A stretch of DNA of 64,000 bases from Methanocella arvoryzae MRE50 (lineage in GTDB: Archaea; Halobacteriota; Methanocellia; Methanocellales; Methanocellaceae): positions 868,001 through 932,000 of the forward strand of contig NC_009464.1 of NCBI RefSeq assembly GCF_000063445.1. Direction: 5' to 3'. The notes below the pieces were generated by a model. It was not told the DNA's origin, ran no database searches, and saw nothing but the letters and a program-made list of their open reading frames with translations. Shown piece by piece: positions 1 to 64,000 of this stretch (position 1 is the stretch's first letter; the number at the start of each line of letters is the position of its first letter). The translations under genes were made by a program, and so were the position numbers.

Positions 1-408
1 TCCCTCAAAGAGATATCGGAAAAAGAGCTAACGGGGACTACCCTGTCCGAGGACGAGTACTGGCTCATCAAGAACATCGGCGGCACCCTCGAAAGCATCG
101 CCACCTTCTCGGCCGAAACCTCTGAAGCGATCGAGAGCGAGGCGGACAAGAAGATGGCCGTCGTGGCAGACGTCCACACCGACCCGAACACGGGCATGGT
201 GCTCGAAGAAGGGGTGGGCAAGCCATACGAGCTACTGGTCATCGTGCCGATCGAGGGTAAGCTGACGCTGGTGACTGGTGCATCGTTCAGCTATTATGAG
301 TTCAAGCACCCGATGAGCGATCGTCTGACAGATGAGGCGTGGCAGGCCATGCTGGCGGAGGGCAAGGCACCGGAACCGCCGGAGTGGACGAAGAGCTTTG
401 CAGGATGA
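1..408 (+). CDS. DUF3160 family protein, C-terminal fragment
   Basis: The frame is open from the first base of the window and ends with TGA at 406-408, so this is the last 135 residues of a longer protein. The visible part includes a segment reading KMAVVADVHTDPNTG followed by VLEEGVGKPYELLVIVP and an acidic, proline-containing tail. This resembles the end of DUF3160 proteins, a family of mostly secreted proteins in methanogens and some bacteria with no settled function. No membrane segment is visible in the fragment. The first 408 bases use codons like the neighbouring genes. The family call is from memory of the sequence style and is moderately sure; the start and signal peptide lie outside the window. 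Confidence 0.7.
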   Translation, partial: SLKEISEKELTGTTLSEDEYWLIKNIGGTLESIATFSAETSEAIESEADKKMAVVADVHTDPNTGMVLEEGVGKPYELLVIVPIEGKLTLVTGASFSYYEFKHPMSDRLTDEAWQAMLAEGKAPEPPEWTKSFAG

Positions 409-496
409 ATTATATTTTTCTTATTTCATCGTTTTTTAGGCATGCCTCGGTAGCCTGTCTTATGTTTGTACCCACAACCGTTGCGTTAGCAACCAC

Positions 497-508
497 TAAA
501 TATTTATG
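497..508 (+). promoter_or_regulatory. TATA-box promoter for the coiled-coil/smc genes
   Basis: An A/T element reading TAAATATTTATG lies about 30 bases ahead of the ATG at 533. This is the usual distance between an archaeal TATA box and a start of a short-leader or leaderless message. It probably drives the gene at 533 and, with no other clear promoter before it, smc. Confidence 0.5.
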
Positions 509-532
509 TTCTCCTAACTAATTCTGTCACTA

Positions 533-985
533 ATGGAAGGGGATATAAAGGATATTGTGCTGGCGCGGCTCGAGCGGCGCCTGAAGGATAAGGATGAGGA
601 GATCCGCTCGCTGAGGGAGCGCATTTTAAAGATGGAGTCGGAAGACCCCAATGACGTTAAGGCACTGGAGGCGAGAGTGACACGCCTGGAGTCAGAGTTG
701 ATGGAGACCCAGCTGGCGCTCTCTGAAACCCTGAAGAAAATGTGCAACGTTGAGGCGCTTCTATCAGAGCTGATGGAGAAGACCTCGGAAGACGACGGCG
801 TGATAGAGCTGTCGGACCCGGATCTGGTGCTGGACGGGCAGAAGAACCCGCATGGCCTGGAACTGTACGACAAGTATGTGGCAGCGAAAACAGACCCGGC
901 AAGCCTTATGAAGGAGATCGAAAAGGAGAACAAGGGCACTCCCGGAGACGCGCTGAGCTTCTTCAAGGTCTCTAGAAATACCTGA
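533..985 (+). CDS. Coiled-coil protein upstream of smc, function unknown
   Basis: A 150-residue protein. Residues 1 to about 85 are a nearly continuous run of charged heptads (LARLERRLKDKDEEIRSLRE and following), predicted to form a coiled coil. An acidic middle follows, then a mixed C-terminus (GLELYDKYVAAKTDPASL). No signal peptide or membrane segment is seen. It ends 22 bases before the smc start and is on the same strand, so it is probably cotranscribed with smc and could be an accessory of condensin or of chromosome handling. That role is inferred from position only. I do not recognise a named family. Confidence 0.75.
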   Translation: MEGDIKDIVLARLERRLKDKDEEIRSLRERILKMESEDPNDVKALEARVTRLESELMETQLALSETLKKMCNVEALLSELMEKTSEDDGVIELSDPDLVLDGQKNPHGLELYDKYVAAKTDPASLMKEIEKENKGTPGDALSFFKVSRNT

Positions 986-1007
986 GCGTCCCGTCGACGT
1001 GATTTTC

Positions 1008-4000
1008 ATGCACATCAAGGAGATCGAGCTGTCTAACTTTAAGTCATTTGCCAGAAAGGTCAAAGTGCCTTTCTACGATGACTTCACCACCATCTCGGGC
1101 CCCAACGGCTCGGGCAAGAGCAACATCATAGACAGCATTCTCTTTTGCCTCGGCCTCTCGAACTCCCGCACCATGAGGGCTGAGAAGCTCACTGATCTGA
1201 TTTACAGTGTGGACGGTAAGAGCCCGGGCACTGCAGAGGTCACGATCCGCTTCGATAACGTTGACAGGGAGTTGCCGATCGACCTGGACGAGATCACCGT
1301 CACGAGGAGAATCAAGTCCAGCGACAGCGGCTACTATAGCTATTACTATTTCAACGATAAGCCCAGCTCGCTCAACGAGATCCACGAGCAGCTGGCGAAG
1401 GCCAGAATTTCCCAGGACGGTTACAACGTAGTCCTCCAGGGCGACGTTACCAGAATCATCAGCATGAGCGACACCGAGCGGCGGAAGATCATCGACGAGA
1501 TCGCCGGCACCGCGGAGTTCGACGACAAGACAGACAAAGCGCTCTCAGAGCTGGAAGTGGTCAGGGAGCGGATCGAGCGGGTTAATATCATCATCGCAGA
1601 GGTCGAGGCCAGGCTTTCCCAGTTAAAGAGGGAGAGGGATCAGGCGCTGCTTTACCAGTCGTACAGGGACGAGAAGATCAAGAACGAGGGCTACCTGCTC
1701 TTATCGGAGCTGAAAGAGGCCCGGAAGTCGCTGGACTCGCTGCTGGAAGACCTGAGAGACAAGACCGCGAAGCGTGAAGCCATCATCGCCGAAGTTGAGG
1801 CAAAGGTGATCGCAGTCGACAAACTCAAGGCAGAGATCAGGGCCCTGAGCGAGGTCATTACCAGTAAGGGCGAGGGCGAGCAGATCAAGATCAGGAGAGA
1901 GATCGAAGAGGACCGGGCAGGCATCAAAGCGTGCACCAACATCATCGAGTTCTCTAAATCGGAGACGGTCAACCGGGAGAAGGAAAAGCAGAAACTGTTC
2001 CTGGAGATAGAGGCTTCGAATACCCAGATCGAAGCTCTCGGCGCCAGGGTGGCCGAAGAAGAGCAACGTAAGGCCAGCCTCGTCGGCGAGCTCAAGCACC
2101 AGAAAGCGGCTCTCGAAGAAGTCCACGGCAAAATCATGGTCATCGACTCCAGGTTCGAGGGCGTGAGAAGCAGGCTGTCAGAGATGAAGAACGCCCTCGA
2201 AGCTTCCAGGAATCAGCGCAACGAAAAGATCAGGGAGAAAGACCGTATTCTGGATGCAGCCAGGCGCAAGCAGGACGAGGAGATGGACGCTGAAGCGGCC
2301 ATTACCTCTGGCCGGAGCGAGATCGAGAGCCTCCGGGTGGAAGGCGGCAACATCGAGCGGGACATAAAAGAACTCCAGCGGCGGTCCCAGGCTCTGGTCT
2401 CCGACATCGCGGACATGGAGAGCGCCAGGGCCCGGGCGAAACAGGATCAGCTGGCGATCGAGTCGAAGCTCCGTAAATTACAGGAAGAGTACGCCAGGGC
2501 GGAAGGCCGGATCAAGGCATACGAAGAGTCGGACTACAGCCAGGCCGTCGAGACCATTTTGCAGGCCCGCAACACCAGGGAGCTGCCGGGCATCTACGGC
2601 ACTATCGCCGAGCTGGGTAAAGTGGACGACAGCTACTCTACTGCGCTGGAAGTGGCCGCGGGCAACAGGCTGCAGAACATCGTGGTCGACAACGACGAGG
2701 ACGCATCCCGGTGCATCTACTACCTGAAAGACAGGCGAAAGGGCACTGCCACGTTTTTGCCGCTGAACAAGATGCGCCAGCGCCCGCCCATGCGGGATTT
2801 CAAGAACCAGCCCGGCGTCATCGACTACGCGATCAACCTGGTCGACTACAACCCGAAGTACGACGCGGCCTTCTGGTATGTGTTCGGGGACACCCTCGTG
2901 GTGGACAGCCTAGAGACCGCCCGCCGCATGATCGGCAGCGTCAGGATGGTCACGCTGGACGGGGATCTTGTGGAGAAGAGCGGCGCTATGACCGGCGGTT
3001 TCCGGCAGAAGTCGAAGCTCAAGTTCAAGGCTTCGGAAGAGGAGCGGATCAGGACTCTGGCGGAGCAGATCACGGTCGCCGAGTCGGAGAGGGACATGGC
3101 CATCTCTAAAGTGGAGTCGGTCGACGGCCATATCTACTCCTTAAAGAAGGACCGCTCTGAGCTGGAATCGCAGATCCAGAAGCTTTCGTCCCGCAGGGAC
3201 GAGATCGCCGCCCGCGCCGGCAGGCTGGAGATCACCATCAGGGAGAAGGAGGCTGCTATCGCCTCGCTCAGGGACGAGCGCCGCATGCTGCGGGACGACA
3301 TGATCCAGATCGAGGATGCGATCGCTAAGGCAGATGCTGACATCATATCATTATCATCAGAGACTGCTAAGCTGGAGGACGAGCTGAAAGGCTCGGAGAT
3401 CCCGAAGCTGACCGAAGAGGCCACCCGCATCGAAGAGGAAATGCGCCGCCTCGAAGACCGAATCAGAGACATAGAGAGCGGCATAGCCTCCACTAAAATG
3501 GAACAGGGCTTCGTCACCGCCCGGATTGAGGAGAACCGCAAGCGCCTGCAGGACATCGACGCCAACATAGTCGCCTTGCGGCAGAAGGTGACGGAGAACG
3601 AGGCCCAGATAGTCGTCCACCAGCAGAGGATGGCCGAGCTGGGAAAGCGGGAGAAAGAGATCGAGGCGGAGCTGGTCGGCCTCAAGAAGCAGCGGGACGA
3701 AATGTCGGAAGCCCTGACCAGAGCTGACCACGACCTGTACGACGCAAGACGCTCGCTGGAGAGAGTCACTGGCCTGCTGAACACGCTGGAGATCGCCCGG
3801 GACGAGAATATTGAGAAGATCCGGCGGATGGAAGCGACGGTACAGGAGCGGGGCGTCGTGCCTTCGGAAGACGTGCCGCCCATCGACAAAGTAAGGGCGA
3901 ACATCAGCCTGCTGGAGCGCAAGATGCAGGAGCTCGAGCCCGTCAACATGCTGGCAATTACGGAGTATGACTCGGTGGAAGCCCGCCTCAAAGAGACTAC

Positions 4001-4529
4001 GGAGAAGCGGGATATCCTCACCAGGGAGCGCCAGGACATCCTGGACAAGATCGAGCACTACAAGACCATGAAGAAAGAAGCCTTCATGACCACCTTCACT
4101 GCCATCGCCGACAACTTCAGAAACATTTTCCACGAGCTGTCGGACGGCGTGGGAGAGCTAGTCCTGGAGAACCCCGAAGACCCGTTCGCCGGAGGCCTCA
4201 CCATCCACGCGCAGCCCCACGGCAAAGCGCTGCAGCGCATGGAAGCCATGTCCGGAGGCGAGAAGAGTCTCACTGCATTAGCCTTCATCTTCTCCATCCA
4301 GAGGCACCGCCCGGCACCGTTCTATGCCTTCGACGAGGTCGACATGTTCCTCGACGGCGCTAATGCGGAACGGGTCGCCAGGATGATCAAGTCGCTGTCG
4401 AGCAATGCCCAGTTCATAGTGGTATCGCTGCGAAAGCCCATGATCGAATCGGCGAACAGGACTATTGGCATTGCCATGCAGGAGAATAACATTTCCAGCA
4501 TCACGGGTGTGAGACTCTATGGCAATTGA
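1008..4529 (+). CDS. smc: Chromosome segregation/condensin ATPase SMC
   Basis: SMC forms a dimer of long coiled-coil arms with ABC-type ATPase heads that entraps and organises chromosomal DNA together with ScpA and ScpB. The protein is about 1173 residues, the normal family length. The Walker A motif GPNGSGKSN lies at residues 31-39, the hinge at roughly 520-670 (LPGIYGTIAELG onward), the signature SGGEKSLTALAF near 1080 and the Walker B FYAFDEVDMFLD near 1105. Two long coiled coils separate these parts. A GTG at 999 is in frame, but GTGAT at 999-1003 looks like part of the Shine-Dalgarno sequence and the conserved start MHIKEIELSNFKSF fits the ATG at 1008. The 3' end overlaps scpA by 11 bases. 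Confidence 0.97.
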   Translation: MHIKEIELSNFKSFARKVKVPFYDDFTTISGPNGSGKSNIIDSILFCLGLSNSRTMRAEKLTDLIYSVDGKSPGTAEVTIRFDNVDRELPIDLDEITVTRRIKSSDSGYYSYYYFNDKPSSLNEIHEQLAKARISQDGYNVVLQGDVTRIISMSDTERRKIIDEIAGTAEFDDKTDKALSELEVVRERIERVNIIIAEVEARLSQLKRERDQALLYQSYRDEKIKNEGYLLLSELKEARKSLDSLLEDLRDKTAKREAIIAEVEAKVIAVDKLKAEIRALSEVITSKGEGEQIKIRREIEEDRAGIKACTNIIEFSKSETVNREKEKQKLFLEIEASNTQIEALGARVAEEEQRKASLVGELKHQKAALEEVHGKIMVIDSRFEGVRSRLSEMKNALEASRNQRNEKIREKDRILDAARRKQDEEMDAEAAITSGRSEIESLRVEGGNIERDIKELQRRSQALVSDIADMESARARAKQDQLAIESKLRKLQEEYARAEGRIKAYEESDYSQAVETILQARNTRELPGIYGTIAELGKVDDSYSTALEVAAGNRLQNIVVDNDEDASRCIYYLKDRRKGTATFLPLNKMRQRPPMRDFKNQPGVIDYAINLVDYNPKYDAAFWYVFGDTLVVDSLETARRMIGSVRMVTLDGDLVEKSGAMTGGFRQKSKLKFKASEEERIRTLAEQITVAESERDMAISKVESVDGHIYSLKKDRSELESQIQKLSSRRDEIAARAGRLEITIREKEAAIASLRDERRMLRDDMIQIEDAIAKADADIISLSSETAKLEDELKGSEIPKLTEEATRIEEEMRRLEDRIRDIESGIASTKMEQGFVTARIEENRKRLQDIDANIVALRQKVTENEAQIVVHQQRMAELGKREKEIEAELVGLKKQRDEMSEALTRADHDLYDARRSLERVTGLLNTLEIARDENIEKIRRMEATVQERGVVPSEDVPPIDKVRANISLLERKMQELEPVNMLAITEYDSVEARLKETTEKRDILTRERQDILDKIEHYKTMKKEAFMTTFTAIADNFRNIFHELSDGVGELVLENPEDPFAGGLTIHAQPHGKALQRMEAMSGGEKSLTALAFIFSIQRHRPAPFYAFDEVDMFLDGANAERVARMIKSLSSNAQFIVVSLRKPMIESANRTIGIAMQENNISSITGVRLYGN

Positions 4530-5244
4530 AGCGCCTCCGGAGGCGTCACCGGGGGAAGCGCAACAGCAGCCCAGGCAGGAAGAGTCCGTCGAAATCCTGC
4601 TGGAGATGGCCCGCAACAACGAAATCGACCCCTGGAACATCGACATCATAGACATCACCGACAAATTCCTCCGCAAGATCGAGGAGCGTGAGCGGATCGA
4701 CCTGCGAGTCTCGGCGAGGACGCTGCTATACGCATCGATCTTGCTGCGGATGAAGTCTGACGTACTGGTGAACGCTCCGCCACCGGAGGACGAGTACATC
4801 GAGGAAGACCCGGGCTTCGACATCGACCCGGAGGAGTTCCCGGTGCTGGAGCCCAGGCTGAGGCACGTGGCTGCAAGGCCTGTCACCCTGCAGGAACTGA
4901 TCGAGGAATTAAAGAGGGCTGCGGCAACTAAGGACATCAACATGGCCCGGCAGGCCCGCAGGGTGGAAAAGCCCCAGCGGAAGACGCTGGAGGAAGTGCT
5001 GGGCATCGCCCACGAGGAGGACATCGAGAAGAGCATCATGGACATGATCAAGGTGCTCGACGCCGAATTTAATTACAGGGAATTCGTCACCCTCAGCGAA
5101 TTAATTAAAGAGCAGACCCCGCACGGCATCATCAACGTGTACCTGCCACTATTGTTCCTGGCCACCAGAAAGTACGTTACGCTCACCCAGGAAGTGCTGT
5201 TCGAAGAGATATTCATCAGGAGAGGGGAGAAGCTTGGTAGATGA
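4519..5244 (+). CDS. scpA: Condensin kleisin subunit ScpA
   Basis: ScpA is the kleisin that bridges the two SMC heads and binds ScpB. This protein has 241 residues. The N-terminal part carries the kleisin hallmark LLEMARNNEIDPWNIDIIDI, which contacts the SMC neck, followed by LRVSARTLLYASILLRMKSD. The middle is acidic and proline-rich. The C-terminus (residues 180-241) looks like the winged helix that contacts the other SMC head. The ATG at 4519 lies inside the end of smc (11-base overlap) and the gene overlaps scpB by 11 bases, indicating coupled translation of the three condensin parts. The extra 20 N-terminal residues (APPEASPGEAQQQ) are low-complexity. Confidence 0.95.
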   Translation: MAIEAPPEASPGEAQQQPRQEESVEILLEMARNNEIDPWNIDIIDITDKFLRKIEERERIDLRVSARTLLYASILLRMKSDVLVNAPPPEDEYIEEDPGFDIDPEEFPVLEPRLRHVAARPVTLQELIEELKRAAATKDINMARQARRVEKPQRKTLEEVLGIAHEEDIEKSIMDMIKVLDAEFNYREFVTLSELIKEQTPHGIINVYLPLLFLATRKYVTLTQEVLFEEIFIRRGEKLGR

Positions 5245-5827
5245 GAAAAACCTGCTGGAAGCCGCCCTGTTCGCCGCAGGCGGCCCTATTACAGACGCCC
5301 AGCTAAAGGCGCTGATCAACCGCTCGAGCGCTTACGTGGCGCAGATCATGGACCAGCTGATCGACGAATATAGGTCCAGAGGCTCCCCGCTGGAGATCAT
5401 CCGCCTCGACGGCAAGTACGTCATGCAGCTCAAGCCGGAATACTCGAGCAAAGTCATGAGCGTCTCCCCCAAAGAGCTCAGCCCCGGCGTGCTGCGGACA
5501 TTATCTATCATAGCTTATTACCAGCCCATTTTCCAGAACGAGCTCGTCAACATCAGAGGCCAGTCCGTCTACGACCATGTAGCCGTGCTGCTGGACAGGG
5601 GCCTGATAGAGAAGACCAAAGAAGGCCGTTCCTTCAAGATCACCACCACCCCGGCGTTCTGCGACTACTTCGGGCTCACCCACGGCGACGTGGAATCGAT
5701 CAAGAAGCAGATCCAGCAGAAGGCGAAACTAAAGAAGCAGACTCTGACCCAGTGGATGGAGTCGAACGTGCCGGAAGGCGATCCGTTCGGGGCAGTGAAG
5801 CTGCTGGTGCCGGTAGCGAAAGAATAA
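5234..5827 (+). CDS. scpB: Condensin subunit ScpB
   Basis: ScpB is a tandem winged-helix protein that dimerises and binds the ScpA linker. This one has 197 residues. Residues 5-60 (LLEAALFAAGGPITDAQLKA) form the first winged helix. The second contains LRTLSIIAYYQPIFQNELVN and IRGQSVYDHVAVLLDRGLIE, typical of the family. The C-terminal 40 residues are basic (KKQIQQKAKLKKQ). The start is a TTG at 5234 preceded by GGGGAGA; no ATG fits, and the conserved sequence begins directly after it. It overlaps scpA by 11 bases. It is the last gene of the smc-scpA-scpB cluster. Confidence 0.94.
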   Translation: MVDEKNLLEAALFAAGGPITDAQLKALINRSSAYVAQIMDQLIDEYRSRGSPLEIIRLDGKYVMQLKPEYSSKVMSVSPKELSPGVLRTLSIIAYYQPIFQNELVNIRGQSVYDHVAVLLDRGLIEKTKEGRSFKITTTPAFCDYFGLTHGDVESIKKQIQQKAKLKKQTLTQWMESNVPEGDPFGAVKLLVPVAKE

Positions 5828-5868
5828 ACAACTCTTTTCGGCCCGATCGACAGTTCACCAGAACCTAT

Positions 5869-5877
5869 TTTATATAC
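5869..5877 (+). promoter_or_regulatory. TATA-box promoter of mat
   Basis: TTTATATAC lies 31 bases before the mat ATG at 5908 in a gap of only 80 bases after scpB. It marks mat as a separate transcription unit with a short leader of roughly 10 bases. Confidence 0.65.
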
Positions 5878-5907
5878 ATTAGTCAAATAATAATTGAGGC
5901 ATTGTTC

Positions 5908-7017
5908 ATGATCATCAGGCACGCTCCCGCACCGTATAGTAAAGAGCCCTTTGAGATCGTCGAGCGTAAGGGGCTCGGCCACCCGGATACGATCTGCGAC
6001 GGCATCTCGGACGCCATATCCAGAGCCCTGTCGAAGTATTACCTAGATCACTTCGGCACGATCCTGCACCATAATGTGGACAAGGTGCTGCTGATCGGCG
6101 GCAGGTCGAAGCCGGTGCTCGGGGGAGGGGAGATCATCCGCCCGCTGAGTATCGTCCTCGGAGGAAGGGCTACGGACGAGTTTGAAGGAGCGAGGATACC
6201 TGTATACGATATCGCTACCAGAGCAACCGCAGAGTACCTTGAAGATACCATCAGGCACATCGAGGGATACTTTACCATAGAGCCCCGGCTGGGCAGCGGG
6301 TCGACCGAGCTGAGGAGCCTGGTAAAGAAGGCGGGAGCTAACGACACGTCCATGGGCGTAGGGTTTGCGCCGCTGAGCCACCTGGAGCAGGACGTCTTTG
6401 AGATAGAGCGGATAGCAAGAGAAACCCGGGGCTCCGGGGACGACGTGAAAGTCATGGGCATCCGCAAAGGCGAACGGGCACAATTCACTATAGCAGACGC
6501 CATCGTATCCAGGTACGCCGGAAGTATGGATGCCTACGAAGACATCAAGGCCAGCATCGCCGCCAGGGCTATCGCACACATCTCCGCCCGGTGGATCGAC
6601 TCTGCCGTCGCAGTCAACGCCGCCGACCACGGAGACAACATCTACCTCACCGTCACCGGCACCTCCGCCGAAATGGGCGACGACGGCGAAACAGGCAGGG
6701 GCAACCGCGCAAACGGCCTGATCACCCCCGGCCGGCCCATGACCCTCGAAGCCCATGCCGGCAAGAACCCCGTCAACCACGTCGGAAAGATCTACAATAT
6801 GATAGCGATCAAGGCAGCGGAAGACATAGTCAAGCTCGGGGCAGAAGACGCCTACGTCTACCTCGTCAGCAAAATCGGCGCCCCGCTGAACGAGCCCCAG
6901 ATCAAGGCTGTGACCATCCACGGCCAGGCGGATGAGAAGAAAATAGAGTATGCAGTCGACTACTGGCTCGAACAGATACCGGCGTTCGCGGAAGAGTTCA
7001 TTGCTGGAAAGTACTGA
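5908..7017 (+). CDS. mat: Archaeal S-adenosylmethionine synthetase
   Basis: Makes S-adenosylmethionine from methionine and ATP. The protein has 369 residues and belongs to the archaeal type, which is very divergent from bacterial MetK. Family hallmarks are [18 protein letters not shown] at residues 16-33, [18 protein letters not shown], the glycine-rich segment [15 protein letters not shown] and [16 protein letters not shown] in the last third. It is somewhat shorter than the usual 400 residues, mostly at the C-terminus. The frame extends upstream into scpB, but the conserved N-terminus and the TATA box at 5869 both point to the ATG at 5908. Confidence 0.94.
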
Positions 7018-7046
7018 TTAACCGCAGCGAACACCGAACACAAACA

Positions 7047-7226
7047 CGATTATTCACCACAGAGAGCTAGTAACCACAGAGGCACAGAGAAACACAGAGA
7101 CGCACAGAGATTTTTGATATAAGGATATACCGATGACCAATATTGAGTAAATCTCTGTGTAACTCTGTGAGCCTCTGTGCCTCCGTGGTAAACCGTTTCT
7201 CTGTAAGCCTCCGTAGTGAATAATCG
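7047..7226. repeat. Long imperfect palindrome built of CACAGAG words
   Basis: The outer 11 bases are a perfect inverted pair (CGATTATTCAC at 7047-7057, GTGAATAATCG at 7216-7226). Between them each arm holds spaced copies of words such as CCACAGAGG, GCACAGAG and ACACAGAG on the left and their complements on the right, with a central loop of about 40 bases. Arms align over about 70 bases with small insertions. The right end stops 8 bases from the stop codon of the radical SAM gene. It could fold into a long hairpin in RNA or a cruciform in DNA. No reading frame of interest lies in it. Confidence 0.85.
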
Positions 7227-7234
7227 CAGTTGTG

Positions 7235-8257
7235 TTAGCGCCCGTACTCACCGACGATAGGAATCTTTTCCCCGCAGGCCGGGCACTTTTTATCCGCTGG
7301 TATGGAGTACCGTATGATGTGGAACCCATAGCGCTCGATCAAAAGTTCGCCGCAGGCGGGGCACCAGGTGCTTTCGTACTTATGCCCCGGAGTGTTGCCG
7401 AGGTAGACATACTTGAGGCCTTCGGCTTTTGCGATGTCGTGGGCCTGCTCCAGTGTTTGCAGCGGTGTCGGCCTGACGTCGTCCATGTGGTACATGGGGT
7501 GGAAGCGGGTGAAATGAACGGGCGTATCCGGCCCGAGCTTATCGTTGACCCATTTCGAGAGGCTCCTGACCTCTTCGGGGCTGTCGTTCAGGCCGGGGAT
7601 GAGGAGTGTGACGACTTCGACATGCATGCCTGCTTCTCTGGCTATGACTGAGGACTCAAGTACCGGGGCCAGCCTGGCCTTGCAGGTTTTCCGGTAGAAG
7701 TCCTCGGTAAAGGCTTTGATGTCAACCCGGTAGGCGTCGAGCAGGCCTTTCATGACGTCCATGTGCTCCTCAGTAGCGTAGCCGTTAGTTACGTAGACGG
7801 TTTTGATGTCCCGGCTGTGGGCGATCTCAGCGCAGTCACGAGTGAATTCCACCCAGATGGAGGGCTCGTTATAAGTCCAGGAGATGGTCTTACACCGATC
7901 TCTGGCCGCGTTCTCGATGGCCTGCTCCGGTGAGATGTCGCTCGTGTATACGCGCTCTATGTCGGCCTGGGAGATGGTCCAGTTCTGGCAGTGCTCGCAA
8001 TGAAAGCTGCAGCCGACAGACCCCATGGAGTAGGAGTAGCTGCCTGGGTAAAAGTGATAAAGAGGCTTCTTTTCGATGGGGTCACTGGCCACCGAGGTGA
8101 CAGTGCCGTAAATCAGGCTGAAGATCTTGCCGTCTATGTTCTTGCGGGTCCGGCAGTTGCCGGACCGGCCAGGCGGGATCAGGCACCGGTATGAGCATAC
8201 GTTGCACCTCAGCTTGTTATCCCCCGCCTGTTCCCACAGGATAGCTTCTTTCAGCAT
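7235..8257 (-). CDS. amrS: AmmeMemoRadiSam-system radical SAM enzyme
   Basis: A 340-residue radical SAM protein. The cluster motif is C83-SFH-C87-EH-C90 (VGCSFHCEHCQNW), the CxxxCxxC that binds the SAM-cleaving 4Fe-4S cluster. An extra N-terminal cysteine set (C18, C21, C25, C35) and a C-terminal pair of CPACGE motifs look like metal-binding ribbons. This arrangement matches the AmrS family, which is often encoded with AMMECR1 and MEMO1 genes; neither partner is seen in this window. The substrate of the family is not settled. The gene stands alone, facing away from the gene at 8758. The motif QNWTISQ and the segment SWTYNEPSIWVEF are typical of the family. Confidence 0.9.
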   Translation of the reverse strand: MLKEAILWEQAGDNKLRCNVCSYRCLIPPGRSGNCRTRKNIDGKIFSLIYGTVTSVASDPIEKKPLYHFYPGSYSYSMGSVGCSFHCEHCQNWTISQADIERVYTSDISPEQAIENAARDRCKTISWTYNEPSIWVEFTRDCAEIAHSRDIKTVYVTNGYATEEHMDVMKGLLDAYRVDIKAFTEDFYRKTCKARLAPVLESSVIAREAGMHVEVVTLLIPGLNDSPEEVRSLSKWVNDKLGPDTPVHFTRFHPMYHMDDVRPTPLQTLEQAHDIAKAEGLKYVYLGNTPGHKYESTWCPACGELLIERYGFHIIRYSIPADKKCPACGEKIPIVGEYGR

Positions 8258-8757
8258 GGTAAGATCTCCCGCTCTTGAAACTTTATATGCTGCAAAATAT
8301 ATTAGGCTTTGTCATCGGGATGACATTAGAAAGTGGCGTATGCCACCACACTTTCGAAAGATGAAAACAGGTACTGCGGGCTGAGATCCTTTATACATAA
8401 TATATATTGTGCTGGGGGATGGTTGACGGATAATAGGATAGCATTTATATACTCGCTGCTAATAGTAGCTATTCGATAAGCTACCGGCTACATACGTGCG
8501 GATAGGAAAAGGAGGCATAAAAGCGCCTGCAAACGGCGTTTAAACGTCCCTGGCGCAAGGATGCCCGGCTGTTCGAGCGAGTAAAGCTATAAATAACATG
8601 CTGAAAAACATGCAAATGCTCGTCGCTCTACAGGGCATTTCCAGGCTAAAAAAGCCGTAATAATGCCTCGTATCGAAAACACCGTGGATATAACCGGTTA
8701 TACGATAAAATATTTGTAGATGTAAAAGCTTAATTCAGAAGGTCGGAAGGTCGAAGG
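8258..8757. other. 500-base intergenic region with two candidate promoters
   Basis: No supported reading frame. A TATA-like element (ATTTATATACT) near 8442-8452 is followed by a small hairpin (GTAGCT at 8465-8470, AGCTAC at 8479-8484) and several short self-complementary stretches up to about 8560. A second A/T element (GATAAAATATTTG) lies near 8704-8716, about 45 bases before the ATG at 8758. The first promoter would give either a leader of about 290 bases for the gene at 8758 or a separate small RNA. I see no match to a known riboswitch. Confidence 0.35.
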
Positions 8758-10953
8758 ATGAAAAAGGTACTTGCCCTCTTATTAATCAGTTTCTTCGTTT
8801 TACAACTCATCGCTGCCCCTAACGTATATGCGGCAAGCCTGCCGTTCACTGCGCTGGGACAGGTTGTGGACAGACACGGAAAGCCTGTACAGGGTGCGAC
8901 TGTAATCCTGTACGATGGCATTTATCAGGAGATCGGCAGGACCGTTTCAGATGAAAGCGGAGCCTTCGGCTTCAGTAACGTGGTGGCTAACAGCCCGGGC
9001 TGTAAGGTAAAGGTAGAATTCAAGGACAGCGGGACCACTTACGAGACAAGCGTGGTAAACACACTGTGGTACCCGACCGATACTGGCATCGTCAAGTTCG
9101 ATATCAGAGATACGACTCTGGAAAAGTATCCTCCCCCTGAATACGGATTTATCTGGGGTGTTATGCAGCAGGACGGATCCAGCCAGAGGCCTTTAGGTAA
9201 TGGTGTTGTCTACGCATCTTCCGGCGATCAGAAATTCTACACCTTCACGGACAACTCTAAAAACAGAGGCACGTTCCTCATGCGCCTACCGGTCGGCCAC
9301 TACAAGGTGTGGGGCCAGTACATGGAAAACGGCATGATCTTCCAGTCCAGCAAGATTCTGGATGTTGACGTGATTGGTGCCACTAATTATCTCGACAGTC
9401 TTTCGACTACTGTATTAATACCAATGTCTGCAGCAGCGCAGAACCCCCAGCCGCCAGAGATGCCGACTCAGGAACAGCTGAATATCTTGAGCGGCTACGT
9501 CACCTATAAAGACGGCAAGCCCATACCTGACCAGGTAGTAACGCTTTACCAGTCCACGGACGATGGCATGAGCGGCTATCTGAAGGTAGGAGAAGCCAGG
9601 ACTGACCAGAACGGCTTCTACCAGTTCTACGGAGTCCAGGTTACCGCAGATGCGCCGGACAATGGCATCGTATACGGCTCCAAGGGATTCAATATCACCA
9701 CTATGTATACGGACAAGAACGGCCAGGTATACGGTGATAGCAAAAAGATCACGCTATATAACCCCAATTTCGTCACCCAGGACCCGAGCGCAGACCATAG
9801 AGCCCGGAACCCGGTCGTCAACTTCACCATACCATACTCAACCCAGGGCTGGGTAAAGATAAACACGATTAACCCGGAGATCACCGGAATCAAGCTGTAT
9901 GTAGATGACAAGTTGATCACAGACTCTGAGGGCAAGCCAGTCACATTACCATATACTGCTTACATAGAACCCGGGAGTCACAAGATCAAGATTACTGCAC
10001 CGGGCTACGATGACTGGGAAACACCTGTCAACATAGTTGAGAATACGCCCACGCAGGACGTCTTTGTGGGCATGACCAAGTCTGTCGTTCCCGCATGGGT
10101 GCCAGTTGCAGCAGCCGTAGTTATTCTCATCCTCGTAGTAGTGGCAATACTGGCCCTGCTGTTCACCAAACGCCAGTGGATCCTGGGAATATTCGGCGGC
10201 ATCATCGCCCCGATCCAGGGCGCGCTGGGCAAATCGCTCAACAACTACAAGGCCTCCAGTCAGACGAAGAAGGCTAACAGGGCCCAGAGGGCCGAGGCTC
10301 GCAAAGCCGAGCAGGCCAGGATGGCACAGGCCCGGGAAGCGTCCAGAGCAAAACTGGACAGCAAGAAGAGCCAGGAGAAGGCTTTCAACGCAAGGGCAGA
10401 GCAGCCCCGCCTTCCGGAGTATCGCGGTGAAGAAGAGGAAGTTCCGAGCATGGTCAGCGCCCGCGAGATCTACAAAAAGCAGGACAGGCCGGCCGTAGAG
10501 AGGATACCGTCCTCGTACGCCAACAGAGGCCCGTCTGTAATACCGCCGGCTGCATATGATGATGAGCCAGCTCCGAGAGCTCCTGCATACGAAGACAGGG
10601 AAGCCAGAGCGCCCGCATACGAACCCAGGGCTCCGATCACGTCTGAGCCTGACGGGCGGATACGCTTACCCAGGTCCATGCCCATAGGCAGAGACCAGCC
10701 GCCTTCCGCAAGCATAAAGGATAAGGAACTTGTCATCAAGTATATTCGGGAGCACCCGGACGGAGTCTCCTTTATCCAGATGAGCAACGATCTGGAGATT
10801 CCCCCGAACACGCTCACCATGATCACCAAAGAGCTCGTCATCAACGATGACATCGAGAAAATCAAGGGATTGTACTACTATAAGTCACACGATTCCTCGT
10901 CCGATGACAGAGAGTCGTCCGTAGTCGTATGGAGGCTGGACGGGGAAGATTAA
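8758..10953 (+). CDS. Membrane-anchored surface protein with cytoplasmic winged-helix domain
   Basis: 731 residues. A signal peptide (residues 1-26) leads into an extracytoplasmic half made of repeated beta-sandwich domains: a carboxypeptidase-regulatory-like domain (about 30-120, QVVDRHGKPVQGATVILYDG), a related one (131-235), a third (240-360, YVTYKDGKPIPDQVVTLYQS) and a PEGA domain (365-440, with KIKITAPGYDDWETPV). One membrane segment follows (about 447-468). The cytoplasmic part is an Ala/Arg/Lys-rich helical stretch, a Pro-rich linker and a winged helix-turn-helix at about 652-708 (LVIKYIREHPDGVSFIQMSN). The layout suggests a sensor passing a surface signal to DNA or to the actin-fold protein encoded 13 bases downstream. 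This function is inferred; the family has no name I know. Confidence 0.85.
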   Translation: MKKVLALLLISFFVLQLIAAPNVYAASLPFTALGQVVDRHGKPVQGATVILYDGIYQEIGRTVSDESGAFGFSNVVANSPGCKVKVEFKDSGTTYETSVVNTLWYPTDTGIVKFDIRDTTLEKYPPPEYGFIWGVMQQDGSSQRPLGNGVVYASSGDQKFYTFTDNSKNRGTFLMRLPVGHYKVWGQYMENGMIFQSSKILDVDVIGATNYLDSLSTTVLIPMSAAAQNPQPPEMPTQEQLNILSGYVTYKDGKPIPDQVVTLYQSTDDGMSGYLKVGEARTDQNGFYQFYGVQVTADAPDNGIVYGSKGFNITTMYTDKNGQVYGDSKKITLYNPNFVTQDPSADHRARNPVVNFTIPYSTQGWVKINTINPEITGIKLYVDDKLITDSEGKPVTLPYTAYIEPGSHKIKITAPGYDDWETPVNIVENTPTQDVFVGMTKSVVPAWVPVAAAVVILILVVVAILALLFTKRQWILGIFGGIIAPIQGALGKSLNNYKASSQTKKANRAQRAEARKAEQARMAQAREASRAKLDSKKSQEKAFNARAEQPRLPEYRGEEEEVPSMVSAREIYKKQDRPAVERIPSSYANRGPSVIPPAAYDDEPAPRAPAYEDREARAPAYEPRAPITSEPDGRIRLPRSMPIGRDQPPSASIKDKELVIKYIREHPDGVSFIQMSNDLEIPPNTLTMITKELVINDDIEKIKGLYYYKSHDSSSDDRESSVVVWRLDGED

Positions 10954-10966
10954 AGGGTGGATATAA

Positions 10967-12100
10967 ATGGATGAAATGAATGCTCACGATAGCAAAATGT
11001 TCACAGACGGCAGCGGAGGCATGGAATTAGCCGGCGCCGGTTTTGTCGATACTGGATATGTCAAGAAGAGATCCAATGAGGCAGTGCCCATAGGCCTGAA
11101 GATAGGCTCGACCCGCACTGTGCTGGTCATGCCCAACTACGAGGGCAGCCTCGATATCGTCCGCACGCTCACCTGCGTCGCCCGCTATCGGGACTTATTC
11201 ACCGGCAAGCTCGCCACCAAATTCGGAGACGAGGCTGCCGAAGAGTACGCCGATTCAGTCTACTTCATGTTCAGGGCAGGGCTGCCCCAGGACGACGACA
11301 GCGTCAAGCTCGCCGCCCAGTTCATCGAGTACCTCGTGTACCGGTACAACATCCCTGAGAACAGCTATGTAACACTCGCACACCCCGCAGTCGAGAACGA
11401 AAGGGGCCGCAAGAACCTGAAAGAGATCATCTCTGGAATGTCCATCGGCAGGACCGGCAGACAGGCGTGGTCCGAAGCCTTCTGCGGCGCAATCCCCGCC
11501 TTCGAGGGCCTGGAAGCCATCAAGAAGACTTTCATGAGCGTCAACATGGGCTCCACTACCCTGGAGATCAGCGCGTTCAGGAACGGCGAGCCGGTCCACA
11601 CAGTCACGCTCGGCACCATCAGCGGCAACCTGGTCGACAGGAAGATTCGCCTGGGCGTGCAGAACGAGACTCAGGGCATCGTCAACATCGACCTCAATAC
11701 CGCCCGCAAATACAAGGAAGAGTTCGCCAACTTCATCGACTACAAGCCTGTCTACGACTCCGTCCACATCCACGACAGAGGCCAGTACGGCTTCAAGATC
11801 GAGAAGAGCATCATGAAGCCCGTGGAAGAATACGTCAACAACGTAATCGAGGCCATTATGGAGAACTTCTTCCCGCAGCTGGCCCAGGACCACTACCAGA
11901 CCTACAAGAGGGTCCTGACAGAGCCGATTATCTTAACCGGCGGCATGGCATGTATCCCTGGCCTCAGGGAGAGAATCCAGCAGATGCTCTGCGACGAGCT
12001 GGAGCAGAAGGTCACGGTCATCTCGAGCGAAAGGCCAGACCTGGCGCCGGCCATCGGGGCTTTCAGGATCTCAGAGTACACGCTTAACTATAAAGAGTAA
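10967..12100 (+). CDS. Actin-fold (MreB/ParM-like) protein with altered phosphate loops
   Basis: 377 residues with the actin/Hsp70 ATPase fold: phosphate-1 loop GLKIGSTRTVLV (residues 43-54), connect region SEAFCGAIPAF, phosphate-2 loop SVNMGSTTLEISAF (about 191-204) and adenosine motif PIILTGGMACIPGL (about 322-335). In ordinary family members the first loop begins with Asp (DxG) and the second also has Asp before the glycines; here these are Lys45 and Asn193. It may therefore bind nucleotide without normal hydrolysis. The gene follows the winged-helix receptor gene by 13 bases, starts at an ATG with GGGTGG in front, and is followed by a hairpin terminator. It could form filaments or act as a switch tied to the membrane receptor; that is inference. 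Confidence 0.85.
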   Translation: MDEMNAHDSKMFTDGSGGMELAGAGFVDTGYVKKRSNEAVPIGLKIGSTRTVLVMPNYEGSLDIVRTLTCVARYRDLFTGKLATKFGDEAAEEYADSVYFMFRAGLPQDDDSVKLAAQFIEYLVYRYNIPENSYVTLAHPAVENERGRKNLKEIISGMSIGRTGRQAWSEAFCGAIPAFEGLEAIKKTFMSVNMGSTTLEISAFRNGEPVHTVTLGTISGNLVDRKIRLGVQNETQGIVNIDLNTARKYKEEFANFIDYKPVYDSVHIHDRGQYGFKIEKSIMKPVEEYVNNVIEAIMENFFPQLAQDHYQTYKRVLTEPIILTGGMACIPGLRERIQQMLCDELEQKVTVISSERPDLAPAIGAFRISEYTLNYKE

Positions 12101-12128
12101 GGGGACCACCCTTACTTACTATTTTGTC
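12096..12128 (+). terminator. Hairpin terminator after the actin-fold gene
   Basis: AGTAAGGG and CCCTTACT pair around a five-base loop at 12096-12116, followed by TACTATTTTGTC. The stem overlaps the TAA stop codon. It separates the receptor/actin pair from the prepilin peptidase gene. Confidence 0.65.
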
Positions 12129-12138
12129 TAATAAAGCA

Positions 12139-12146
12139 TTTATATC
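12139..12146 (+). promoter_or_regulatory. TATA-box promoter of the prepilin peptidase gene
   Basis: TTTATATC centred about 26 bases before the ATG at 12169 predicts a leaderless transcript. Confidence 0.65.
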
Positions 12147-12168
12147 ATATTGCTAATTCTAATAGCGT

Positions 12169-12987
12169 ATGTTAACTGTCCAGCCGGATGCAATCAACTG
12201 GCTACGTATTGTGATGTGTCTGGCAATAATGGGATACTCCTGTATCACAGACTGGAAGTCCAGGCGGGCGCCGCCCATACTCTGGGAAGTAATGACCGCT
12301 GCCGGGGTTATCCTGCTACTGACGGAGATCTTTACATCCTCGTACGAAGTGCGGTACAACGTGCTGTTCTTCTTCGCCCTGAGCTTCTGTTTAATCTACC
12401 TGCTGGTGAACTTCATCTACTACCTGTTCAACAACGTACTGAAAGGTGCCTTCGGAGGAGCCGATGCCAATGCACTGCTGGCTATGTCGGTGCTGTTCCC
12501 GTACTACCCGGTCATGGACATCCTGGGCGTTTCGCTGCCGCTGGTCAAAGATCCGGTCACGCCCATCTTTACACTTGCAGTCTTTGGTAACGCCCTCATC
12601 CTGAACATCGTCCTGCCCCTGTCGATCTTCCTCTACAACGCGTACAAGTTGCCTTTCAGGGAACTGAAATCTAACTTTATTACAGCGTTCTTCGGGTACA
12701 AGATGAGCCTGAAGGACCTGAAGGATAAGCACGTCAGGCTGATGCATAACTACGAAGAGGAAGATGGCAAAGTCGTCAGGCACATGTCCATGTTCAGGTA
12801 CCCTGAGCTGGACGACGAGCTCTACGGCCAGCTGAAGAAGTGGAGAAAAGAGGGCAAGATAGAGGATACGCTCTGGGTTACGCCCAAGATACCGCTGCTC
12901 ATACCGATCACCTTAGGAGTCGTTGTAGCGCTGGCGTACGGCGACATCATGACTCAGATGATCGTAGGAATCATGGGGCTGCTTTAA
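12169..12987 (+). CDS. Type IV prepilin peptidase (A24 family)
   Basis: 272 residues. An integral membrane aspartyl protease that removes the leader of pilin- or archaellin-type preproteins at the membrane. The two catalytic aspartates are visible: one in GYSCITDWKSRRAP near residue 24-30 and one in the GxGD-type motif FGGADANALLAM near residue 100. About six hydrophobic segments are present, with a soluble insert (about 165-235, FGYKMSLKDLKDKHVRLMHN onward) before the last membrane segment. The insert makes it longer than the usual 230 residues. It has its own leaderless promoter. A likely substrate supplier is the pilus operon at 39727-44704, 27 kb away, but no pilin gene is present in the window. 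Confidence 0.85.
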   Translation: MLTVQPDAINWLRIVMCLAIMGYSCITDWKSRRAPPILWEVMTAAGVILLLTEIFTSSYEVRYNVLFFFALSFCLIYLLVNFIYYLFNNVLKGAFGGADANALLAMSVLFPYYPVMDILGVSLPLVKDPVTPIFTLAVFGNALILNIVLPLSIFLYNAYKLPFRELKSNFITAFFGYKMSLKDLKDKHVRLMHNYEEEDGKVVRHMSMFRYPELDDELYGQLKKWRKEGKIEDTLWVTPKIPLLIPITLGVVVALAYGDIMTQMIVGIMGLL

Positions 12988-13046
12988 AGTTTCCGAATGG
13001 CTCGCAGGCCTTCCGGGCTTGCGAGAATCCTTCCGCGCTAACTGTA

Positions 13047-13057
13047 AAATATTTAAG
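13047..13057 (+). promoter_or_regulatory. TATA-box promoter of the AAA+ ATPase gene
   Basis: AAATATTTAAG lies about 70 bases ahead of the ATG at 13125, predicting a leader of roughly 45 bases. Confidence 0.5.
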
Positions 13058-13124
13058 CATCGAAACATGTATGTATTAAGTTCACCTTAATTAAAGTTTA
13101 CAACGCAGGACTGGAGTAATAACG

Positions 13125-14414
13125 ATGGCAAATATTAACGAAAAATCGGTGCTGGATGTCCTCGAGCTGCTGCTCACCGCCGAGATATACAATAACTCGG
13201 GTGCGCTGACAGAGGACGATCTGCCGCCCCGTATTCGCAAGCACTACTGGGACGCCAAGAACAATAATGTGCCCCGGCCGATCAAGGTTGTCGATTCGGA
13301 CATCAAGGCGATCCTGAACTTCGACGACGCCCATGAAATCATGTCTTCGCTGCCCTTCGTCAACTTCGACGAGTTCGGCTCGATTTTCACACTCACGGTG
13401 CTGGACCTCGGCACCAAGTGGTTTGCGAAGAAAGACGTGAAAGACCGGATTAACAATAACCCTGTCCTGGCTTACTATTACCAGAACTACGGCACCTTCC
13501 ACGTCGACTATAAGGAGGTCAAGTCCAGGAATCCCCCGAAGGAATCCGACAGGGCCTGGGTCGAGGCGCTGAGCAAGAACGTGGCCACCGAAGGAGGGGA
13601 AGAAGGCGTCGACATGCTGAAGCTTGTCCACGTATTCGCCCCGGAGGACGTCAACCAAAAGATTGACGACATCGTGCTTACCCCCGAGCAGGAGGCTGAA
13701 GTAGAGAAAATCGTGAAGGCCATCCAGTACCGCGACTACCTGCGGAAGATCGGTTTAAGAGAGATTGGCAAGCTGCTGTTCGTAGGGCCCCCGGGAACCG
13801 GCAAGACGTCAACGGCGAGGGCCATGTCCGCGAGACTGGGCCTGCCTTTCCTCGAGGTAAAACTTTCCATGATCACCTCGCAGTACCTCGGCGAAACGTC
13901 CAAGAACATCGATAAGGTGTTCGAGCTCGCCAAGAAGATGAGCCCCTGTATCCTCTTCATCGACGAGTTCGACTTCGTCGCCAAGACCAGGACGTCCGAC
14001 GAGCATGCAGCCCTCAAGAGAGCGGTAAACACCCTGCTGAAGTGCATTGACGACATCAGCCTGGTCAACGACGGCGTGCTCCTGATCGGTGCCACCAACC
14101 ATCCGAAATTACTGGACAGCGCCGCGTGGAGAAGGTTCGACGAGATCGTCATGTTCCCGCTGCCCGACGTGGAGATGAGGGAACAGATCTTCAAGATGGT
14201 GCTGGAGCCCATCGATGGCAAGTTCAACACGGAAGAGCTTGCCGCCATGACGGAGAACTACTCCGGCTCAGATCTGCGCCTCGTTGTCAGAGAAGCAGTG
14301 CTCAACGCGCTCACCGAAGACAGGACCACACTCACCCAGGAAGACATGGTCCGGGCAGTCAGGCAGTTCGAGGAACGGATCAACCTGAGATTGAACGACG
14401 GCCAGAGCAGTTAA
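13125..14414 (+). CDS. AAA+ ATPase with unusual N-terminal domain
   Basis: 429 residues. The C-terminal half is a classical AAA module of the Cdc48/proteasomal-ATPase/FtsH group: Walker A GPPGTGKTSTARAM (about 219-232), pore-loop region LSMITSQYLGETSKNIDKVF, Walker B CILFIDEFDFV, sensor-1 LLIGATNHP, an arginine pair in AAWRRFDEIVMFPLP, and a lid with NYSGSDLRLVVREAV. The first 190 residues do not look like the coiled coil plus OB domain of PAN or the Cdc48 N-domain; I do not recognise them. It may therefore act on a specific substrate as a remodelling or unfolding enzyme. It follows the prepilin peptidase gene by 137 bases but has its own promoter. Confidence 0.88.
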   Translation: MANINEKSVLDVLELLLTAEIYNNSGALTEDDLPPRIRKHYWDAKNNNVPRPIKVVDSDIKAILNFDDAHEIMSSLPFVNFDEFGSIFTLTVLDLGTKWFAKKDVKDRINNNPVLAYYYQNYGTFHVDYKEVKSRNPPKESDRAWVEALSKNVATEGGEEGVDMLKLVHVFAPEDVNQKIDDIVLTPEQEAEVEKIVKAIQYRDYLRKIGLREIGKLLFVGPPGTGKTSTARAMSARLGLPFLEVKLSMITSQYLGETSKNIDKVFELAKKMSPCILFIDEFDFVAKTRTSDEHAALKRAVNTLLKCIDDISLVNDGVLLIGATNHPKLLDSAAWRRFDEIVMFPLPDVEMREQIFKMVLEPIDGKFNTEELAAMTENYSGSDLRLVVREAVLNALTEDRTTLTQEDMVRAVRQFEERINLRLNDGQSS

Positions 14415-14431
14415 TGAAAGAGTATGACTGA

Positions 14432-14458
14432 CGGGGAACTTTTTGGGCAAGTTCCCCG
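14432..14458 (+). terminator. Hairpin terminator after the AAA+ gene
   Basis: CGGGGAACTT and AAGTTCCCCG form a perfect 10-base-pair stem with a seven-base loop, followed by AAGCCTTATTTTC. It sits 17 bases past the stop codon at 14414. Confidence 0.7.
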
Positions 14459-14532
14459 AAGCCTTATTTTCGGCGCATCACTTTTCCGGCTCGCAAGAAA
14501 CTTTATTTTATTTCACAGCCAACTGGTAGTCC

Positions 14533-15273
14533 ATGCGTATCACTCTCCTGGGCACTGGCGACGCAGTAGGCACCCCCAAGATTGGCTGTAAGTGCCCGGC
14601 ATGCCTGGATGCGAAAAAAGGCGGCAAAAGCAGGCGGTACAGGCCAGGGATACTTGTCACCGACGGCAAGCTGAACGTCATGATCGAAACTGGCCCGGAC
14701 CTCCGGTCGCAGTTGCTGGATAATGACATCGAGCGCATCGACGCTGTCGTCTGGTCCCACCAGCACCGGGACCACACCGGCGGCTTCGGAGACTTCTGGA
14801 GAGTGAAGAGCAACATGCCAGTGTATGGAGAGAAACAGGTGCTCGACTACGTCCTCGGAGAGTTCCATTTTATGTCCTTCGATCGCCACGATTGCGAGCT
14901 TTACAGGCCGTTTATGATCGGCGAACTGGAGTTCACACTGTTCGAGGTTACACATCCCCCTATCCGGATGGCGACAGGAATGCGCATCAGGCATAACGGA
15001 AAAACCCTCGTATATACAGGCGATACCAACAGACAGATACCATCCGAAAGCATGGCCATAATGATGGACCCCGACCTGCTGATCGCCGACGCCATCGTCC
15101 CGCCGCACATCAACATCGATAAGCATATGAACGCTGCCGATGCGATGAACCTGGCCATGGAAACACGGGCAAAAACGACCCTGTTAACCCATATTGCCCA
15201 CCTGTTCCCGCCCCACGAGGAGGCAGCCAGGACTTATCCACTGGGCTATGATGGGATGATCATCGACCTATGA
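14533..15273 (+). CDS. Metallo-beta-lactamase fold hydrolase, PhnP/RNase Z-like
   Basis: 246 residues. The metal-binding motif is H76-QH78-RD80-H81 (SHQHRDHTGG), with further ligands expected in VTHPP near 140, YTGDTNR near 160 and the late TLLTHIAH. The N-terminus MRITLLGTGDAVGTP and a cysteine group (C19, C21, C24 in GCKCPAC) resemble PhnP, a phosphodiesterase acting on cyclic ribose phosphates, which uses such cysteines for a structural zinc. No phn genes are near, so the substrate is open; a cyclic nucleotide or phosphodiester is a fair guess from the family. The ATG follows an A/T-rich element (ACTTTATTTTATTT) by about 20 bases, suggesting a leaderless message. Confidence 0.85.
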   Translation: MRITLLGTGDAVGTPKIGCKCPACLDAKKGGKSRRYRPGILVTDGKLNVMIETGPDLRSQLLDNDIERIDAVVWSHQHRDHTGGFGDFWRVKSNMPVYGEKQVLDYVLGEFHFMSFDRHDCELYRPFMIGELEFTLFEVTHPPIRMATGMRIRHNGKTLVYTGDTNRQIPSESMAIMMDPDLLIADAIVPPHINIDKHMNAADAMNLAMETRAKTTLLTHIAHLFPPHEEAARTYPLGYDGMIIDL

Positions 15274-15425
15274 CAGAGAATAAACAGGTAGTAGTTATTA
15301 GCACTTTTAGAGTAATTCCGGAAACTTTTTGGACGTTTCTGAGACATTGCTCATGAGATTATGAGCGTACACGGACGCTGCGATGTACCTCACCTGAATG
15401 TACAGGCTCTCCCGAGATAGCAATT

Positions 15426-15692
15426 CGAACGCTGCGCTGTGCTAAACCTCACAGATGCCACAGATTCTGACTGATTCCACAGATTTCTCTGCTGGATCCA
15501 CAGATTACTACACGATAGCACAGATGGAATACTCTAATAATAATAATCGATCACCGATGGCAATCATAAGACAATCGATCAGAATATTTTTAGTTATCTG
15601 TGGAATCAATCGTAATCTGTGCTATCCATAGAAATCTGTGGAATCAGTTTCAATCTGTGAAATCTGTGAGGTTTTGCACAGCGCAGCGTTCG
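15426..15692. repeat. Long palindromic element built of CACAGATT words
   Basis: The ends are a perfect 17-base inverted pair (CGAACGCTGCGCTGTGC at 15426-15442 and its complement at 15676-15692). Each arm then has spaced copies of CCACAGATT-type words; the arms align with few mismatches for about 85-100 bases, leaving a loop of about 60 bases near 15535-15600. It lies alone in a 544-base gap between two genes transcribed toward it. The rest of that gap (15274-15425 and 15693-15817) holds nothing I recognise. The design parallels the element at 7047 with a different word. Confidence 0.88.
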
Positions 15693-15817
15693 TCTTGCTG
15701 TCTCATCGCACACGAGCAACCAAAGAACGCCCAGCCCAGCATAGGCTCTTGTTGATAGTGTACTGTTAGAAATAAATAAGAAAATTACTAAAAATACTAA
15801 AAATAGTAAATTATGGC

Positions 15818-16396
15818 TTATTTATAATGCCCATACATAACGCCCAGCGCCTCGCCGACTCTCATCCCGCTGGATTTAAGCTGGGCCGGGGCGGGCATCA
15901 TCTCTCTCTTGTTACGGGCCTGCACGATGGCCTCTTTCTCATCGACGCTCAGGATGTTGACCTCGGCGATCTCCCTGATGGCCTTCATGATGATCGATAT
16001 ATCCATGTCGTTGATGCCCAGCGGTGTGATCTTATTCTTGATAATTTTATTCAGCTCATCGTAATCGGTGGCTGTGATGAAGAATGACAGGTTCTTTTCG
16101 CCGCTGGTGTGGTAAATCTGGAGGACGCCGTTAACCAGTTTCAGCTTGTTGGCGATCTCGTCGAACTGCGTCGGCTGCACTCGGGCATAGACGATAGCGC
16201 TGCAATTGAGACCTACACGAGGTTTGTTGATGATCGCAGTATACCCTTCGATGATCCCCTGCTCTTCCATGAAGCTGATGCGCTCACGTACAGTCGACTC
16301 TGCCCGGTCCATTTCTTTGGTAATGTCTTTGTACGTGATCCTGCCGTCACGCTGAAGCAACTGCAATATACGTTTGTTCAGTCTGTCTATCTCCAT
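15818..16396 (-). CDS. Lrp/AsnC-family transcriptional regulator
   Basis: 192 residues from the chosen start. The N-terminal winged helix-turn-helix is RLNKRILQLLQRDGRITYKD followed by MDRAESTVRERISFMEEQGI. A ligand-binding RAM/AsnC-like beta-alpha-beta domain follows (about 65-140, VGLNCSAIVYARVQP). A 35-residue tail beyond the usual family length ends VGEALGVMYGHYK. The frame can be extended to a TTG at 16444, but the ATG at 16396 begins right at the HTH and has GGTG 11-14 bases ahead. Lrp-type regulators control amino acid or energy genes; the target is not evident here. Its 5' region is strongly A/T-rich and may hold its own binding sites. Confidence 0.88.
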   Translation of the reverse strand: MEIDRLNKRILQLLQRDGRITYKDITKEMDRAESTVRERISFMEEQGIIEGYTAIINKPRVGLNCSAIVYARVQPTQFDEIANKLKLVNGVLQIYHTSGEKNLSFFITATDYDELNKIIKNKITPLGINDMDISIIMKAIREIAEVNILSVDEKEAIVQARNKREMMPAPAQLKSSGMRVGEALGVMYGHYK

Positions 16397-16616
16397 TTTC
16401 CGAAGCACCGCCTGTGTTTTTCGATTGCCAGCATCATATGACAACCATATGCCGGGCCAACCGTTTTCTGAATGTGTACTTACTGATATATAATTACTTT
16501 CATATTATATATATGTTTTAGTATTATTAGGCAATCACATGTACAGCTACAGTATCTTGCCCAACTATTACTGTATATTGTATTATTATATATTTAAATT
16601 TATGTATATACCAGTT
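16397..16616. promoter_or_regulatory. A/T-rich control region upstream of the Lrp-type gene
   Basis: From about 16485 to 16616 the sequence is unusually A/T-rich compared with its surroundings, with several runs of alternating TATA (for example near 16505-16515 and 16583-16592). It carries the promoter of the regulator on the minus strand and the 3' flank of the DUF424 gene. No gene is seen. Bent A/T-rich DNA of this kind is a common Lrp target, so autoregulation is plausible. Confidence 0.4.
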
Positions 16617-16916
16617 TTAGGGCATGCATACCAGCTGGGCGTGTGGAATGTCGGCTATGTACATCACGCAATTTGAATCGATGATGCCGGCGCTGACGGC
16701 ACAGGCCACGCTCTCTTCTCCGACCAGGTTCGCTATCGTGGCTTCCTTCAGGGCGTCGACTACTTCCTCACAGCAGGCAGGCTCCCGCCCGTAAAACTTT
16801 TCTGCCACTATTAGCTGGGCATCCCCGTCAGAGAACTCCTTTCCAAGGTATTTCTCGTCGCAGACGGCCACCATCACTTCGTTGTCTATCCGGTAGACTT
16901 TCAGGTACACAGTCAA
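16617..16916 (-). CDS. DUF424 family protein
   Basis: A 99-residue small archaeal protein starting MTVYLKVYRIDNEVMVAVCD, with DKEYLGKEFSDGD-like sequence (actual EKYLGKEFSDGDAQLIVAEK) that is typical of DUF424. It contains four cysteines, two adjacent (ACCEEV). It begins 7 bases after the aIF2 beta gene ends, and mcm lies just before that, so the three genes form an operon. The same neighbourhood is common in methanogens, which suggests a role in translation or information processing. The biochemical function is not established. Confidence 0.85.
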   Translation of the reverse strand: MTVYLKVYRIDNEVMVAVCDEKYLGKEFSDGDAQLIVAEKFYGREPACCEEVVDALKEATIANLVGEESVACAVSAGIIDSNCVMYIADIPHAQLVCMP

Positions 16917-16923
16917 ACCACAC

Positions 16924-17337
16924 CTATCTGATCGTTTTTACAGGGTATCTCGCACCACAAGCCTCGCATACGAGAGTAGTGGTACGTTTCTCCTTGACCA
17001 TCCGGGTATCGGGGAGGTGACACACATTGCACATAACGTAAGCGTCTACGAACTGGTGCACAGCGGCGTCGATCTGCTCCGAAGAAAAGACGCCTGTAAG
17101 TGTGATCCTGCCATCCGTGCGGGTGCCGGCCGTGCCGATTTCCCGCAGCAGGTACTTCGCCACAGTATCAGGGTCCCGATTAAGACGGTCGCATATGTCG
17201 CCGAAGTTCTCGATGACGGTCTTCTTGCCTTCGAGGCGTACCCGGGCGGCAGGCACCTCAAAGCGGGCTTTGCTTTTGACGCTCTTCGGCAGTTCTGCTT
17301 TGCCCCGGTTCAGAAGTGAATCGTAGTCCATACTCAT
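16924..17337 (-). CDS. Translation initiation factor aIF2 subunit beta
   Basis: 137 residues, the usual length for archaeal aIF2 beta. Part of the heterotrimer that delivers initiator tRNA to the small ribosomal subunit. The N-terminal helix MDYDSLLNRGKAELP binds the gamma subunit, the central alpha-beta domain has TVIENFGDICDRLNRDPDTV and KYLLREIGTAG, and the C-terminal zinc ribbon has CNVC and CEAC pairs (near residues 103-106 and 125-128). MSMDYDS allows two starts two residues apart. It lies 10 bases after mcm and 7 before the DUF424 gene. Confidence 0.95.
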   Translation of the reverse strand: MSMDYDSLLNRGKAELPKSVKSKARFEVPAARVRLEGKKTVIENFGDICDRLNRDPDTVAKYLLREIGTAGTRTDGRITLTGVFSSEQIDAAVHQFVDAYVMCNVCHLPDTRMVKEKRTTTLVCEACGARYPVKTIR

Positions 17338-17347
17338 TATCCTCCTC

Positions 17348-19936
17348 TTACGACAGGCTGAGATGGCCTGACTTCGGCTCGAAAATTTCCCCGATCTCCC
17401 TCAATTTTTTAAGCTCTTTTTCTACTTTATCTTTTGGCATGCCACTTTCGACCGCCCGGTCAATGAGCACGTCAACTGGCACCGATCCCTCGTACTCCCT
17501 GGACAGGTCTTCGATGAGGTGCTTCAGGTTCTTGATCCGGTCCCGCTGGGACTTGGCGACGCCCACCTGCAGCACGTCGATGTCCAGCCTGCCGGTCTCA
17601 GTATCCATGCCCACCTGCTTCAGGCTGGTCATAGTGATGCGGATAGTGCGGGCCACGTCGTCGGCCGTCACCTTGTCGCTGAGGCGCATGCGGGCGCTCG
17701 CCTCCGCAAGCCTTACCAGGCCTTCGAGCTGACGGGCTGTGACCGGGATGGGAGCGTTGTCACCTTCGCCCTGCTTACGCAGGCCGAGGTAGAAGTTGAT
17801 GATCTGCGCCTTTGCGTCTTCGGTCATGATAGGGAAGACCTTGCGCTTGGCATATGCGACGTATTTCCTGAACAGCTTTGGGTCGATCTGAGGCTTGATA
17901 GTCGACATGGCGGTCCTGACCATGTCATCAGTAACATGGCTGGCCGGATTGTTCTTCCTGTGCTCGTGCAGTTCGCCCGCAAAGTGAGACTTCAGGATGT
18001 GCCCGGCGATGTTCGTATCCCTCTTTTCCTCGGGCTTGTCCTGTAAAATGAAGATCAGGTCGAAACGGCTCATCAGCGACGGGGGCATGTTGATCTGGTC
18101 AGGAATGCTCTCGTAGGGGTCGAAACGGCCCAGCTTAGGATTTGCGGCACCCAGGATGGCGCAACGGCATTTTAGAGTCGCCAGAATGCCCGCCTTGGCT
18201 ATACTGATGCTGTTATGCAGGATAACACCTTGCGAGACGAAGCAATGGTAAGGCTCGACGGTGACATCATATACATAATCTGTCCGGTACTGGCCCTCAT
18301 TGGGTATGACTTCCACAGCAGTCACATACAATGAGCATATTTTCGAGCCTGTTTGCTCTTCAACCGGAGCCGGTACTGGATCACCAATAGTTACAGCAGA
18401 AGCAGGGATACAGGATATTCCGTCTTTAACAATAAAGACAGGGTGTTCTGGTGTAACAATTATCTCTCGGTCATTTGAATACCGGATTTTTATGAAATGA
18501 TCTGGGGCTTTATGCCTGCTAACACGATCAACACGCTGCTCCGTAATATGATTCATGTCAGTGCTTAGGACAGAAACACCTTCGCACGGCACTATTTCGC
18601 AGTCGATGCCTTCAATGATCTCGTCAGCCTTTGCATAGGTCTGATCGAACAAGTCTCCTATTCTAATTTTTCTCCCATCAGCCAGCAGAATTTCTGTCAA
18701 AGGATGATAGCTCTGCTGTTCCATGCCCTCATGCAGCGACGATCGGTCCTCATTTTTCATCTTGTCCATTTCGTCGATGGCTGCGATACCCTTGTCTGCC
18801 AGCACCAGCGCACCGGCCTCCAGCGTCCACTGGCCGTCGAACTCGTCCTTTACTGCCGCTGCAGTAAGACCGGCGGATGACGCGCTCTTGCCCGACGCGT
18901 AGACGCCTCTCGGGGCCAGCTTGACCACGTACCGCAGGATCTGTGATTTGGCGATACCGGGGTCGCCGACCAGCAGCACGTGAATGTCGCCCCTGATGCG
19001 GCTGCCGTCAGGTAGCTCCTTGACTACCCCGGAGAAGAGCTGATGGGCGACAGCCTCTTTGACCTCGTCGTAGCCGTAGATGGACGGAGCGATGGAGCCA
19101 ATCACCTTCTGGTAAATCTCCGGATCCCTCGACATGCGCAGGATCTCTTCCTCGTCCTCGAGGCTGATCTCCACCTCGTCGAACTCCTGCTCCTCCAGCT
19201 CGACAGCGACGCCGTCCAGGTAAATGTCGAAATAAGCCGTCTTGCCATCCTTGTTGACACGCTGCGCCGAGCGCAGGATGCCCGTGACGGTGATGAACTC
19301 GCCGGGAGTCACGATGCCTGCCAGGTCGTCGCTCACGTTGATGTCCAGCGTCTGAGGCTGCTCGCCGCCCTTGAGGTTCTCAGGCGACTCCTGGATCTTG
19401 ATCCGCTGGTAGTCCTCGAACCGTGACTCCTTGTACATCAGCCTGAAAATGCCTTTCTTCTCCTCGTTGCACTGGCAGTAGGAAGGCTCGATGAACTTGC
19501 CTGACCCCTCCTGGGGTATGTAGATGATGTTCTTACACCTGGCGCACTCGAAGGCAGCCTCGAGAATCCGGGGGCGGACGTCGGTGATCTTCCTCACCGT
19601 GCCCTCCAGCGAGACGAGCTTGTTGACGTCGCTGCTCCGCAGTTCACGGACCTGCGTCTTTCTCGGGACTTTGATGACCCGGATCTTGGCAGATACCTGC
19701 GTCTTGACAGGCAGGTCCACCAGCGTCAGCGCGTCTTCTGCGTGAGAGAGCACCAGGTCCGGGTTGTTCAGCAGCTCCTCGGCAAGCCTGACGTCGAATT
19801 TGGTGATGTTCGGAAACTCGATGGCGAGCGCTTTGTTCTTGACGTCAGACACAGCCAGCTGCTGAATCTGATTCTTGTAATACCGGGTCAGGAATTCCTT
19901 CCACCGGGCGACACTGGAAATCACGCTTGCGGCCAT
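17348..19936 (-). CDS. mcm: Replicative MCM helicase precursor containing an intein
   Basis: The precursor has 862 residues; without the 167-residue intein the helicase would be 695 residues, the usual archaeal MCM size. MCM forms the hexameric replicative helicase. The N-terminal domain carries a zinc-binding site (CARCK near 132 and CQC about 20 residues later). The AAA+ domain has Walker A GDPGIAKSQ (about 322), Walker B AIDEMDKM just before the intein, sensor-1 ILGAANPKLGRFDPY and arginine finger SLMSRFDLIF after it, and a C-terminal winged helix (last 70 residues). The intein splits the presensor-1 hairpin. Splicing must succeed for helicase activity. First gene of the mcm-aIF2 beta-DUF424 operon. 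Confidence 0.96.
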   Translation of the reverse strand: MAASVISSVARWKEFLTRYYKNQIQQLAVSDVKNKALAIEFPNITKFDVRLAEELLNNPDLVLSHAEDALTLVDLPVKTQVSAKIRVIKVPRKTQVRELRSSDVNKLVSLEGTVRKITDVRPRILEAAFECARCKNIIYIPQEGSGKFIEPSYCQCNEEKKGIFRLMYKESRFEDYQRIKIQESPENLKGGEQPQTLDINVSDDLAGIVTPGEFITVTGILRSAQRVNKDGKTAYFDIYLDGVAVELEEQEFDEVEISLEDEEEILRMSRDPEIYQKVIGSIAPSIYGYDEVKEAVAHQLFSGVVKELPDGSRIRGDIHVLLVGDPGIAKSQILRYVVKLAPRGVYASGKSASSAGLTAAAVKDEFDGQWTLEAGALVLADKGIAAIDEMDKMKNEDRSSLHEGMEQQSYHPLTEILLADGRKIRIGDLFDQTYAKADEIIEGIDCEIVPCEGVSVLSTDMNHITEQRVDRVSRHKAPDHFIKIRYSNDREIIVTPEHPVFIVKDGISCIPASAVTIGDPVPAPVEEQTGSKICSLYVTAVEVIPNEGQYRTDYVYDVTVEPYHCFVSQGVILHNSISIAKAGILATLKCRCAILGAANPKLGRFDPYESIPDQINMPPSLMSRFDLIFILQDKPEEKRDTNIAGHILKSHFAGELHEHRKNNPASHVTDDMVRTAMSTIKPQIDPKLFRKYVAYAKRKVFPIMTEDAKAQIINFYLGLRKQGEGDNAPIPVTARQLEGLVRLAEASARMRLSDKVTADDVARTIRITMTSLKQVGMDTETGRLDIDVLQVGVAKSQRDRIKNLKHLIEDLSREYEGSVPVDVLIDRAVESGMPKDKVEKELKKLREIGEIFEPKSGHLSLS
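18212..18712 (-). other. Mini-intein inside MCM (residues 409-575)
   Basis: 167 residues inserted between MEQQ and SISIAKAG of the helicase. It starts with Ser1 (block A SYHPLTEILLADG), has block B TPEHPVFIV with the expected Thr and His, block F YDVTVEPYHCFVS and ends with block G VILHN before the +1 Ser of the host. No LAGLIDADG homing endonuclease is present; only about 40 residues separate blocks B and F. Removing it joins MEQQ to SISIAKAG exactly as in intein-free MCMs. The use of Ser instead of Cys at position 1 is less common but known. Confidence 0.93.
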
Positions 19937-20024
19937 ACTGTCCTCTCACCTGGAAGTGAGAATATCAGTTCTTAAACTATATGGTTTTTGCATGGTAGCA
20001 TTGTGAAAGTAATTTTCATTTGCA

Positions 20025-20054
20025 TGAAAATATCAAGGGCCTGCAATGCAGGCC
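20025..20054 (-). terminator. Terminator of the ABC-2 exporter operon
   Basis: The palindrome GGCCTGCAATGCAGGCC at 20038-20054 lies directly after the permease stop codon read on the minus strand and is followed there by CTTGATATTTTC. Confidence 0.6.
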
Positions 20055-20055
20055 A

Positions 20056-20856
20056 TTAAGTGACGTTGATATCCCTGCGCTTGAAGGCGATGACGGCCAG
20101 TGCGAGGAATACTACCGCGGCGGCCAGCAGGATGCCCAGGTTGCCCCAGTTCACGTCGTGGTTGATCACGATGTTGGTAACTTTAGCGTAGTGGTACAGG
20201 GACAGCTTTCTCGCCCAGTCGATGCTGGTAATCATGGAGCCGACATTCTCCACGAGGAACATGACCAGCAGGACGCCGATCGCCGAGAACGCCGCCTTTT
20301 TACCGTCGCTCATCAAGGCTGACAGGAGCAACGCGCCTGCGCCCACCGCCAGCATGAATACGCCTGTGAACAGCATGGCGTAGGCGAACCACACGAGATC
20401 CACCGGCTCCCCGATGAAGACCGCGCCTGTATAGACGGCCAGCAGCATGGCCGCGGAGACGAGGATAGATACTGGCACAATTACCGCGAACCGGGACAGC
20501 ACGATGTTTTCTCTGCTGACCGGCAGCGACAGCATCAGCTCGCTGGACTTTTGCTCGATCTCCCCTGCGAGGAAAGAAGCGGCAAGGAACGCTGCGTAAG
20601 CTCCGACGACCAGGCCGATGTAGCTGAACAACTCTACAGCCATAAACCCGGAGAACGTCCCCATGCTTACGATCTCACTGCCGAGCATGGCCTTGAAGGT
20701 CGGGTTCTCCAGTAGCTGATCGTACATCGCCATCGAGTCTTTCAGCGCCGGGTAGAAAGATGCCATCCAGAAGACGAAGAGGAAAAGGAGCGCTGAGGCA
20801 ACTATTGCCCCCTTGTACTTGTCCTTGATCGCCTGTCTGAACACTTCGAGCGTCAT
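20056..20856 (-). CDS. ABC-2 type exporter, membrane subunit
   Basis: About 266 residues with six hydrophobic segments: near 20-40 (GAIVASALLFLFVFWMASFY), 85-115, 130-160, 165-190, 195-215 and 240-260. The segment AGEIEQKSSELMLSLPVSRE between the second and third segments is characteristic of ABC-2 permeases. The ATG at 20856 is preceded by GGGAGGT at a good distance, so it is preferred over an upstream in-frame ATG at 20874. The ATPase gene ends one base before this start, giving a two-gene operon. Substrate is unknown; such pairs export drugs, lipids or polysaccharides. Confidence 0.88.
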   Translation of the reverse strand: MTLEVFRQAIKDKYKGAIVASALLFLFVFWMASFYPALKDSMAMYDQLLENPTFKAMLGSEIVSMGTFSGFMAVELFSYIGLVVGAYAAFLAASFLAGEIEQKSSELMLSLPVSRENIVLSRFAVIVPVSILVSAAMLLAVYTGAVFIGEPVDLVWFAYAMLFTGVFMLAVGAGALLLSALMSDGKKAAFSAIGVLLVMFLVENVGSMITSIDWARKLSLYHYAKVTNIVINHDVNWGNLGILLAAAVVFLALAVIAFKRRDINVT

Positions 20857-20857
20857 C

Positions 20858-21742
20858 TTACTTACCTCCCTCATAGTAATGCATGAATATCTCTTCCAGC
20901 GTCATCTGGTGGATGCTGATGTCCGCCACCTTGTGCCGGGAGATCTCTCCGAGCACGCTTTCCATGTTGTCAGTGACGGTCATCTTTAGATAACCATTCT
21001 GCCGCACAGGGCTGACCCCCGGCATCGCGAAAGCTGCGGGATCGACCTCTTCCGCGAACTTCACCCGGACGACGTTGCCCGCCTTCTTCCTCAGGTCTTC
21101 GACTTTCTCCTCGGTGGCGATCCTGCCGCCCTTGATGATGGCAACCCTGTTGCAGACCTTCTCCACGTCGGAGAGCACGTGGGAGGACATGAAGATAGTC
21201 GTGCCTTCGGCTGCCTTCTCGCGGATCATGTCCATGAACGTCTGCTGCACGAGAGGGTCCAGGCCGTTGGTCGGCTCGTCCATGATGATCAGATCAGGAT
21301 TATTCATGAACGCCTGGATGATGGCGACTTTCTGGCGCATGCCTCTGGAGTACTCCTTCATCTTCCGGTCGAGCCTGATGTCCAGCCGGGCCGCATAAGC
21401 TCTGGCATCTTCTGCGTCGTATCCGCCGCGGACCTTGCCGAAGTACTCGAGGAACTTCCACCCGGACATGTTACCATACAGTCCGAAATCACCGGGGATA
21501 TAGCCGATCCGCTTCTTGATCTGTACACTGTCCTTCTGGCAGTCCAGGCCGAAGATGCTGGCGCTGCCGCTCGTGGGCCGGATGAAGTCCAGCAGCGTGC
21601 GGATCGTCGTCGACTTGCCAGCCCCGTTGGGACCGAGGAAGCCGAAGATATCGCCCCGGTTCACGCTGAGGTTGACATCTTCGATCCCGCGGCTCTTGCC
21701 GTACGATTTCGTCAGGTTTACCGTCTTGATGATTGGTTCCAT
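20858..21742 (-). CDS. ABC-2 type exporter, ATP-binding subunit
   Basis: 294 residues with a full ABC ATPase: Walker A GPNGAGKST (37-45), Q-loop region IGYIPGDFGLYG, signature YSRGMRQKVAI, Walker B LIIMDEPTNGLDP and switch His in IFMSSHVLSDVEK. A C-terminal accessory domain (about 215-294) ends QMTLEEIFMHYYEGGK, as in drug and NatA-like exporters. The frame is open 75 codons further upstream, but homology begins at the ATG 21742 (MEPIIKTVNLTKSYG). It works with the permease encoded immediately downstream. Confidence 0.93.
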   Translation of the reverse strand: MEPIIKTVNLTKSYGKSRGIEDVNLSVNRGDIFGFLGPNGAGKSTTIRTLLDFIRPTSGSASIFGLDCQKDSVQIKKRIGYIPGDFGLYGNMSGWKFLEYFGKVRGGYDAEDARAYAARLDIRLDRKMKEYSRGMRQKVAIIQAFMNNPDLIIMDEPTNGLDPLVQQTFMDMIREKAAEGTTIFMSSHVLSDVEKVCNRVAIIKGGRIATEEKVEDLRKKAGNVVRVKFAEEVDPAAFAMPGVSPVRQNGYLKMTVTDNMESVLGEISRHKVADISIHQMTLEEIFMHYYEGGK

Positions 21743-21996
21743 GTGTAGCCCCTCCGGACATTCCCCGGATAATTCCTCGACGGCATGGTCAGCATACGAG
21801 GCCGATGCGGCCCGCTTACGCCAGATCATGTCTGCAAACGATTCATTCCGAGACGGTGCTATAAAAGGCTTCTGGGGAGACCTGAACACGTAGTATAAAA
21901 AGATTACGATCGATATACATCTCTGGTAGCAGTGGATACCATTGCAGCACAGAATTTTTATACCCATGCGCTCGTCAGGCTGGCAGGCACCCGCGA

Positions 21997-22896
21997 TTAC
22001 GCGGGAGGCAGATCAGCATCTGTCTCTTTCAGAAAGGCCTGCAGGATCCGGTTGAACTCGTCGGGCTTCTCCCGGTTAGGCCAGTGGCCGCACCCGGCGA
22101 TTACCTCGAACTTTGCCTTCGGGATCTTTTCAGCGGCCAGCTTTGCCGCTTCGACGGGAACAAGATGGTCCAGAGAACCGTTGACGACCAGCGTCGGACA
22201 GCGAATCCGGCCGAGTTCCGGCAGGTGGAAGGTCTTGAGCCGCCTGGGGCCGATTTCATCGAGCTGCCAGTCGCTGTAAATCGATTTTTTAGCTTTGAGC
22301 TCCTGGTATACCTCCCCCACGATCTCGTCGAGGTCCGGAACCCGGCTCTTGAAGAACTGCTTTTCCAGGCTGTAGCGAATGGAGGGGCGGTTGAGCATCA
22401 GCATGGAAGTAAGCTGGGGAAACAGGGGCGTTTTCAGCAGGAGATAGCTGAGGAGATGCCATTGTACCCGCTCTGTCAGCCCCCCGCTGTCCGTGAGCAC
22501 CAGCCTGGCCACCCGCTCCGGGTGCCCGATGGTAAAACCGGCCGCTACGCTCGCCCCCATAGAAAGGCCGACCAGCGTCGCCTTTTGCAGGCCCCATGCA
22601 TCCAGCAGCTGTAGCAGGCAGCCTTCGAGCATTTCCTGGGTAGCCTTGCCGCGGTACTGCTTGCTTCCCCCGTGGCCCGGCCAGTCAGGGGCGTAAACCC
22701 TGTAGTCCGGGGCCAGTGCCGGAATGGCCTTCTTCCAGGAAAGCCAGGCCGTGTCAGTGCCGCCGCCGTGGAGCAGAACGATAGGCCGGCCAGTCTCACC
22801 AGCTCGATAGTAGTGTATGGGACCGTTTTGTAGTTCGGCGACGCATTCAGCGATGCCTTCGGGCAACGTAGCACTTTTCGACAGCAAGTATTCCAC
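21997..22896 (-). CDS. Alpha/beta hydrolase
   Basis: 299 residues of the alpha/beta-hydrolase fold. The oxyanion motif is VLLHGGGTD (about 40-48), the nucleophile elbow GLSMGAS (about 114-120, Ser116), the acid is likely in NGSLDHLVP (about 250) and the catalytic His lies in IAGCGHWPNREKP (about 275). No signal peptide. The closest style is esterase/lipase or C-C bond hydrolases (MhpC-like); the substrate cannot be told. It is divergent from the gene at 22999 with a 102-base gap. Confidence 0.88.
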   Translation of the reverse strand: MEYLLSKSATLPEGIAECVAELQNGPIHYYRAGETGRPIVLLHGGGTDTAWLSWKKAIPALAPDYRVYAPDWPGHGGSKQYRGKATQEMLEGCLLQLLDAWGLQKATLVGLSMGASVAAGFTIGHPERVARLVLTDSGGLTERVQWHLLSYLLLKTPLFPQLTSMLMLNRPSIRYSLEKQFFKSRVPDLDEIVGEVYQELKAKKSIYSDWQLDEIGPRRLKTFHLPELGRIRCPTLVVNGSLDHLVPVEAAKLAAEKIPKAKFEVIAGCGHWPNREKPDEFNRILQAFLKETDADLPPA

Positions 22897-22998
22897 CCCG
22901 CATGCAGTTGTTAAGCGGTTAACAACGGATAGTAAGCCTGTAAGCTATAGATATCTTGCGAGATAGTAGTTAAGTGTTTCACAACTGCTGACGAATGT

Positions 22999-23568
22999 AT
23001 GAAAACTCTCCATTCCGAGGATGCGATCGTGCAGCTCGAAGCCCTCGAGAGTGAGTTCGTGGCAGAGGCGCCTCAAGAGACATTGTGGTCGATCTACGGA
23101 GCACCGAGCATCGAAGCCAAGCTGGAGGATATGCTGGATACCGCTAAAAAGAGCGTCCTGTGCATGGCGCCGGAGCAGTACCTCGATAGCCTGAGAAGGA
23201 TCGCCGGGAAAGGCCTGGAACTGTCGCTGGTGATCATCACGGAAAACAAGACGATAAAAAGGGAACTAGAAGAGTGTTTCCACGGAGATAACGTCCGCGT
23301 CAGGACTCTGACTCCTGCGCAGGTGGCGAGCATGTATACCACGGCAAAAATGTCTAATCGGGTCTCCTCGATGCCGGAGTACAGGGAAGCGATCGCCGGC
23401 TTCGATTTTTTCAACAATCTCATCCTTGTTGTCGACCACTCCGAGTTCCTTTATGTCCCCCCGCTTCCCGGAAAAGTCTACAGTGCGTTGCATACGACCA
23501 GCAAGCCGCTGATCATTGGCACGTCGCTGATCTTCGGCGGCCTGCAGATCGCTGATCTGCCGGAGTAA
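22999..23568 (+). CDS. TrmB-like sensory domain protein without a DNA-binding domain
   Basis: 189 residues. Residues 25-189 resemble the middle, phospholipase-D-like domain of archaeal TrmB regulators (ETLWSIYGAPSIEAKLEDML and SVLCMAPEQYLDSLRRIAGK are typical). TrmB proteins normally have an N-terminal winged helix of about 80 residues; here only about 25 residues precede the domain, so there is no DNA-binding part. The ending FNNLILVVDHSEFLYVPPLP with HTTSKPLIIG is also typical. It may act as a ligand sensor or a partner of a full-length TrmB. Position gives no further clue. Confidence 0.7.
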   Translation: MKTLHSEDAIVQLEALESEFVAEAPQETLWSIYGAPSIEAKLEDMLDTAKKSVLCMAPEQYLDSLRRIAGKGLELSLVIITENKTIKRELEECFHGDNVRVRTLTPAQVASMYTTAKMSNRVSSMPEYREAIAGFDFFNNLILVVDHSEFLYVPPLPGKVYSALHTTSKPLIIGTSLIFGGLQIADLPE

Positions 23569-23577
23569 AAACCAGTC

Positions 23578-24765
23578 TTACTGCGGCGCCTTCGGCGCTC
23601 TGGCTTTCCGATCCCCGATGATCAGGAATACGAGTATTCCGGTCAGCGCCAGCAAGACGGCCTGCCCAAAGATGGTTATAGGCAGAGAGAACTTCACTAC
23701 CAGTGCCCCTCCAAGGAACGGCCCGATAGTCAGCCCGATCGAGAAGAGGGTGTTATAAATCCCGTAGAGGAAGCCCTGGGAACTGCCCTCCGGCCCTCCG
23801 AAAAGATCGGTCAACAGCGGCAGCATAGGCGTCAGTGCCATGCTCATGGTAACGCCCACTATGGCGAAGGCCAGAATGGTGAGCTCCATGGAAGGCATGA
23901 GCATCGTGAGAGCTATGATCAGCCCCGAGAGTACCAGGCCGGATGCCAGCAGGCCTCTTCCCCCGAAGCGGTCGTACAGGTTTCCCACCACCGGAGCGGC
24001 CACCATGTTTAGCAGGGACATCGCTCCGAAAGCCAGCCCGATGAGGGTAGGCGTAGCTGAAAACTTCTCGAACAGGTACAGCGGCATAAAGGGCTCCAGG
24101 AGGCCGAATGTCAGAGCTCCTACGATAGTGGCGATCGAGCAGACGGCAAATACCACGGGGGCTTTTTTCAGCAGCTTCGCGTAGCTGCCCTTTTCGCCCT
24201 GCGATTTTGGCGGGACGTGGATCAAATAGAACATGCAGCCCAGAAGGATCGTCAGCACCGAGGGCAGGACGAAAGTCATCCTGTAGCCCAGCAGGTCGTA
24301 GACTATTCCGCCCACTACGGGGCCTGACAGCGTACCGGCGGACATGATTGCCATAGCCATTCCCAGCTTCGACCCCCGCTCGGATGCGTCGAAAGTGTCC
24401 GCTATCAGGGCAAGGCCGGCCGACCAGGTCGCCGCCCCTGATATGCCCTGGATGACCCTGGCCACGATGAGGAGGTACAGGTTATCGGAGATCACGAAGA
24501 CAAGGTTGGTCAGGGCCAGCAGAAACATGCCTGCGACCAGCAGCGGCCTCCGTCCCACGCGATCGGACAGTGCCCCGAACGGTATGCTGAACAACAGCAG
24601 CGCGATAGAGAAAGCCCCGAAGATCACGCCGATCATCATCTCGTCGGCGCCTAAAGTTGTAGCGTATGCAGGCAATATAGGGATGACCAGCGTATACATC
24701 ATCATGTCTATGAGGAGCGCCGCTGCCACGAGCAGAAATATAACGTTCTTCCTGTTCCGGTCCAT
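23578..24765 (-). CDS. MFS transporter (drug/proton antiporter type)
   Basis: 395 residues with 12 hydrophobic segments in two halves. The loop 2-3 motif GALSDRVGRRPLLVAGM (about 63-79) is the MFS signature, and the fifth segment has the antiporter motif-C-like stretch IMSAGTLSGPVVGGIVYDLLG. These features place it with 12-TM drug or metabolite:proton antiporters (MdtG/TetA style). It converges with the TrmB-like gene, nine bases apart, and diverges from the PfkB-like gene. Substrate unknown. Confidence 0.9.
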   Translation of the reverse strand: MDRNRKNVIFLLVAAALLIDMMMYTLVIPILPAYATTLGADEMMIGVIFGAFSIALLLFSIPFGALSDRVGRRPLLVAGMFLLALTNLVFVISDNLYLLIVARVIQGISGAATWSAGLALIADTFDASERGSKLGMAMAIMSAGTLSGPVVGGIVYDLLGYRMTFVLPSVLTILLGCMFYLIHVPPKSQGEKGSYAKLLKKAPVVFAVCSIATIVGALTFGLLEPFMPLYLFEKFSATPTLIGLAFGAMSLLNMVAAPVVGNLYDRFGGRGLLASGLVLSGLIIALTMLMPSMELTILAFAIVGVTMSMALTPMLPLLTDLFGGPEGSSQGFLYGIYNTLFSIGLTIGPFLGGALVVKFSLPITIFGQAVLLALTGILVFLIIGDRKARAPKAPQ

Positions 24766-24908
24766 CCGTTCTGTCCCCTGTCTAAATATATGGCTGTCAG
24801 GCGGATATGCCGGACAGCGTAGGTAGGCTAAAAGTGCCGGTCAGATATCAACTTTTCGCATCACACCAGAGGTCACTTTATTATTTGCCACGAGTAATAT
24901 TACAGACA

Positions 24909-25805
24909 ATGTGCGTAAAATACGATGCCCTGTGCTATGGCGCTATATCGCTAGATATATCCGGCCGGGTAGCAGGGCTGGCCCCGGGCATTCAGGATAG
25001 TGCTACTGATTATGAGATTTACCCTGGCGGCGACGCTACGCTGGTGGCCCTGACACTGGCCGGTCTGGGATGGAAAGTAGCTCTGGCAGGGGGGCCCGTG
25101 GGAAAAGACCCGATGGGCGACTACCTCCGCCAGAGAATAGCGGAAGCTGGCATCGATCTGTATGCGGACACCAGGGGAAAGACGAGCGTTTCGGCCGTCA
25201 CAGTCGACCGCAGGGGGGACCGGACCTCGATCACCTTCCACGAAGACACGCCCCTGAACGAGATCCCCGTACCAGTGGATCTGGTATCCCGGTCCCGCAG
25301 CCTTTACGCCTGCGGATGCTACGGTGAAAACTCCGCCCGGCTCGGGGAAAAGGCGCGAGCTGTGAAGGTGCCTTCGGTGCTGAACGCAAGGGCGGATAAC
25401 CTCAGCTTTCTGGGATGGTTCGACGTCGCCATAGCGAGCATAGCCAATGTCAGGACCCTTGCGAAGGACCCTGCGGAAGCGGCCGCCATCCTGCATGCCG
25501 CAGGAGCAGGTACAGCGATCGTAACAGCAGGAGAGCAGGGCTGCGCCTATTGTACGACAGATACGGGGATATTGTCCGCATACAAGGTCGATCCAGTCGA
25601 TTGCACAGGCGCTGGTGCGGCCTTTGCCGCAGGCTTCATTCACGCAGGCCTCCAGGGACTGAAGCTGCAGGACAGGCTAAGATATGCCAGTGCAGCGGGG
25701 GCTCTGAAGTGCCTGCACAGAGGAAGCTACAGGCGATTAACACAGGAAGAGCTGGACCACTTGGTCGAATCATGGCAGGTAAATACGAATCAGACCGTAG
25801 CTTAA
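24909..25805 (+). CDS. PfkB/ribokinase-family protein lacking the catalytic Asp
   Basis: 298 residues with the PfkB carbohydrate kinase fold. The N-terminus DALCYGAISLDI and the glycine-rich PGGDATLVALTLAGLGW are family motifs, as is TAGEQGCAY. The second signature is normally DTTGAGDAF with Asp as catalytic base; here it reads DCTGAGAAFAAGF with Ala at residue 237 (codon GCG at 25617-25619). The rest of the anion hole is kept. It may therefore be a non-catalytic binding protein or use a different mechanism. The chosen ATG fits the conserved N-terminus; the frame extends 34 codons upstream. Confidence 0.85.
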   Translation: MCVKYDALCYGAISLDISGRVAGLAPGIQDSATDYEIYPGGDATLVALTLAGLGWKVALAGGPVGKDPMGDYLRQRIAEAGIDLYADTRGKTSVSAVTVDRRGDRTSITFHEDTPLNEIPVPVDLVSRSRSLYACGCYGENSARLGEKARAVKVPSVLNARADNLSFLGWFDVAIASIANVRTLAKDPAEAAAILHAAGAGTAIVTAGEQGCAYCTTDTGILSAYKVDPVDCTGAGAAFAAGFIHAGLQGLKLQDRLRYASAAGALKCLHRGSYRRLTQEELDHLVESWQVNTNQTVA

Positions 25806-25849
25806 AAAAGATTTAATAGATAACGGCACGCTAGATATTTTTGATCCAT

Positions 25850-26725
25850 ATGAAACCGTTCGCAATCATACTGATAACTACACTGGTCCTGCTGATTATT
25901 ACTGCCACAGCAGTATCAGTCGCCCAGACACCGGCAGTCAACGCCAGCATATCGGGCAGAGTTTCCTCTGCGACAGGCGCTCCGATCACCGACGCCCAGG
26001 TCATGCTCGTGAACGCGTCGAACACATCCGAGCAGATCGGCAACTTCACCATGCCAGTGGATGCCAACGGGTACTACCAGTTCGTCAACGTGCCTGAGGG
26101 CAACCTGGCAGTCTTCGCCTGGAGCCCGAACTATGCTTCCGGCCTGTCCAACTCGGTGAATGTGTCGGAGAAAGTTACCTATACAGCCAACGTGGTCATA
26201 GTACCGGAGCCATACTTTGTGGACATAGACGTCAGCCAGAAAGTCATACCTCTCGAGACCGGGAAGTCGACCATCACCTTTACGGTGTACGACCACTGGA
26301 TGAACAAGGTGGGCGCAGGCTGGTTCATCACCACCCACACGACCGCGGGCACCTTAGACCCGCTATACGGCGAGACTGACGCTAACAGCCAGTTCAAGAC
26401 CACGATATCCGCCCCGATGGAGGGTACCAACGCCACCGTCGAAGTCTTTGCCAGAGCGAAGAACGGCACCTATTACCCCCTCCAGATGACAGTAGTCACA
26501 CCGACCCCGACGCCCACCGTGACCCCGACAGTGACGGCCACTCCTAATGCCACTGCACAGGTAACCGTAACCCCGGTCGCGAACGTTACGGTCACACCGG
26601 CGGTTACCGCTACCCCGGAGGCCACTCCCACGACGGCACCGACCCCCACCCCGACGCCCGGCTTCGAGATTATGGCCGCCTTAATCGGGCTGGCAGCGGT
26701 TGCTGCAGCATACAGAAAAGCATAG
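25850..26725 (+). CDS. Secreted surface protein with PGF-CTERM-like sorting tail
   Basis: 291 residues. A signal peptide (about 1-25, KPFAIILITTLVLLIITATA) is followed by a carboxypeptidase-regulatory-like beta-sandwich (about 30-120, ISGRVSSATGAPITDAQVML), a second Ig-like domain (about 125-205), a Thr/Pro-rich stalk with many TPTPT and TVTPT repeats (about 207-270), and a tail PGFEIMAALIGLAAVAAAYR with a basic end. PGF followed by a membrane segment and basic residues matches the archaeosortase A substrate signal. The protein is probably cleaved and lipid-anchored on the S-layer side. ATG 25850 gives the proper signal peptide; a TTG three codons earlier is in frame. Confidence 0.85.
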   Translation: MKPFAIILITTLVLLIITATAVSVAQTPAVNASISGRVSSATGAPITDAQVMLVNASNTSEQIGNFTMPVDANGYYQFVNVPEGNLAVFAWSPNYASGLSNSVNVSEKVTYTANVVIVPEPYFVDIDVSQKVIPLETGKSTITFTVYDHWMNKVGAGWFITTHTTAGTLDPLYGETDANSQFKTTISAPMEGTNATVEVFARAKNGTYYPLQMTVVTPTPTPTVTPTVTATPNATAQVTVTPVANVTVTPAVTATPEATPTTAPTPTPTPGFEIMAALIGLAAVAAAYRKA

Positions 26726-26743
26726 GCAGAACATTCTTTTTTC

Positions 26744-26776
26744 GATTGCCGGCGGGCCTATACAGCGCCGGCAATC
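26744..26776. terminator. Shared hairpin between convergent genes
   Basis: GATTGCCGGCG at 26744-26754 pairs perfectly with CGCCGGCAATC at 26766-26776. It sits between the surface protein gene (plus) and the exchanger gene (minus), overlapping the last codons of the latter; a T run (TTCTTTTTTC) precedes it at 26734-26743. Probably a two-way terminator. Confidence 0.55.
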
Positions 26777-27684
26777 ACCTTGTACCCGACGAAGATAACA
26801 TACAGTACGACCAGTAGGATACCTTCGCGGTGGCCGATCTGCGACCGGGTCACAAGGATGGGCAGCAATAGCACGATAATCCCGAGCAGTATCAGGATGT
26901 CGATCACCCCCGCTATAGGCAGGGGCGAGACAATGGCGGCTGCTCCGAGGATAAACAGGGTGTTCACGATGACGCTGCCGATGCAGTTCCCCATGACAAG
27001 GTCGCCCTCATCCTTCCTGGAAGCTACGAGGGCGGTGACCATTTCCGGCATAGACGTACCTATCGCGATGATCGTCACCGCGATCAGAAAGGGGCTAACC
27101 TGAAAAGCGTTAGCCAGCGATACGGCGCTGTCTACGGTCACCTTCCCGCCGAGGATCACGCAGGCGATTCCGATGGCCAGCAGGACCAGGTTTTTTACCG
27201 TATCAGTGTCGGCGACCAGGACTTTTCGCTCTCCGCCCGCCCGGCGGTAAATGTTGTATATATACAGTATGCCTGCCCCGATGAAGATGACGCCGTCGAT
27301 CAGCCCTATCGTGCCGTCCAGAGAGAGTAGCAGGAATAGCAGAGTAACCCCAAAAGCAAAGGGCATGTCGACCCGGGCTATGGATCTCGAGACGTGGATC
27401 CTGTTGACTATAGCTGCAACTCCGATGATCAGGCACAGGTTAGAGATGTTCGCACCGATCACATTTCCGACCGCGATCTGCCCGACGCCTGATAAAGCAG
27501 AGTCTATGCCGACCACGAACTCCGGCACTGAGGTCCCCATGGCCACCAGAGTCAGGCCTATGACTGAGGCGGGGATTCCTGCTGCGAAGGCCAGATCCCG
27601 GGCGGACTCGACCAGCCAGTCAGCCCCTTTGACCAGCAACCCTATGCCGACAAGCAGCCCGATCAGTTCCAGCAGCATGATCAA
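26758..27684 (-). CDS. Sodium/calcium exchanger family (CaCA) antiporter
   Basis: 308 residues with about ten hydrophobic segments. The two inverted alpha-repeats are clear: AMGTSVPEFVVGIDSAL with GNVIGANISNLCLIIG in the first half, and AIGTSMPEMVTALVASRKDE with GNCIGSVIVNTLFILG in the second. These carry the acidic ion-binding residues of CaCA exchangers (YrbG/NCX_Mj type). It probably exports calcium or another cation in exchange for sodium or protons. It converges with the surface protein gene. Confidence 0.93.
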   Translation of the reverse strand: MIMLLELIGLLVGIGLLVKGADWLVESARDLAFAAGIPASVIGLTLVAMGTSVPEFVVGIDSALSGVGQIAVGNVIGANISNLCLIIGVAAIVNRIHVSRSIARVDMPFAFGVTLLFLLLSLDGTIGLIDGVIFIGAGILYIYNIYRRAGGERKVLVADTDTVKNLVLLAIGIACVILGGKVTVDSAVSLANAFQVSPFLIAVTIIAIGTSMPEMVTALVASRKDEGDLVMGNCIGSVIVNTLFILGAAAIVSPLPIAGVIDILILLGIIVLLLPILVTRSQIGHREGILLVVLYVIFVGYKVIAGAV

Positions 27685-27751
27685 GAGTTAGCGCGTGCCA
27701 GAATTATAGCTTGTGCCTGACAGTGTTGCCAAAAAAGGGACATCCGCACGT

Positions 27752-28342
27752 TCAGGGTGTTTCGGTCTTGTACCGGCCCCGGTACTCGATCTCCCTGACC
27801 CGCCGGAGCACCTCGTTCGCCCCCGGGAAAGAGGACCGGTAGCCTTCGGCAAACGCCTCCATCAGCTCTTCGTGGTTCTCGTGGGAGCTGACCAGGGTCT
27901 GGTAGTAGACATGCACATCTACGCCCCGGGCTTCCAGCGTACCGTCCCAGTAGGAGAGGCCAAAGTCGATCACGTAGATCGTGCTGTCGGTGACGATCAT
28001 GTTGGAGGTGGTCAGGTCGCCGTGGATGAGGCCGCCCTGATGCAGCTTTCCCACGAGAACTCCGGCCTTCCGGGACAATTCGGGCGAGAGCACGTCTTTC
28101 AGCGGCCTGCCCTGTATCAGTTCCATCTCCAGAGAAAACTGGCCGACGTCATACACGACAGGGGTCGGTATGCCCAGCCTCCGGGCCTCGCTGATGATCT
28201 TAGCCTCAGCCCGGGTACGCTCCCGGCGCAGGCGCTCGTCCAGCTCCCGGATCCGGTAGGATTTCGGCACCCGGGTCTTGATGACCCTGTCGGGCAGCAG
28301 CTCTACGACCGCTTCTGCGCCCTGCCTTCTGATTACAGCCAT
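27752..28342 (-). CDS. KEOPS complex kinase/ATPase Bud32
   Basis: 196 residues, a minimal RIO-like kinase fold. The lysine region is DRVIKTRVPKSYRIRELDE, the catalytic loop is GLIHGDLTTSNMIV (about 113-126) and the metal-binding motif is VIDFGLSYWDG. Bud32 works with Kae1 in the KEOPS complex making the t6A modification of ANN-decoding tRNAs. Its start overlaps the end of the Kae1 gene by 10 bases. Many euryarchaea have a fused Kae1-Bud32 gene; here they remain separate reading frames. Confidence 0.93.
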   Translation of the reverse strand: MAVIRRQGAEAVVELLPDRVIKTRVPKSYRIRELDERLRRERTRAEAKIISEARRLGIPTPVVYDVGQFSLEMELIQGRPLKDVLSPELSRKAGVLVGKLHQGGLIHGDLTTSNMIVTDSTIYVIDFGLSYWDGTLEARGVDVHVYYQTLVSSHENHEELMEAFAEGYRSSFPGANEVLRRVREIEYRGRYKTETP

Positions 28343-29304
28343 GGGATCTCCACCTCGTCCGTGCGATAGATCGGGTTGACGGCCGAGTCCTCGACTGGTA
28401 TAGTCTGATCATACTTCAGCTGCAGGAGGCCCGTATAAGCGATCATAGAGCCGTTGTCCCCGAAGAATTTCCGGGGCGGCGCGTAGAACTTAGCCCCCCG
28501 GTCCCTGCACATGGTATCCAGCATCGACTGCAGTCGCATGTTTGCGCCCACGCCCCCGCCGATCAGGACTTCGTTCTTGCCCGTGTGGGCCAGCGCCCTC
28601 TCGGTCACTTCCACGAGCATGGCGAACGCGTTCTCCTGCAGGGAAAAACATACGTCCTCCTTCAGGTACTTTGCCGCTGCTTCCTTGGCCGCAGACATCA
28701 TGCCCGAGTAGGAGAGGTCCATTCCCTTGACGACGTAAGGCAGATGTATGTAGTTTTTGCCTTCTCTGGCCAGTGCCTCGATTTTCGGCCCTCCCGGATG
28801 CTGGAGGCCGAGGTGGCGCCCGAACTTGTCCAGCGCGTTGCCTATGCCTATGTCCAGCGTTTCCCCGAATACCCTGTACCGTCCCCGGCGGAAAGCGATC
28901 ACCTGAGAGTTGGCGCCGCTGACGTACAGCACGACCGGGTCGTGGCAGCCTGTCTGCCACCTGCCGACCTCGATGTGGGCCACACAATGGTTGACCCCCA
29001 TGAGGGGTACGTCGTATGCCAGAGCCAGCGCCCTGGCAGCGGTGGCCACGGTCCTCAGGCACGGGCCCAGCCCGGGGCCCCGGGAGAATGCGACGCCGTC
29101 GAAGTCGTAGCCGGAGTCCAGCACCTGCCGGACGATCTGGCTGACGTGGCTCGCGTGATGCTGGGCGGCTGCCATAGGGTGGATGCCCCCGGTTTCCGGC
29201 ACGTACGGGTGGGATGCCTCCGCATACACCTTATCCCAGCCTACGATAGCCGCCGAGAGGCTCCAGGCGGTGCCCTCGATGCCAAGCACTCTGCTGCACT
29301 GCAT
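28333..29304 (-). CDS. tRNA t6A synthesis protein Kae1 (TsaD family)
   Basis: 323 residues of the ASKHA fold. The metal-binding HxxxH is in GVNHCVAHIEVGR (about 106-118), the nucleotide loop is VLYVSGANSQVIAF and the late Asp is in FFGDNGSMIAYTG. The N-terminus MQCSRVLGIEGTAWSLSAAI fits archaeal Kae1. It transfers threonylcarbamoyl to A37 of tRNA with its KEOPS partners. It precedes and overlaps the Bud32 gene, so they are translationally coupled. Confidence 0.95.
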   Translation of the reverse strand: MQCSRVLGIEGTAWSLSAAIVGWDKVYAEASHPYVPETGGIHPMAAAQHHASHVSQIVRQVLDSGYDFDGVAFSRGPGLGPCLRTVATAARALALAYDVPLMGVNHCVAHIEVGRWQTGCHDPVVLYVSGANSQVIAFRRGRYRVFGETLDIGIGNALDKFGRHLGLQHPGGPKIEALAREGKNYIHLPYVVKGMDLSYSGMMSAAKEAAAKYLKEDVCFSLQENAFAMLVEVTERALAHTGKNEVLIGGGVGANMRLQSMLDTMCRDRGAKFYAPPRKFFGDNGSMIAYTGLLQLKYDQTIPVEDSAVNPIYRTDEVEIPWL

Positions 29305-29385
29305 AAGAATTCAAGCCTATATAGGTGAAGGATGATAAAAACGTGTTGCCGGCGGGAGAGAAAAAGAAAGAAAAAGGTGATGAAC

Positions 29386-29679
29386 TTACTTCATCAGGCT
29401 GCTGTCGATGAAGTCTGCAATGATCGGTGCCCGGAACTCCTTGCCAGAGTAGACGAGGAAGCCGCCGTAGATCATGTACAGCCATACCAGGAACCCGACG
29501 CAGAACCATGCGGTCACCACGACGATGATACCGAGTATGATCGCCTGGAAAGCGTGGAACTTCATTGCCCTGTCATCCTTTCCCATCAGGAGAATGATGA
29601 CACCACCCAGCCAGGTTAATATGTAGCCTATAAATACTATCAGCCGGTTTTCTTCCGGTATTAAATATGCTTCAGCCAT
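29386..29679 (-). CDS. Small membrane protein, DUF4870/Tic20-like
   Basis: 97 residues with three hydrophobic segments (about 13-30, 45-70 and 72-90). The sequence RLIVFIGYILTWLGGVIILL with KFHAFQAIILGIIV is typical of DUF4870-type small membrane proteins. The ATG at 29679 has AAGGAGG just in front, so the in-frame ATG at 29703 is not needed. A TATA element on the minus strand (CTTATATAGCC at about 29714-29724) supports a separate promoter. Function unknown. Confidence 0.75.
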   Translation of the reverse strand: MAEAYLIPEENRLIVFIGYILTWLGGVIILLMGKDDRAMKFHAFQAIILGIIVVVTAWFCVGFLVWLYMIYGGFLVYSGKEFRAPIIADFIDSSLMK

Positions 29680-29927
29680 AGTTGTAAACCTCCTTACTCT
29701 CATAATACCACCAATGGCTATATAAGATTTTTCAAGCCTAACGGCTTCATACAGGGCGCCTGCTGAATAATATGGGGCGATTTTGGGCAGGCCGATAAAA
29801 GACCCGGCTATCGTTAAGTGTTAGTATATTAATGTTGCGCTTTTAAGCCGGGTTTCATGACAGGGCAAGAACACTGGCTGCTAAAGATAGCGATTACGAC
29901 ACAATCGTCGCCCCTCCAAGTAGAAAG

Positions 29928-29936
29928 TTATATATC
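29928..29936 (+). promoter_or_regulatory. TATA-box promoter of mtd
   Basis: TTATATATC lies 31 bases before the mtd ATG at 29967. The region between 29724 and 29927 shows no gene. Confidence 0.65.
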
Positions 29937-29966
29937 GACTTTTCATCAATCTTTTACAAGATTATT

Positions 29967-30791
29967 ATGACCGTAAGAGTAGGCATTGTTAAGTTAGGTA
30001 ACATTGGTACTTCCAGGTTCATCGACCTGGTGCTTGATGAGCGCGCAGACCGTGACATCTACGTCAGGACAGTAGGCGCCGGCGCCAAGATGGGCGAGGC
30101 AGAAGCAGAGGAAATGAAGAAGATCATCGACTTCAAGCCCCAGTTCTGCATCGTCATCAGCCCCAACGCAACCGTTCCGGGCCCGACCAAGGCCAGGGAG
30201 ATGCTGAAGGAAGCCGGTATCCCGACCATAGTGATCTCGGACTCCCCCGTGCTCAAGATCAAGGACGACCTCAAGGCAAAGGGCTTCGGCTACTTCGTCG
30301 TGAAGTGCGACCCCATGATCGGCGCCCGCAGGCAGTTCCTGGACCCCACTGAAATGGTCCTGTTCAACGCAGACGTCCTCAAGGTGCTCGCCAACACCGG
30401 CGTCGTCAGGCTCATCCAGAAGGAGCTCGACGCAGTCATCGAGGGCTTTGCCGCAGGCCAGACCCCCGCTCTGCCCCAGATCGTCATCTCCGCTGACAAG
30501 GCTGTCGCAGCCGCCGGCTACAAGAACCCGTACGCCAAGGCCAAGGCCATGGCAGCGTTCGTCGCCGCCGAGAAAGTCGCAGACATCGACCTCCAGGGCT
30601 GCTTCATGCAGAAGGAAATGGAGCAGTACATCCCCACCGTCGCCAGCGCTCACGAGCTGCTCAGAGAGGCAGCCAAGCTGTCCGACGAGGCAAGGGAGCT
30701 CGAGAAGGCTACCGACGCCATCCTCAGGACGCCCCACGCAGCAGACGGCAAGGTCCTCTCCAAGACCCAGCTCATGCTCAAGCCCGAGTAA
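29967..30791 (+). CDS. mtd: F420-dependent methylene-tetrahydromethanopterin dehydrogenase
   Basis: 274 residues, the expected length. Mtd reversibly converts methenyl- to methylene-tetrahydromethanopterin with reduced F420, a core step of CO2-reducing methanogenesis. The whole sequence matches the family: start VRVGIVKLGNIGTSRFIDLV, KMGEAEAEEMKKIIDFKPQF, ISPNATVPGPTKAREML, KCDPMIGARRQFLDPTEMV and the end PHAADGKVLSKTQLMLKPE. Codon use is strongly biased to C-ending codons, as expected of a highly expressed gene. It has its own promoter and a strong terminator. Confidence 0.97.
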   Translation: MTVRVGIVKLGNIGTSRFIDLVLDERADRDIYVRTVGAGAKMGEAEAEEMKKIIDFKPQFCIVISPNATVPGPTKAREMLKEAGIPTIVISDSPVLKIKDDLKAKGFGYFVVKCDPMIGARRQFLDPTEMVLFNADVLKVLANTGVVRLIQKELDAVIEGFAAGQTPALPQIVISADKAVAAAGYKNPYAKAKAMAAFVAAEKVADIDLQGCFMQKEMEQYIPTVASAHELLREAAKLSDEARELEKATDAILRTPHAADGKVLSKTQLMLKPE

Positions 30792-30805
30792 AATTCTCTA
30801 CCATC

Positions 30806-30838
30806 GCGCAGGCATCCCCTGCGCACAATTCTTTTTTG
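30806..30838 (+). terminator. Terminator of mtd
   Basis: GCGCAGG and CCTGCGC pair at 30806-30824 around a five-base loop, followed by ACAATTCTTTTTTG. It looks like a strong intrinsic-type terminator 15 bases past the stop codon. Confidence 0.75.
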
Positions 30839-30875
30839 CCTGAAAAGGCTCAGGATAACCGATAGCAGCCCAACC

Positions 30876-30884
30876 TTTATATTA
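30876..30884 (+). promoter_or_regulatory. TATA-box promoter of the psiE-like/truA operon
   Basis: TTTATATTA is centred about 30 bases before the ATG at 30911, predicting a leaderless or very short-leader message that continues into truA. Confidence 0.6.
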
Positions 30885-30910
30885 TTGCAGACAATATAAC
30901 CTGATTTGCA

Positions 30911-31381
30911 ATGGCTGCCGATAGTACCGTTAAAAGCCCGGAAAGCAAATACAGCAACACGATAGGAAAAACCCTGGACGTAGTCCAGTCCGCCATATAC
31001 CTGCTGGTAGCGGTCTTCCTGATCCTTATGGCATTTATGGCATTCTACATCGTGGCCCAGGACATGATGAACTTCGTCAGAGAGCCTGCCAGCATCCTCC
31101 TCGTGGACAAAGCCCTGGAAAACCTGATGGTAGTCTTCGTCATCACAGGCCTGATCCAGACGCTTAACGTGTATATTAAGACCCACGCGATCGATACGAG
31201 ACTGGTCCTCGCAGTAGGCCTGACAGCAGTGATCAGGCGAGTGCTGGTCTTCGGCGCCACCCCCAAGCCCTGGGAGGATACGGCAATGACAGCCATACTG
31301 CTGTTTGTGCTGCTCCTGGGAATCTTTATGATCGGCAGGGCAGATACCCGAAAAACGAAAGGCGGTGAAAAACATGACTGA
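30911..31381 (+). CDS. PsiE-like membrane protein, first copy
   Basis: 156 residues with four hydrophobic segments (about 28-52, 72-92, 100-120 and 127-145). The pattern VQSAIYLLVAVFLILMAFMA with the later RLVLAVGLTAVIRRVLVFGA is that of the PsiE family (phosphate-starvation-inducible membrane protein in E. coli, function unknown). It overlaps the next, paralogous gene by 8 bases. About 40 percent of residues match the second copy by eye, including the conserved IRRVLVFG. Confidence 0.78.
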   Translation: MAADSTVKSPESKYSNTIGKTLDVVQSAIYLLVAVFLILMAFMAFYIVAQDMMNFVREPASILLVDKALENLMVVFVITGLIQTLNVYIKTHAIDTRLVLAVGLTAVIRRVLVFGATPKPWEDTAMTAILLFVLLLGIFMIGRADTRKTKGGEKHD

Positions 31382-31826
31382 TGGCAGCAGGAATTTCAGC
31401 AGCATCATCGCGGAAGCGATCGATAAGGTGGAGTCAGCCATTTACCTCCTGGTCGCCCTCTTCCTCATCATTATGGCGATAGCGTCCTTCTTTATCGTGG
31501 CCCGGGACCTTTCGGGCCTCGTGAGCGGCCACATGACAATCGACACTATATACATGTCGCTCAACGACCTGCTGGTCATCCTCATCCTCGTAGAGCTGAT
31601 CCAGACGGTCGTAGTCTTCATCCGCAGCCACAGGCTGGACATACGCCTGATCATCGCTGCCGGCCTGACCGCCATGATCCGGCGGGTGCTGGTCTTCGGA
31701 GTCGAGCACATCCCGGTGGAAGAGATGGCGATCACTGCCGTGCTAGTCGTAGTGCTGGTCGCCGCATTATACCTGCTAAGCGTGCGGAAGCCAGAGCAGC
31801 AACAGCAGCAGAGGGAAAAGCAGTGA
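31374..31826 (+). CDS. PsiE-like membrane protein, second copy
   Basis: 150 residues, four hydrophobic segments, a clear paralogue of the preceding gene (VESAIYLLVALFLIIMAIAS, LIIAAGLTAMIRRVLVFGVE). The ATG at 31374 has GGTGA at a proper distance; the GTG at 31365 is part of that Shine-Dalgarno site. The tail is Gln-rich (PEQQQQQREKQ). Its stop overlaps the truA start by four bases, so both psiE-like genes and truA are translated as a coupled set. Function unknown. Confidence 0.78.
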   Translation: MTDGSRNFSSIIAEAIDKVESAIYLLVALFLIIMAIASFFIVARDLSGLVSGHMTIDTIYMSLNDLLVILILVELIQTVVVFIRSHRLDIRLIIAAGLTAMIRRVLVFGVEHIPVEEMAITAVLVVVLVAALYLLSVRKPEQQQQQREKQ

Positions 31827-32623
31827 AGACTGCGCTGAAGATCGCCTACGTCGGGACCAATTTTTACGGCTCCCAGGCCCAGCCAGGCCTGCCCACGGTG
31901 GAGAGTGAGCTGAGAAAAGCCCTGGAAGAAGCGGGAGCAATTAAACTCGGGACTAAGATCGCCATGGCAGGCCGGACAGACGCGGGCGTTCACGCCCTCG
32001 GGCAGGTAGTCGCCTTCGAGCAGGCGGACCCAAAGCTGACCGCCCCCCGAATTATCAATTCGAAGCTGCCCAAAGATCTCTGGGCTTACGCCAGGGCAGA
32101 AGTACCCGACGACTTCGACCCCCGGCGGCACGCCACAAGCCGGGAATACAGATATATATTATATGCACCAGACGTGATCGAGCGCCGCCTGAAGGAGTGC
32201 TCGTCCCGGTTTTTGGGCACCCACGACTTCACCAACTTCTCCAGCGTAGAGGCCGGCAAGTACCCGGTCAGGACAGTCACCAGGCTCGACATCGCAAAGC
32301 GGGGCGACTTTTACATCATCGACATCGAGGCCGACTCATTCCTGTGGAACATGGTGCGTAAGATCGTGACAGCGCTGCGCCTCGTAGGCGAAAACAAGCG
32401 GCCCGACGGCTGGATAGAGAAGATGTTCGACCCGGAGTACCGGGAAGGCATACCGCCCGCCGCCCCCGGGGGACTGTACCTGTCCAGAGTCAATTACGAC
32501 GGCATCGCCTTCGAAGAGGATGAGTACGCCAGACAGAGAGCTTATCAACGGATGCTCAACTCGTTCGAGTGGCATCATACGATTGCTGAGATTTATAAAG
32601 AGTTTAAGGATGCGATGAAATAG
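31823..32623 (+). CDS. truA: tRNA pseudouridine synthase A
   Basis: 266 residues. TruA makes pseudouridine at positions 38-40 of tRNA anticodon arms. The catalytic Asp is in MAGRTDAGVHALGQV (about residues 48-62). Other family motifs are IAYVGTNFYGSQAQPGLPTV at the start, FLGTHDFTNFSS and FLWNMVRKIV. The start is GTG at 31823, sharing GTGA with the stop of the upstream gene. The C-terminal 40 residues extend a little past the usual end. Confidence 0.93.
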   Translation: MKTALKIAYVGTNFYGSQAQPGLPTVESELRKALEEAGAIKLGTKIAMAGRTDAGVHALGQVVAFEQADPKLTAPRIINSKLPKDLWAYARAEVPDDFDPRRHATSREYRYILYAPDVIERRLKECSSRFLGTHDFTNFSSVEAGKYPVRTVTRLDIAKRGDFYIIDIEADSFLWNMVRKIVTALRLVGENKRPDGWIEKMFDPEYREGIPPAAPGGLYLSRVNYDGIAFEEDEYARQRAYQRMLNSFEWHHTIAEIYKEFKDAMK

Positions 32624-32723
32624 TCGAGACGACAAATGCCCGGCGACAAGCCGCCTCGTACTTAAATCGCGAATATTTAAAGAGTTGGATGATGAAAGGA
32701 ATCTCGATCAGGTATAAGAGATA

Positions 32724-32768
32724 AAAAATCGAAAGTTGGCCCTGTGTGAGTCGAAAATACCGCCAAGC
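32724..32768. repeat. 45-base direct repeat, copy 1
   Basis: Starts AAAAATCGAAAGTTGGCCCT and ends ACCGCCAAGC. An identical copy lies 87 bases further at 32811-32855. Part of the repeat cluster that fills the 616-base gap between truA and the flavoprotein gene. Confidence 0.9.
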
Positions 32769-32810
32769 ACTCGCTGGATGATAAATGGGGATTTTCAGGT
32801 AGAGGCTATG

Positions 32811-32855
32811 AAAAATCGAAAGTTGGCCCTGTGTGAGTCGAAAATACCGCCAAGC
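32811..32855. repeat. 45-base direct repeat, copy 2
   Basis: Identical to 32724-32768. Copy 2 runs into the GCCAAG palindrome. The flanking CTATGAAAAAT at 32806-32816 is repeated inverted as ATTTTTCATAG at 32886-32896 and again, in part, at 33007-33016. Confidence 0.9.
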
Positions 32856-32980
32856 CCGCCAAGGAGCCAAGCTCGCCAAGTGCTAATTTTTCATAGAACG
32901 CCAGGCAATATTTTTTATGATCGACACAATTCCGATCGAAAAAGTCCTTGGCGTGCTTGGCCCCTTGGCGAGCTTGGCGG
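32847..32980. repeat. Palindrome built of GCCAAG words
   Basis: Left arm 32847-32880 has four spaced GCCAAG words; right arm 32946-32980 has their complements (CTTGGC) in matching order, with a few mismatches. The 65-base centre includes a smaller inverted pair (ATCGACACAATTCCGAT). No gene is seen in 32624-33239. Confidence 0.85.
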
Positions 32981-33096
32981 CATTTCAACCCTCGCCGAAA
33001 CAACAAGTTTTTCATAGGAGTCCGATCAATGAGCAGCAGTACGCTCAAGTCTGAACATTGAAATGTTTTCATGCGACGCAAAAAATTAGTATTATC

Positions 33097-33126
33097 TTTG
33101 CGCCTTTGCGACCTTGCACCTTTGCG
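33097..33126. repeat. Short tract of TTTGCG words
   Basis: TTTGCG occurs at 33097, 33105 and 33121 with CTTGCACC between the last two. It looks like a fourth word type of the same repeat style, here as a single arm without an evident partner. Confidence 0.6.
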
Positions 33127-33186
33127 ATTAAAAACCGAGGCGTTAAGCGCCGGGCACGTTCCCGGCCATCACCGGGTAAATAAACA

Positions 33187-33195
33187 TTTATATAT
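33187..33195 (+). promoter_or_regulatory. TATA-box promoter of the GlcD-like gene
   Basis: TTTATATAT lies about 50 bases before the ATG at 33240, giving an expected leader near 25 bases that includes CAGGGTG ahead of the start. Confidence 0.6.
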
Positions 33196-33239
33196 TTAGA
33201 TTACTATTTTTATAGTATAAGCAATCAGGGTGCAGCCAC

Positions 33240-34607
33240 ATGCTTACCGAACTCCAGAACATCGTCGGCACGGACAGGGCTTCTTCTGACGAGGCAGAAC
33301 TCTATTGCTATTCATTCGACTCGTCGTACGTCAGAGGTAAGGCGGACTACGTGGTGAGGCCTAAAACGGCAGAGGAAGTATCGGCAGTGGTAAAGCTTGC
33401 CGCCGCGCACCGGATACCTATCGTGCCCCGGGGCTCGGCGAGCGGGCTCACGGGTGGAGCGGTGCCGGTCCAGGGTGGCATCGTGCTGGACATGACCGGA
33501 ATGAACCGCATCCTGGATATCGACCTGGAGAACATGCAAGTCCTGATCGAGCCCGGGATCATCCACGGCCACCTCAATAGAGAGCTGGCGAAGCACGGCT
33601 TCTTTTTTCCGCCCGACCCGGGCAGCAGCGAGATGTGCAGCCTCGGGGGTCTGATAGGAAACGGCGGGAGCGGGATGCACTCGGTCAAGTATGGCACTGT
33701 CAAAGACTACGTGCTGGACTTAGAAGTAGTGCTCCCGGACGGGGAGATCATCCACACCGGCTGCAAGGCGCCCAAGACTTCGGCCGGGTACGATCTCACA
33801 AGGCTGTACGTCGGCAGCGAAGGGACGCTGGGGATCATCACCAAAGCCAGGCTCCGCATATGTGCGCTGCCCGAGACTAAGTCAGTCATCACCGCAGCTT
33901 TCGCCCGGCTGGAGGATGCGGGAACGGCGGCGGTCGAAGTACTGAAGGCAGGCGTGACGCCGGCAGCCATGGAGATAATGGATGCCAGCGCTCTCCGCGC
34001 GATCAGGAAGTACCAGCCAGAGATGGAAGTCCCCGAAGGCGAGGCGATGCTCATCTTCGAGGTCGACGGCTACCGGGAAAGTACGTCGAGGGAAGCCGCC
34101 CTCATCTCCGGGATCTGCCGCAGGTGCGGCGGCGCCACGACGATTGCCAGAGACAGCGCTGAAGTCGAGCGGATCTGGACTACGAGGCGGCTGGTCAGCG
34201 TGATCATCAGCCGTCTGAGCCCGGGAAAAGTGGCGATATACGAGGCAGAGGATATAGGCATGCCGATCAAAGACGTCCCCCGGATGCTGCGGAAGATCCG
34301 GCAGATCAGCGAAAGGCACGGCCTCGACCTGGTCGTCTTCGGACACATAGGCGACGGCGACCTCCACACAGGGATCGCGATCGACCTGCTGGACGAGGGC
34401 GAATGGAAGAAAGTCCACGCCGTTAAGGACGAGATATACGACGCAGTCCTCGAAGCCGGCGGCACGCTGTCCGGGGAACACGGCATCGGCGTCATCAGGG
34501 GAGACTACATGCCGAGGATATACGGCAGAGGCCACGAGATCATGCGCGCCATCAAGAAGGCTGTCGACCCTCTTAATATTATGAACCCCGGAAAGATGGG
34601 GTTTTGA
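33240..34607 (+). CDS. FAD-binding oxidoreductase (GlcD / D-lactate dehydrogenase type)
   Basis: 455 residues. The N-terminal PCMH FAD domain has PRGSASGLTGGAVPVQGGIV (about 61-80), GGLIGNGGSGMHSVKYGTVK and YVGSEGTLGIITKARL. The C-terminal substrate domain has GHIGDGDLHTG (metal His), SGEHGIGVIRGDYM and the end DPLNIMNPGKMGF. These are hallmarks of glycolate oxidase GlcD and D-lactate dehydrogenases, which oxidise 2-hydroxy acids and pass electrons to a quinone, cytochrome or Fe-S partner. No CCG-type Fe-S partner gene (GlcF-like) is adjacent, so the electron acceptor is unknown. Confidence 0.92.
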   Translation: MLTELQNIVGTDRASSDEAELYCYSFDSSYVRGKADYVVRPKTAEEVSAVVKLAAAHRIPIVPRGSASGLTGGAVPVQGGIVLDMTGMNRILDIDLENMQVLIEPGIIHGHLNRELAKHGFFFPPDPGSSEMCSLGGLIGNGGSGMHSVKYGTVKDYVLDLEVVLPDGEIIHTGCKAPKTSAGYDLTRLYVGSEGTLGIITKARLRICALPETKSVITAAFARLEDAGTAAVEVLKAGVTPAAMEIMDASALRAIRKYQPEMEVPEGEAMLIFEVDGYRESTSREAALISGICRRCGGATTIARDSAEVERIWTTRRLVSVIISRLSPGKVAIYEAEDIGMPIKDVPRMLRKIRQISERHGLDLVVFGHIGDGDLHTGIAIDLLDEGEWKKVHAVKDEIYDAVLEAGGTLSGEHGIGVIRGDYMPRIYGRGHEIMRAIKKAVDPLNIMNPGKMGF

Positions 34608-34711
34608 AGCATAGTTCATGCGTAGTGTAGCTGCTCCGTCGTAGCTCGAAGATAATCGCTACGGGTTATGCGCGGATAACAGCTATAAATTTGCCAGTTT
34701 TATCTCTGTCT

Positions 34712-34987
34712 ATGGTCGAAAAGGAAAATCTGACTCCCGGCTTCCGGTTCGAGCAACTCTTCAGTGGCATCAGATCGCAGGAGTTCATCGTGCTCATCGC
34801 CGATACGCTGCTGTTTTTCGTCATCGGCGTGCTCGCAGTGATAGCCATCTTATCCCTGTCGCTGGACTTCGGCCAGAATATCTCCTTCATCATCGTGGCT
34901 GTGGCAGTACTGGTGGCGATTCTGCTCATAGGCCTGTACCTCGCCGCCCGGAAGTCGATCAAAAGGGTAAAAAGCGAAGCGCGCTGA
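34712..34987 (+). CDS. Small membrane protein, unknown function
   Basis: 91 residues with two hydrophobic segments (about 26-50 and 57-80) and a basic end (KSIKRVKSEAR). The soluble N-terminus is LTPGFRFEQLFSGI. The ATG at 34712 lies about 27 bases after GCTATAAATTT (34680-34690), fitting a leaderless message; a frame extension of seven codons upstream is less likely. It converges with the HEAT-like gene. I know no family. Confidence 0.65.
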   Translation: MVEKENLTPGFRFEQLFSGIRSQEFIVLIADTLLFFVIGVLAVIAILSLSLDFGQNISFIIVAVAVLVAILLIGLYLAARKSIKRVKSEAR

Positions 34988-34995
34988 CGCCCGGC

Positions 34996-35595
34996 TTAGC
35001 TGCCATGGGCTTCCAGGAACTTTTTAGCTATCTTCCGAGTCTTCGGGCTCTCGCACTGCAGCCAGCTTCTGGCGAACTCGATAATCAGGGCCTTGTCCTG
35101 CGACGCCTCGAAGTATTCGGCCAGGGACTCGATAGCGTAGCCGGCGATCAGGGCCTGGCGCTTGTGGTCGAACTCTTCGCCGCCCAGATCTAACAGCTTC
35201 CCGGTGATCCTCGACTGCAACACCGGCTTTGCCCGGGCGATCTTGCCCGCGCTGCCGGCGATGTGGGCTGCAATACTGGTCTTCTCGTCGGCCAGCAGGC
35301 CGAAGTAGTCGTCGAAAATGCTTTCGAAGATGCCTCGCTCGTCGACGGCCGCCAGGTTGGCCAGGAGGAAGAGGGAATTGTACTTAGAGTTCGTGTTGCC
35401 GCTCCGCAGCAGTCCGGCCAGAAAATCCCACCGCTCGTATAGTAGCTCCGGGCGGCTCTCGCTGACGAGCATCAGAGCATTAAAACTCTTGAAACGCTTA
35501 TCCTTATCCTTGTTTTCGGGCAGCAGATCGTTCAAGAGCCGGTCTAAGACTGCTGAGTCCTTAATCGCCTGATCGCACAGTACTTGCTCATCCAT
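34996..35595 (-). CDS. HEAT-repeat-like protein, unknown function
   Basis: 199 residues, nearly all alpha-helical by appearance. Successive helical pairs such as RFKSFNALMLVSESRPELLY, NSKYNSLFLLANLAAVDERG and KRQALIAGYAIESLAEYFEA look like degenerate HEAT repeats, typical of a protein-protein scaffold. No signal peptide or catalytic motif. It lies 40 bases upstream of the surE gene's end, on the same strand, so it may share the message starting at surE. Confidence 0.7.
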   Translation of the reverse strand: MDEQVLCDQAIKDSAVLDRLLNDLLPENKDKDKRFKSFNALMLVSESRPELLYERWDFLAGLLRSGNTNSKYNSLFLLANLAAVDERGIFESIFDDYFGLLADEKTSIAAHIAGSAGKIARAKPVLQSRITGKLLDLGGEEFDHKRQALIAGYAIESLAEYFEASQDKALIIEFARSWLQCESPKTRKIAKKFLEAHGS

Positions 35596-35635
35596 GGTTT
35601 CAAGGTTGGAATTTTTTCCACGATAAAGCTTACAG

Positions 35636-36436
35636 CTACCAGTTATCCCGGATAATTCGCTCGATCTCGACCGTCTGCTCGCAAGCTGTCATATCCAGGC
35701 GCAGAGGGGTTATCGAGACCTGCCTGCGCTGGTGAACTGTGTGTAAGTCAGTGCCCTCGGGCGCATCGGCTACGATGGTGCCGTCGACCCAGTAGTAGGA
35801 CCTGCCTCTCGGGTCCATCCGGTGGTGGACGATGGTGTCGTACATCCGCCGGGCGAGCCGGGTCACGACAACGGGCGTTTCAGGCGTAGCGCCTGCAGGG
35901 ATGTTCACGTTGAGCAGATCGACTCCTTCCGGCAGGCCATTCTCCAGCACCTGCCTCGCCAGCTTTCCAATAAGTCTCTGCGCCACTGCATAATCCTGGG
36001 CCATCGCCGCTGTCGCAAATTTATCCGCCTCCTCGAGGACGTGCATCGACACCGCAATCGCCGGCACGCCCTGGTTGGCCGCCTCCATCGCGGCGCCGAT
36101 GGTGCCCGAAGTGGTCACTGCCTCCGCGCTCAGGTTCTCCCCGATGTTGATGCCGGAGATCACCAGATCAGGCTTCCTGTCCGCCATCACCACGTACATG
36201 CCCATGATCACCGAGTCCGTCGGCGTCCCGTTGACCGCATAAGCCATTGTGCCCTGCAGGTTCATCTTTTCTATCCGCAGCGGCTCAAAAAGCGTCATCG
36301 ACCGCCCGACAGCGCTCTGCTGGGAAGCCGGAGCCACAATGACAGCTTCGCCAAGAGACCGCACAGCCTCGTACACTGCCATCAGCCCCGGCGAGGCCAC
36401 GCCGTCGTCGTTGGTGATCAAAATGCGGTACGTCAT
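35636..36436 (-). CDS. surE: 5'-nucleotidase SurE
   Basis: 266 residues. SurE is a metal-dependent nucleoside monophosphate phosphatase. The metal site NDDGV (residues 9-13) follows MTYRILIT, with Ser and Asn ligands in PASQQSAVGRSMTL and SGINIGENLSAEAVTTSGTI. The end (VEIERIIRD) is as in the family. It diverges from mfnD with a 113-base gap. Confidence 0.94.
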   Translation of the reverse strand: MTYRILITNDDGVASPGLMAVYEAVRSLGEAVIVAPASQQSAVGRSMTLFEPLRIEKMNLQGTMAYAVNGTPTDSVIMGMYVVMADRKPDLVISGINIGENLSAEAVTTSGTIGAAMEAANQGVPAIAVSMHVLEEADKFATAAMAQDYAVAQRLIGKLARQVLENGLPEGVDLLNVNIPAGATPETPVVVTRLARRMYDTIVHHRMDPRGRSYYWVDGTIVADAPEGTDLHTVHQRRQVSITPLRLDMTACEQTVEIERIIRDNW

Positions 36437-36549
36437 CAGACCTAAGTTCGTCCGGGTGAGATATAATAGTTACTGGCAGGCAAAGTATGAAACTGGCCTT
36501 AACCCGAAATGCTATTATACCTGTCCATCCCTCATCTCTCCGTGTTATT

Positions 36550-37410
36550 ATGAAGGTCATGCTGGCTGAATATTCGGTGTGCACGGGCATGGATGCATCT
36601 CTGAGGAGAGAAGGGGCTGCAATGCTGAAGACGCTGAAGGCGGCGTTTGAGGCGGCCGGGTGTACGGTGTCCGTGCCTTCGGATTTTGACGCGGATTTCA
36701 GGCGGACGGCGGATGCCTGCGACGCGGGGCTGGTCATAGCGCCGGACGAGGTGCTGGCAGACTATACTGAAGTGCTGGAGGAATACTGCATTAACCTGGG
36801 CAGCAGCCCTGCGGCAACTCGTCTGTGCGCGGATAAAAAGGAAGCCACCGAGCTTCTTTTGCACAATGGCCTGTACGCCCCCCGCATCGTGAGAGAGGAT
36901 GAGCCGGTGAAGTGTGTGGTCAAGCCCAGGACAGGCTGTGGCTCCGAGGGCATCTTCATCTCCGACCGGCCGGTAGAGAAAGAAGGCTACATCTCGACCG
37001 AGTTCGTGGAGGGCGAGCACCTGAGCGTTTCCCTGGCAGCCGGCAAGGGATGGATATTGCCGCTGACCCTGAACAGGCAGCATATAAATATCAATGACGG
37101 CATCGACTACGACGGCAATGACGTCAACATCTCGCACCCCGCAACGGCGGAGATCTTCAGAGCGGCGGTCACGGCAGGCCACATGGCAGGCTGCAGAGGG
37201 CTGTTTGGCGTGGACGTCGTTTTCGGAAAGCACCCCTGGATTGTGGACATCAATCCCAGGCCGACTACCACTATCGTCGGTGTCGTGAATGTGATCGACG
37301 CCAACGTTGCCGATCTGATGTTGATGGGCCACTTTGGCGCGATGCCGCCGGAGATCCACAGGAAAGGCACTTATTCGTTCACCAAGAGAGACCTGGAGGA
37401 ATTTTTATAG
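36550..37410 (+). CDS. mfnD: Tyramine-L-glutamate ligase MfnD (methanofuran synthesis)
   Basis: 286 residues of the ATP-grasp fold. MfnD joins tyramine to the gamma-carboxyl of glutamate in methanofuran synthesis. Family signs are the N-terminus KVMLAEYSVCTGMDASLRRE, the ATP-binding KCVVKPRTGCGSEGIFIS, and the metal-binding DVVFGKHPWIVDINPRPTTT. The frame extends upstream to 36487, but the ATG at 36550 fits the conserved start and a TATA-like element (CTATTATACC near 36513-36522). The next gene, mfnF, overlaps the stop codon by three bases. Confidence 0.9.
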   Translation: MKVMLAEYSVCTGMDASLRREGAAMLKTLKAAFEAAGCTVSVPSDFDADFRRTADACDAGLVIAPDEVLADYTEVLEEYCINLGSSPAATRLCADKKEATELLLHNGLYAPRIVREDEPVKCVVKPRTGCGSEGIFISDRPVEKEGYISTEFVEGEHLSVSLAAGKGWILPLTLNRQHININDGIDYDGNDVNISHPATAEIFRAAVTAGHMAGCRGLFGVDVVFGKHPWIVDINPRPTTTIVGVVNVIDANVADLMLMGHFGAMPPEIHRKGTYSFTKRDLEEFL

Positions 37411-38375
37411 CGCTGGGCATAGATATCGGCGGGGCAAATACTAAGGCGGCGTCTGCCGACGGGAAATACGTTGAGACCATCTATCTGCCGCTGTGGAAAG
37501 GGGCGGACCTGAAGGGCACACTGGAGCAGATCAGGCGCAATGCCGGGAAAGACTGCGGCCCCGTGGGCATTACGATTACCGGAGAGCTGGCAGACTGCTA
37601 TCCGTCTAAGAGGGACGGAATCGCCCACATCTCGGCCGTGGTCAAAGAGGTCTTCCCCGACGCCCGGTTCTACGGCTACGACGGGCGGTTTTATGAGACC
37701 ACCGAGAACCATACCCTGTTCTCTGCCGCTAACTGGTCGGCTTCGGCCAGGTACGTGGGGAAGGTCCATGGCAGCGTTGTTTTCATAGATACCGGCAGCA
37801 CGACCACGGACATCATCCCGGTCCGTGAAGGCGAGCCTGCAGCCATGCTGACCGATTTCGGCCGCCTCGGAAACAATGAGCTCATCTACGCGGGCACGCT
37901 CAGGACGAACCTCGCGGCCCTGTTGCACACGGTGATCGTCAGAGGCAAGCCCGTGAGGACTGCGTCGGAGCTTTTTGCCATTACAGGAGACGTATACCTG
38001 CTTCTCGGGCGGATATCCCCTGAGGACTACGCTTGCGATACCCCCGATGGCGGACCGAAGGACGTAGAGGGCGCCGCCCGGCGGATCGCCCGGGTGGTCT
38101 GCGGTGACCTGGAAGAGATAGGCATGGACGACGTCAGAGAGATCGCAGAGCAGGCCCGCAGGCGCCAGATCGATGAGATCAAAGCTGCCGTCACCGCGGT
38201 CTCGGAGCAGCATGACATCAGGAAGGCGGCGATCTGCGGCCTTGGATCATTTATAGTTAAAGATGCGCTCATCGAGATGGGCATGACGTTTTCAGTCGTG
38301 GCCGACGAGCGTTTGTCCCGGGTGTTCCCGGCGTATGCCGTTGCCAGATTACTGGCAGAAAGCGAGGAGGAGTGA
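37407..38375 (+). CDS. mfnF: Methanofuran synthesis protein MfnF, likely ATA start
   Basis: About 322 residues. MfnF joins the tyramine-glutamate unit to the aminomethylfuran moiety and has an ASKHA-type kinase fold. The conserved N-terminus ALGIDIGGANTKAASADGKY begins at 37410, yet the first ATG, GTG or TTG in frame is a GTG at 37563, more than 50 codons later. An ATA at 37407 lies 7 bases after GGAGG (37395-37399), and its overlap with the mfnD stop (ATAG) mimics the common ATGA overlap. A CTG at 37413 is the alternative. Later motifs VVFIDTGSTTTDIIP and AAICGLGSFIVKDAL confirm the family. The end overlaps the in-frame GTG of the lipoprotein gene. Confidence 0.88.
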   Translation: MALGIDIGGANTKAASADGKYVETIYLPLWKGADLKGTLEQIRRNAGKDCGPVGITITGELADCYPSKRDGIAHISAVVKEVFPDARFYGYDGRFYETTENHTLFSAANWSASARYVGKVHGSVVFIDTGSTTTDIIPVREGEPAAMLTDFGRLGNNELIYAGTLRTNLAALLHTVIVRGKPVRTASELFAITGDVYLLLGRISPEDYACDTPDGGPKDVEGAARRIARVVCGDLEEIGMDDVREIAEQARRRQIDEIKAAVTAVSEQHDIRKAAICGLGSFIVKDALIEMGMTFSVVADERLSRVFPAYAVARLLAESEEE

Positions 38376-38380
38376 AGCGG

Positions 38381-39400
38381 ATGGAGAGGAAAGGCAAACC
38401 AGTAATATATCTTGTGTTGTTGACAGCGATCGTTGCAGTGGCCGTTGCATCCTCGGGATGCACAGGCGACAGAGATGACACGACAACGCTGTATGGTAAA
38501 GACATTTTCGATCCGGCCAAATTCAGCATGGCCAGATACGACGTCACGGCGAACGAAAGCGGCACGGTGTCTCACCGGGATCTCGTAATAATCACCGCCA
38601 GGAACGAGAAGGACGGAGACAGGATCACTACCCAGGAAATCTACGGCAACAACTCGGTCAGGACGAATGTCTGGGTCAACAAGGACAGGACTGCCGCCAC
38701 CAACGTCCTCATCACAGCTATTAACAGCTCCACCCTCATCATTACCGGTGGTTACCCGCCGTTCAACATGACCACGGCTGACAAAGCCTGGAATTCCCTG
38801 GATGCGACCTACGCCCTGATCGGCACCGCTACAGTCAATACCAGCGCCGGCATGTTCGATAACTGCTCAGTATACGGCGCCGGGCGGATGATCGGCTACG
38901 GGGACGGGCTGATCAACATGAGCGTATATTATTATATGCACCCCTCTATGCCAGTTCCAGTCCTGTACGTAGTCCAGATGCCGGATGCCGTGTACGAGTA
39001 CAATCTGATTAGCGCGTACGGCCCCAACGACAGAGACAGCACCCCTGAGAGAGTCATCCAGGCGTTTTTCGACAGCCTGGAACAGGGTGACAACGCCACC
39101 GCTTCGAGCTACGTCGTAACCTACGACGGCACCGACAGCAAGTTCAAGCCGCTCAGCGGCTCCGCATACAAGGAGTTCCTCCAGGGTACCGGAGCGATGT
39201 ACGGGAACGCGGAAAGCGCTACCAAGGTACAGTACGTACTGACAACCAGGACAGGAGAGGAACAGCAGATCGGCGGCAGGGAAGTAGTGGCCGCCAGGTG
39301 GACGAGTGTTCAGTACCAGCCTGCCCCGCTGTCGGTGTTCGAGCTTAACGGTAAGCTGAACGTCGTGAACATCGGCGGGCACTGGAAGATCGTAGGATAG
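38381..39400 (+). CDS. Putative lipoprotein, unknown function
   Basis: 339 residues. A signal peptide (KPVIYLVLLTAIVAVAVASS) ends with a lipobox-like SSGC, so Cys near residue 24 may carry a lipid. The first domain (about 40-215) is beta-rich; the second (about 222-339, PERVIQAFFDSLEQGDNATA) looks like an NTF2/SnoaL-like cone fold ending in VVNIGGHWKIVG. The ATG at 38381 has GAGGAGG at a good distance. It follows mfnF by five bases and is probably cotranscribed, but nothing ties it to methanofuran. Confidence 0.78.
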   Translation: MERKGKPVIYLVLLTAIVAVAVASSGCTGDRDDTTTLYGKDIFDPAKFSMARYDVTANESGTVSHRDLVIITARNEKDGDRITTQEIYGNNSVRTNVWVNKDRTAATNVLITAINSSTLIITGGYPPFNMTTADKAWNSLDATYALIGTATVNTSAGMFDNCSVYGAGRMIGYGDGLINMSVYYYMHPSMPVPVLYVVQMPDAVYEYNLISAYGPNDRDSTPERVIQAFFDSLEQGDNATASSYVVTYDGTDSKFKPLSGSAYKEFLQGTGAMYGNAESATKVQYVLTTRTGEEQQIGGREVVAARWTSVQYQPAPLSVFELNGKLNVVNIGGHWKIVG

Positions 39401-39564
39401 TTTTGGGGGAGGGCGGGGGGCCATTCTGGTGGAGTGGTCCCCTTGCTCAACCGGTAAAAATGTTTTTCTTTGTTTCAAAAAAGTAATTAGATTTTTATCA
39501 GTTGATGAATAATCTTTGCCTGCTTCTGTTAATGCATCCAAAAAAATTTCTTTTTGACACTAAG

Positions 39565-39573
39565 TTTATATAC
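39565..39573 (+). promoter_or_regulatory. TATA-box promoter of the pilus-like operon
   Basis: TTTATATAC lies 154 bases before the GTG at 39727. Transcription should start near 39593, giving a leader of about 130 bases. The stretch 39401-39564 holds no gene. Confidence 0.65.
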
Positions 39574-39592
39574 CCCCAGACGCAGTAAGTTA

Positions 39593-39616
39593 TATTACGA
39601 TAACTATTACGATAAC
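39593..39616 (+). repeat. Tandem 12-base repeat at the predicted transcription start
   Basis: TATTACGATAAC occurs twice without a gap (39593-39604 and 39605-39616), starting just where transcription is expected from the TATA box at 39565. A candidate operator. Confidence 0.7.
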
Positions 39617-39618
39617 CG

Positions 39619-39646
39619 GTGAGTCAGTTCGGGGGTACTGGCTCAC
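39619..39646 (+). promoter_or_regulatory. Leader hairpin of the pilus-like operon
   Basis: GTGAGTCAG and CTGGCTCAC can pair over nine positions (one G-U) around a ten-base loop, inside the predicted 5' leader. Could regulate or stabilise the message. Confidence 0.45.
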
Positions 39647-39726
39647 AAGCTGGTGGGGGCGGTGCAGAGGTTACGTAATACTAGCCGGAGTTCGGCGCGC
39701 AGTAAAGCCTTTACGGAGAGGGTAGA

Positions 39727-41829
39727 GTGACAGGAACCGGTAACCCAGGTATTAACTTCGATACCCACGACGATGACAAAAAAACGTTTTACGGTTTACT
39801 TAAGAAGAAACAGGCCGGACAGGCAGCAGAGAAGGTGCCTGTCAGTACAGAAGAGCAGATCGCTTCTGCAGTGACTGCGGTAGATACAATCGAGCCTGCT
39901 TACCCCGCAGAAGAGCAGCCGGTTAACCTGCCGGACGAAGTCATCGCTGAACCTCAGGCACCTGTTGAAGAAGAGCCTGAGGAACTGAGAAGAATTTTAA
40001 GCAAGACTTACACCGCCACGCAGGAATCTGCCATACCTGCGCCCGAGCCGGCGCCGGCAGCCCCGACGATGTACGTGCCGGAGCCGCCAGCAAGGCGGAT
40101 GCCTGAATCTCAGGCTAAGCAGGAAGAACGCCTGATCAGCTCGGCGGAAATCGACTCGATCAGGCACAACAAGAGCGAAGAAGACATCATAGACGAATTT
40201 AATACGCTGATTTCCAGGTCCAAGGGTGCCGACATCCAGGAGCAGGCGCGGGGAGAAGCCAGCGTCAAGAAGGGTAAGACAGACAAAAGAATCAAGAAAA
40301 AGATCGAGTTCGAGCCCTACGACCCGGAGAAGCATGGGCCGATGGCGGTTTTCACCGGCCTCGCCGACTACGAGGAGATCGAGCGCTACTGGGTTATCGA
40401 GCCATACACATTCGTCGTCATCCTCTACAATGAAAAGGCCAACACATACCTGTATTACGTCTGCGAGCCCACGCTGACGGTCTTCGAGAAAGAGCTGCTC
40501 GAAGACATTTACCAGCGGCTGCAGGACGTCCTCCTCATAGAGAACATTGATCCTAAGTCCGACAGAAGAGAGATGCTGGTCCGCAAGACGACGGAAGTCA
40601 TCGTGGACTACATCGGCAAGATAGAAACCAAGTCCTACCACAAGCTCATCTATTACATTGTCCGGGACTACCTCCAGGTCGGCAAGATCGAGCCCCTCAT
40701 GAACGACAACTTCATCGAGGATATCTCGTGCAACGGTTTTGATGCGCCGGTGTTCCTGTACCACAAGAACTACGAGAACATCATGACGAACATCACCTTC
40801 AACGAGAGACAGCTCGACTCCTTCGTCATCAGGCTGGCCCAGAGATGCGGCAAGCATATCTCGATCGCCGAGCCCATGGTCGACGCAACCATGCCCGACG
40901 GCTCCCGTATCCAGATGACGCTGGGCAAGGAGATCACCACGAGGGGCAGCACGTTCACCATCCGTAAGTTCAAGGAAATCCCCATCACGCCGGTGGACCT
41001 CATCGCCTGGAACACCTTCTCTTCCGAGACGATGGCATACCTCTGGCTCTGCATCGAGAATAACAAGAGCCTGATCTTCTCTGGTGGCACGGCTTCGGGT
41101 AAGACGTCGTCGCTGAACGCCGTGGCGCTTTTCATTCCGCCCAAGGCGAAGGTCGTCTCGCTGGAAGATACCAGAGAGCTGAAGCTGCCGCACCAGAACT
41201 GGATTCCCGGCCTGACCAGGGACTCGTTCACGGCCGACGGCAAGGGATCTATCGAGATGTTCGCCCTGCTGAAAGCGGCGCTGCGTCAGAGGCCGGAATA
41301 CCTGCTGGTAGGCGAAGTCAGAGGCAAGGAAGCCCTGACTCTGTTCCAGGCCATGTCGACTGGCCACACTACGTTCTCGACGATGCACGCAGATTCGGTC
41401 GAGTCGGCCATCCACCGTCTGGAAAACCCGCCGATCAGCGTGCCGAGGACGATGATCACAGCGCTGGACATCATCAGCATCCAGTCGCAGACGTACCTCA
41501 AGAACAAGCGTGTCCGCCGGAACATGAAGCTCGTGGAGATCCAGGACATCGATCCGAACACGAGGAACATCAGGACGAACGACGTCTTCGTCTGGAACTC
41601 GGCCACTGACCGGTTCGACCACGTGGGAGAGTCTCAGGTGCTTGCCGAGATTTCCCAGCGCAGGGCGTGGAGCAAGAAGGAGCTGCAAATCGAGCTGTAC
41701 CGCAGGCAGCGGGTGCTCGAGTACATGGTAAAGAAGAACATCCGGGACTTCCACCAGGTGGCGGCGATTATTCAGGCGTACGCTGTCAAGCCGGAGAGAG
41801 TCCTGGAGAAGCTGCAGATCAGGGACTGA
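39727..41829 (+). CDS. Type IV pilus/archaellum-type secretion ATPase
   Basis: 700 residues of the GspE/FlaI/TadA family, hexameric ATPases that drive pilin assembly. The first 190 residues are low-complexity and acidic/Pro-rich, with no counterpart in FlaI. The catalytic half has Walker A SGGTASGKTSSLNAV (about 455-469), the Asp box LEDTRELKLPHQNW, Walker B with EYLLVGEVRGKEALTLFQAM and the His box MSTGHTTFSTMHADS. The C-terminus has VEIQDIDPNTRNIRT. The start is a GTG at 39727 with GAGAGGG ahead. The platform gene starts four bases after its end. Confidence 0.93.
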   Translation: MTGTGNPGINFDTHDDDKKTFYGLLKKKQAGQAAEKVPVSTEEQIASAVTAVDTIEPAYPAEEQPVNLPDEVIAEPQAPVEEEPEELRRILSKTYTATQESAIPAPEPAPAAPTMYVPEPPARRMPESQAKQEERLISSAEIDSIRHNKSEEDIIDEFNTLISRSKGADIQEQARGEASVKKGKTDKRIKKKIEFEPYDPEKHGPMAVFTGLADYEEIERYWVIEPYTFVVILYNEKANTYLYYVCEPTLTVFEKELLEDIYQRLQDVLLIENIDPKSDRREMLVRKTTEVIVDYIGKIETKSYHKLIYYIVRDYLQVGKIEPLMNDNFIEDISCNGFDAPVFLYHKNYENIMTNITFNERQLDSFVIRLAQRCGKHISIAEPMVDATMPDGSRIQMTLGKEITTRGSTFTIRKFKEIPITPVDLIAWNTFSSETMAYLWLCIENNKSLIFSGGTASGKTSSLNAVALFIPPKAKVVSLEDTRELKLPHQNWIPGLTRDSFTADGKGSIEMFALLKAALRQRPEYLLVGEVRGKEALTLFQAMSTGHTTFSTMHADSVESAIHRLENPPISVPRTMITALDIISIQSQTYLKNKRVRRNMKLVEIQDIDPNTRNIRTNDVFVWNSATDRFDHVGESQVLAEISQRRAWSKKELQIELYRRQRVLEYMVKKNIRDFHQVAAIIQAYAVKPERVLEKLQIRD

Positions 41830-41833
41830 TTAC

Positions 41834-43885
41834 ATGGACGAGTTTAGCCAGATTGCACACGTCATCTTTGGCCCCGAAGTCAAAAAACGGAAGGATCGCT
41901 ACTACCAGCTACAGAAGCAGCTACGCCAGGCCCACATGGCCCAGTCGTACGAAGTGTACGTTTCTGTCGCGTACCTATCCTCGGTCATCGCCGCGATCGT
42001 CGGCGCAATGCTCGGCCTCATCATAGGCTTCCTGTTGCGGGGAGTCATCATCGACGCGGTCGGCGCGACCAACCTGCACATGCCCCAGAGCATGTCCTGG
42101 ATATTCCCGTTCGCCGGCATTATCGTACTGCTGGTAACGACGATACTGGCGGGAGCGCTGGGCGGTATTATAACGTTCTCCACCTTCATGCTCATACCGT
42201 CGTTCAACGCCAGCGACCGGAAGTCCAGGATCAACAAGGGCCTTCCGTCTGCGGTCACGTTCATGTACGCCATGTCCAAGGGCGGCGCCGACATCATCAC
42301 GATCCTGCGCTCGCTCTACGAGGCTGAAACTACATACGGGGAAGTCTCCCGAGAGATAGGCTTCGTCATCCGTGACATGGACTACTTCGGCAACGACCTG
42401 AGGGCCGCGCTGATCAACTGCGCGAACCAGACGCCGTCGGACCTGCTCCAGGACCTGCTGTCCAACCTCCTCTCGGTAATCGACAGCGGCGGCGACGTCA
42501 CGACGTACCTGAACAACAAGGTCGAGCAGTACAGGATGAGAATCGCCCTCGACCAGAAGTCGTTCCTGGAAATCCTTGGCCTTATAGCAGAGTCGTACGT
42601 CACCTGTTTCGTCGCAGGCCCGCTTTTCATCATCATCATGTCCTCGGTCATGACCATCATGAACGGCGGCAGCCCGATGATCCTCTACATCATCATCTAC
42701 GCAGTGCTGCCCCTGGGCTCGGTGATCTTCATCGTCATGATCAGCATGATGACCCCGCAGGACGACGAAACCCCCAGGCCGTTCGAAGTGCAGGTGATCA
42801 GCCAGTATGACATGCTGCCGGAGAACGCCGCTGACGCAAACACCGAGAAAAAGAGGACGGCCGAGCTGCAGAAGGCCAGAGAGAACCTGAAGTTCAAGCA
42901 GTTCACCAGGAACCCTCTGGAATGGGTCAAGAAAGACCCGATCAACGCTCTCGCCATCAGCGTGCCCGTAGCGATCATCTTCGTGCTGCTGCTGATAGGG
43001 CTCACGTTCGGCAACATGACTCAGGCGTTCGCGGACGTCGCCACTTTCCAGAAGGACCTGGCGATGGGCAAGGCTGAATGGACTACCGACCCGTTGATCA
43101 TCTACGGGCCGATCATCGGCTACTTCGATGACCTGATCGTGTATTTCCTGATCATCTCGCTGACCCCGCTGGCCCTCTTCCACGAGTCGAAGAACATGAG
43201 AGAGCGCAAGATCGCCTCTGAGATGCCCGACTTCCTCAAGAAGCTGGCGTCGACCAACGAGACGGGCATGACGCTCACCCAGTCGATCAACCTGATCGCC
43301 AACTCGAACTTCGGCACGCTGAGCAAGGAGGTCCAGAAGATCCACAAGGATCTGCAGTGGGGCACCGACGTGAGCACCGCACTCAAGAGGTTCGCCAACT
43401 CGCTGCGGACATCGTCGTCCACGAGGGTGATCACCCTGATCACCAAAGCCAGCGAATCTTCCGGAGATATTAAGGACGTCCTGAACATCGCCGCTAACGA
43501 CGCCAGGGCTAACGAGCTGATGCGGAAGGAAAGATTTGACGGCATGCTCATCTACGTGGTGATCATCTTCATCTCGTTCCTCGTGTTCCTGTACTGCGTC
43601 TACACGCTGACCTCGAGCTTCATCCCGGTGATGGCATCTGCAGCAGGCAGTGCTACGGCTGCGGCAACCAGCTCGGCAGCAAGGGCGACTGCATCTCAGG
43701 CGACCTTCATCAAGGCGTTCAACCCCGACGACTACGTGAGGCTGTTCTTCCACGCTGCGCTAATCCAGGGCCTGTTCGCAGGGCTGCTGGCAGGGCAGAT
43801 GGGCGAAGGCAAGTGGATGTCAGGGCTCAAGTACTCGCTGATCATGCTGGTCGTCGCCTACGTGATCTTCACAGTATTCATATGA
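41834..43885 (+). CDS. Pilus platform protein with two GspF/TadC-type domains
   Basis: 683 residues with about nine hydrophobic segments (near 40-70, 87-120, 256-278, 285-308, 375-398, 425-450, 570-600, 640-660 and 664-682). Two T2SSF-type cytosolic domains are seen: about 130-250 (LPSAVTFMYAMSKGGADIIT, SREIGFVIRDMDYFGNDLRA) and about 455-570 (MPDFLKKLASTNETGMTLTQ). FlaJ/TadC-type proteins anchor the ATPase in the membrane. It follows the ATPase gene by four bases. Confidence 0.9.
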   Translation: MDEFSQIAHVIFGPEVKKRKDRYYQLQKQLRQAHMAQSYEVYVSVAYLSSVIAAIVGAMLGLIIGFLLRGVIIDAVGATNLHMPQSMSWIFPFAGIIVLLVTTILAGALGGIITFSTFMLIPSFNASDRKSRINKGLPSAVTFMYAMSKGGADIITILRSLYEAETTYGEVSREIGFVIRDMDYFGNDLRAALINCANQTPSDLLQDLLSNLLSVIDSGGDVTTYLNNKVEQYRMRIALDQKSFLEILGLIAESYVTCFVAGPLFIIIMSSVMTIMNGGSPMILYIIIYAVLPLGSVIFIVMISMMTPQDDETPRPFEVQVISQYDMLPENAADANTEKKRTAELQKARENLKFKQFTRNPLEWVKKDPINALAISVPVAIIFVLLLIGLTFGNMTQAFADVATFQKDLAMGKAEWTTDPLIIYGPIIGYFDDLIVYFLIISLTPLALFHESKNMRERKIASEMPDFLKKLASTNETGMTLTQSINLIANSNFGTLSKEVQKIHKDLQWGTDVSTALKRFANSLRTSSSTRVITLITKASESSGDIKDVLNIAANDARANELMRKERFDGMLIYVVIIFISFLVFLYCVYTLTSSFIPVMASAAGSATAAATSSAARATASQATFIKAFNPDDYVRLFFHAALIQGLFAGLLAGQMGEGKWMSGLKYSLIMLVVAYVIFTVFI

Positions 43886-43951
43886 AGGGAACGAAAGGAA
43901 GGAGCCAACGAAAAAGTAAAAATAGCATAGCGACAGAAAACCTTTCGCAAA

Positions 43952-44704
43952 ATGACCGAAGAACAGGCGGAGACAGCAGGGGTTACCCAGGAAAATCCGG
44001 AAGCAGTAGTCACGAACAGGCTGCCTACCGGCATGAACATCCTGGACCGGACGCTCAAAGGAGGCATACCGAAAGGCTCTCTGGTCTATTTCGGGGCTGA
44101 TCCGAAAGCTCAGCCCGAGATTTTCCTCTACGAGTTCACCACCCCGAGAAAGACGTTTTACTTCACCACGGGACGCGACCCGGCGCACATCCTCCGGCAC
44201 ATGGCGGAGCTTAACTTTGCCCCGGACAACCTGGAGTTCATCAACGTCCACGGCGAGTACTACGACAATATCTACGTCTCTTCCCAGGACATTGCGGAAG
44301 CCGACCGCAGGGTCATCGAGTTCATCGATGCCAGGCTGGACGAGATATACACTAGCTGCGCCGAGCCCTTCACCATCATCTTCGACAACTTCAGCTTCCT
44401 GGTTGATATGGGCATAGATCTGACGATCCTGAAGAGGCTGCTTGACAAAGTCTACGATATGGTAGTGGACAGAGATAGCACCTGTATACTACTCATCATC
44501 AAAGGCGTCCACCCGGAGCGCATAGAGAACCTGTTACAGACGTACTGTGACACCATATTCACAATCGACTCCGACCTCAAGGGTGACAAGATCAGCAACA
44601 AGCTCTCCATCCCGAAGATTCGTGGCATGCCCCCCGTCGTCGAGTATATCAGGTTCAAGATCATGGACCGGGTGTATATCGATACCTCGAGAGACATTGC
44701 ATAA
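43952..44704 (+). CDS. FlaH/KaiC-like RecA-fold protein with no Walker A motif
   Basis: 250 residues. The start TNRLPTGMNILDRTLKGGIP is that of KaiC/FlaH proteins and is followed by a segment where the P-loop (GxxGxGKT) should stand, but here it reads FGADPKAQPE (48-57) with no Lys-Thr/Ser. The Walker B-like strand FTIIFDNFSFLV is kept, as is the late LSIPKIRGMPPVVEYIRFKI. In archaella FlaH binds ATP and stacks on the FlaI motor. This one probably does not bind ATP in the normal way. It begins 66 bases after the platform gene and is the last gene of the operon. Confidence 0.82.
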   Translation: MTEEQAETAGVTQENPEAVVTNRLPTGMNILDRTLKGGIPKGSLVYFGADPKAQPEIFLYEFTTPRKTFYFTTGRDPAHILRHMAELNFAPDNLEFINVHGEYYDNIYVSSQDIAEADRRVIEFIDARLDEIYTSCAEPFTIIFDNFSFLVDMGIDLTILKRLLDKVYDMVVDRDSTCILLIIKGVHPERIENLLQTYCDTIFTIDSDLKGDKISNKLSIPKIRGMPPVVEYIRFKIMDRVYIDTSRDIA

Positions 44705-44760
44705 CTCTTTTTATCGATCAGGGATCGACTGCTTCAGGGGTTTAAAAAAGAATAGGGAGG

Positions 44761-44970
44761 CTATCGCCGCTCCTCATCATCGATCTCACGCCCTTCCTTA
44801 GCATCCTGCTCTACCGTAAGTATGGCGGAGAAGATCCCGGCCAGTAGCAGGATGGTGGATAGCTCTGTAGCCAGGCCTCTGTCGATTCCGGCGTAAACTG
44901 TGCCGGGCACAACGAAGACGCTGACGGTGATCAATGCAATGCAGGCAGTCAGCAGATGTCGTGCTTTCAT
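44761..44970 (-). CDS. Small membrane protein downstream of the MsvR-type gene
   Basis: 69 residues with two hydrophobic segments (about 4-27 and 33-50) and a highly charged tail (QDAKEGREIDDEERR). The first segment could be a cleaved signal peptide (VPGTVYAG). The ATG at 44970 has AGGAGT a few bases ahead; the frame stays open upstream but without a better start. It follows the regulator gene by 80 bases on the same strand and may share its message. No family recognised. Confidence 0.55.
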   Translation of the reverse strand: MKARHLLTACIALITVSVFVVPGTVYAGIDRGLATELSTILLLAGIFSAILTVEQDAKEGREIDDEERR

Positions 44971-45050
44971 GGGACTCCTGTAGTCCGATATCACGAAAGG
45001 CATTGTCCGCGGATACGTCGGGCGCCGCCAGGACATAAAAAAGAAATGGC

Positions 45051-45812
45051 CTACTGTCCGCCGATCACGAAGGTGCACCGGCCATCACCCATCGCATAGC
45101 ACCCGATCTCTTTTATGCCTGGGTCTTTACCGAAGCGGGCGATGAAGATGGCCTTGAGAATGCCGATGTCGAAAGCGCACGCAGGGCGGCCGAGCTGGGG
45201 CAGGTCGGCGCACTCGAAACAGTCGTACACGTAGATTGTCAGAGGGTCCATCGACGCCACAACCATCCGGCCGAGCTGGTGATCTGACCAGAACCTGGCG
45301 ATGTTGCCGAGCATCTCTCCCAGATCGTCGCTCCTGACGGATTCGTAGAGGGCCTGTCCAATCTTGTACCCTGCATCGGTCAGGATAGGCTCGATGTTGA
45401 CGCCCTGCCGGTATAGTTCGACCCGGATAGCTCTGAACATGAGCCGGTAGAAGGCGAACATATCGGGCAATCCGCCTTTCGCCCTCGTGAAGTAGTCCCT
45501 GATGTCATCGTCGATGCCTGCCTCTTTCTGGAGGCCTCCAAGGTAGCTGGAATTGATGAAGAAGATCTTCTTTCGCCGGTCATCCGGATCGAGCCGGGAG
45601 CCGATCACTCCGGCCTCGATCATGCGGTTGAGATGAACGGAGATGGTAGATTTAGCCTTGCCTGAATTTGCCACGATCTCGTCAAACGGCATTTCCCGCT
45701 CTTTCAGCATGGCCAGAATTTTCACGAGAACAGGGCTGTCGATAGCCCGAATACCGCTGTCGGTGGCAAAAAGTTCTATCGGTACCTGATCCTGTACGTT
45801 CCCATTTTTCAA
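45051..45812 (-). CDS. MsvR-type redox regulator (HTH plus V4R domain)
   Basis: 253 residues. The N-terminal ArsR-like winged helix is at about 25-95 (IDSPVLVKILAMLKEREMPF, SGKAKSTISVHLNRMIEAGV). The C-terminal V4R domain is at about 150-250, with cysteines in YDCFECADLPQLGRPACAFD and IGCYAMGDGRCTFVIG. This architecture is that of MsvR, a methanogen regulator whose V4R cysteines sense redox state and which represses its own gene. The start is a TTG at 45812 with GGGGAG ahead. A strong inverted repeat operator lies upstream at 45878. Confidence 0.88.
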   Translation of the reverse strand: MKNGNVQDQVPIELFATDSGIRAIDSPVLVKILAMLKEREMPFDEIVANSGKAKSTISVHLNRMIEAGVIGSRLDPDDRRKKIFFINSSYLGGLQKEAGIDDDIRDYFTRAKGGLPDMFAFYRLMFRAIRVELYRQGVNIEPILTDAGYKIGQALYESVRSDDLGEMLGNIARFWSDHQLGRMVVASMDPLTIYVYDCFECADLPQLGRPACAFDIGILKAIFIARFGKDPGIKEIGCYAMGDGRCTFVIGGQ

Positions 45813-45814
45813 AC

Positions 45815-45901
45815 TGTTCGCTCCCCGCAGAATGATTAAACCGCAAGGTACATATACCTATTGTTCGCATATAATAGAATGTTCGGTGTATCACGAACAT
45901 T
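45815..45901. promoter_or_regulatory. Operator of the MsvR-type gene
   Basis: AATGTTCG (45878-45885) and CGAACATT (45894-45901) form a perfect inverted repeat with an eight-base spacer. Further TGTTCG half-sites on the plus strand are at 45815-45820 and 45862-45867. TATA-like sequence for the minus-strand gene lies between them (near 45846-45856 and 45868-45876). Known MsvR boxes contain TTCG/CGAA inverted elements, so autoregulation is likely. Confidence 0.75.
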
Positions 45902-45920
45902 ATCGACACCAAACCAGCGC

Positions 45921-45972
45921 TGATGCCACATCCCCTCGGGCAAACACGGCGATCCGGCGGGATGCGGCATCA
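45921..45972. other. Imperfect hairpin in a gene-poor gap
   Basis: TGATGCCACATCCC (45921-45934) pairs with GGGATGCGGCATCA (45959-45972) with one mismatch. It stands in the gap between the regulator and the gene at 46165. It may be part of a small RNA or a terminator. The rest of 45973-46164 shows nothing. Confidence 0.5.
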
Positions 45973-46164
45973 AAAACGCTTACAGACAGGTCATGATAAG
46001 CAATCGGCACGGAACAAACCGCCTATCCATACCGGGAGACGTGCATCAGTCGCAGAGCTGCAACTCAGCGAGTCGTCCACCTCAGCGTCTCCCGCTCCTC
46101 CCATTTTTACTGAGAATGTATTATGCCAGTAGCCTGATGCAGTAAAGGTGAAGAAAAGAAAAAG

Positions 46165-46365
46165 TTATATCCCGGGGAACATCGCCGTCCACCCGAACAG
46201 GGAGTGGAAAGTCGATGTATTCAAGCCCACGATCAGGACGAATACGAGTATCCAGAGCCAGATCATCGCGAGCACGATCAAAGGAAGAAACTTCATAGCT
46301 GAACTACGGTACTTTCCAGTCCGGGCGTCCACATTTTCTGTGTTCATTCTAAGAGTCACTTGCAT
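46165..46365 (-). CDS. Possible small membrane protein
   Basis: Up to 66 residues, with one strong hydrophobic segment (KFLPLIVLAMIWLWILVFVL) near the middle. Possible starts are ATGs at 46365, 46347 and 46296, none with a convincing Shine-Dalgarno site; 46347 has AAGTGA ahead. Two A/T-rich stretches lie upstream on the minus strand. The strong membrane segment and lack of an overlapping gene argue for a real gene, but the evidence is thin. Confidence 0.4.
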   Translation of the reverse strand: MQVTLRMNTENVDARTGKYRSSAMKFLPLIVLAMIWLWILVFVLIVGLNTSTFHSLFGWTAMFPGI

Positions 46366-46573
46366 TACTGCGATTGTACAATAAGCCCTGGCAAGGCTTA
46401 AAGATTACGAAAATATGTCCGATTATTTAATTATATTAACCCAGCAAGGACACAATATTATCCATTAGTCGCTTGCCTGTACGACTGGTTCTGCGCTCGA
46501 TTGTAGTCATGGCGCAGCGAAGCCAAGCTCCCGGTGAAAGATTAATATTGGTATAGTGATCACTGCTTAGTAT

Positions 46574-47989
46574 ATGGACTCCAGCGTTGACAACAGCACG
46601 TGTGTAGTGGATAGGGATGGCATGATCGTGTGGGCGAGCCCCTCGTTCATAGAGCTTTTTTCGCACCGTGCTTCGCCTGTAGGTATGATGTTCAACCAGC
46701 TTTTCTCTGGCCTGGTCGACGTGTGCAGGCATGGTGAAGTGCTGGAAGACCGGGACAGGCTGGGCAGGCGCCGCTTCTTCTCCGTTGAGTGCCAGCGTAT
46801 GACGGGCCCGGGAGGAGAGCGGGTGAGCGAGATTATCGTGCTCCGAAATGTGACGCTGATGCGGACGCTGTATGACATTTCCCGCCTCACCACCCAGACG
46901 AAGTCACCTAAAGATCTGCTGGAGAAAGTGCTGTGGATCGTCAAGGAGACCTACGGCTACACAGGCCTGGCAGGGTACGTCGCCCGGGGCCAGGAGATCG
47001 AGCTGCTGGCCAGCAAAGGCTGGACTGAGAAGCTGAAGTCTATGATCAGCATCGGACCGATAGCGCCGGATGCCCCCTCGATGGCCGGGCGATGTGCATA
47101 TCACCGGGAGCAGATGGTCACCACCATAGAGCAGTACGGGCTGATGACGACAGTGAAGGATGCCATCGAGCGCATCGGTGCCGAGTTCGTGGTAGCCACA
47201 CCGATGATCGATCACGACGGGCTGGTAGGTGTGCTGACAGTCCTGCATGGAAGGGCGCTCACCCCTTCGGAGCTGGATACGCTGCAGACGATCTGCAACC
47301 ACATAGCTATCGCGCTCAACGTCCGGGTGTCGGAGGAAAACCTGACATCCCAGGCGGATCAGGCCCGGCTCTTCGTGGAGCTGCTCGCCCACGAGATTGC
47401 TGCCTACAACAGGATCATTCAGGCGTGGCAGGAGCAGGGCGCCGGAGAAAAGCTTCCGGAGGACGTGCTCTGGGCAATCCACGGCAGCGATGAGGCGCTT
47501 AACACGGTCAGGACGATCAGCGATGCCAACGGCGCCCTGGTCAGATCGATCCCGGTGGAAGAATCGGTGAAGCGGGCCATAGAGGATTCGACAATCCTGG
47601 CGAAGCCATACGGCCGCAAGCTGACCGTCACCATAAAAGCGCTGCCGCAGGACGTCAAAGTCGACCCGCTGTTCCACTATGCTATGCGCAACATCATCGT
47701 CAACAGCGCCAGGCACTCGACGGGCAAATCAGTGGACGTCGACATCAAGGGCACAAAAGACCGGATGGGCACCTGCAAGATCGAAGTGTCGGACAACGGC
47801 CCGGGCATACCCGACGAGCTGAAGTCGGGCGTCTTCCGGCGAGAAGACGGCCAGACTGGCATAGGCCTCTATATTGTGAAGAAGATCGTCAGCCGCTACG
47901 GCGGCAGAGTCTGGATCGAGGACAGGGTGCCCGGGAACCCCGGCAGAGGCGCCAGGGTCGTCATCACGCTGCCCCAGGCGCAGGATTAA
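46574..47989 (+). CDS. Soluble sensor histidine kinase (PAS-GAF-HATPase)
   Basis: 471 residues. A PAS domain (about 5-95, STCVVDRDGMIVWASPSFIE) and a GAF domain (about 112-260, YTGLAGYVARGQEIELLASK) precede the kinase core. The phospho-acceptor region is LFVELLAHEIAAYNRIIQAW (His near 276). The ATPase domain has N-box NIIVNSARHS, G1 VSDNGPGIPDE and G2 QTGIGLYIVKKIV. No membrane segment, so it senses a cytoplasmic signal. A TATA element (TTAATATTGG, near 46541-46550) fits a leaderless ATG. The gene converges with the next kinase, nine bases apart. No response regulator is nearby. Confidence 0.9.
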   Translation: MDSSVDNSTCVVDRDGMIVWASPSFIELFSHRASPVGMMFNQLFSGLVDVCRHGEVLEDRDRLGRRRFFSVECQRMTGPGGERVSEIIVLRNVTLMRTLYDISRLTTQTKSPKDLLEKVLWIVKETYGYTGLAGYVARGQEIELLASKGWTEKLKSMISIGPIAPDAPSMAGRCAYHREQMVTTIEQYGLMTTVKDAIERIGAEFVVATPMIDHDGLVGVLTVLHGRALTPSELDTLQTICNHIAIALNVRVSEENLTSQADQARLFVELLAHEIAAYNRIIQAWQEQGAGEKLPEDVLWAIHGSDEALNTVRTISDANGALVRSIPVEESVKRAIEDSTILAKPYGRKLTVTIKALPQDVKVDPLFHYAMRNIIVNSARHSTGKSVDVDIKGTKDRMGTCKIEVSDNGPGIPDELKSGVFRREDGQTGIGLYIVKKIVSRYGGRVWIEDRVPGNPGRGARVVITLPQAQD

Positions 47990-47998
47990 AGCTACGGC

Positions 47999-49912
47999 TC
48001 AGATGTCGAATACTATAGTATAAGTTATACCGTCAGCCTGATCGACTGAGAGGGTCCCTTCCAGCTGCTCTACCAGTACCTCGACGATGTCGGCGGTGAT
48101 GCTCCCGGGATTCCCGGTCACAGTGCCGACATTTTGCTCGTCTCTTATAGTCAGAGCCAGTTTTCCCTGCCCCGACTCACGGACTGTCAGGCATATTTCT
48201 CCAGCCTGCCCGGAGGCTGCGTGTCGGCTGAAAAGCCCGGTCAGCAGCTCGTTGATGATCAGACCGCAGGGGATGGCCTTGTTGACGTCGAGCCTGACTC
48301 CGGGGGCGTCGACGGTGAGCCGGACCTGCTGGTTAAGCTGGCCATGAAAAGTCTGGTACAGCTGCCAGGTCAGCGACTCGGCATACCTGCCGAAATCGAC
48401 ACGGGAGAGGTCGTCGGACTGGTAGATGGATTCGTGTACCAGTGCTATGGACCTGATCCGGTTCTGGCTCTCCCGGAAGATGCTGACGTCGTGCGGGTCT
48501 TTGAGGTCCGAGACCTGCAGGTTGAGCAGGCTGGTCACGATCTGGAGGTTATTCTTTACCCGGTGGTGGACCTCTTTCAGCAGGACATCCTTTTCGGCCA
48601 GAGAGGTGCGGAGCATTTCCTCCGCCAGCTTCCGTTCTTCGATCTCCCCGGACAGCGCGTTGTTAGTCTCTGCCAGTTCGGCCGTACGCTGCACCACCCT
48701 CATTTCCAGTTCATCGTGCGCCCGCCTCAGATCATCAACCGCCTGTTCAAGTTCAGTGACGTCCTCGAAGGTCAGCATGTAGCTGGAGACCTGGCCAGTC
48801 GCGGAGTAGGTGGGAAACATCTTCACCCGGAAAAGCCGGCCTTCGAGGCCTGCGCTCGCCCGGTGGACCGTCGTAGAGACGCCCCCCTTTAGCTGCTTCG
48901 CCGGCCCGCACAGGCCGGAGCCGAGCCGGTCGCAGTCGTTGAAAATGTTAAAAGACCCCACGATCCCGTCCTGATTCGTGCCCAGCAGCCGGCAAAACTG
49001 ATCGTTAGCCCGGACGACTTTGCCATCCACATCTGCCACGCACATGGCATCGGGCGTGTGCCGCAGCAGGTCGTCTACCAGGCGCCTCGTATCGTACAGC
49101 TCCCTGTTCAGCCGGTCTACCAGAACACGGTTGACGCTGCCCATGGAGTACAGCAGCAGGGCAAGAGTCACGAAGGCCATCATGATCGAATAGGTGATCT
49201 GAGAGTAGTTCGTCACGTCGGCGATGCCCAGGCCGGTGAGTGCGCCAAGCATATCCCCCACGAAGCTGAGGAAGAACGAGACCAGAATGATCCCGTACAG
49301 GTACCGGACGACACGGCGGAAGTTGGCTATGAGGAGGAGGGCACACATGCCCGTTACCAGGAGATCGCCGATCATAGCATAGCCGAAGATCAGCACGCTG
49401 AACAGCGATCCGGGATTACTGTAAATGTAAAGGGCGAGGCAGGCAGATACGCTCGCGATGGCCCCCAGTGACGATCCCAGGATAATGTAAAGCATGGGTG
49501 ACGGGGAGTATCTGATGGTGAGCACGGCGACGGCCAGCACGTATAACAGAGGAAGGTACGCCAGCGGCATCAGAAGCATCGCGACGTCTACCACAGCCGG
49601 AATGGCGTAAATAAATGAAGCCGCCTCGACCTGCGGGAGGACGTACCAGAAGACCCCGGACACGGTCTGGAGAGCGAAGAACGCTATCAGCCCCAGCACC
49701 ACTGGCTTTAGCTTTGCGTCACCGGCAGTCCAGTAGATGATGAGTAAGAGAGGGAGGCATAGGAGCATCAGGATGAGCATTCCGGCCTGCGCCGGCAGCG
49801 CCTGGAAGTTGTTCATGGCAATGGACAGGAAAAACAGGGAAACAGCTATGGCGATAATGAGCTCGATCCCCACCATCAGGTAGGGCGATTCGTCCGGTTT
49901 TTTAAATCCCAT
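47999..49912 (-). CDS. Membrane sensor kinase-like protein with eroded ATPase domain
   Basis: About 637 residues. The first 250 hold seven or eight membrane segments, followed by a PAS domain (about 280-390, HTPDAMCVADVDGKVVRAND), a coiled coil, and a HisKA_2 dimerisation domain with LLKEVHHRVKNNLQIVTSLL. The ATPase domain keeps an N-box-like IPCGLIINELLTGLFSRHA but where DNGxG should be it has IRDEQNVGTVTGNPG, and the GLGL box reads SITADIVEVLVEQ. ATP binding is therefore doubtful. The ATG at 49912 is taken; a GTG four codons earlier is in frame. Confidence 0.88.
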   Translation of the reverse strand: MGFKKPDESPYLMVGIELIIAIAVSLFFLSIAMNNFQALPAQAGMLILMLLCLPLLLIIYWTAGDAKLKPVVLGLIAFFALQTVSGVFWYVLPQVEAASFIYAIPAVVDVAMLLMPLAYLPLLYVLAVAVLTIRYSPSPMLYIILGSSLGAIASVSACLALYIYSNPGSLFSVLIFGYAMIGDLLVTGMCALLLIANFRRVVRYLYGIILVSFFLSFVGDMLGALTGLGIADVTNYSQITYSIMMAFVTLALLLYSMGSVNRVLVDRLNRELYDTRRLVDDLLRHTPDAMCVADVDGKVVRANDQFCRLLGTNQDGIVGSFNIFNDCDRLGSGLCGPAKQLKGGVSTTVHRASAGLEGRLFRVKMFPTYSATGQVSSYMLTFEDVTELEQAVDDLRRAHDELEMRVVQRTAELAETNNALSGEIEERKLAEEMLRTSLAEKDVLLKEVHHRVKNNLQIVTSLLNLQVSDLKDPHDVSIFRESQNRIRSIALVHESIYQSDDLSRVDFGRYAESLTWQLYQTFHGQLNQQVRLTVDAPGVRLDVNKAIPCGLIINELLTGLFSRHAASGQAGEICLTVRESGQGKLALTIRDEQNVGTVTGNPGSITADIVEVLVEQLEGTLSVDQADGITYTIVFDI

Positions 49913-50140
49913 GGTGATCGGCACTCGTCAAGGTAAAAAATCAGTTGATGGTACATATCCTTGTTGGCGCTAGATCTGCCAGACATCAGAGGGCGTTCCC
50001 ATTACTGTCGTAAACCGGCTTATGGGGAGACCGTTTGGCGAAAATTATTCAAGCATATGAATACAAATCAGATAAATCTAATTATAAAAAGCAAATGTTT
50101 ATCTAGAAGCCCTATCAACAATAGTCGTAGAGGTGGTTAG

Positions 50141-51607
50141 GTGTATCAGCAGAAAACCCCTAAAGACTCCGGTAAACCCGGGTCTATTGTTTCTATTGTT
50201 GACAACTATTTCCAGATATCGGAACGAAAATCAACTATTAAGACAGAACTGCTGGCCGGTTTGACGACGTTCATGACGATGGCCTACATCATCATCCTGA
50301 ACCCCATCATACTGTCCGCCGCAGGAATGGATTTCACGATGGTCTTCGTAGGCACCTGTGTAGCCGCTGCCGTAGCGACGCTACTCATGGGCTTCGTCGC
50401 CAAGTACCCGTTCGCGCTGGCATCGGGCATGGGGCTTAACTCCGTGCTCACGTACGGCGTAGTCATCGGGTTAGGCCTGTCGTGGCAGACCGCCATGCTC
50501 ATGATCGTCATCGAAGGCGCGCTGATCACGCTGCTCGTGCTGACGAACCTGAGAGAGATGGTCATGGACGCCATCCCGAAGTCGCTCAAGCTTGCCATCG
50601 GCGCCGCAATCGGCCTGTTCATCGCGTACATCGGTTTCATGGACGCGAAGATTATGGTCGGGAACTCGGCCACTCTGATCGCGTTCGGCAGTCTTTACGA
50701 CCCGATGGTCATAATGGCATTTGTAACACTTCTCATCATTATCGCTCTGATGGCTTTCAAGGTCAAGGGCAGCATTCTTTATGGTATCATCCTGTCCACG
50801 ATCCTCGGGCTCGTCCTTTGCGTAGCCGGAAACGCCATGGGCATCGCCTTTAACATGTACAACATAGAGGGCGTCCCGAACACGATCCAGGCGCTGCCCG
50901 CCGGGATGAGTAACATTCCTGCTGGGCTGACCGGCCAGATCTTCGCCATTCCGACCCTGGAGTCTTTCGGCATGTTCTTCGGAGCGTTCTCCCCGATCGC
51001 ATTCCAGGGACTGTCCATCGCCATCATCCCCATAATCTTCGCGTTCCTGATGGTCGACTTCTTCGACACTATGGGCACCGTAGTCGCGGTAGGCGAGCAG
51101 GGCAGGATGCTGGACAAGAAGGGCAAGCTCCCCGGCCTGAAGAACGTCCTGCTGGTCGACTCCGTCGCAGCCATGATCGGTGGTGCCTTCGGTGCCAGCT
51201 CAGTCACGACCTACGTCGAAAGCGCCTCGGGCGTCGCCCAGGGCGGCAGGACCGGCCTGACTGCAGTCACCGTCGCAATATTGTTCCTCGCAGCGCTGTT
51301 CTTCGTGCCCCTGGCATACTTTGTGCCGATGGCAGCCGCAGCGCCTGCCCTGATCATCGTCGGTTACCTGATGATCACGTCGATCAAGGACATCGCATGG
51401 GACAAGATCGAGGATGCTCTGCCAGCTTTCCTCACCATCGTGGGCATGGTCTTTACCTTCAGCATCTCCAAGGGTATTGGCTTCGGCTTCATATCTTACT
51501 GCCTGATTAAGGTAATGTCCGGCAAGTGGAAGGATGTCCACCCCCTGATGTGGATTGTGTCAGTAATCTTCCTCCTGTACTTTATCTTCGTATCGAACGT
51601 GATCTAA
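50141..51607 (+). CDS. Nucleobase permease, NCS2 family (AzgA/PbuG type)
   Basis: 488 residues with about 12-14 hydrophobic segments. The sequence KTELLAGLTTFMTMAYIIIL followed by NPIILSAAGMD is the hallmark of the AzgA/PbuG group, which takes up adenine, guanine or hypoxanthine with protons. Other motifs are ASGMGLNSVLTYGVVIGLGL, MVDFFDTMGTVVAVGEQG and GASSVTTYVESASGVAQGGR. The start is a GTG at 50141 after AGGTGG. A TATA-like element lies near 50087 (AATTATAAAA). A clear terminator follows. Confidence 0.93.
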   Translation: MYQQKTPKDSGKPGSIVSIVDNYFQISERKSTIKTELLAGLTTFMTMAYIIILNPIILSAAGMDFTMVFVGTCVAAAVATLLMGFVAKYPFALASGMGLNSVLTYGVVIGLGLSWQTAMLMIVIEGALITLLVLTNLREMVMDAIPKSLKLAIGAAIGLFIAYIGFMDAKIMVGNSATLIAFGSLYDPMVIMAFVTLLIIIALMAFKVKGSILYGIILSTILGLVLCVAGNAMGIAFNMYNIEGVPNTIQALPAGMSNIPAGLTGQIFAIPTLESFGMFFGAFSPIAFQGLSIAIIPIIFAFLMVDFFDTMGTVVAVGEQGRMLDKKGKLPGLKNVLLVDSVAAMIGGAFGASSVTTYVESASGVAQGGRTGLTAVTVAILFLAALFFVPLAYFVPMAAAAPALIIVGYLMITSIKDIAWDKIEDALPAFLTIVGMVFTFSISKGIGFGFISYCLIKVMSGKWKDVHPLMWIVSVIFLLYFIFVSNVI

Positions 51608-51625
51608 AAAAGTACAGAGTCGACA

Positions 51626-51657
51626 GGGGCGGGTTTCCCTGCCCCGCAATTTTTATT
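51626..51657 (+). terminator. Terminator of the nucleobase permease gene
   Basis: GGGGCGGG (51626-51633) pairs with CCCTGCCCC (51637-51645) with one bulge, followed by GCAATTTTTATT. Confidence 0.7.
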
Positions 51658-51759
51658 AAAACTTTAAATTTGGCGCATATCAAAATTTCAAATTTTTTCT
51701 TGGCCATAATAAGATATTCGCCGAAATATTTAAATCTTCAAGAAGTTAAGTAATGAGCA

Positions 51760-53688
51760 ATGGGTGGAGTAGAGGCAGGTATGCATGAGCTTGATACATG
51801 GAAGCTTATGCTTGCAGCAGTAGGGACAACCATAGTGCTAAACATAATAGCTTTGCTATTACCTGCGCTCTATTCGAACTTTTTCTATGGTACGATACAG
51901 GTCCTGTGGCCGATTTTAATAGTACTCATACTGGTGAGGATATACTTCAGGGAGACCGACCAGCACGTCAGGCAATTTATCTGGTTTTTCGCGGCAGCCA
52001 TGGTGGTCTGGTCGTTGACCACGCTGCTCTGGGAGGTAGTATTTTTTCAGATCCAGGCCGACCCCATCGTTTATTATATCAGCGGGTTCGGGTACCTTTT
52101 CGCTTACTTCATCATGATTTATGCCCTGCTGGAGATCAGGCACTCACGGCAGTGGTACCTGAGCAAGCCGATTAACTTACTCATCAATATCATAGGGATT
52201 ATAGCGATTGCCACAACTGTGACACTCGTCGCGGCCGGCATCGACTGGGGCGACCCGAGAGCGTTTGACATGGTCACCCTGCTCGTCTACATGGTCGTCG
52301 ATCTGATAATCATCCTGCTATGCTTCAAGCTCCTGAACATGGACATCAGGGATGAGCTGAAATACCTGGTAAGCGTCATATGCGGGTTTGCCGCCGTCAA
52401 CATGATCGCAGACGTGCTGTTCGAGATCCGGTGGATGCTCCAGATCAGCACGGTCTTCTCACATAAAATATCCGTGTTGACGGACATCATCTACACTGTA
52501 TCGCTGGTGTTTATGGCAATATCGCTATTGTTTTACCTGTCCGACAGCAGAGACAGGCTCCTGACCACGATCAGCAGACAGATCAGCGATGCCAGGCCTT
52601 ATGTTCAGGACATCATCGAAAATTCCCCCGACGCGATGTTCCTGTGCGACGTGAGCGGGCGCCTTGCGATAGTAAACGAGCCGATGACCAGGCTCCTCAA
52701 CATGGACAGGGCAGCCATCATCGGGAAGCTGAACTTCTTCGAGTACCTGGGCAGGATGGACGAGGGCATGATATCAGCCATAGGCAGGCTAAAGAAAGGC
52801 GAGAGCTACAGCGTGTCGAAGATGATGTTTTGCAGCAGTGGCAAGACAGAGGGAACATACGTTTCTATGAGACTGTTCCCGCTGCTGGATGGCCGAAAAG
52901 AGATCTCTGGATATGCAGGCATCATCCAGGACATCACCGAACAACTGCATAACGAGCGGGAGCTGGCCGAGTCGAAGAGACAGGTCGAGCTATATATGGA
53001 CATCATGAGCCACGACATCAACAACATCAATCAGATCGGCAGGAGCCACCTTGAGATCGCCATGATGAAGCTCGAGAGCGAGGGAAGGCTGGGGCCGGAG
53101 AGCAAACAACATATCGAAAAGCCGCTCGAGGCGTTCACCAACAGCTCCAGGCTGATCAGCAACATCAAGATGATCAAGAAAGTTCAGGCCAGAGAAGTCC
53201 AGTACCAGCCGATCGACATAGGCGAGGTACTGGAGGATATCGTGAAAGAGCACAACGGGTCGATCGACAGGATTATCAACATCAACTACACCTCGACGAG
53301 AGGGCTCACCATCAAGGCAAACTACCTGCTGAGGGAGGTATTCTCGAACCTGGTAGGCAACGCCATAAAGCACTCCAGCCCGGAGAAGCCGCTGAACATA
53401 GACATCATCACAGAAACGATACTCAGGAACGATAAAAAGTACTATCGGATACTCATAGAGGATAACGGACCCGGGATACCCGACACCAGCAAGTGTGCAA
53501 TCTTCAACCGCGTGAATACGGGGCGTTCACAACAGAAAGGCAGAGGCCTCGGACTATATATTGTGAGTGCGCTGGTGGAAAACTACGGAGGCACCATTGG
53601 TGTAGAAGACAGGGTACCGGGCACACACGCCAGCGGAGCAAGGTTTATCGTCGAGTTCCCGGCAGACACAGGTGATACGGCTGTATAA
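51760..53688 (+). CDS. Membrane sensor histidine kinase (7TM-PAS-HATPase)
   Basis: 642 residues. The first 260 hold about seven or eight membrane segments; a PAS domain (about 283-395, IIENSPDAMFLCDVSGRLAI) follows, then the kinase core. The phospho-acceptor region is LYMDIMSHDINNINQIGRSH (His near 416). The ATPase domain has N-box NLVGNAIKHSS, G1 IEDNGPGIPDT and G2 GRGLGLYIVSALV, all intact. A TATA element (AAATATTTAAATC, near 51723-51735) precedes the ATG by about 30 bases, which supports a leaderless start at 51760 over a later ATG at 51781. No cognate regulator is in view. Confidence 0.9.
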   Translation: MGGVEAGMHELDTWKLMLAAVGTTIVLNIIALLLPALYSNFFYGTIQVLWPILIVLILVRIYFRETDQHVRQFIWFFAAAMVVWSLTTLLWEVVFFQIQADPIVYYISGFGYLFAYFIMIYALLEIRHSRQWYLSKPINLLINIIGIIAIATTVTLVAAGIDWGDPRAFDMVTLLVYMVVDLIIILLCFKLLNMDIRDELKYLVSVICGFAAVNMIADVLFEIRWMLQISTVFSHKISVLTDIIYTVSLVFMAISLLFYLSDSRDRLLTTISRQISDARPYVQDIIENSPDAMFLCDVSGRLAIVNEPMTRLLNMDRAAIIGKLNFFEYLGRMDEGMISAIGRLKKGESYSVSKMMFCSSGKTEGTYVSMRLFPLLDGRKEISGYAGIIQDITEQLHNERELAESKRQVELYMDIMSHDINNINQIGRSHLEIAMMKLESEGRLGPESKQHIEKPLEAFTNSSRLISNIKMIKKVQAREVQYQPIDIGEVLEDIVKEHNGSIDRIININYTSTRGLTIKANYLLREVFSNLVGNAIKHSSPEKPLNIDIITETILRNDKKYYRILIEDNGPGIPDTSKCAIFNRVNTGRSQQKGRGLGLYIVSALVENYGGTIGVEDRVPGTHASGARFIVEFPADTGDTAV

Positions 53689-53848
53689 AATATATCCCTG
53701 AGAGCCCATTATCGCTTTTTTCCTCCTGATGGCTATTTGCGCCACCGAAGAAAAAGATTAATGGGGCATTCCGGATCGCATGGCGTAAATATGGCTGTGC
53801 GTATCGGGGATCGGCCCGCATGACATAAGCAGACTCAGGAGGTAAGTG

Positions 53849-54193
53849 ATGTCAGCATTCAGGCTGAACGGAGGCCGGGTATTTTACGTAGAGCACGAGT
53901 GCGCCAGCGCCACGAGCGAAAGCCCGAACAAGAAACACCTGCAACATAGTCAGGCACATAATTCGGTATATATCGTCAGGATGTTTTACAGGGGAGACCT
54001 GGACGTCATGCAGGCCAGTGTCAACGAGTTTGCGTACATGACCGACGGAGTCACAGGCCAGGGTGGAGCCAGCGCGTACGTCAACTGCCCGCTCTGCGGA
54101 TCGGAGGGCCGGGTGGTCACGAATAAAAAGGGAGAGGTAGAGATAAAGGAAGCCTTTAGCGGCAGAATGGCGCAGGAAACGCCGTTCAGATAA
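53849..54193 (+). CDS. Small protein of unknown function
   Basis: 114 residues. The N-terminal half (FRLNGGRVFYVEHECASATS) has a polar, His-rich stretch (KKHLQHSQAHNSVYIVRMFY), and the second half has one CPLC pair (VNCPLCGSEGRVVTNKKGEV) resembling half of a zinc ribbon. No signal peptide. The ATG at 53849 has AGGAGGTAAGTG in front, a strong Shine-Dalgarno site, which argues for a real gene. I do not recognise a family. Confidence 0.65.
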   Translation: MSAFRLNGGRVFYVEHECASATSESPNKKHLQHSQAHNSVYIVRMFYRGDLDVMQASVNEFAYMTDGVTGQGGASAYVNCPLCGSEGRVVTNKKGEVEIKEAFSGRMAQETPFR

Positions 54194-54298
54194 TAAAATA
54201 ATCCGGTCTGGCCTGCCCCGTGGTCTGCAGCGGTATAAACACGTACTGGAAAAAGCGACGGGACTGTCACCCGCAGCCTGCAGCCAGAAAAGTAGCGG

Positions 54299-54676
54299 CT
54301 ATTCTTTTTTCTGCTGGTACTCCTGAAGCAGAAACTTGTAGACGTCGTTCATCGTCTCGCACCCGATGACGGACTTCAGTTTTTCGAGCTCTACGTAGAG
54401 GTCGTCGTCGATCACCCGGTCCTCCCACAGGAGCACGATGGCATCGTGGATGGCATACTTAGGAGAAGTGCCTTCCAGTGTCATGCCGAAGTCCCGGAGG
54501 TCTTTGCTGAGCTGCTGATCAAAGGCCACGTCCCGGCATACCGAATCGATGGCATCGGAGAGCGTCTTCTCTTTTCGCAGGACTTTGATAATCTGGAGCT
54601 GATCGTGGGTGTGCTCGGCAATCTTGATCGTTTTAAGACCAGAGGGGGCTGTAGGGGTACTTTTAGTATTTTTCAT
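54299..54676 (-). CDS. Possible ribbon-helix-helix/antitoxin-like protein
   Basis: 125 residues. Residues about 14-50 (LKTIKIAEHTHDQLQIIKVL and SDAIDSVCRD) look like a ribbon-helix-helix DNA-binding motif: a beta strand, then two helices. The rest is helical and acidic with no known domain. The ATG at 54676 is preferred; the frame extends 17 codons upstream. It diverges from the membrane protein gene at 54852 with a strongly A/T-rich gap. No toxin partner is adjacent, so a toxin-antitoxin role is not supported. Confidence 0.62.
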   Translation of the reverse strand: MKNTKSTPTAPSGLKTIKIAEHTHDQLQIIKVLRKEKTLSDAIDSVCRDVAFDQQLSKDLRDFGMTLEGTSPKYAIHDAIVLLWEDRVIDDDLYVELEKLKSVIGCETMNDVYKFLLQEYQQKKE

Positions 54677-54824
54677 ACATTTAGTATAAGTATTCACATA
54701 CGTAAATAGATAGCGATATGATTGCAATCCGATTATACTCTGCCTTTTTTGAGTTACGAAATCATGAAAAATTCCCTGTAAAATTTTTATATTGCCACTT
54801 ATAAGACAAGTTTAAAGCTAAATC

Positions 54825-54837
54825 CTTATATAATAAG
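54825..54837 (+). promoter_or_regulatory. TATA-box promoter of the membrane/beta-propeller genes
   Basis: CTTATATAATAAG lies about 20 bases ahead of the ATG at 54852, fitting a leaderless message. It probably also serves the gene at 56365. Confidence 0.6.
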
Positions 54838-54851
54838 CAAGCTATTGATTG

Positions 54852-56363
54852 ATGGGTAGAGAATTGGGGACGCTATACAAGAAAGCCATAATTGCCGGGC
54901 TTACGGGAGCCCTGGTTATGCTAGGGCTGTTTGCTTTTTCCATGTTTATGGCCGATCAGGACATGAAAGAGTACTATAAGATCCCCAGAGGCTACGACAA
55001 CGATTTCGTGGGCATACAGTGGATTTTCTTTTTCATCGCAAGCTCGCTGGGCACGTTCGGCCTCATCGGAGCCGTCGCAGCCCGGGTGACGGCTGGCGAG
55101 GCGACATCGATAATAGACACAATAAAGGCGTCGACAGTCGCCGGGTCAGTGCCGTTACTTCTCCTGACGACAGGCATCCTCTGCTTTGCCGTAGCCTACG
55201 TCGGCGGCGCTGCCTTTAAAAGCCCTCTCGAGGCGGTTTTTGCCATTGCTTATGTTTTAATCATATCCCTGTTTATGGTCGCACAGTACCTGATCTTCGT
55301 ACTGGTCTGCCTGTCCATATCTGCGATCGGTGGAATATCTTACGCCGCGGTGTCGGGGATGGCGCGAAAAAGGAAAGCGCCGGGTGCACAGATCAGCTAT
55401 GTACGTCCCGCTCTCGCTGGCCTGGCCTGCGGATCAGTAGTTCTGGCTATGTTTCTGGCCGGCCACGCCATAACAGGGGGCCAGTATTCGATGCCCCTGA
55501 ACTTTCTGGAAGTGCTGCTCTTCCTGATCATTTCTCTGGTAGCTGGCGCTCTCGCCGTACACGTGATAAATGTCCGGGACATCAGAGTCACAGATGCTTT
55601 GAAAGGGGCGCTGGCTGCCGGTGCGCTGACAGGCATTGCCGGCGGTGCGGGCAACGTGGCGGGGGCGATCATAAGGCAGTATAATGTACAGGGTATCCTC
55701 ATCGAAGCCGGGACGAAATATTTCCTCAACGGCCTGATCATGGCTACGGTCGGAGGCCTCATGTACATGGCTGTATTCCGCAAAACTGAGATGAGGAAGG
55801 CCGCTGATGCCAGTGCCACCGTCCGGCTGTCATATATGAGCGCCATCAAAACCGGGCTCCTGGCGGGCGCCGCGATGGCCGCATACTCAATGCTAAGCGG
55901 ACTTGCCTCTATGGCCCTGTCGCTGTTCAACGCCGGTAGCGATACGGCGTCATCGGTAAACGTCTGCATGATCACCTATGGTTTACCCGGCCAGGTGGCC
56001 TTGCTTGCCCTGCTGATTGCTGCAGCAGTAATTGCAGTACGCCACTCGCAGGCCATGACGTTAAACGGTGCGATTGCTGTGGCAGCGGTTACTGGCGCAC
56101 TGGCAGGACTTGTGTCGATCGCCGGAGACACGATCAACCGGTTTTTAACCCTGTGGTACACGCCCTATGCATCTGCGGACTTTCGCTCTGCGGACATCAT
56201 CACCTCCAACCTCTCTGCTATCCTGGACTGTGCGCCGGCAAAAATCCTGATCATAGTTGCCATCTGCGCTCTGGCAGGCACTATCTACGGGGCATGGATA
56301 CTTCAGCTGAAGTTTGCCGGCGACAAGGCCGCCGAAGAACGGCCAGCCAGCGGAGGACGGTAA
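54852..56363 (+). CDS. Polytopic membrane protein, unknown function
   Basis: 503 residues with about 12 hydrophobic, Ala/Gly-rich segments. The segments appear in repeating pattern with small Gly-rich motifs (GLTGALVMLGLFAF, GALTGIAGGAGNVAGAI, GALAGLVSIAGDTINRF), suggesting internal duplication. I do not recognise a transporter signature. It starts at the ATG 54852 (a TTG just ahead is in frame) and ends one base before the beta-propeller gene, so the two are probably one operon. Confidence 0.75.
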   Translation: MGRELGTLYKKAIIAGLTGALVMLGLFAFSMFMADQDMKEYYKIPRGYDNDFVGIQWIFFFIASSLGTFGLIGAVAARVTAGEATSIIDTIKASTVAGSVPLLLLTTGILCFAVAYVGGAAFKSPLEAVFAIAYVLIISLFMVAQYLIFVLVCLSISAIGGISYAAVSGMARKRKAPGAQISYVRPALAGLACGSVVLAMFLAGHAITGGQYSMPLNFLEVLLFLIISLVAGALAVHVINVRDIRVTDALKGALAAGALTGIAGGAGNVAGAIIRQYNVQGILIEAGTKYFLNGLIMATVGGLMYMAVFRKTEMRKAADASATVRLSYMSAIKTGLLAGAAMAAYSMLSGLASMALSLFNAGSDTASSVNVCMITYGLPGQVALLALLIAAAVIAVRHSQAMTLNGAIAVAAVTGALAGLVSIAGDTINRFLTLWYTPYASADFRSADIITSNLSAILDCAPAKILIIVAICALAGTIYGAWILQLKFAGDKAAEERPASGGR

Positions 56364-56364
56364 T

Positions 56365-58482
56365 ATGGACAGAGCTTCGCCCGCGTGGTCCGGCACAGCA
56401 AGACTGATGTTATTAATGACCGGCTGTGCAGTTCTCGCCACCATCCTGTTAACAGCCTGCGCGGACACGGCTTGTGCCGGATCGAGCCCTCCGTCGCCTC
56501 AACTGTACGTGTGTAACCACCAGAGCCGGAACATCTCGATCATCGATACCGGTAGTATGACAGTGGCAGGTAGTATCGAGGGCATCTCGTCTCCGGCAGG
56601 TGTGGCAGTCAGCCCCGATGGCACCATCCTCTACGTAGTAGGCTCGCAAAGCGGCACCGTCTCAGCCATAGACGTCAATGCCGGACGGGTCATTAGCAAT
56701 GTTAAGGTAGGCCAGGGTGCAGACCGGACGGTGATCAGCCCGGACGGAAGCAGGCTCTACGTGAAATGCGGCAGCAACGTCAGCGTTGTAGATACAGGTA
56801 CCATGCAGATCGCCGGGACGATTACGACAGATGGAAAGGCACTCAGAGGCATGGCCCTCAGCCCCGACGGCTCCCGGCTATACGTGGCCGACCTCAAAGG
56901 CGGCAGCATCCTCGTGATCGATACTGTGGCCTGCAGTGTAACCGAAACAGTGGCGCTGGCCAGCCTTCCTATGAGCCTGACAGTCAGCCCCGACGGGAGC
57001 AGGATATATGCTGCGTGCGTGAACAATGCGGCCAGGGACGAGTTCAGCTCTTCGACCTGCGTCTGCCTGTCACCGGTGACCCTGGTACAGCTTTTCATAG
57101 GCTGGATCACAGGGAGCAGCCAGAAGGACATCAACGGGATATACATCATAGATTCTGTCAATTATTCCGTGATCAGGACGATCAATACAGGAGGTATCCC
57201 CTTCGGCATGGCGCTGAGCGAGGACGGTTCCCGGCTGTACGCTGCGTGCGCTGAGCACTACGGCAGTTACGTCACAGTCATCGACCCGTCTACAGGCGAA
57301 ATGACGGATAAAACGCCAGTGCAGATTGGGCTCTGGACTACGTATTCCCTCAGAGACGGCGTCGACGCCCTCAGCGACGGCAGCCGGTTCTACGTCCTCC
57401 CGGCAGCTGGCAGCATGCTGTTCAGCATAGAACAGGCCAGCCTCACGCCCGGCCAGCCTGTACAGGTAGGGGCCGATTCAGTCGGCATGTGCCTGAGCCC
57501 GGACCGGAAAAAGATCTTCGTGGCCAGCCGTGGCGGCAATACCGTCACCATCGTCGATACGGGAAATCACACGACAGACACGCTGAAGCTGTGGTGGGAC
57601 CCGCAGTACATTGCCTTGAGCCCGGACGGCACGAGAGCTTATGTAACGAGCGAAAACAGCGGCACGGTCACAGTCATCAATACTACTGACAGGGCAACGG
57701 TTGCCATCATCGACGTCGGCGAGACCCCGAGAGAGATAGAGGTCAGCCCCGACGGGAAGAAAGCATACGTCACCCACTACCGGAACGACTGGCAGACCGA
57801 CGGCATGCTGACCGTGATCGACACGGGAACTTGTACCGTGATCAAAAAGCTGACCGTCGGCGTCAATCCCGGAGGAATGGCGTTCAGCCCGGCCGGAGAT
57901 CGGCTCTACATCGTATGCCAGATCCCGGCGCTGATGATGCTTAACCCCTACGGCCACGAGGTAGAGAGCGTCGATTCAGGCAAGTCAGATTCACTTTACA
58001 TAATCGACACCGAAAGAGACGTGGTAATGGATACCTCCGATGTCCGGTACATGCCCAGGGACATCGCCGTAAGCCCGGACGGCTCCCTGCTATACGTCAC
58101 CTGCATGAACGGAAGCATGACAGATAAAGGCAACGTGAGAGTGCTGGACGCCAGAAGCTACGCTCAGACAGGAGTCATCGACGTGGGACCGGAGCCGAAC
58201 GGTATCGTAGCTACTCCGGATGGTAAGTACCTGTACGTAGTCACTCCTGCCGATTACAGCCTGACGGTGATCGATGCTGCAGCAGGCAACGTGACGGCAA
58301 AAATCAGCTTCGGCACTTACAACAAGCCATATGGCATTACGATCAGCCCCCGGGGTGACAGAGTCTATGCCACTGTTGGCGACTGGCCTGCCGGGAAGGT
58401 CGTAGCCGTCGATACCGCGACTAACGTAATCGTCGGCTCGGCAAGCGTAGGAAGCTGGCCTGCCGGACTGGCTCTCCATTGA
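56365..58482 (+). CDS. Secreted YVTN-type beta-propeller surface protein
   Basis: 705 residues. A hydrophobic N-terminal segment (RLMLLMTGCAVLATILLTAC) acts as signal or anchor. It is followed by about twelve repeats of about 40-45 residues with the pattern SPDGxxLYV (for example VSPDGTILYVVG, LSPDGSRLYVAD, VSPDGKKAYVTH, ATPDGKYLYVVT), which is the YVTN beta-propeller family common on methanogen surfaces. Twelve repeats suggest one or two propeller rings. The ATG at 56365 follows GGAGGACGGTAAT. It is coupled to the upstream membrane protein gene. Confidence 0.9.
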   Translation: MDRASPAWSGTARLMLLMTGCAVLATILLTACADTACAGSSPPSPQLYVCNHQSRNISIIDTGSMTVAGSIEGISSPAGVAVSPDGTILYVVGSQSGTVSAIDVNAGRVISNVKVGQGADRTVISPDGSRLYVKCGSNVSVVDTGTMQIAGTITTDGKALRGMALSPDGSRLYVADLKGGSILVIDTVACSVTETVALASLPMSLTVSPDGSRIYAACVNNAARDEFSSSTCVCLSPVTLVQLFIGWITGSSQKDINGIYIIDSVNYSVIRTINTGGIPFGMALSEDGSRLYAACAEHYGSYVTVIDPSTGEMTDKTPVQIGLWTTYSLRDGVDALSDGSRFYVLPAAGSMLFSIEQASLTPGQPVQVGADSVGMCLSPDRKKIFVASRGGNTVTIVDTGNHTTDTLKLWWDPQYIALSPDGTRAYVTSENSGTVTVINTTDRATVAIIDVGETPREIEVSPDGKKAYVTHYRNDWQTDGMLTVIDTGTCTVIKKLTVGVNPGGMAFSPAGDRLYIVCQIPALMMLNPYGHEVESVDSGKSDSLYIIDTERDVVMDTSDVRYMPRDIAVSPDGSLLYVTCMNGSMTDKGNVRVLDARSYAQTGVIDVGPEPNGIVATPDGKYLYVVTPADYSLTVIDAAAGNVTAKISFGTYNKPYGITISPRGDRVYATVGDWPAGKVVAVDTATNVIVGSASVGSWPAGLALH

Positions 58483-58504
58483 TGCGGGGAGATCGCCGGG
58501 TTTA

Positions 58505-58903
58505 TGTGCCACGAGCAAACTGATAGAAGAGATCGAAGCCCTCGCCGCCTATCCAGAAGAGCAGTTCCTGCAGATCATCAAGGACGCAGGCTTCGAGTGC
58601 ACCCTCTGCGGCAAGTGCTGCACCAGGAATTTTAATGATCATGCCTTCCTGCTCGACACCGATGCCGAAATTATCAGGAGCCTCGATGAGAGCGCTTTGA
58701 TGCCGGCGCCTTACTACGAGTTTTGCGACCAGAACGGAGAGTTCTATGTCTCCGGCTATGCCATACGGGCAAACCGGGACGGCACCTGCCACTTCCTGGA
58801 AAAGGGCCGGTGCAGGATCTACGAGCAGCGCCCTGGCTGTGGCCGGAACGTGAACGAGTGTATCGTCGACAAAGACGTCACCAGCTCCGTGTACCCGATG
58901 TAA
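58505..58903 (+). pseudogene. Truncated copy of the cysteine-cluster gene at 59780
   Basis: In the frame ending at TAA 58901-58903 the translation from about 58523 to 58838 (EEQFLQIIKDAGFECTLCGK onward) is nearly identical to the intact gene at 59780; the DNA is also about 95 percent identical over some 290 bases. There is no ATG, GTG or TTG at the beginning of this frame (first is TTG 58697), and the end diverges into GCGRNVNECIVDKDVTSS after residue IYEQRP, losing the second half. It lacks at least two of the cysteines of the intact copy. A product is possible only with an unusual start; I treat it as broken. Confidence 0.8.
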
Positions 58904-59041
58904 GGCCGGGAAAATTTTCCATTTTAAGCCGGGCCGGAGATATATATGCCCACAGGATAATATTGACCCGGGAGATTATTTTCGGACAGGTTACCTCAGG
59001 CTTAATACCACCTGGAGCATAAGGTGCTGATATAGAAAGGT

Positions 59042-59683
59042 GTGATCACTATCAAGAAGATATACCTCTATGTTTTCGACACGATGGCCGACTGGGAGCC
59101 AGCCCTGCTCATCGCAGAGCTCCGCCTCGGGCGGTATTTCAAGGACAGGACGCTTAAGTACGAAGTAGCCACGGTAAGCTTAACTTTAAACCCCGTGACC
59201 ACGATGGGCGGAGTGAAGATTCTCCCGGATATGACTCTGGCAGAACTGAGCGCTGAAGACGTGGCACTGCTCATCCTGCCCGGAGGAAACACCTGGCTGG
59301 AGCCGTTCCATGCACCAGTATTCCCAGTAGTAAGGGAGCTGCTGGAGAGAAGCATACCGGTAGCAGCAATTTGCGGAGCCACGATTGGCCTGGGCGCAAA
59401 TGGGCTGCTGGACCGGCACAAGCATACCAGTAATGACCTCGGCTTCCTGAAGGCGTGCTGCCCTACCTACGCAGGTGAAGCTATGTATGTCAACAAGCCG
59501 GCAGTATGCGACGGCCCGCTCATCACCGCCTCAGGTGTTGCCCCGCTAGAATTTGCATACGAAACCCTGAAAAAGCTGGACCTGTTCGCCCCGGCGACCC
59601 TCGACGCATGGTACAGGCTTTTCAGTACACACGAGCCGGAGCACTTCTACGCGCTGATGGGGTCGCTGCCGGTGACGAGTTGA
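59042..59683 (+). CDS. DJ-1/PfpI family protein
   Basis: 213 residues with the class I glutamine amidotransferase-like fold of DJ-1/PfpI. The nucleophile elbow is AAICGATIGLGANGLL, with Cys near residue 110. The glycine loop LILPGGNTWLEP (about 77-88) fits the fold. The family includes proteases, glyoxalases, chaperones and amidases; I cannot assign which. The start is a GTG at 59042 (AAAGGT just before). It sits between the broken and intact copies of the cysteine-cluster gene. Confidence 0.85.
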   Translation: MITIKKIYLYVFDTMADWEPALLIAELRLGRYFKDRTLKYEVATVSLTLNPVTTMGGVKILPDMTLAELSAEDVALLILPGGNTWLEPFHAPVFPVVRELLERSIPVAAICGATIGLGANGLLDRHKHTSNDLGFLKACCPTYAGEAMYVNKPAVCDGPLITASGVAPLEFAYETLKKLDLFAPATLDAWYRLFSTHEPEHFYALMGSLPVTS

Positions 59684-59779
59684 GAGACGAACATCCACTC
59701 TCTCAGCTTGTTGGTACGCAAAATGATTTTAACATACAGCGTACCTACATGACTTCAAGGTTCGGATAAGACGCGGGAG

Positions 59780-60493
59780 GTGTCACAGGTTACAGCTTTT
59801 TCATTCGACGACAAAATCCGGGAGCTAAAAGAAGAGCTCAGGGGTCTCGAAGAGTACCCCGACGAGCAGTTCCTGCAGATCATCAAGGACGTAGGCTTCG
59901 AGTGCACCCTCTGCGGCAAGTGCTGCACCAGGAATTTTAATGATCATGCCTTCCTGCTCGACGACGATGCCGAAATTATCAGGAGCCTCGATGAGAGCGC
60001 CCTTGTGCCGGCGCCTTACTACGAGTTCTGCGACCAGAACGGGGAGTTCTACGTTTCCGGCTATGCCATACGGGCAAACCGGGACGGCACCTGCCACTTC
60101 CTGGAAAAGGGGCGGTGCAGGATCTACGAGCGGCGCCCGCAGATCTGCCGGATTTACCCGTACATGCTCCACCGGGAGGAGGACGACGAGGGAGTCTTCG
60201 ACTGGAGGCAGATCAGCGGCCTGAACAGGCACGGCAGCTACCATGCCAGTATAGGGGACGAAGAGTGCCGGCAGATAGCGGGAGAAGTGAGGGAGTACGA
60301 AAACGGCTTCCTGAAACAGGAACTGGCGTTCCTTGAGGCGATCAGGGGGCACTTCGAGAAGCAGGGGCTCAAACACTCGCCCATGGCTTATGATCGGCAG
60401 ATGCGCCTGTTCGAGAGAGGCGGCAAGGTCAGGGTAAACGTATTCTACAAGGGCGGGTTTGTGCCGGCCGCTACCACGAAGAAGGACTATTGA
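59780..60493 (+). CDS. YkgJ-type cysteine-cluster protein (intact copy)
   Basis: 237 residues. The YkgJ family has a zinc- or iron-binding cysteine cluster, here FECTLCGKCCTRNF (about 38-51) and HFLEKGRCRIYERRPQICRI (about 105-124). It may bind an Fe-S cluster or zinc. Function is not established for the family. The start is uncertain: the GTG at 59780 directly adjoins GGGAGG, which leaves no spacer; no better ATG, GTG or TTG precedes the conserved region. A truncated duplicate lies 1.3 kb upstream. Confidence 0.82.
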   Translation: MSQVTAFSFDDKIRELKEELRGLEEYPDEQFLQIIKDVGFECTLCGKCCTRNFNDHAFLLDDDAEIIRSLDESALVPAPYYEFCDQNGEFYVSGYAIRANRDGTCHFLEKGRCRIYERRPQICRIYPYMLHREEDDEGVFDWRQISGLNRHGSYHASIGDEECRQIAGEVREYENGFLKQELAFLEAIRGHFEKQGLKHSPMAYDRQMRLFERGGKVRVNVFYKGGFVPAATTKKDY

Positions 60494-60565
60494 GACGATC
60501 ATTTTGTTCTGGCATAGCGAAGGTACATAAAGTCAGAGCGTGTTCATGTAAAAGAGTGTGTTTAA

Positions 60566-60703
60566 TTGAAGTGTCCAGATTGTGATGTAGAAAGTGCCTT
60601 TTTAGGTTATGTGAACGTAGCCCAGCGCAAGAGCGGAAGCTCGGTCAGGCTGGCTCAGTACAAATGCCCTAAATGCGAGCAGGTGTTTGAGAAGCGCCGC
60701 TAA
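60566..60703 (+). CDS. 45-residue zinc-ribbon protein
   Basis: A small frame with two CxxC pairs: KCPDCD near the start and KCPKCE near the end, separated by 28 residues, followed by VFEKRR. This is the classic layout of a compact zinc ribbon. It starts with TTG at 60566 and stops with TAA at 60701-60703. A weak TATA-like element lies near 60525-60533. Possible roles are in transcription or RNA binding, but none is shown by the context. Confidence 0.7.
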   Translation: MKCPDCDVESAFLGYVNVAQRKSGSSVRLAQYKCPKCEQVFEKRR

Positions 60704-60825
60704 GCCGGATTTATTGTATTCCTCTACGGCTGCCGGTGACTATGTGAACTACCGCAGCCGGATATTATCTCGTACCTCAGGGAAATGTATAGCGCCTGTT
60801 ACTATGGAGACATGCAGGTGCATGA

Positions 60826-60851
60826 TAAAATAAAAAGGGGGGTTAACCCCC
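60826..60851 (-). terminator. Terminator of the large surface protein gene
   Basis: On the minus strand GGGGGTTAACCCCC (60838-60851) follows the stop codon at 60862 closely and is succeeded by TTTTTTATTTTAT. Confidence 0.75.
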
Positions 60852-60861
60852 GAATTCTTTT

Positions 60862-63492
60862 CTATCTCCGCCTGAAGAACAGCCAGTAGCCTGCCCCGGC
60901 GACGATTACGAGTACTGCAAAGCCGATCACTGCCATATACAGTACTGGCATCTGGCCCCGGCCTTCACCGGAAGATGCTGGTGTAGGCGATGCTGTCGAC
61001 GGCACTTCGGTGGAGGCAGGCGTGGGCACCGGGGTAGCCGTGGCCGGAGCCGGCGTCGGAGTAGCGGGAGTAGCCGTGGGCGACGGAGTAACGGCAGGCT
61101 CTGGCGTCTTCGTTGCCAGGGCATCGTAGATCATCGTCCCGCTGATCGGGTCGTATATCTGCATCACCCGGGTACCATTAACATATACGATGGCGGTCTC
61201 GTGTCCGTAGGGATTTGAGATCGACACCGGCTGTCCCGGTTCCGCAGGAGTCGGAGCAGGCGTCGGGACAGGAGTAGGCGTCGGAGCAGGCGTGACTGTC
61301 AAGTCTGCTACCCAGCTCGTTTCGCCCCAGGCGCTCCAGCTAGTTCCATCAAATACCTTCACCCTGAAATAGTAAGTTTGCCCGTCGGTCAGGGGGCTTC
61401 CGGAATAAGTGACCGAGGTAGCAGAGGTGGTTGCAGGCGCCGGGTCCCAGATGTTTATCCCGGTGCCGCCAGCGCCGGTCCAGGCCTCCGCTTCGTACAT
61501 AGTCTGGGGAGCGCCTTCAGTGTCTGTATAGGTCCACGAGATAGTGGGCGTCTGGCCTCCCGGAGTCACGCTGACAGGGGTGGAGGAGGGCGGCATGTTG
61601 ATCTCGAGGCCGTCCCAGGCGATCTCGACCCAGCGGTTCCGAACATCTTCGTACTGCCAGGTCCTCCTTACGTCATCCGAAGCTGAAAGCGTGCCGGTGA
61701 TATCGGCGCCGCCTGCGGACAGGTCACGGGCATACACCATGTTACCCGGGACTTCGCCACGCGACAGGCCTGCGTAGTCGATCGCCGCAGGATCGTACAT
61801 GTAGTCCTGCCATATCCGTACTTTGTAGTCTCCGTCCGGATCGGGGAGATAGAGGCTCAGGTCGAATACGTGAGTCTGGTCGCCAGATACGGGTACAGAC
61901 CAGGCGTCTCTCTGCACCCAGCCATCGCCATCGTAAGTGTAGACGAAATAAGTACCCATAGGGATATAGTAGCCTTCAGACATGAAGACGAAGCTGCGGG
62001 CTTCTCCTGCCGCCGGCGGCACAGCAAACTCCAGCGTCATCGACTCTGCAGAGGCAAGGAAAGCGTAGCCATTATCGGAAGTTGTCACTGCCGCCAGAAG
62101 ATCGCCGCCAGACTGGTGGACAGCGCTAAGAGGCTCCAGCGTGTTGATGACTACCGGCGCCTGAGGGGAAGCATCCAGGCCGACATAGTCGAGCAGATGA
62201 TACTTACCTTCGTTACACGAGGTGGAGTAAAGCCTGACAAGCTTACTATTTGTCAGGTGTCCTGCCAGATCGTACGCGTTCGTCGCCCATTCCATGCGCG
62301 GGTAAAAGTGGTTGACGGTGACCCAGTTTCCCCCTGCATCCTGAGTCTGCACCAGTATACGGGGGGCGGCAGGGATAGGGCTTCCGATGTCGGCGTCCTG
62401 CTGGAAGCCCTGAGCCCTGAGCACAAGGGTAGCACCAGCAGAGGTGTCCACATTGCCGAAATCGAGGATAACGTAGTCGCCATTGTAAAGCCTGACGGCG
62501 TAATCATCCTCCGTTGCGACCATGGCTGCTACATTGCTCCCATTATCGGCTACTGCACTCAGGGGCGGAGATGGAGTATGGTAGGTCCAGATATTGCCGG
62601 CCTCATCGTTAGCCACCCTGACGCTGGCCGGATGATCTATCGTAATCAGCCTCACCATATCAGTATAGGAGGCTTCGTCGTTCACTTCCTGCAACACGAA
62701 GGAATACTTGCCGTCCCGGGGCACGGTAGCCGCGTTAAGCAGGTAGTAATCGACGTACTCCTGAGCCGGGCCTCTGGCAGTGGAATAGACATCGTTGTCG
62801 AGCCGGTAACCGGAGCCATCCCAGCTGCCCACCCACGGGCAGGATGCGGATATGCTGAGGTCCTCCGACGCTTCCAGCGTCAGTGCCGTCCTGGTAGCGG
62901 GTGCTTCAGATATGACCACAGCTACGTCGTCGATATAGAAGCCAGCCATGTTATAGGGTGTGGATAAAAAGTAGTCATTATTGTCGGCGTACAGGCGGAA
63001 GCGCAGGTATATATCCTGCCCTGAGTACTCAGATACATCGAAATAGTAGCCCGTCCATTCGCCGGACATCCTGTTGAAGAACTGAGATTTCGTCACCCAG
63101 GTAGTGCCGTCGGCGGAGACCTGAAACTCGCCCCTGTCCAGCATCTCGTCGATGAAGATCCAGGCGTAGAACCGGACCCGGGCAGTTTCGTCGGCGGTAA
63201 GCGCCGGTATCGAGATCGCCGGCGATGTCAGGTACGAATTGGAGTTTTTGGGCACGCTGCCGGTTGTGATCGCGGTGCCCCAGCAGCCAGACCCCTGGTG
63301 AGCACCGCCCGGCCCGTTCGGAGCTACAGGCGTCCCCCACTGCCACTGGTCACTGGTACCGGAGTGCAGATAGCCCCCGTCACTATCTTCGAAACCTTCG
63401 GAGTAAACGATAGTTTCGGCGCACGCTGGAGCCGCCAGTAGTGTGAAAGCCACGGCCACCAGTAGTATCAGAACAAGCTTTTTCCAGCCCAT
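60862..63492 (-). CDS. Large secreted multidomain surface protein
   Basis: 876 residues. A signal peptide (about 1-25, KLVLILLVAVAFTLLAAPAC) leads to a MAM/jelly-roll-like domain (about 28-195, VYSEGFEDSDGGYLHSGTSD) also seen beside immune inhibitor A peptidases, then several beta-rich domains (about 200-640) and a fibronectin III-like domain (about 650-745, with PLTDGQTYYFRVKVFDG). Two Thr/Pro-rich linkers (TPAPTPTPVPTPAPTPAEPG and a second near 815-845) flank a short beta domain. The end is a membrane segment plus RRR (VLVIVAGAGYWLFFRRR). The tail is a stop-transfer anchor, not the PGF-type signal of the protein at 25850. Confidence 0.88.
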   Translation of the reverse strand: MGWKKLVLILLVAVAFTLLAAPACAETIVYSEGFEDSDGGYLHSGTSDQWQWGTPVAPNGPGGAHQGSGCWGTAITTGSVPKNSNSYLTSPAISIPALTADETARVRFYAWIFIDEMLDRGEFQVSADGTTWVTKSQFFNRMSGEWTGYYFDVSEYSGQDIYLRFRLYADNNDYFLSTPYNMAGFYIDDVAVVISEAPATRTALTLEASEDLSISASCPWVGSWDGSGYRLDNDVYSTARGPAQEYVDYYLLNAATVPRDGKYSFVLQEVNDEASYTDMVRLITIDHPASVRVANDEAGNIWTYHTPSPPLSAVADNGSNVAAMVATEDDYAVRLYNGDYVILDFGNVDTSAGATLVLRAQGFQQDADIGSPIPAAPRILVQTQDAGGNWVTVNHFYPRMEWATNAYDLAGHLTNSKLVRLYSTSCNEGKYHLLDYVGLDASPQAPVVINTLEPLSAVHQSGGDLLAAVTTSDNGYAFLASAESMTLEFAVPPAAGEARSFVFMSEGYYIPMGTYFVYTYDGDGWVQRDAWSVPVSGDQTHVFDLSLYLPDPDGDYKVRIWQDYMYDPAAIDYAGLSRGEVPGNMVYARDLSAGGADITGTLSASDDVRRTWQYEDVRNRWVEIAWDGLEINMPPSSTPVSVTPGGQTPTISWTYTDTEGAPQTMYEAEAWTGAGGTGINIWDPAPATTSATSVTYSGSPLTDGQTYYFRVKVFDGTSWSAWGETSWVADLTVTPAPTPTPVPTPAPTPAEPGQPVSISNPYGHETAIVYVNGTRVMQIYDPISGTMIYDALATKTPEPAVTPSPTATPATPTPAPATATPVPTPASTEVPSTASPTPASSGEGRGQMPVLYMAVIGFAVLVIVAGAGYWLFFRRR

Positions 63493-63658
63493 GTCAATAT
63501 CCCAACATTAGAAGTTTTTCAGGCTTTGAACAAAACAGGTAATTTGGGGAAAAGCACTTAAGATTGTCGGTTATTCGCTTAACCGATCTCTGCCCAACCA
63601 AAAATGGTTAATATAGGCCAGGCCATAGAATTCTAATTTATACTATTTGGTGGAGACT

Positions 63659-64000
63659 ATGACCAGGACAAACATACCCGAAAAAGGAGCGATCATCCAG
63701 AGAGACATGGAGACGTTTTCGATATCGCCCCACATCCCCGGCGGCTTTGTCGAGCCCGCAATGCTGAGGAAAATCGCCGACGTGGCCGAGAAATATGGCG
63801 CCAGGTACGTGAAGATCACGGGCGCCCAGCGCATTGCCATCATCGGAATACGTGAAGAAGCCCTGGACGACGCCTGGGCGGAGTTCGACGATCGCTCCAA
63901 GGCCATAGGCATGACGATCAGGAGCATCCAGATGTGCCCCGGCACAAGGGCGTGCAAGAAGGCCAGACAGGACAGCCCCGGGCTGGGCTTTGCCCTCGAT
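63659..64000 (+). CDS. Sulfite/nitrite reductase-like protein, N-terminal fragment
   Basis: 114 residues visible; the frame runs off the window. The N-terminus has a ferredoxin-like half domain (HIPGGFVEPAMLRKIADVAE, YVKITGAQRIAIIGI) and then MCPGTRACKKARQDS, the beginning of the 4Fe-4S/siroheme site of nitrite and sulfite reductases. Methanogens carry small dissimilatory sulfite reductase-like proteins of this type (role uncertain). The ATG at 63659 has GGTGGAG at a short distance; an in-frame alternative was not seen. Confidence 0.85.
   Translation, partial: MTRTNIPEKGAIIQRDMETFSISPHIPGGFVEPAMLRKIADVAEKYGARYVKITGAQRIAIIGIREEALDDAWAEFDDRSKAIGMTIRSIQMCPGTRACKKARQDSPGLGFALD

Follow-up and report, generated by a model that had tools for sequence, protein, structure and literature searches.

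Described actin systems and membrane-associated regulators

Salactin is an actin of archaea that was described in Halobacterium in 2023, and the Halobacterium protein both hydrolyses ATP and polymerises (PMC10746226). Its ATP-dependent, dynamically unstable filaments, demonstrated for Halobacterium only, grow from polar foci, and that study names no anchor for them (PMC10746226). Loss of Salactin disturbs DNA partitioning in this organism, an effect seen at low ploidy, and a kinetochore-like site has been postulated (PMC10746226). It was also reported that salactin synteny is poor in haloarchaea, with no informative gene neighbourhood there (PMC10746226). RodZ is a bitopic protein with one transmembrane segment, a basic juxtamembrane linker and a beta-rich outer domain, and its cytoplasmic helix-turn-helix (HTH) domain binds the actin homologue MreB rather than DNA (PMC6946637). 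In ParM-ParR-parC, a dynamically unstable actin is encoded in a two-gene unit with ParR, a soluble ribbon-helix-helix (RHH) protein. Archaeal membrane-associated HTH regulators (COG2512-like) combine an outside domain, a transmembrane segment and a C-terminal winged helix.

Organization of the gene pair

We examined a 64-kb window, the whole stretch of DNA analysed here, from a single-contig Methanocella genome of 3.18 Mb. Within it, a surface protein, referred to below as the receptor, is encoded directly upstream of an actin-like protein. The features of the pair are listed below.

8702-8752, + strand: core promoter and 5' leader, conserved, 51 bp; TATA-like AAAATATTT, then AAAAGCTTAAT...AAGGTCGGANGGTC
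8758-10953, + strand: receptor, bitopic surface protein, 731 aa; open reading frame; in 4/4 Methanocellales a homologue immediately precedes salactin
8758-8835, + strand: signal peptide, aa 1-26; hydrophobic N-terminus after MKK, kept in 4/4 Methanocellales
8857-9039, + strand: extracellular CarboxypepD_reg module 1, aa 34-94 (PF13620)
9484-9657, + strand: extracellular module 2, CarboxypepD_reg/SpaA-like, about aa 243-300 (second PF13620 stretch; PF17802)
9949-10047, + strand: PEGA-like stretch, aa 398-430 (PF08308)
10093-10167, + strand: single transmembrane helix, about aa 446-470; hydropathy up to 3.5
10168-10710, + strand: basic, Pro-rich cytoplasmic linker, aa 471-651; pI 9.9, 34 K+R and 24 D+E
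10711-10944, + strand: predicted cytoplasmic winged-helix domain, aa 652-729; 74-81% identity in Methanocellales, AlphaFold2, Foldseek
10967-12100, + strand: Salactin, actin-like filament protein, 377 aa (PF25229, NF053533)
11099-11101, + strand: Lys45 in the phosphate-1 loop (G-L-K-I-G-S); invariant in all salactin-family loci covering the site
11543-11545, + strand: Asn193 in the phosphate-2 loop (V-N-M-G-S); invariant in all salactin-family loci examined
12095-12117, + strand: hairpin with a 9-pair stem followed by a T-rich tail; probable shared terminator of receptor and salactin

In the open reading frame list both genes were on the + strand, separated by the 13 bp that an earlier sequence-only reading had noted, and each start codon was preceded by a purine-rich stretch. 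The common terminator proposed in that reading was recognized in the hairpin and T-rich tail, which probably serve both genes. The next gene, a prepilin peptidase starting at 12169 (sequence and Pfam), possesses a TATA-like box of its own, and the receptor and salactin therefore form a two-gene unit. In the window, smc-scpA-scpB precedes the pair by 3 kb.

We then compared the upstream regions among the Methanocellales genomes. The 60 bp before the receptor start codon were 50-53/60 identical, ungapped, in the other three genomes, compared to 24-41/60 for the upstream regions of neighbouring genes even with gaps allowed. The flanks of the 51-bp promoter/leader element were not conserved, and no second copy of it was encountered in the 864 kb of genome searched. 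The element is a separate sign that the pair is jointly regulated.

Identity of the filament protein

The second gene matched PF25229 over its full length (E 1.1e-147; 491.9 bits vs a cut-off of 27.1) and exceeded the cut-off of the NCBIfam equivalog NF053533 (465.6 bits vs 400), and the MreB_Mbl profile was matched at 2e-8. By these profile matches it is Salactin, a known archaeal actin, and its actin fold is certain. The sequence-only reading was thus right about the fold and mistaken in taking the protein for an undescribed one. That reading had also pointed to Lys and Asn at phosphate-loop positions that are occupied by metal/phosphate Asp residues in actin-family proteins, and regarded them as unusual for an actin. 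Both residues were found where it had placed them (Lys45 and Asn193), and in an alignment of 37 loci from haloarchaea, Archaeoglobi-type genomes and others, including one fragment without the Lys site, they proved to be invariant hallmarks of the family. An inactive pseudo-actin was rejected because these residues never vary in a family whose ATPase activity has been measured and published. A phmmer search of the PDB returned a weak MreB match only, so Salactin has no solved close relative. Besides salactin, the MreB profile matched nothing in the four Methanocellales genomes except longer open frames, which at about 620-636 aa have the size of DnaK. The protein resembles Salactin of Halobacterium salinarum in matching the profiles over its full length, with scores higher than both curated cut-offs, and in having the same phosphate-loop residues. 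However, the Halobacterium protein has no known partner, whereas here Salactin is co-encoded with a transmembrane protein predicted to carry a winged helix.

Conservation of the pair

Co-occurrence in relatives, a check that had been suggested from the sequence, was found throughout the order as sampled, with the receptor-salactin pair present in 4/4 Methanocellales genomes (three genera, one family) at gaps of 13, 13, 15 and 16 bp. In one of these (G009), synteny breaks right after salactin and the genes beyond differ, with the pair intact. When 295 genomes of the phylum were searched with the full-length receptor, it was found in the Methanocellales family alone. The upstream block (scpAB, MAT and a radical-SAM gene) is also syntenic across the Methanocellales genomes, and scpA-scpB lies near the pair in all four. 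Because there are four genomes of one family and their surroundings are syntenic, adjacency alone is modest evidence. A scan of genome contigs returned solely Methanocella sp. PtaU1.Bin125, the closest relative that carries a name in the database searched.

Literature searches for an archaeal actin-winged-helix system or a Methanocella actin returned nothing relevant. The receptor and Salactin are a genuine, conserved pair, one that has not been reported in the literature searched. The broader statement that no described system joins such parts overlooked RodZ-MreB, in which a bitopic protein binds an actin homologue through its cytoplasmic HTH domain (PMC6946637).

Downstream of salactin, three of the four genomes have the prepilin peptidase gene, and in G009 it is unlinked; it is the sole member of its family in the genome and apparently has its own promoter, and on the latter two grounds a pilus operon in Methanocellales was rejected. 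A defense system was likewise rejected, as neither gene matches PADLOC.

Domain anatomy of the receptor

We found that the receptor carries a signal peptide and one transmembrane segment, and the membrane-spanning topology read from the sequence held. The description of its outer part as Ig-like and PEGA domains needed revision. PF13620 matched above its cut-off (E 1.5e-16 for the whole protein) in two stretches, and PF17802 matched aa 251-294 (E 5e-5). CarboxypepD_reg modules are transthyretin/prealbumin-like beta-sandwiches and not true Ig domains, so beta-sandwich modules stand in place of Ig domains. The PEGA-like stretch scored just under the PF08308 cut-off (E 9e-4; 19.5 bits vs 20.8). 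In its outer part the receptor is a member of a surface-protein family of Methanocella. The genome encodes at least two paralogues of this family, which share CarboxypepD_reg module 1 with the receptor and are without the winged helix.

The winged helix is single-copy in this genome and is the best-conserved portion of the receptor. Among the four Methanocellales genomes, identity was 39-47% for the receptor overall, 74-81% for its last 80 residues and 88-92% for Salactin. This pattern, in which the outer part drifts and the cytoplasmic end is kept together with Salactin, is as expected if that end faces Salactin. The C-terminal end of the domain, SSVVVWRLDG, is invariant across the four genomes.

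We assessed the fold of this domain through profiles and structure prediction. Pfam assigned no family, with RPA_C alone appearing below its cut-off (E 0.07), and no known regulator HTH family in Pfam was matched. Weak profile links led to the HTHs of PAS-type proteins (E 0.006-0.025), and a profile search of solved structures gave chance matches only. AlphaFold2 on the four Methanocellales sequences produced no usable model (pLDDT 44), since four sequences are too few. After seven putative HTH relatives were added, it predicted an alpha-alpha-alpha-beta-beta topology over residues 1-60 with a block pLDDT of 81-88, and Foldseek matched this model mainly to winged helices (MarR, IclR and Z-alpha) at low significance (best E 0.02, probability 1.0). 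Among the Foldseek matches were DNA-bound winged helices and, weakly, an archaeal plasmid centromere-binding protein (4rs8, E 0.058). The model supports a winged-helix fold for the C-terminal domain, as the sequence-only reading had expected, and this structural support is not independent because relatives picked as HTHs entered the alignment.

The DNA-binding character that had been assigned to the domain is weakened. It is acidic (pI 4.8-5.2), with a net charge of -1 to -2 in the core and -3 to -7 for the whole domain. Its recognition helix starts with PPN, IPN or QPN, without a basic residue. An NRN start and a positive core were seen in four of the seven added relatives, those from PAS-type HTH proteins. 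From this composition, we lean towards a winged helix that binds protein rather than DNA, although the acidity is compatible with DNA binding too. Given the acidic domain and the start of its recognition helix, a mechanism like that of RodZ-MreB is tentatively favoured.

Comparison with RodZ and ParM

The receptor resembles RodZ in being a bitopic protein with a single transmembrane segment, a predicted cytoplasmic HTH-type domain, a basic juxtamembrane linker, a beta-rich outer domain and an actin homologue as partner, here by gene pairing. The order is reversed, however, as the HTH of the receptor is winged and C-terminal and the outer part is N-terminal, giving the opposite membrane orientation, and receptor and salactin are paired in one transcript. 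Neither of the RodZ domains HTH_25 and DUF4115 was among the Pfam matches of the receptor at E up to 1. The likeness is one of design and not of membership; with its families absent and its orientation reversed, RodZ is an analogue only. The pair shares with ParM-ParR-parC an actin in a two-gene unit, whose dynamic instability would be as in Halobacterium. It differs in that the unit is chromosomal and the partner is a membrane protein, with no RHH family found on it by Pfam, in place of the soluble ParR.

Salactin neighbours in other lineages

Lineage names other than Methanocella are those inferred from the published description. In all 15 readable loci of Archaeoglobi-type genomes and one related class, the downstream same-strand gene encodes a protein that ends in [ST]PR[IL]L, and most of these proteins are coiled coils that carry a K-W-D-x-L-F-E motif at the N-terminus. 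A MinD/ParA-like ATPase gene is next in 12/15, and type IV pilus T2SSF genes are near in five loci (each Pfam-tested for two). In the Archaeoglobi-like loci, salactin adjoins T2SSE/T2SSF pilus genes and the MinD-like ATPase. One locus of an unrelated lineage (L073) encodes a winged-helix protein with a C-terminal transmembrane segment after a TPRIL-ending protein, two genes from salactin. Among haloarchaeal loci, an ArlD/E-type gene lies directly upstream of salactin in 8/17 (by Pfam for two, by BLAST cluster for the rest), and in some cases a divergent ParA gene is found farther out. These other lineages are without the receptor, and no SPRIL-tailed protein was found in 864 kb of the Methanocella genome. 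Outside Archaeoglobi-type genomes, the adaptor profile mostly picked up generic coiled coils within long open frames. We regard the SPRIL coiled coil, the MinD-like ATPase and the ArlD/E-like protein as candidate lineage-specific Salactin adaptors.

A candidate membrane anchor and its alternatives

With Salactin paired to a membrane protein bearing a winged helix on the inside, the receptor is a good candidate for the missing anchor. Conservation of the pair, the layout of the receptor's domains and the pattern of sequence identity were observed here. Beyond these observations, we tentatively favour the reading that the receptor is Salactin's membrane anchor and that its winged helix may bind the filament and not DNA, by analogy with RodZ-MreB. 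Of the membrane-tethered DNA anchor with a filament that the sequence-only reading had proposed, the membrane-tethered filament anchor is kept as the most economical part, and the DNA is the part that has weakened. Salactin would make ATP-driven filaments in the cytoplasm and, as in Halobacterium, would contribute to the partitioning of chromosomes when ploidy is low. The winged helix and its invariant tail SSVVVWRLDG would bind Salactin, probably a filament end or a small Salactin oligomer, and the basic linker and single transmembrane segment would keep the complex at the membrane. On the outside, the beta-sandwich modules may attach to the S-layer or another surface component, and this attachment would set where filaments start.

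This reading draws on the pair being kept in all four genomes at 13-16 bp, also at the synteny break in G009, and on the absence of the receptor from the rest of the 295-genome phylum sample. It draws further on the basic juxtamembrane linker shared with RodZ (PMC6946637), on Salactin being the sole MreB-profile protein besides DnaK-sized frames, and on the growth of Halobacterium filaments from polar foci, for which the published study names no anchor (PMC10746226). The winged-helix and transmembrane protein near salactin in the unrelated L073 lineage points the same way. Counted against it are the restriction to four genomes of one family, the syntenic surroundings, the other salactin lineages without the receptor and a winged-helix model that came from an enriched alignment.

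We also considered a chromosome tether, in which the winged helix would bind centromere-like DNA and the receptor would tie that DNA to the membrane and, with Salactin, move or hold chromosomes. The partitioning defect upon Salactin loss in Halobacterium (PMC10746226), the smc-scpA-scpB genes nearby, with scpA-scpB kept near in 4/4 genomes, and the DNA-bound winged helices and, weakly, 4rs8 among the Foldseek matches are consistent with it. The tether nevertheless appears rather unlikely, as the winged helix carries a net negative charge and its recognition helix does not begin with a basic residue, and the 51-bp element overlaps the core promoter and leader and is without a second copy in 864 kb. 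That same element, unusually conserved and found once in 864 kb as a self-recognised operator would be, could instead suit a membrane-tethered transcription regulator, whose winged helix would be altered by an outside signal and control its own operon, with Salactin as the regulated output. The domain layout is also that of the archaeal membrane-associated HTH regulators, but the receptor gave no profile match to them or to any known regulator family, its winged helix is acidic and a conserved promoter could have many other causes; we consider a regulator unlikely.

A role of Salactin in positioning type IV pilus or archaellum machines, with the receptor as one lineage's link to such surface structures, is quite improbable. 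The pilus and MinD-like genes of Archaeoglobi-like loci, the upstream ArlD/E-domain genes of haloarchaea and the prepilin peptidase in 3/4 Methanocellales fit this, but the peptidase is the only one of its family, is unlinked in G009 and apparently has its own promoter, and Halobacterium salactin mutants swim normally (PMC10746226). That the two genes are functionally unrelated and merely share a transcript, as the few genomes and the syntenic block might allow, is very improbable given the similar small gap everywhere, the shared conserved leader and the pair kept at the synteny break.

Implications for Salactin biology

With the actin recognized as Salactin, the surprise in the filament protein is gone, and the surprise in its membrane partner remains. 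Dynamic instability in cells has been shown for very few actins, Salactin among them, and no anchor, nucleator or cargo adaptor for Salactin has been reported in the literature searched. The paired receptor is a specific, testable candidate for such an anchor. More speculatively, archaea may have evolved their own transmembrane actin-envelope linkage, with Salactin as a shared filament core and adaptors that differ by lineage: in Methanocellales an actin-gripping winged-helix receptor, in Archaeoglobi and their relatives a SPRIL coiled coil together with a MinD-like ATPase for positioning, and in some haloarchaea an ArlD/E-like protein, at times accompanied by a divergent ParA. If the winged helix does bind actin, the receptor would be a convergent answer to RodZ, in which a DNA-binding fold has been turned into a cytoskeletal connector.

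Surroundings of the Methanocella pair

The 51-bp promoter/leader element of the receptor-salactin pair (window 8702-8752) was found to be near-identical across all four Methanocellales genomes, and no second copy of it was recovered in 864 kb of the M. arvoryzae genome. The genes scpA and scpB were encountered near the pair in 4/4 Methanocellales; within the window, the condensin genes smc-scpA-scpB (999-5827) lie 3 kb upstream. Two genes downstream of salactin, an AAA ATPase gene (13125-14414) was noted, which is 84-86% conserved in two relatives and resembles the anti-phage ATPase IetA (PADLOC E 6e-67), but falls far under the NCBIfam cut-off.

Salactin neighbours in other lineages

ParA/MinD-like ATPase genes recurred beside salactin in two lineages, as the third gene of the salactin unit in genomes of inferred Archaeoglobi type and divergent from an ArlD/E-like gene near salactin in some haloarchaea. 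An ArlD/E-domain protein gene (PF04659) lay directly upstream of salactin in 8/17 haloarchaeal loci (L042-L058).

Genes near salactin in other genomes (L, salactin locus)
L066:8904-9713; L071:9319-10122; L043:8933-9844, ParA/MinD-like ATPase
L058:6367-6852, upstream ArlD/E-domain gene (example)
L066:2518-7275; L060:9869-12064, type IV pilus genes
L073:2948-3724, winged-helix protein with C-terminal TM
L066:8386-8907, +1 gene with product ending [ST]PR[IL]L (example)

Some Archaeoglobi-type salactin genes adjoin type IV pilus genes (T2SSE/PilB3-like, T2SSF); the main text of a 2016 archaeal pilus census leaves actin unmentioned (PMC4858521). The L073 protein, encoded two genes after salactin, is a second membrane-tethered winged helix beside a salactin gene, apparently unrelated to the first.

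Among the loci that are neither haloarchaeal nor from Methanocellales (L060-L074), the salactin +1 gene product, mostly coiled coil, ended exactly in [ST]PR[IL]L in all 15 readable cases. This tail has the look of a C-terminal peptide that binds either Salactin or a shared partner.
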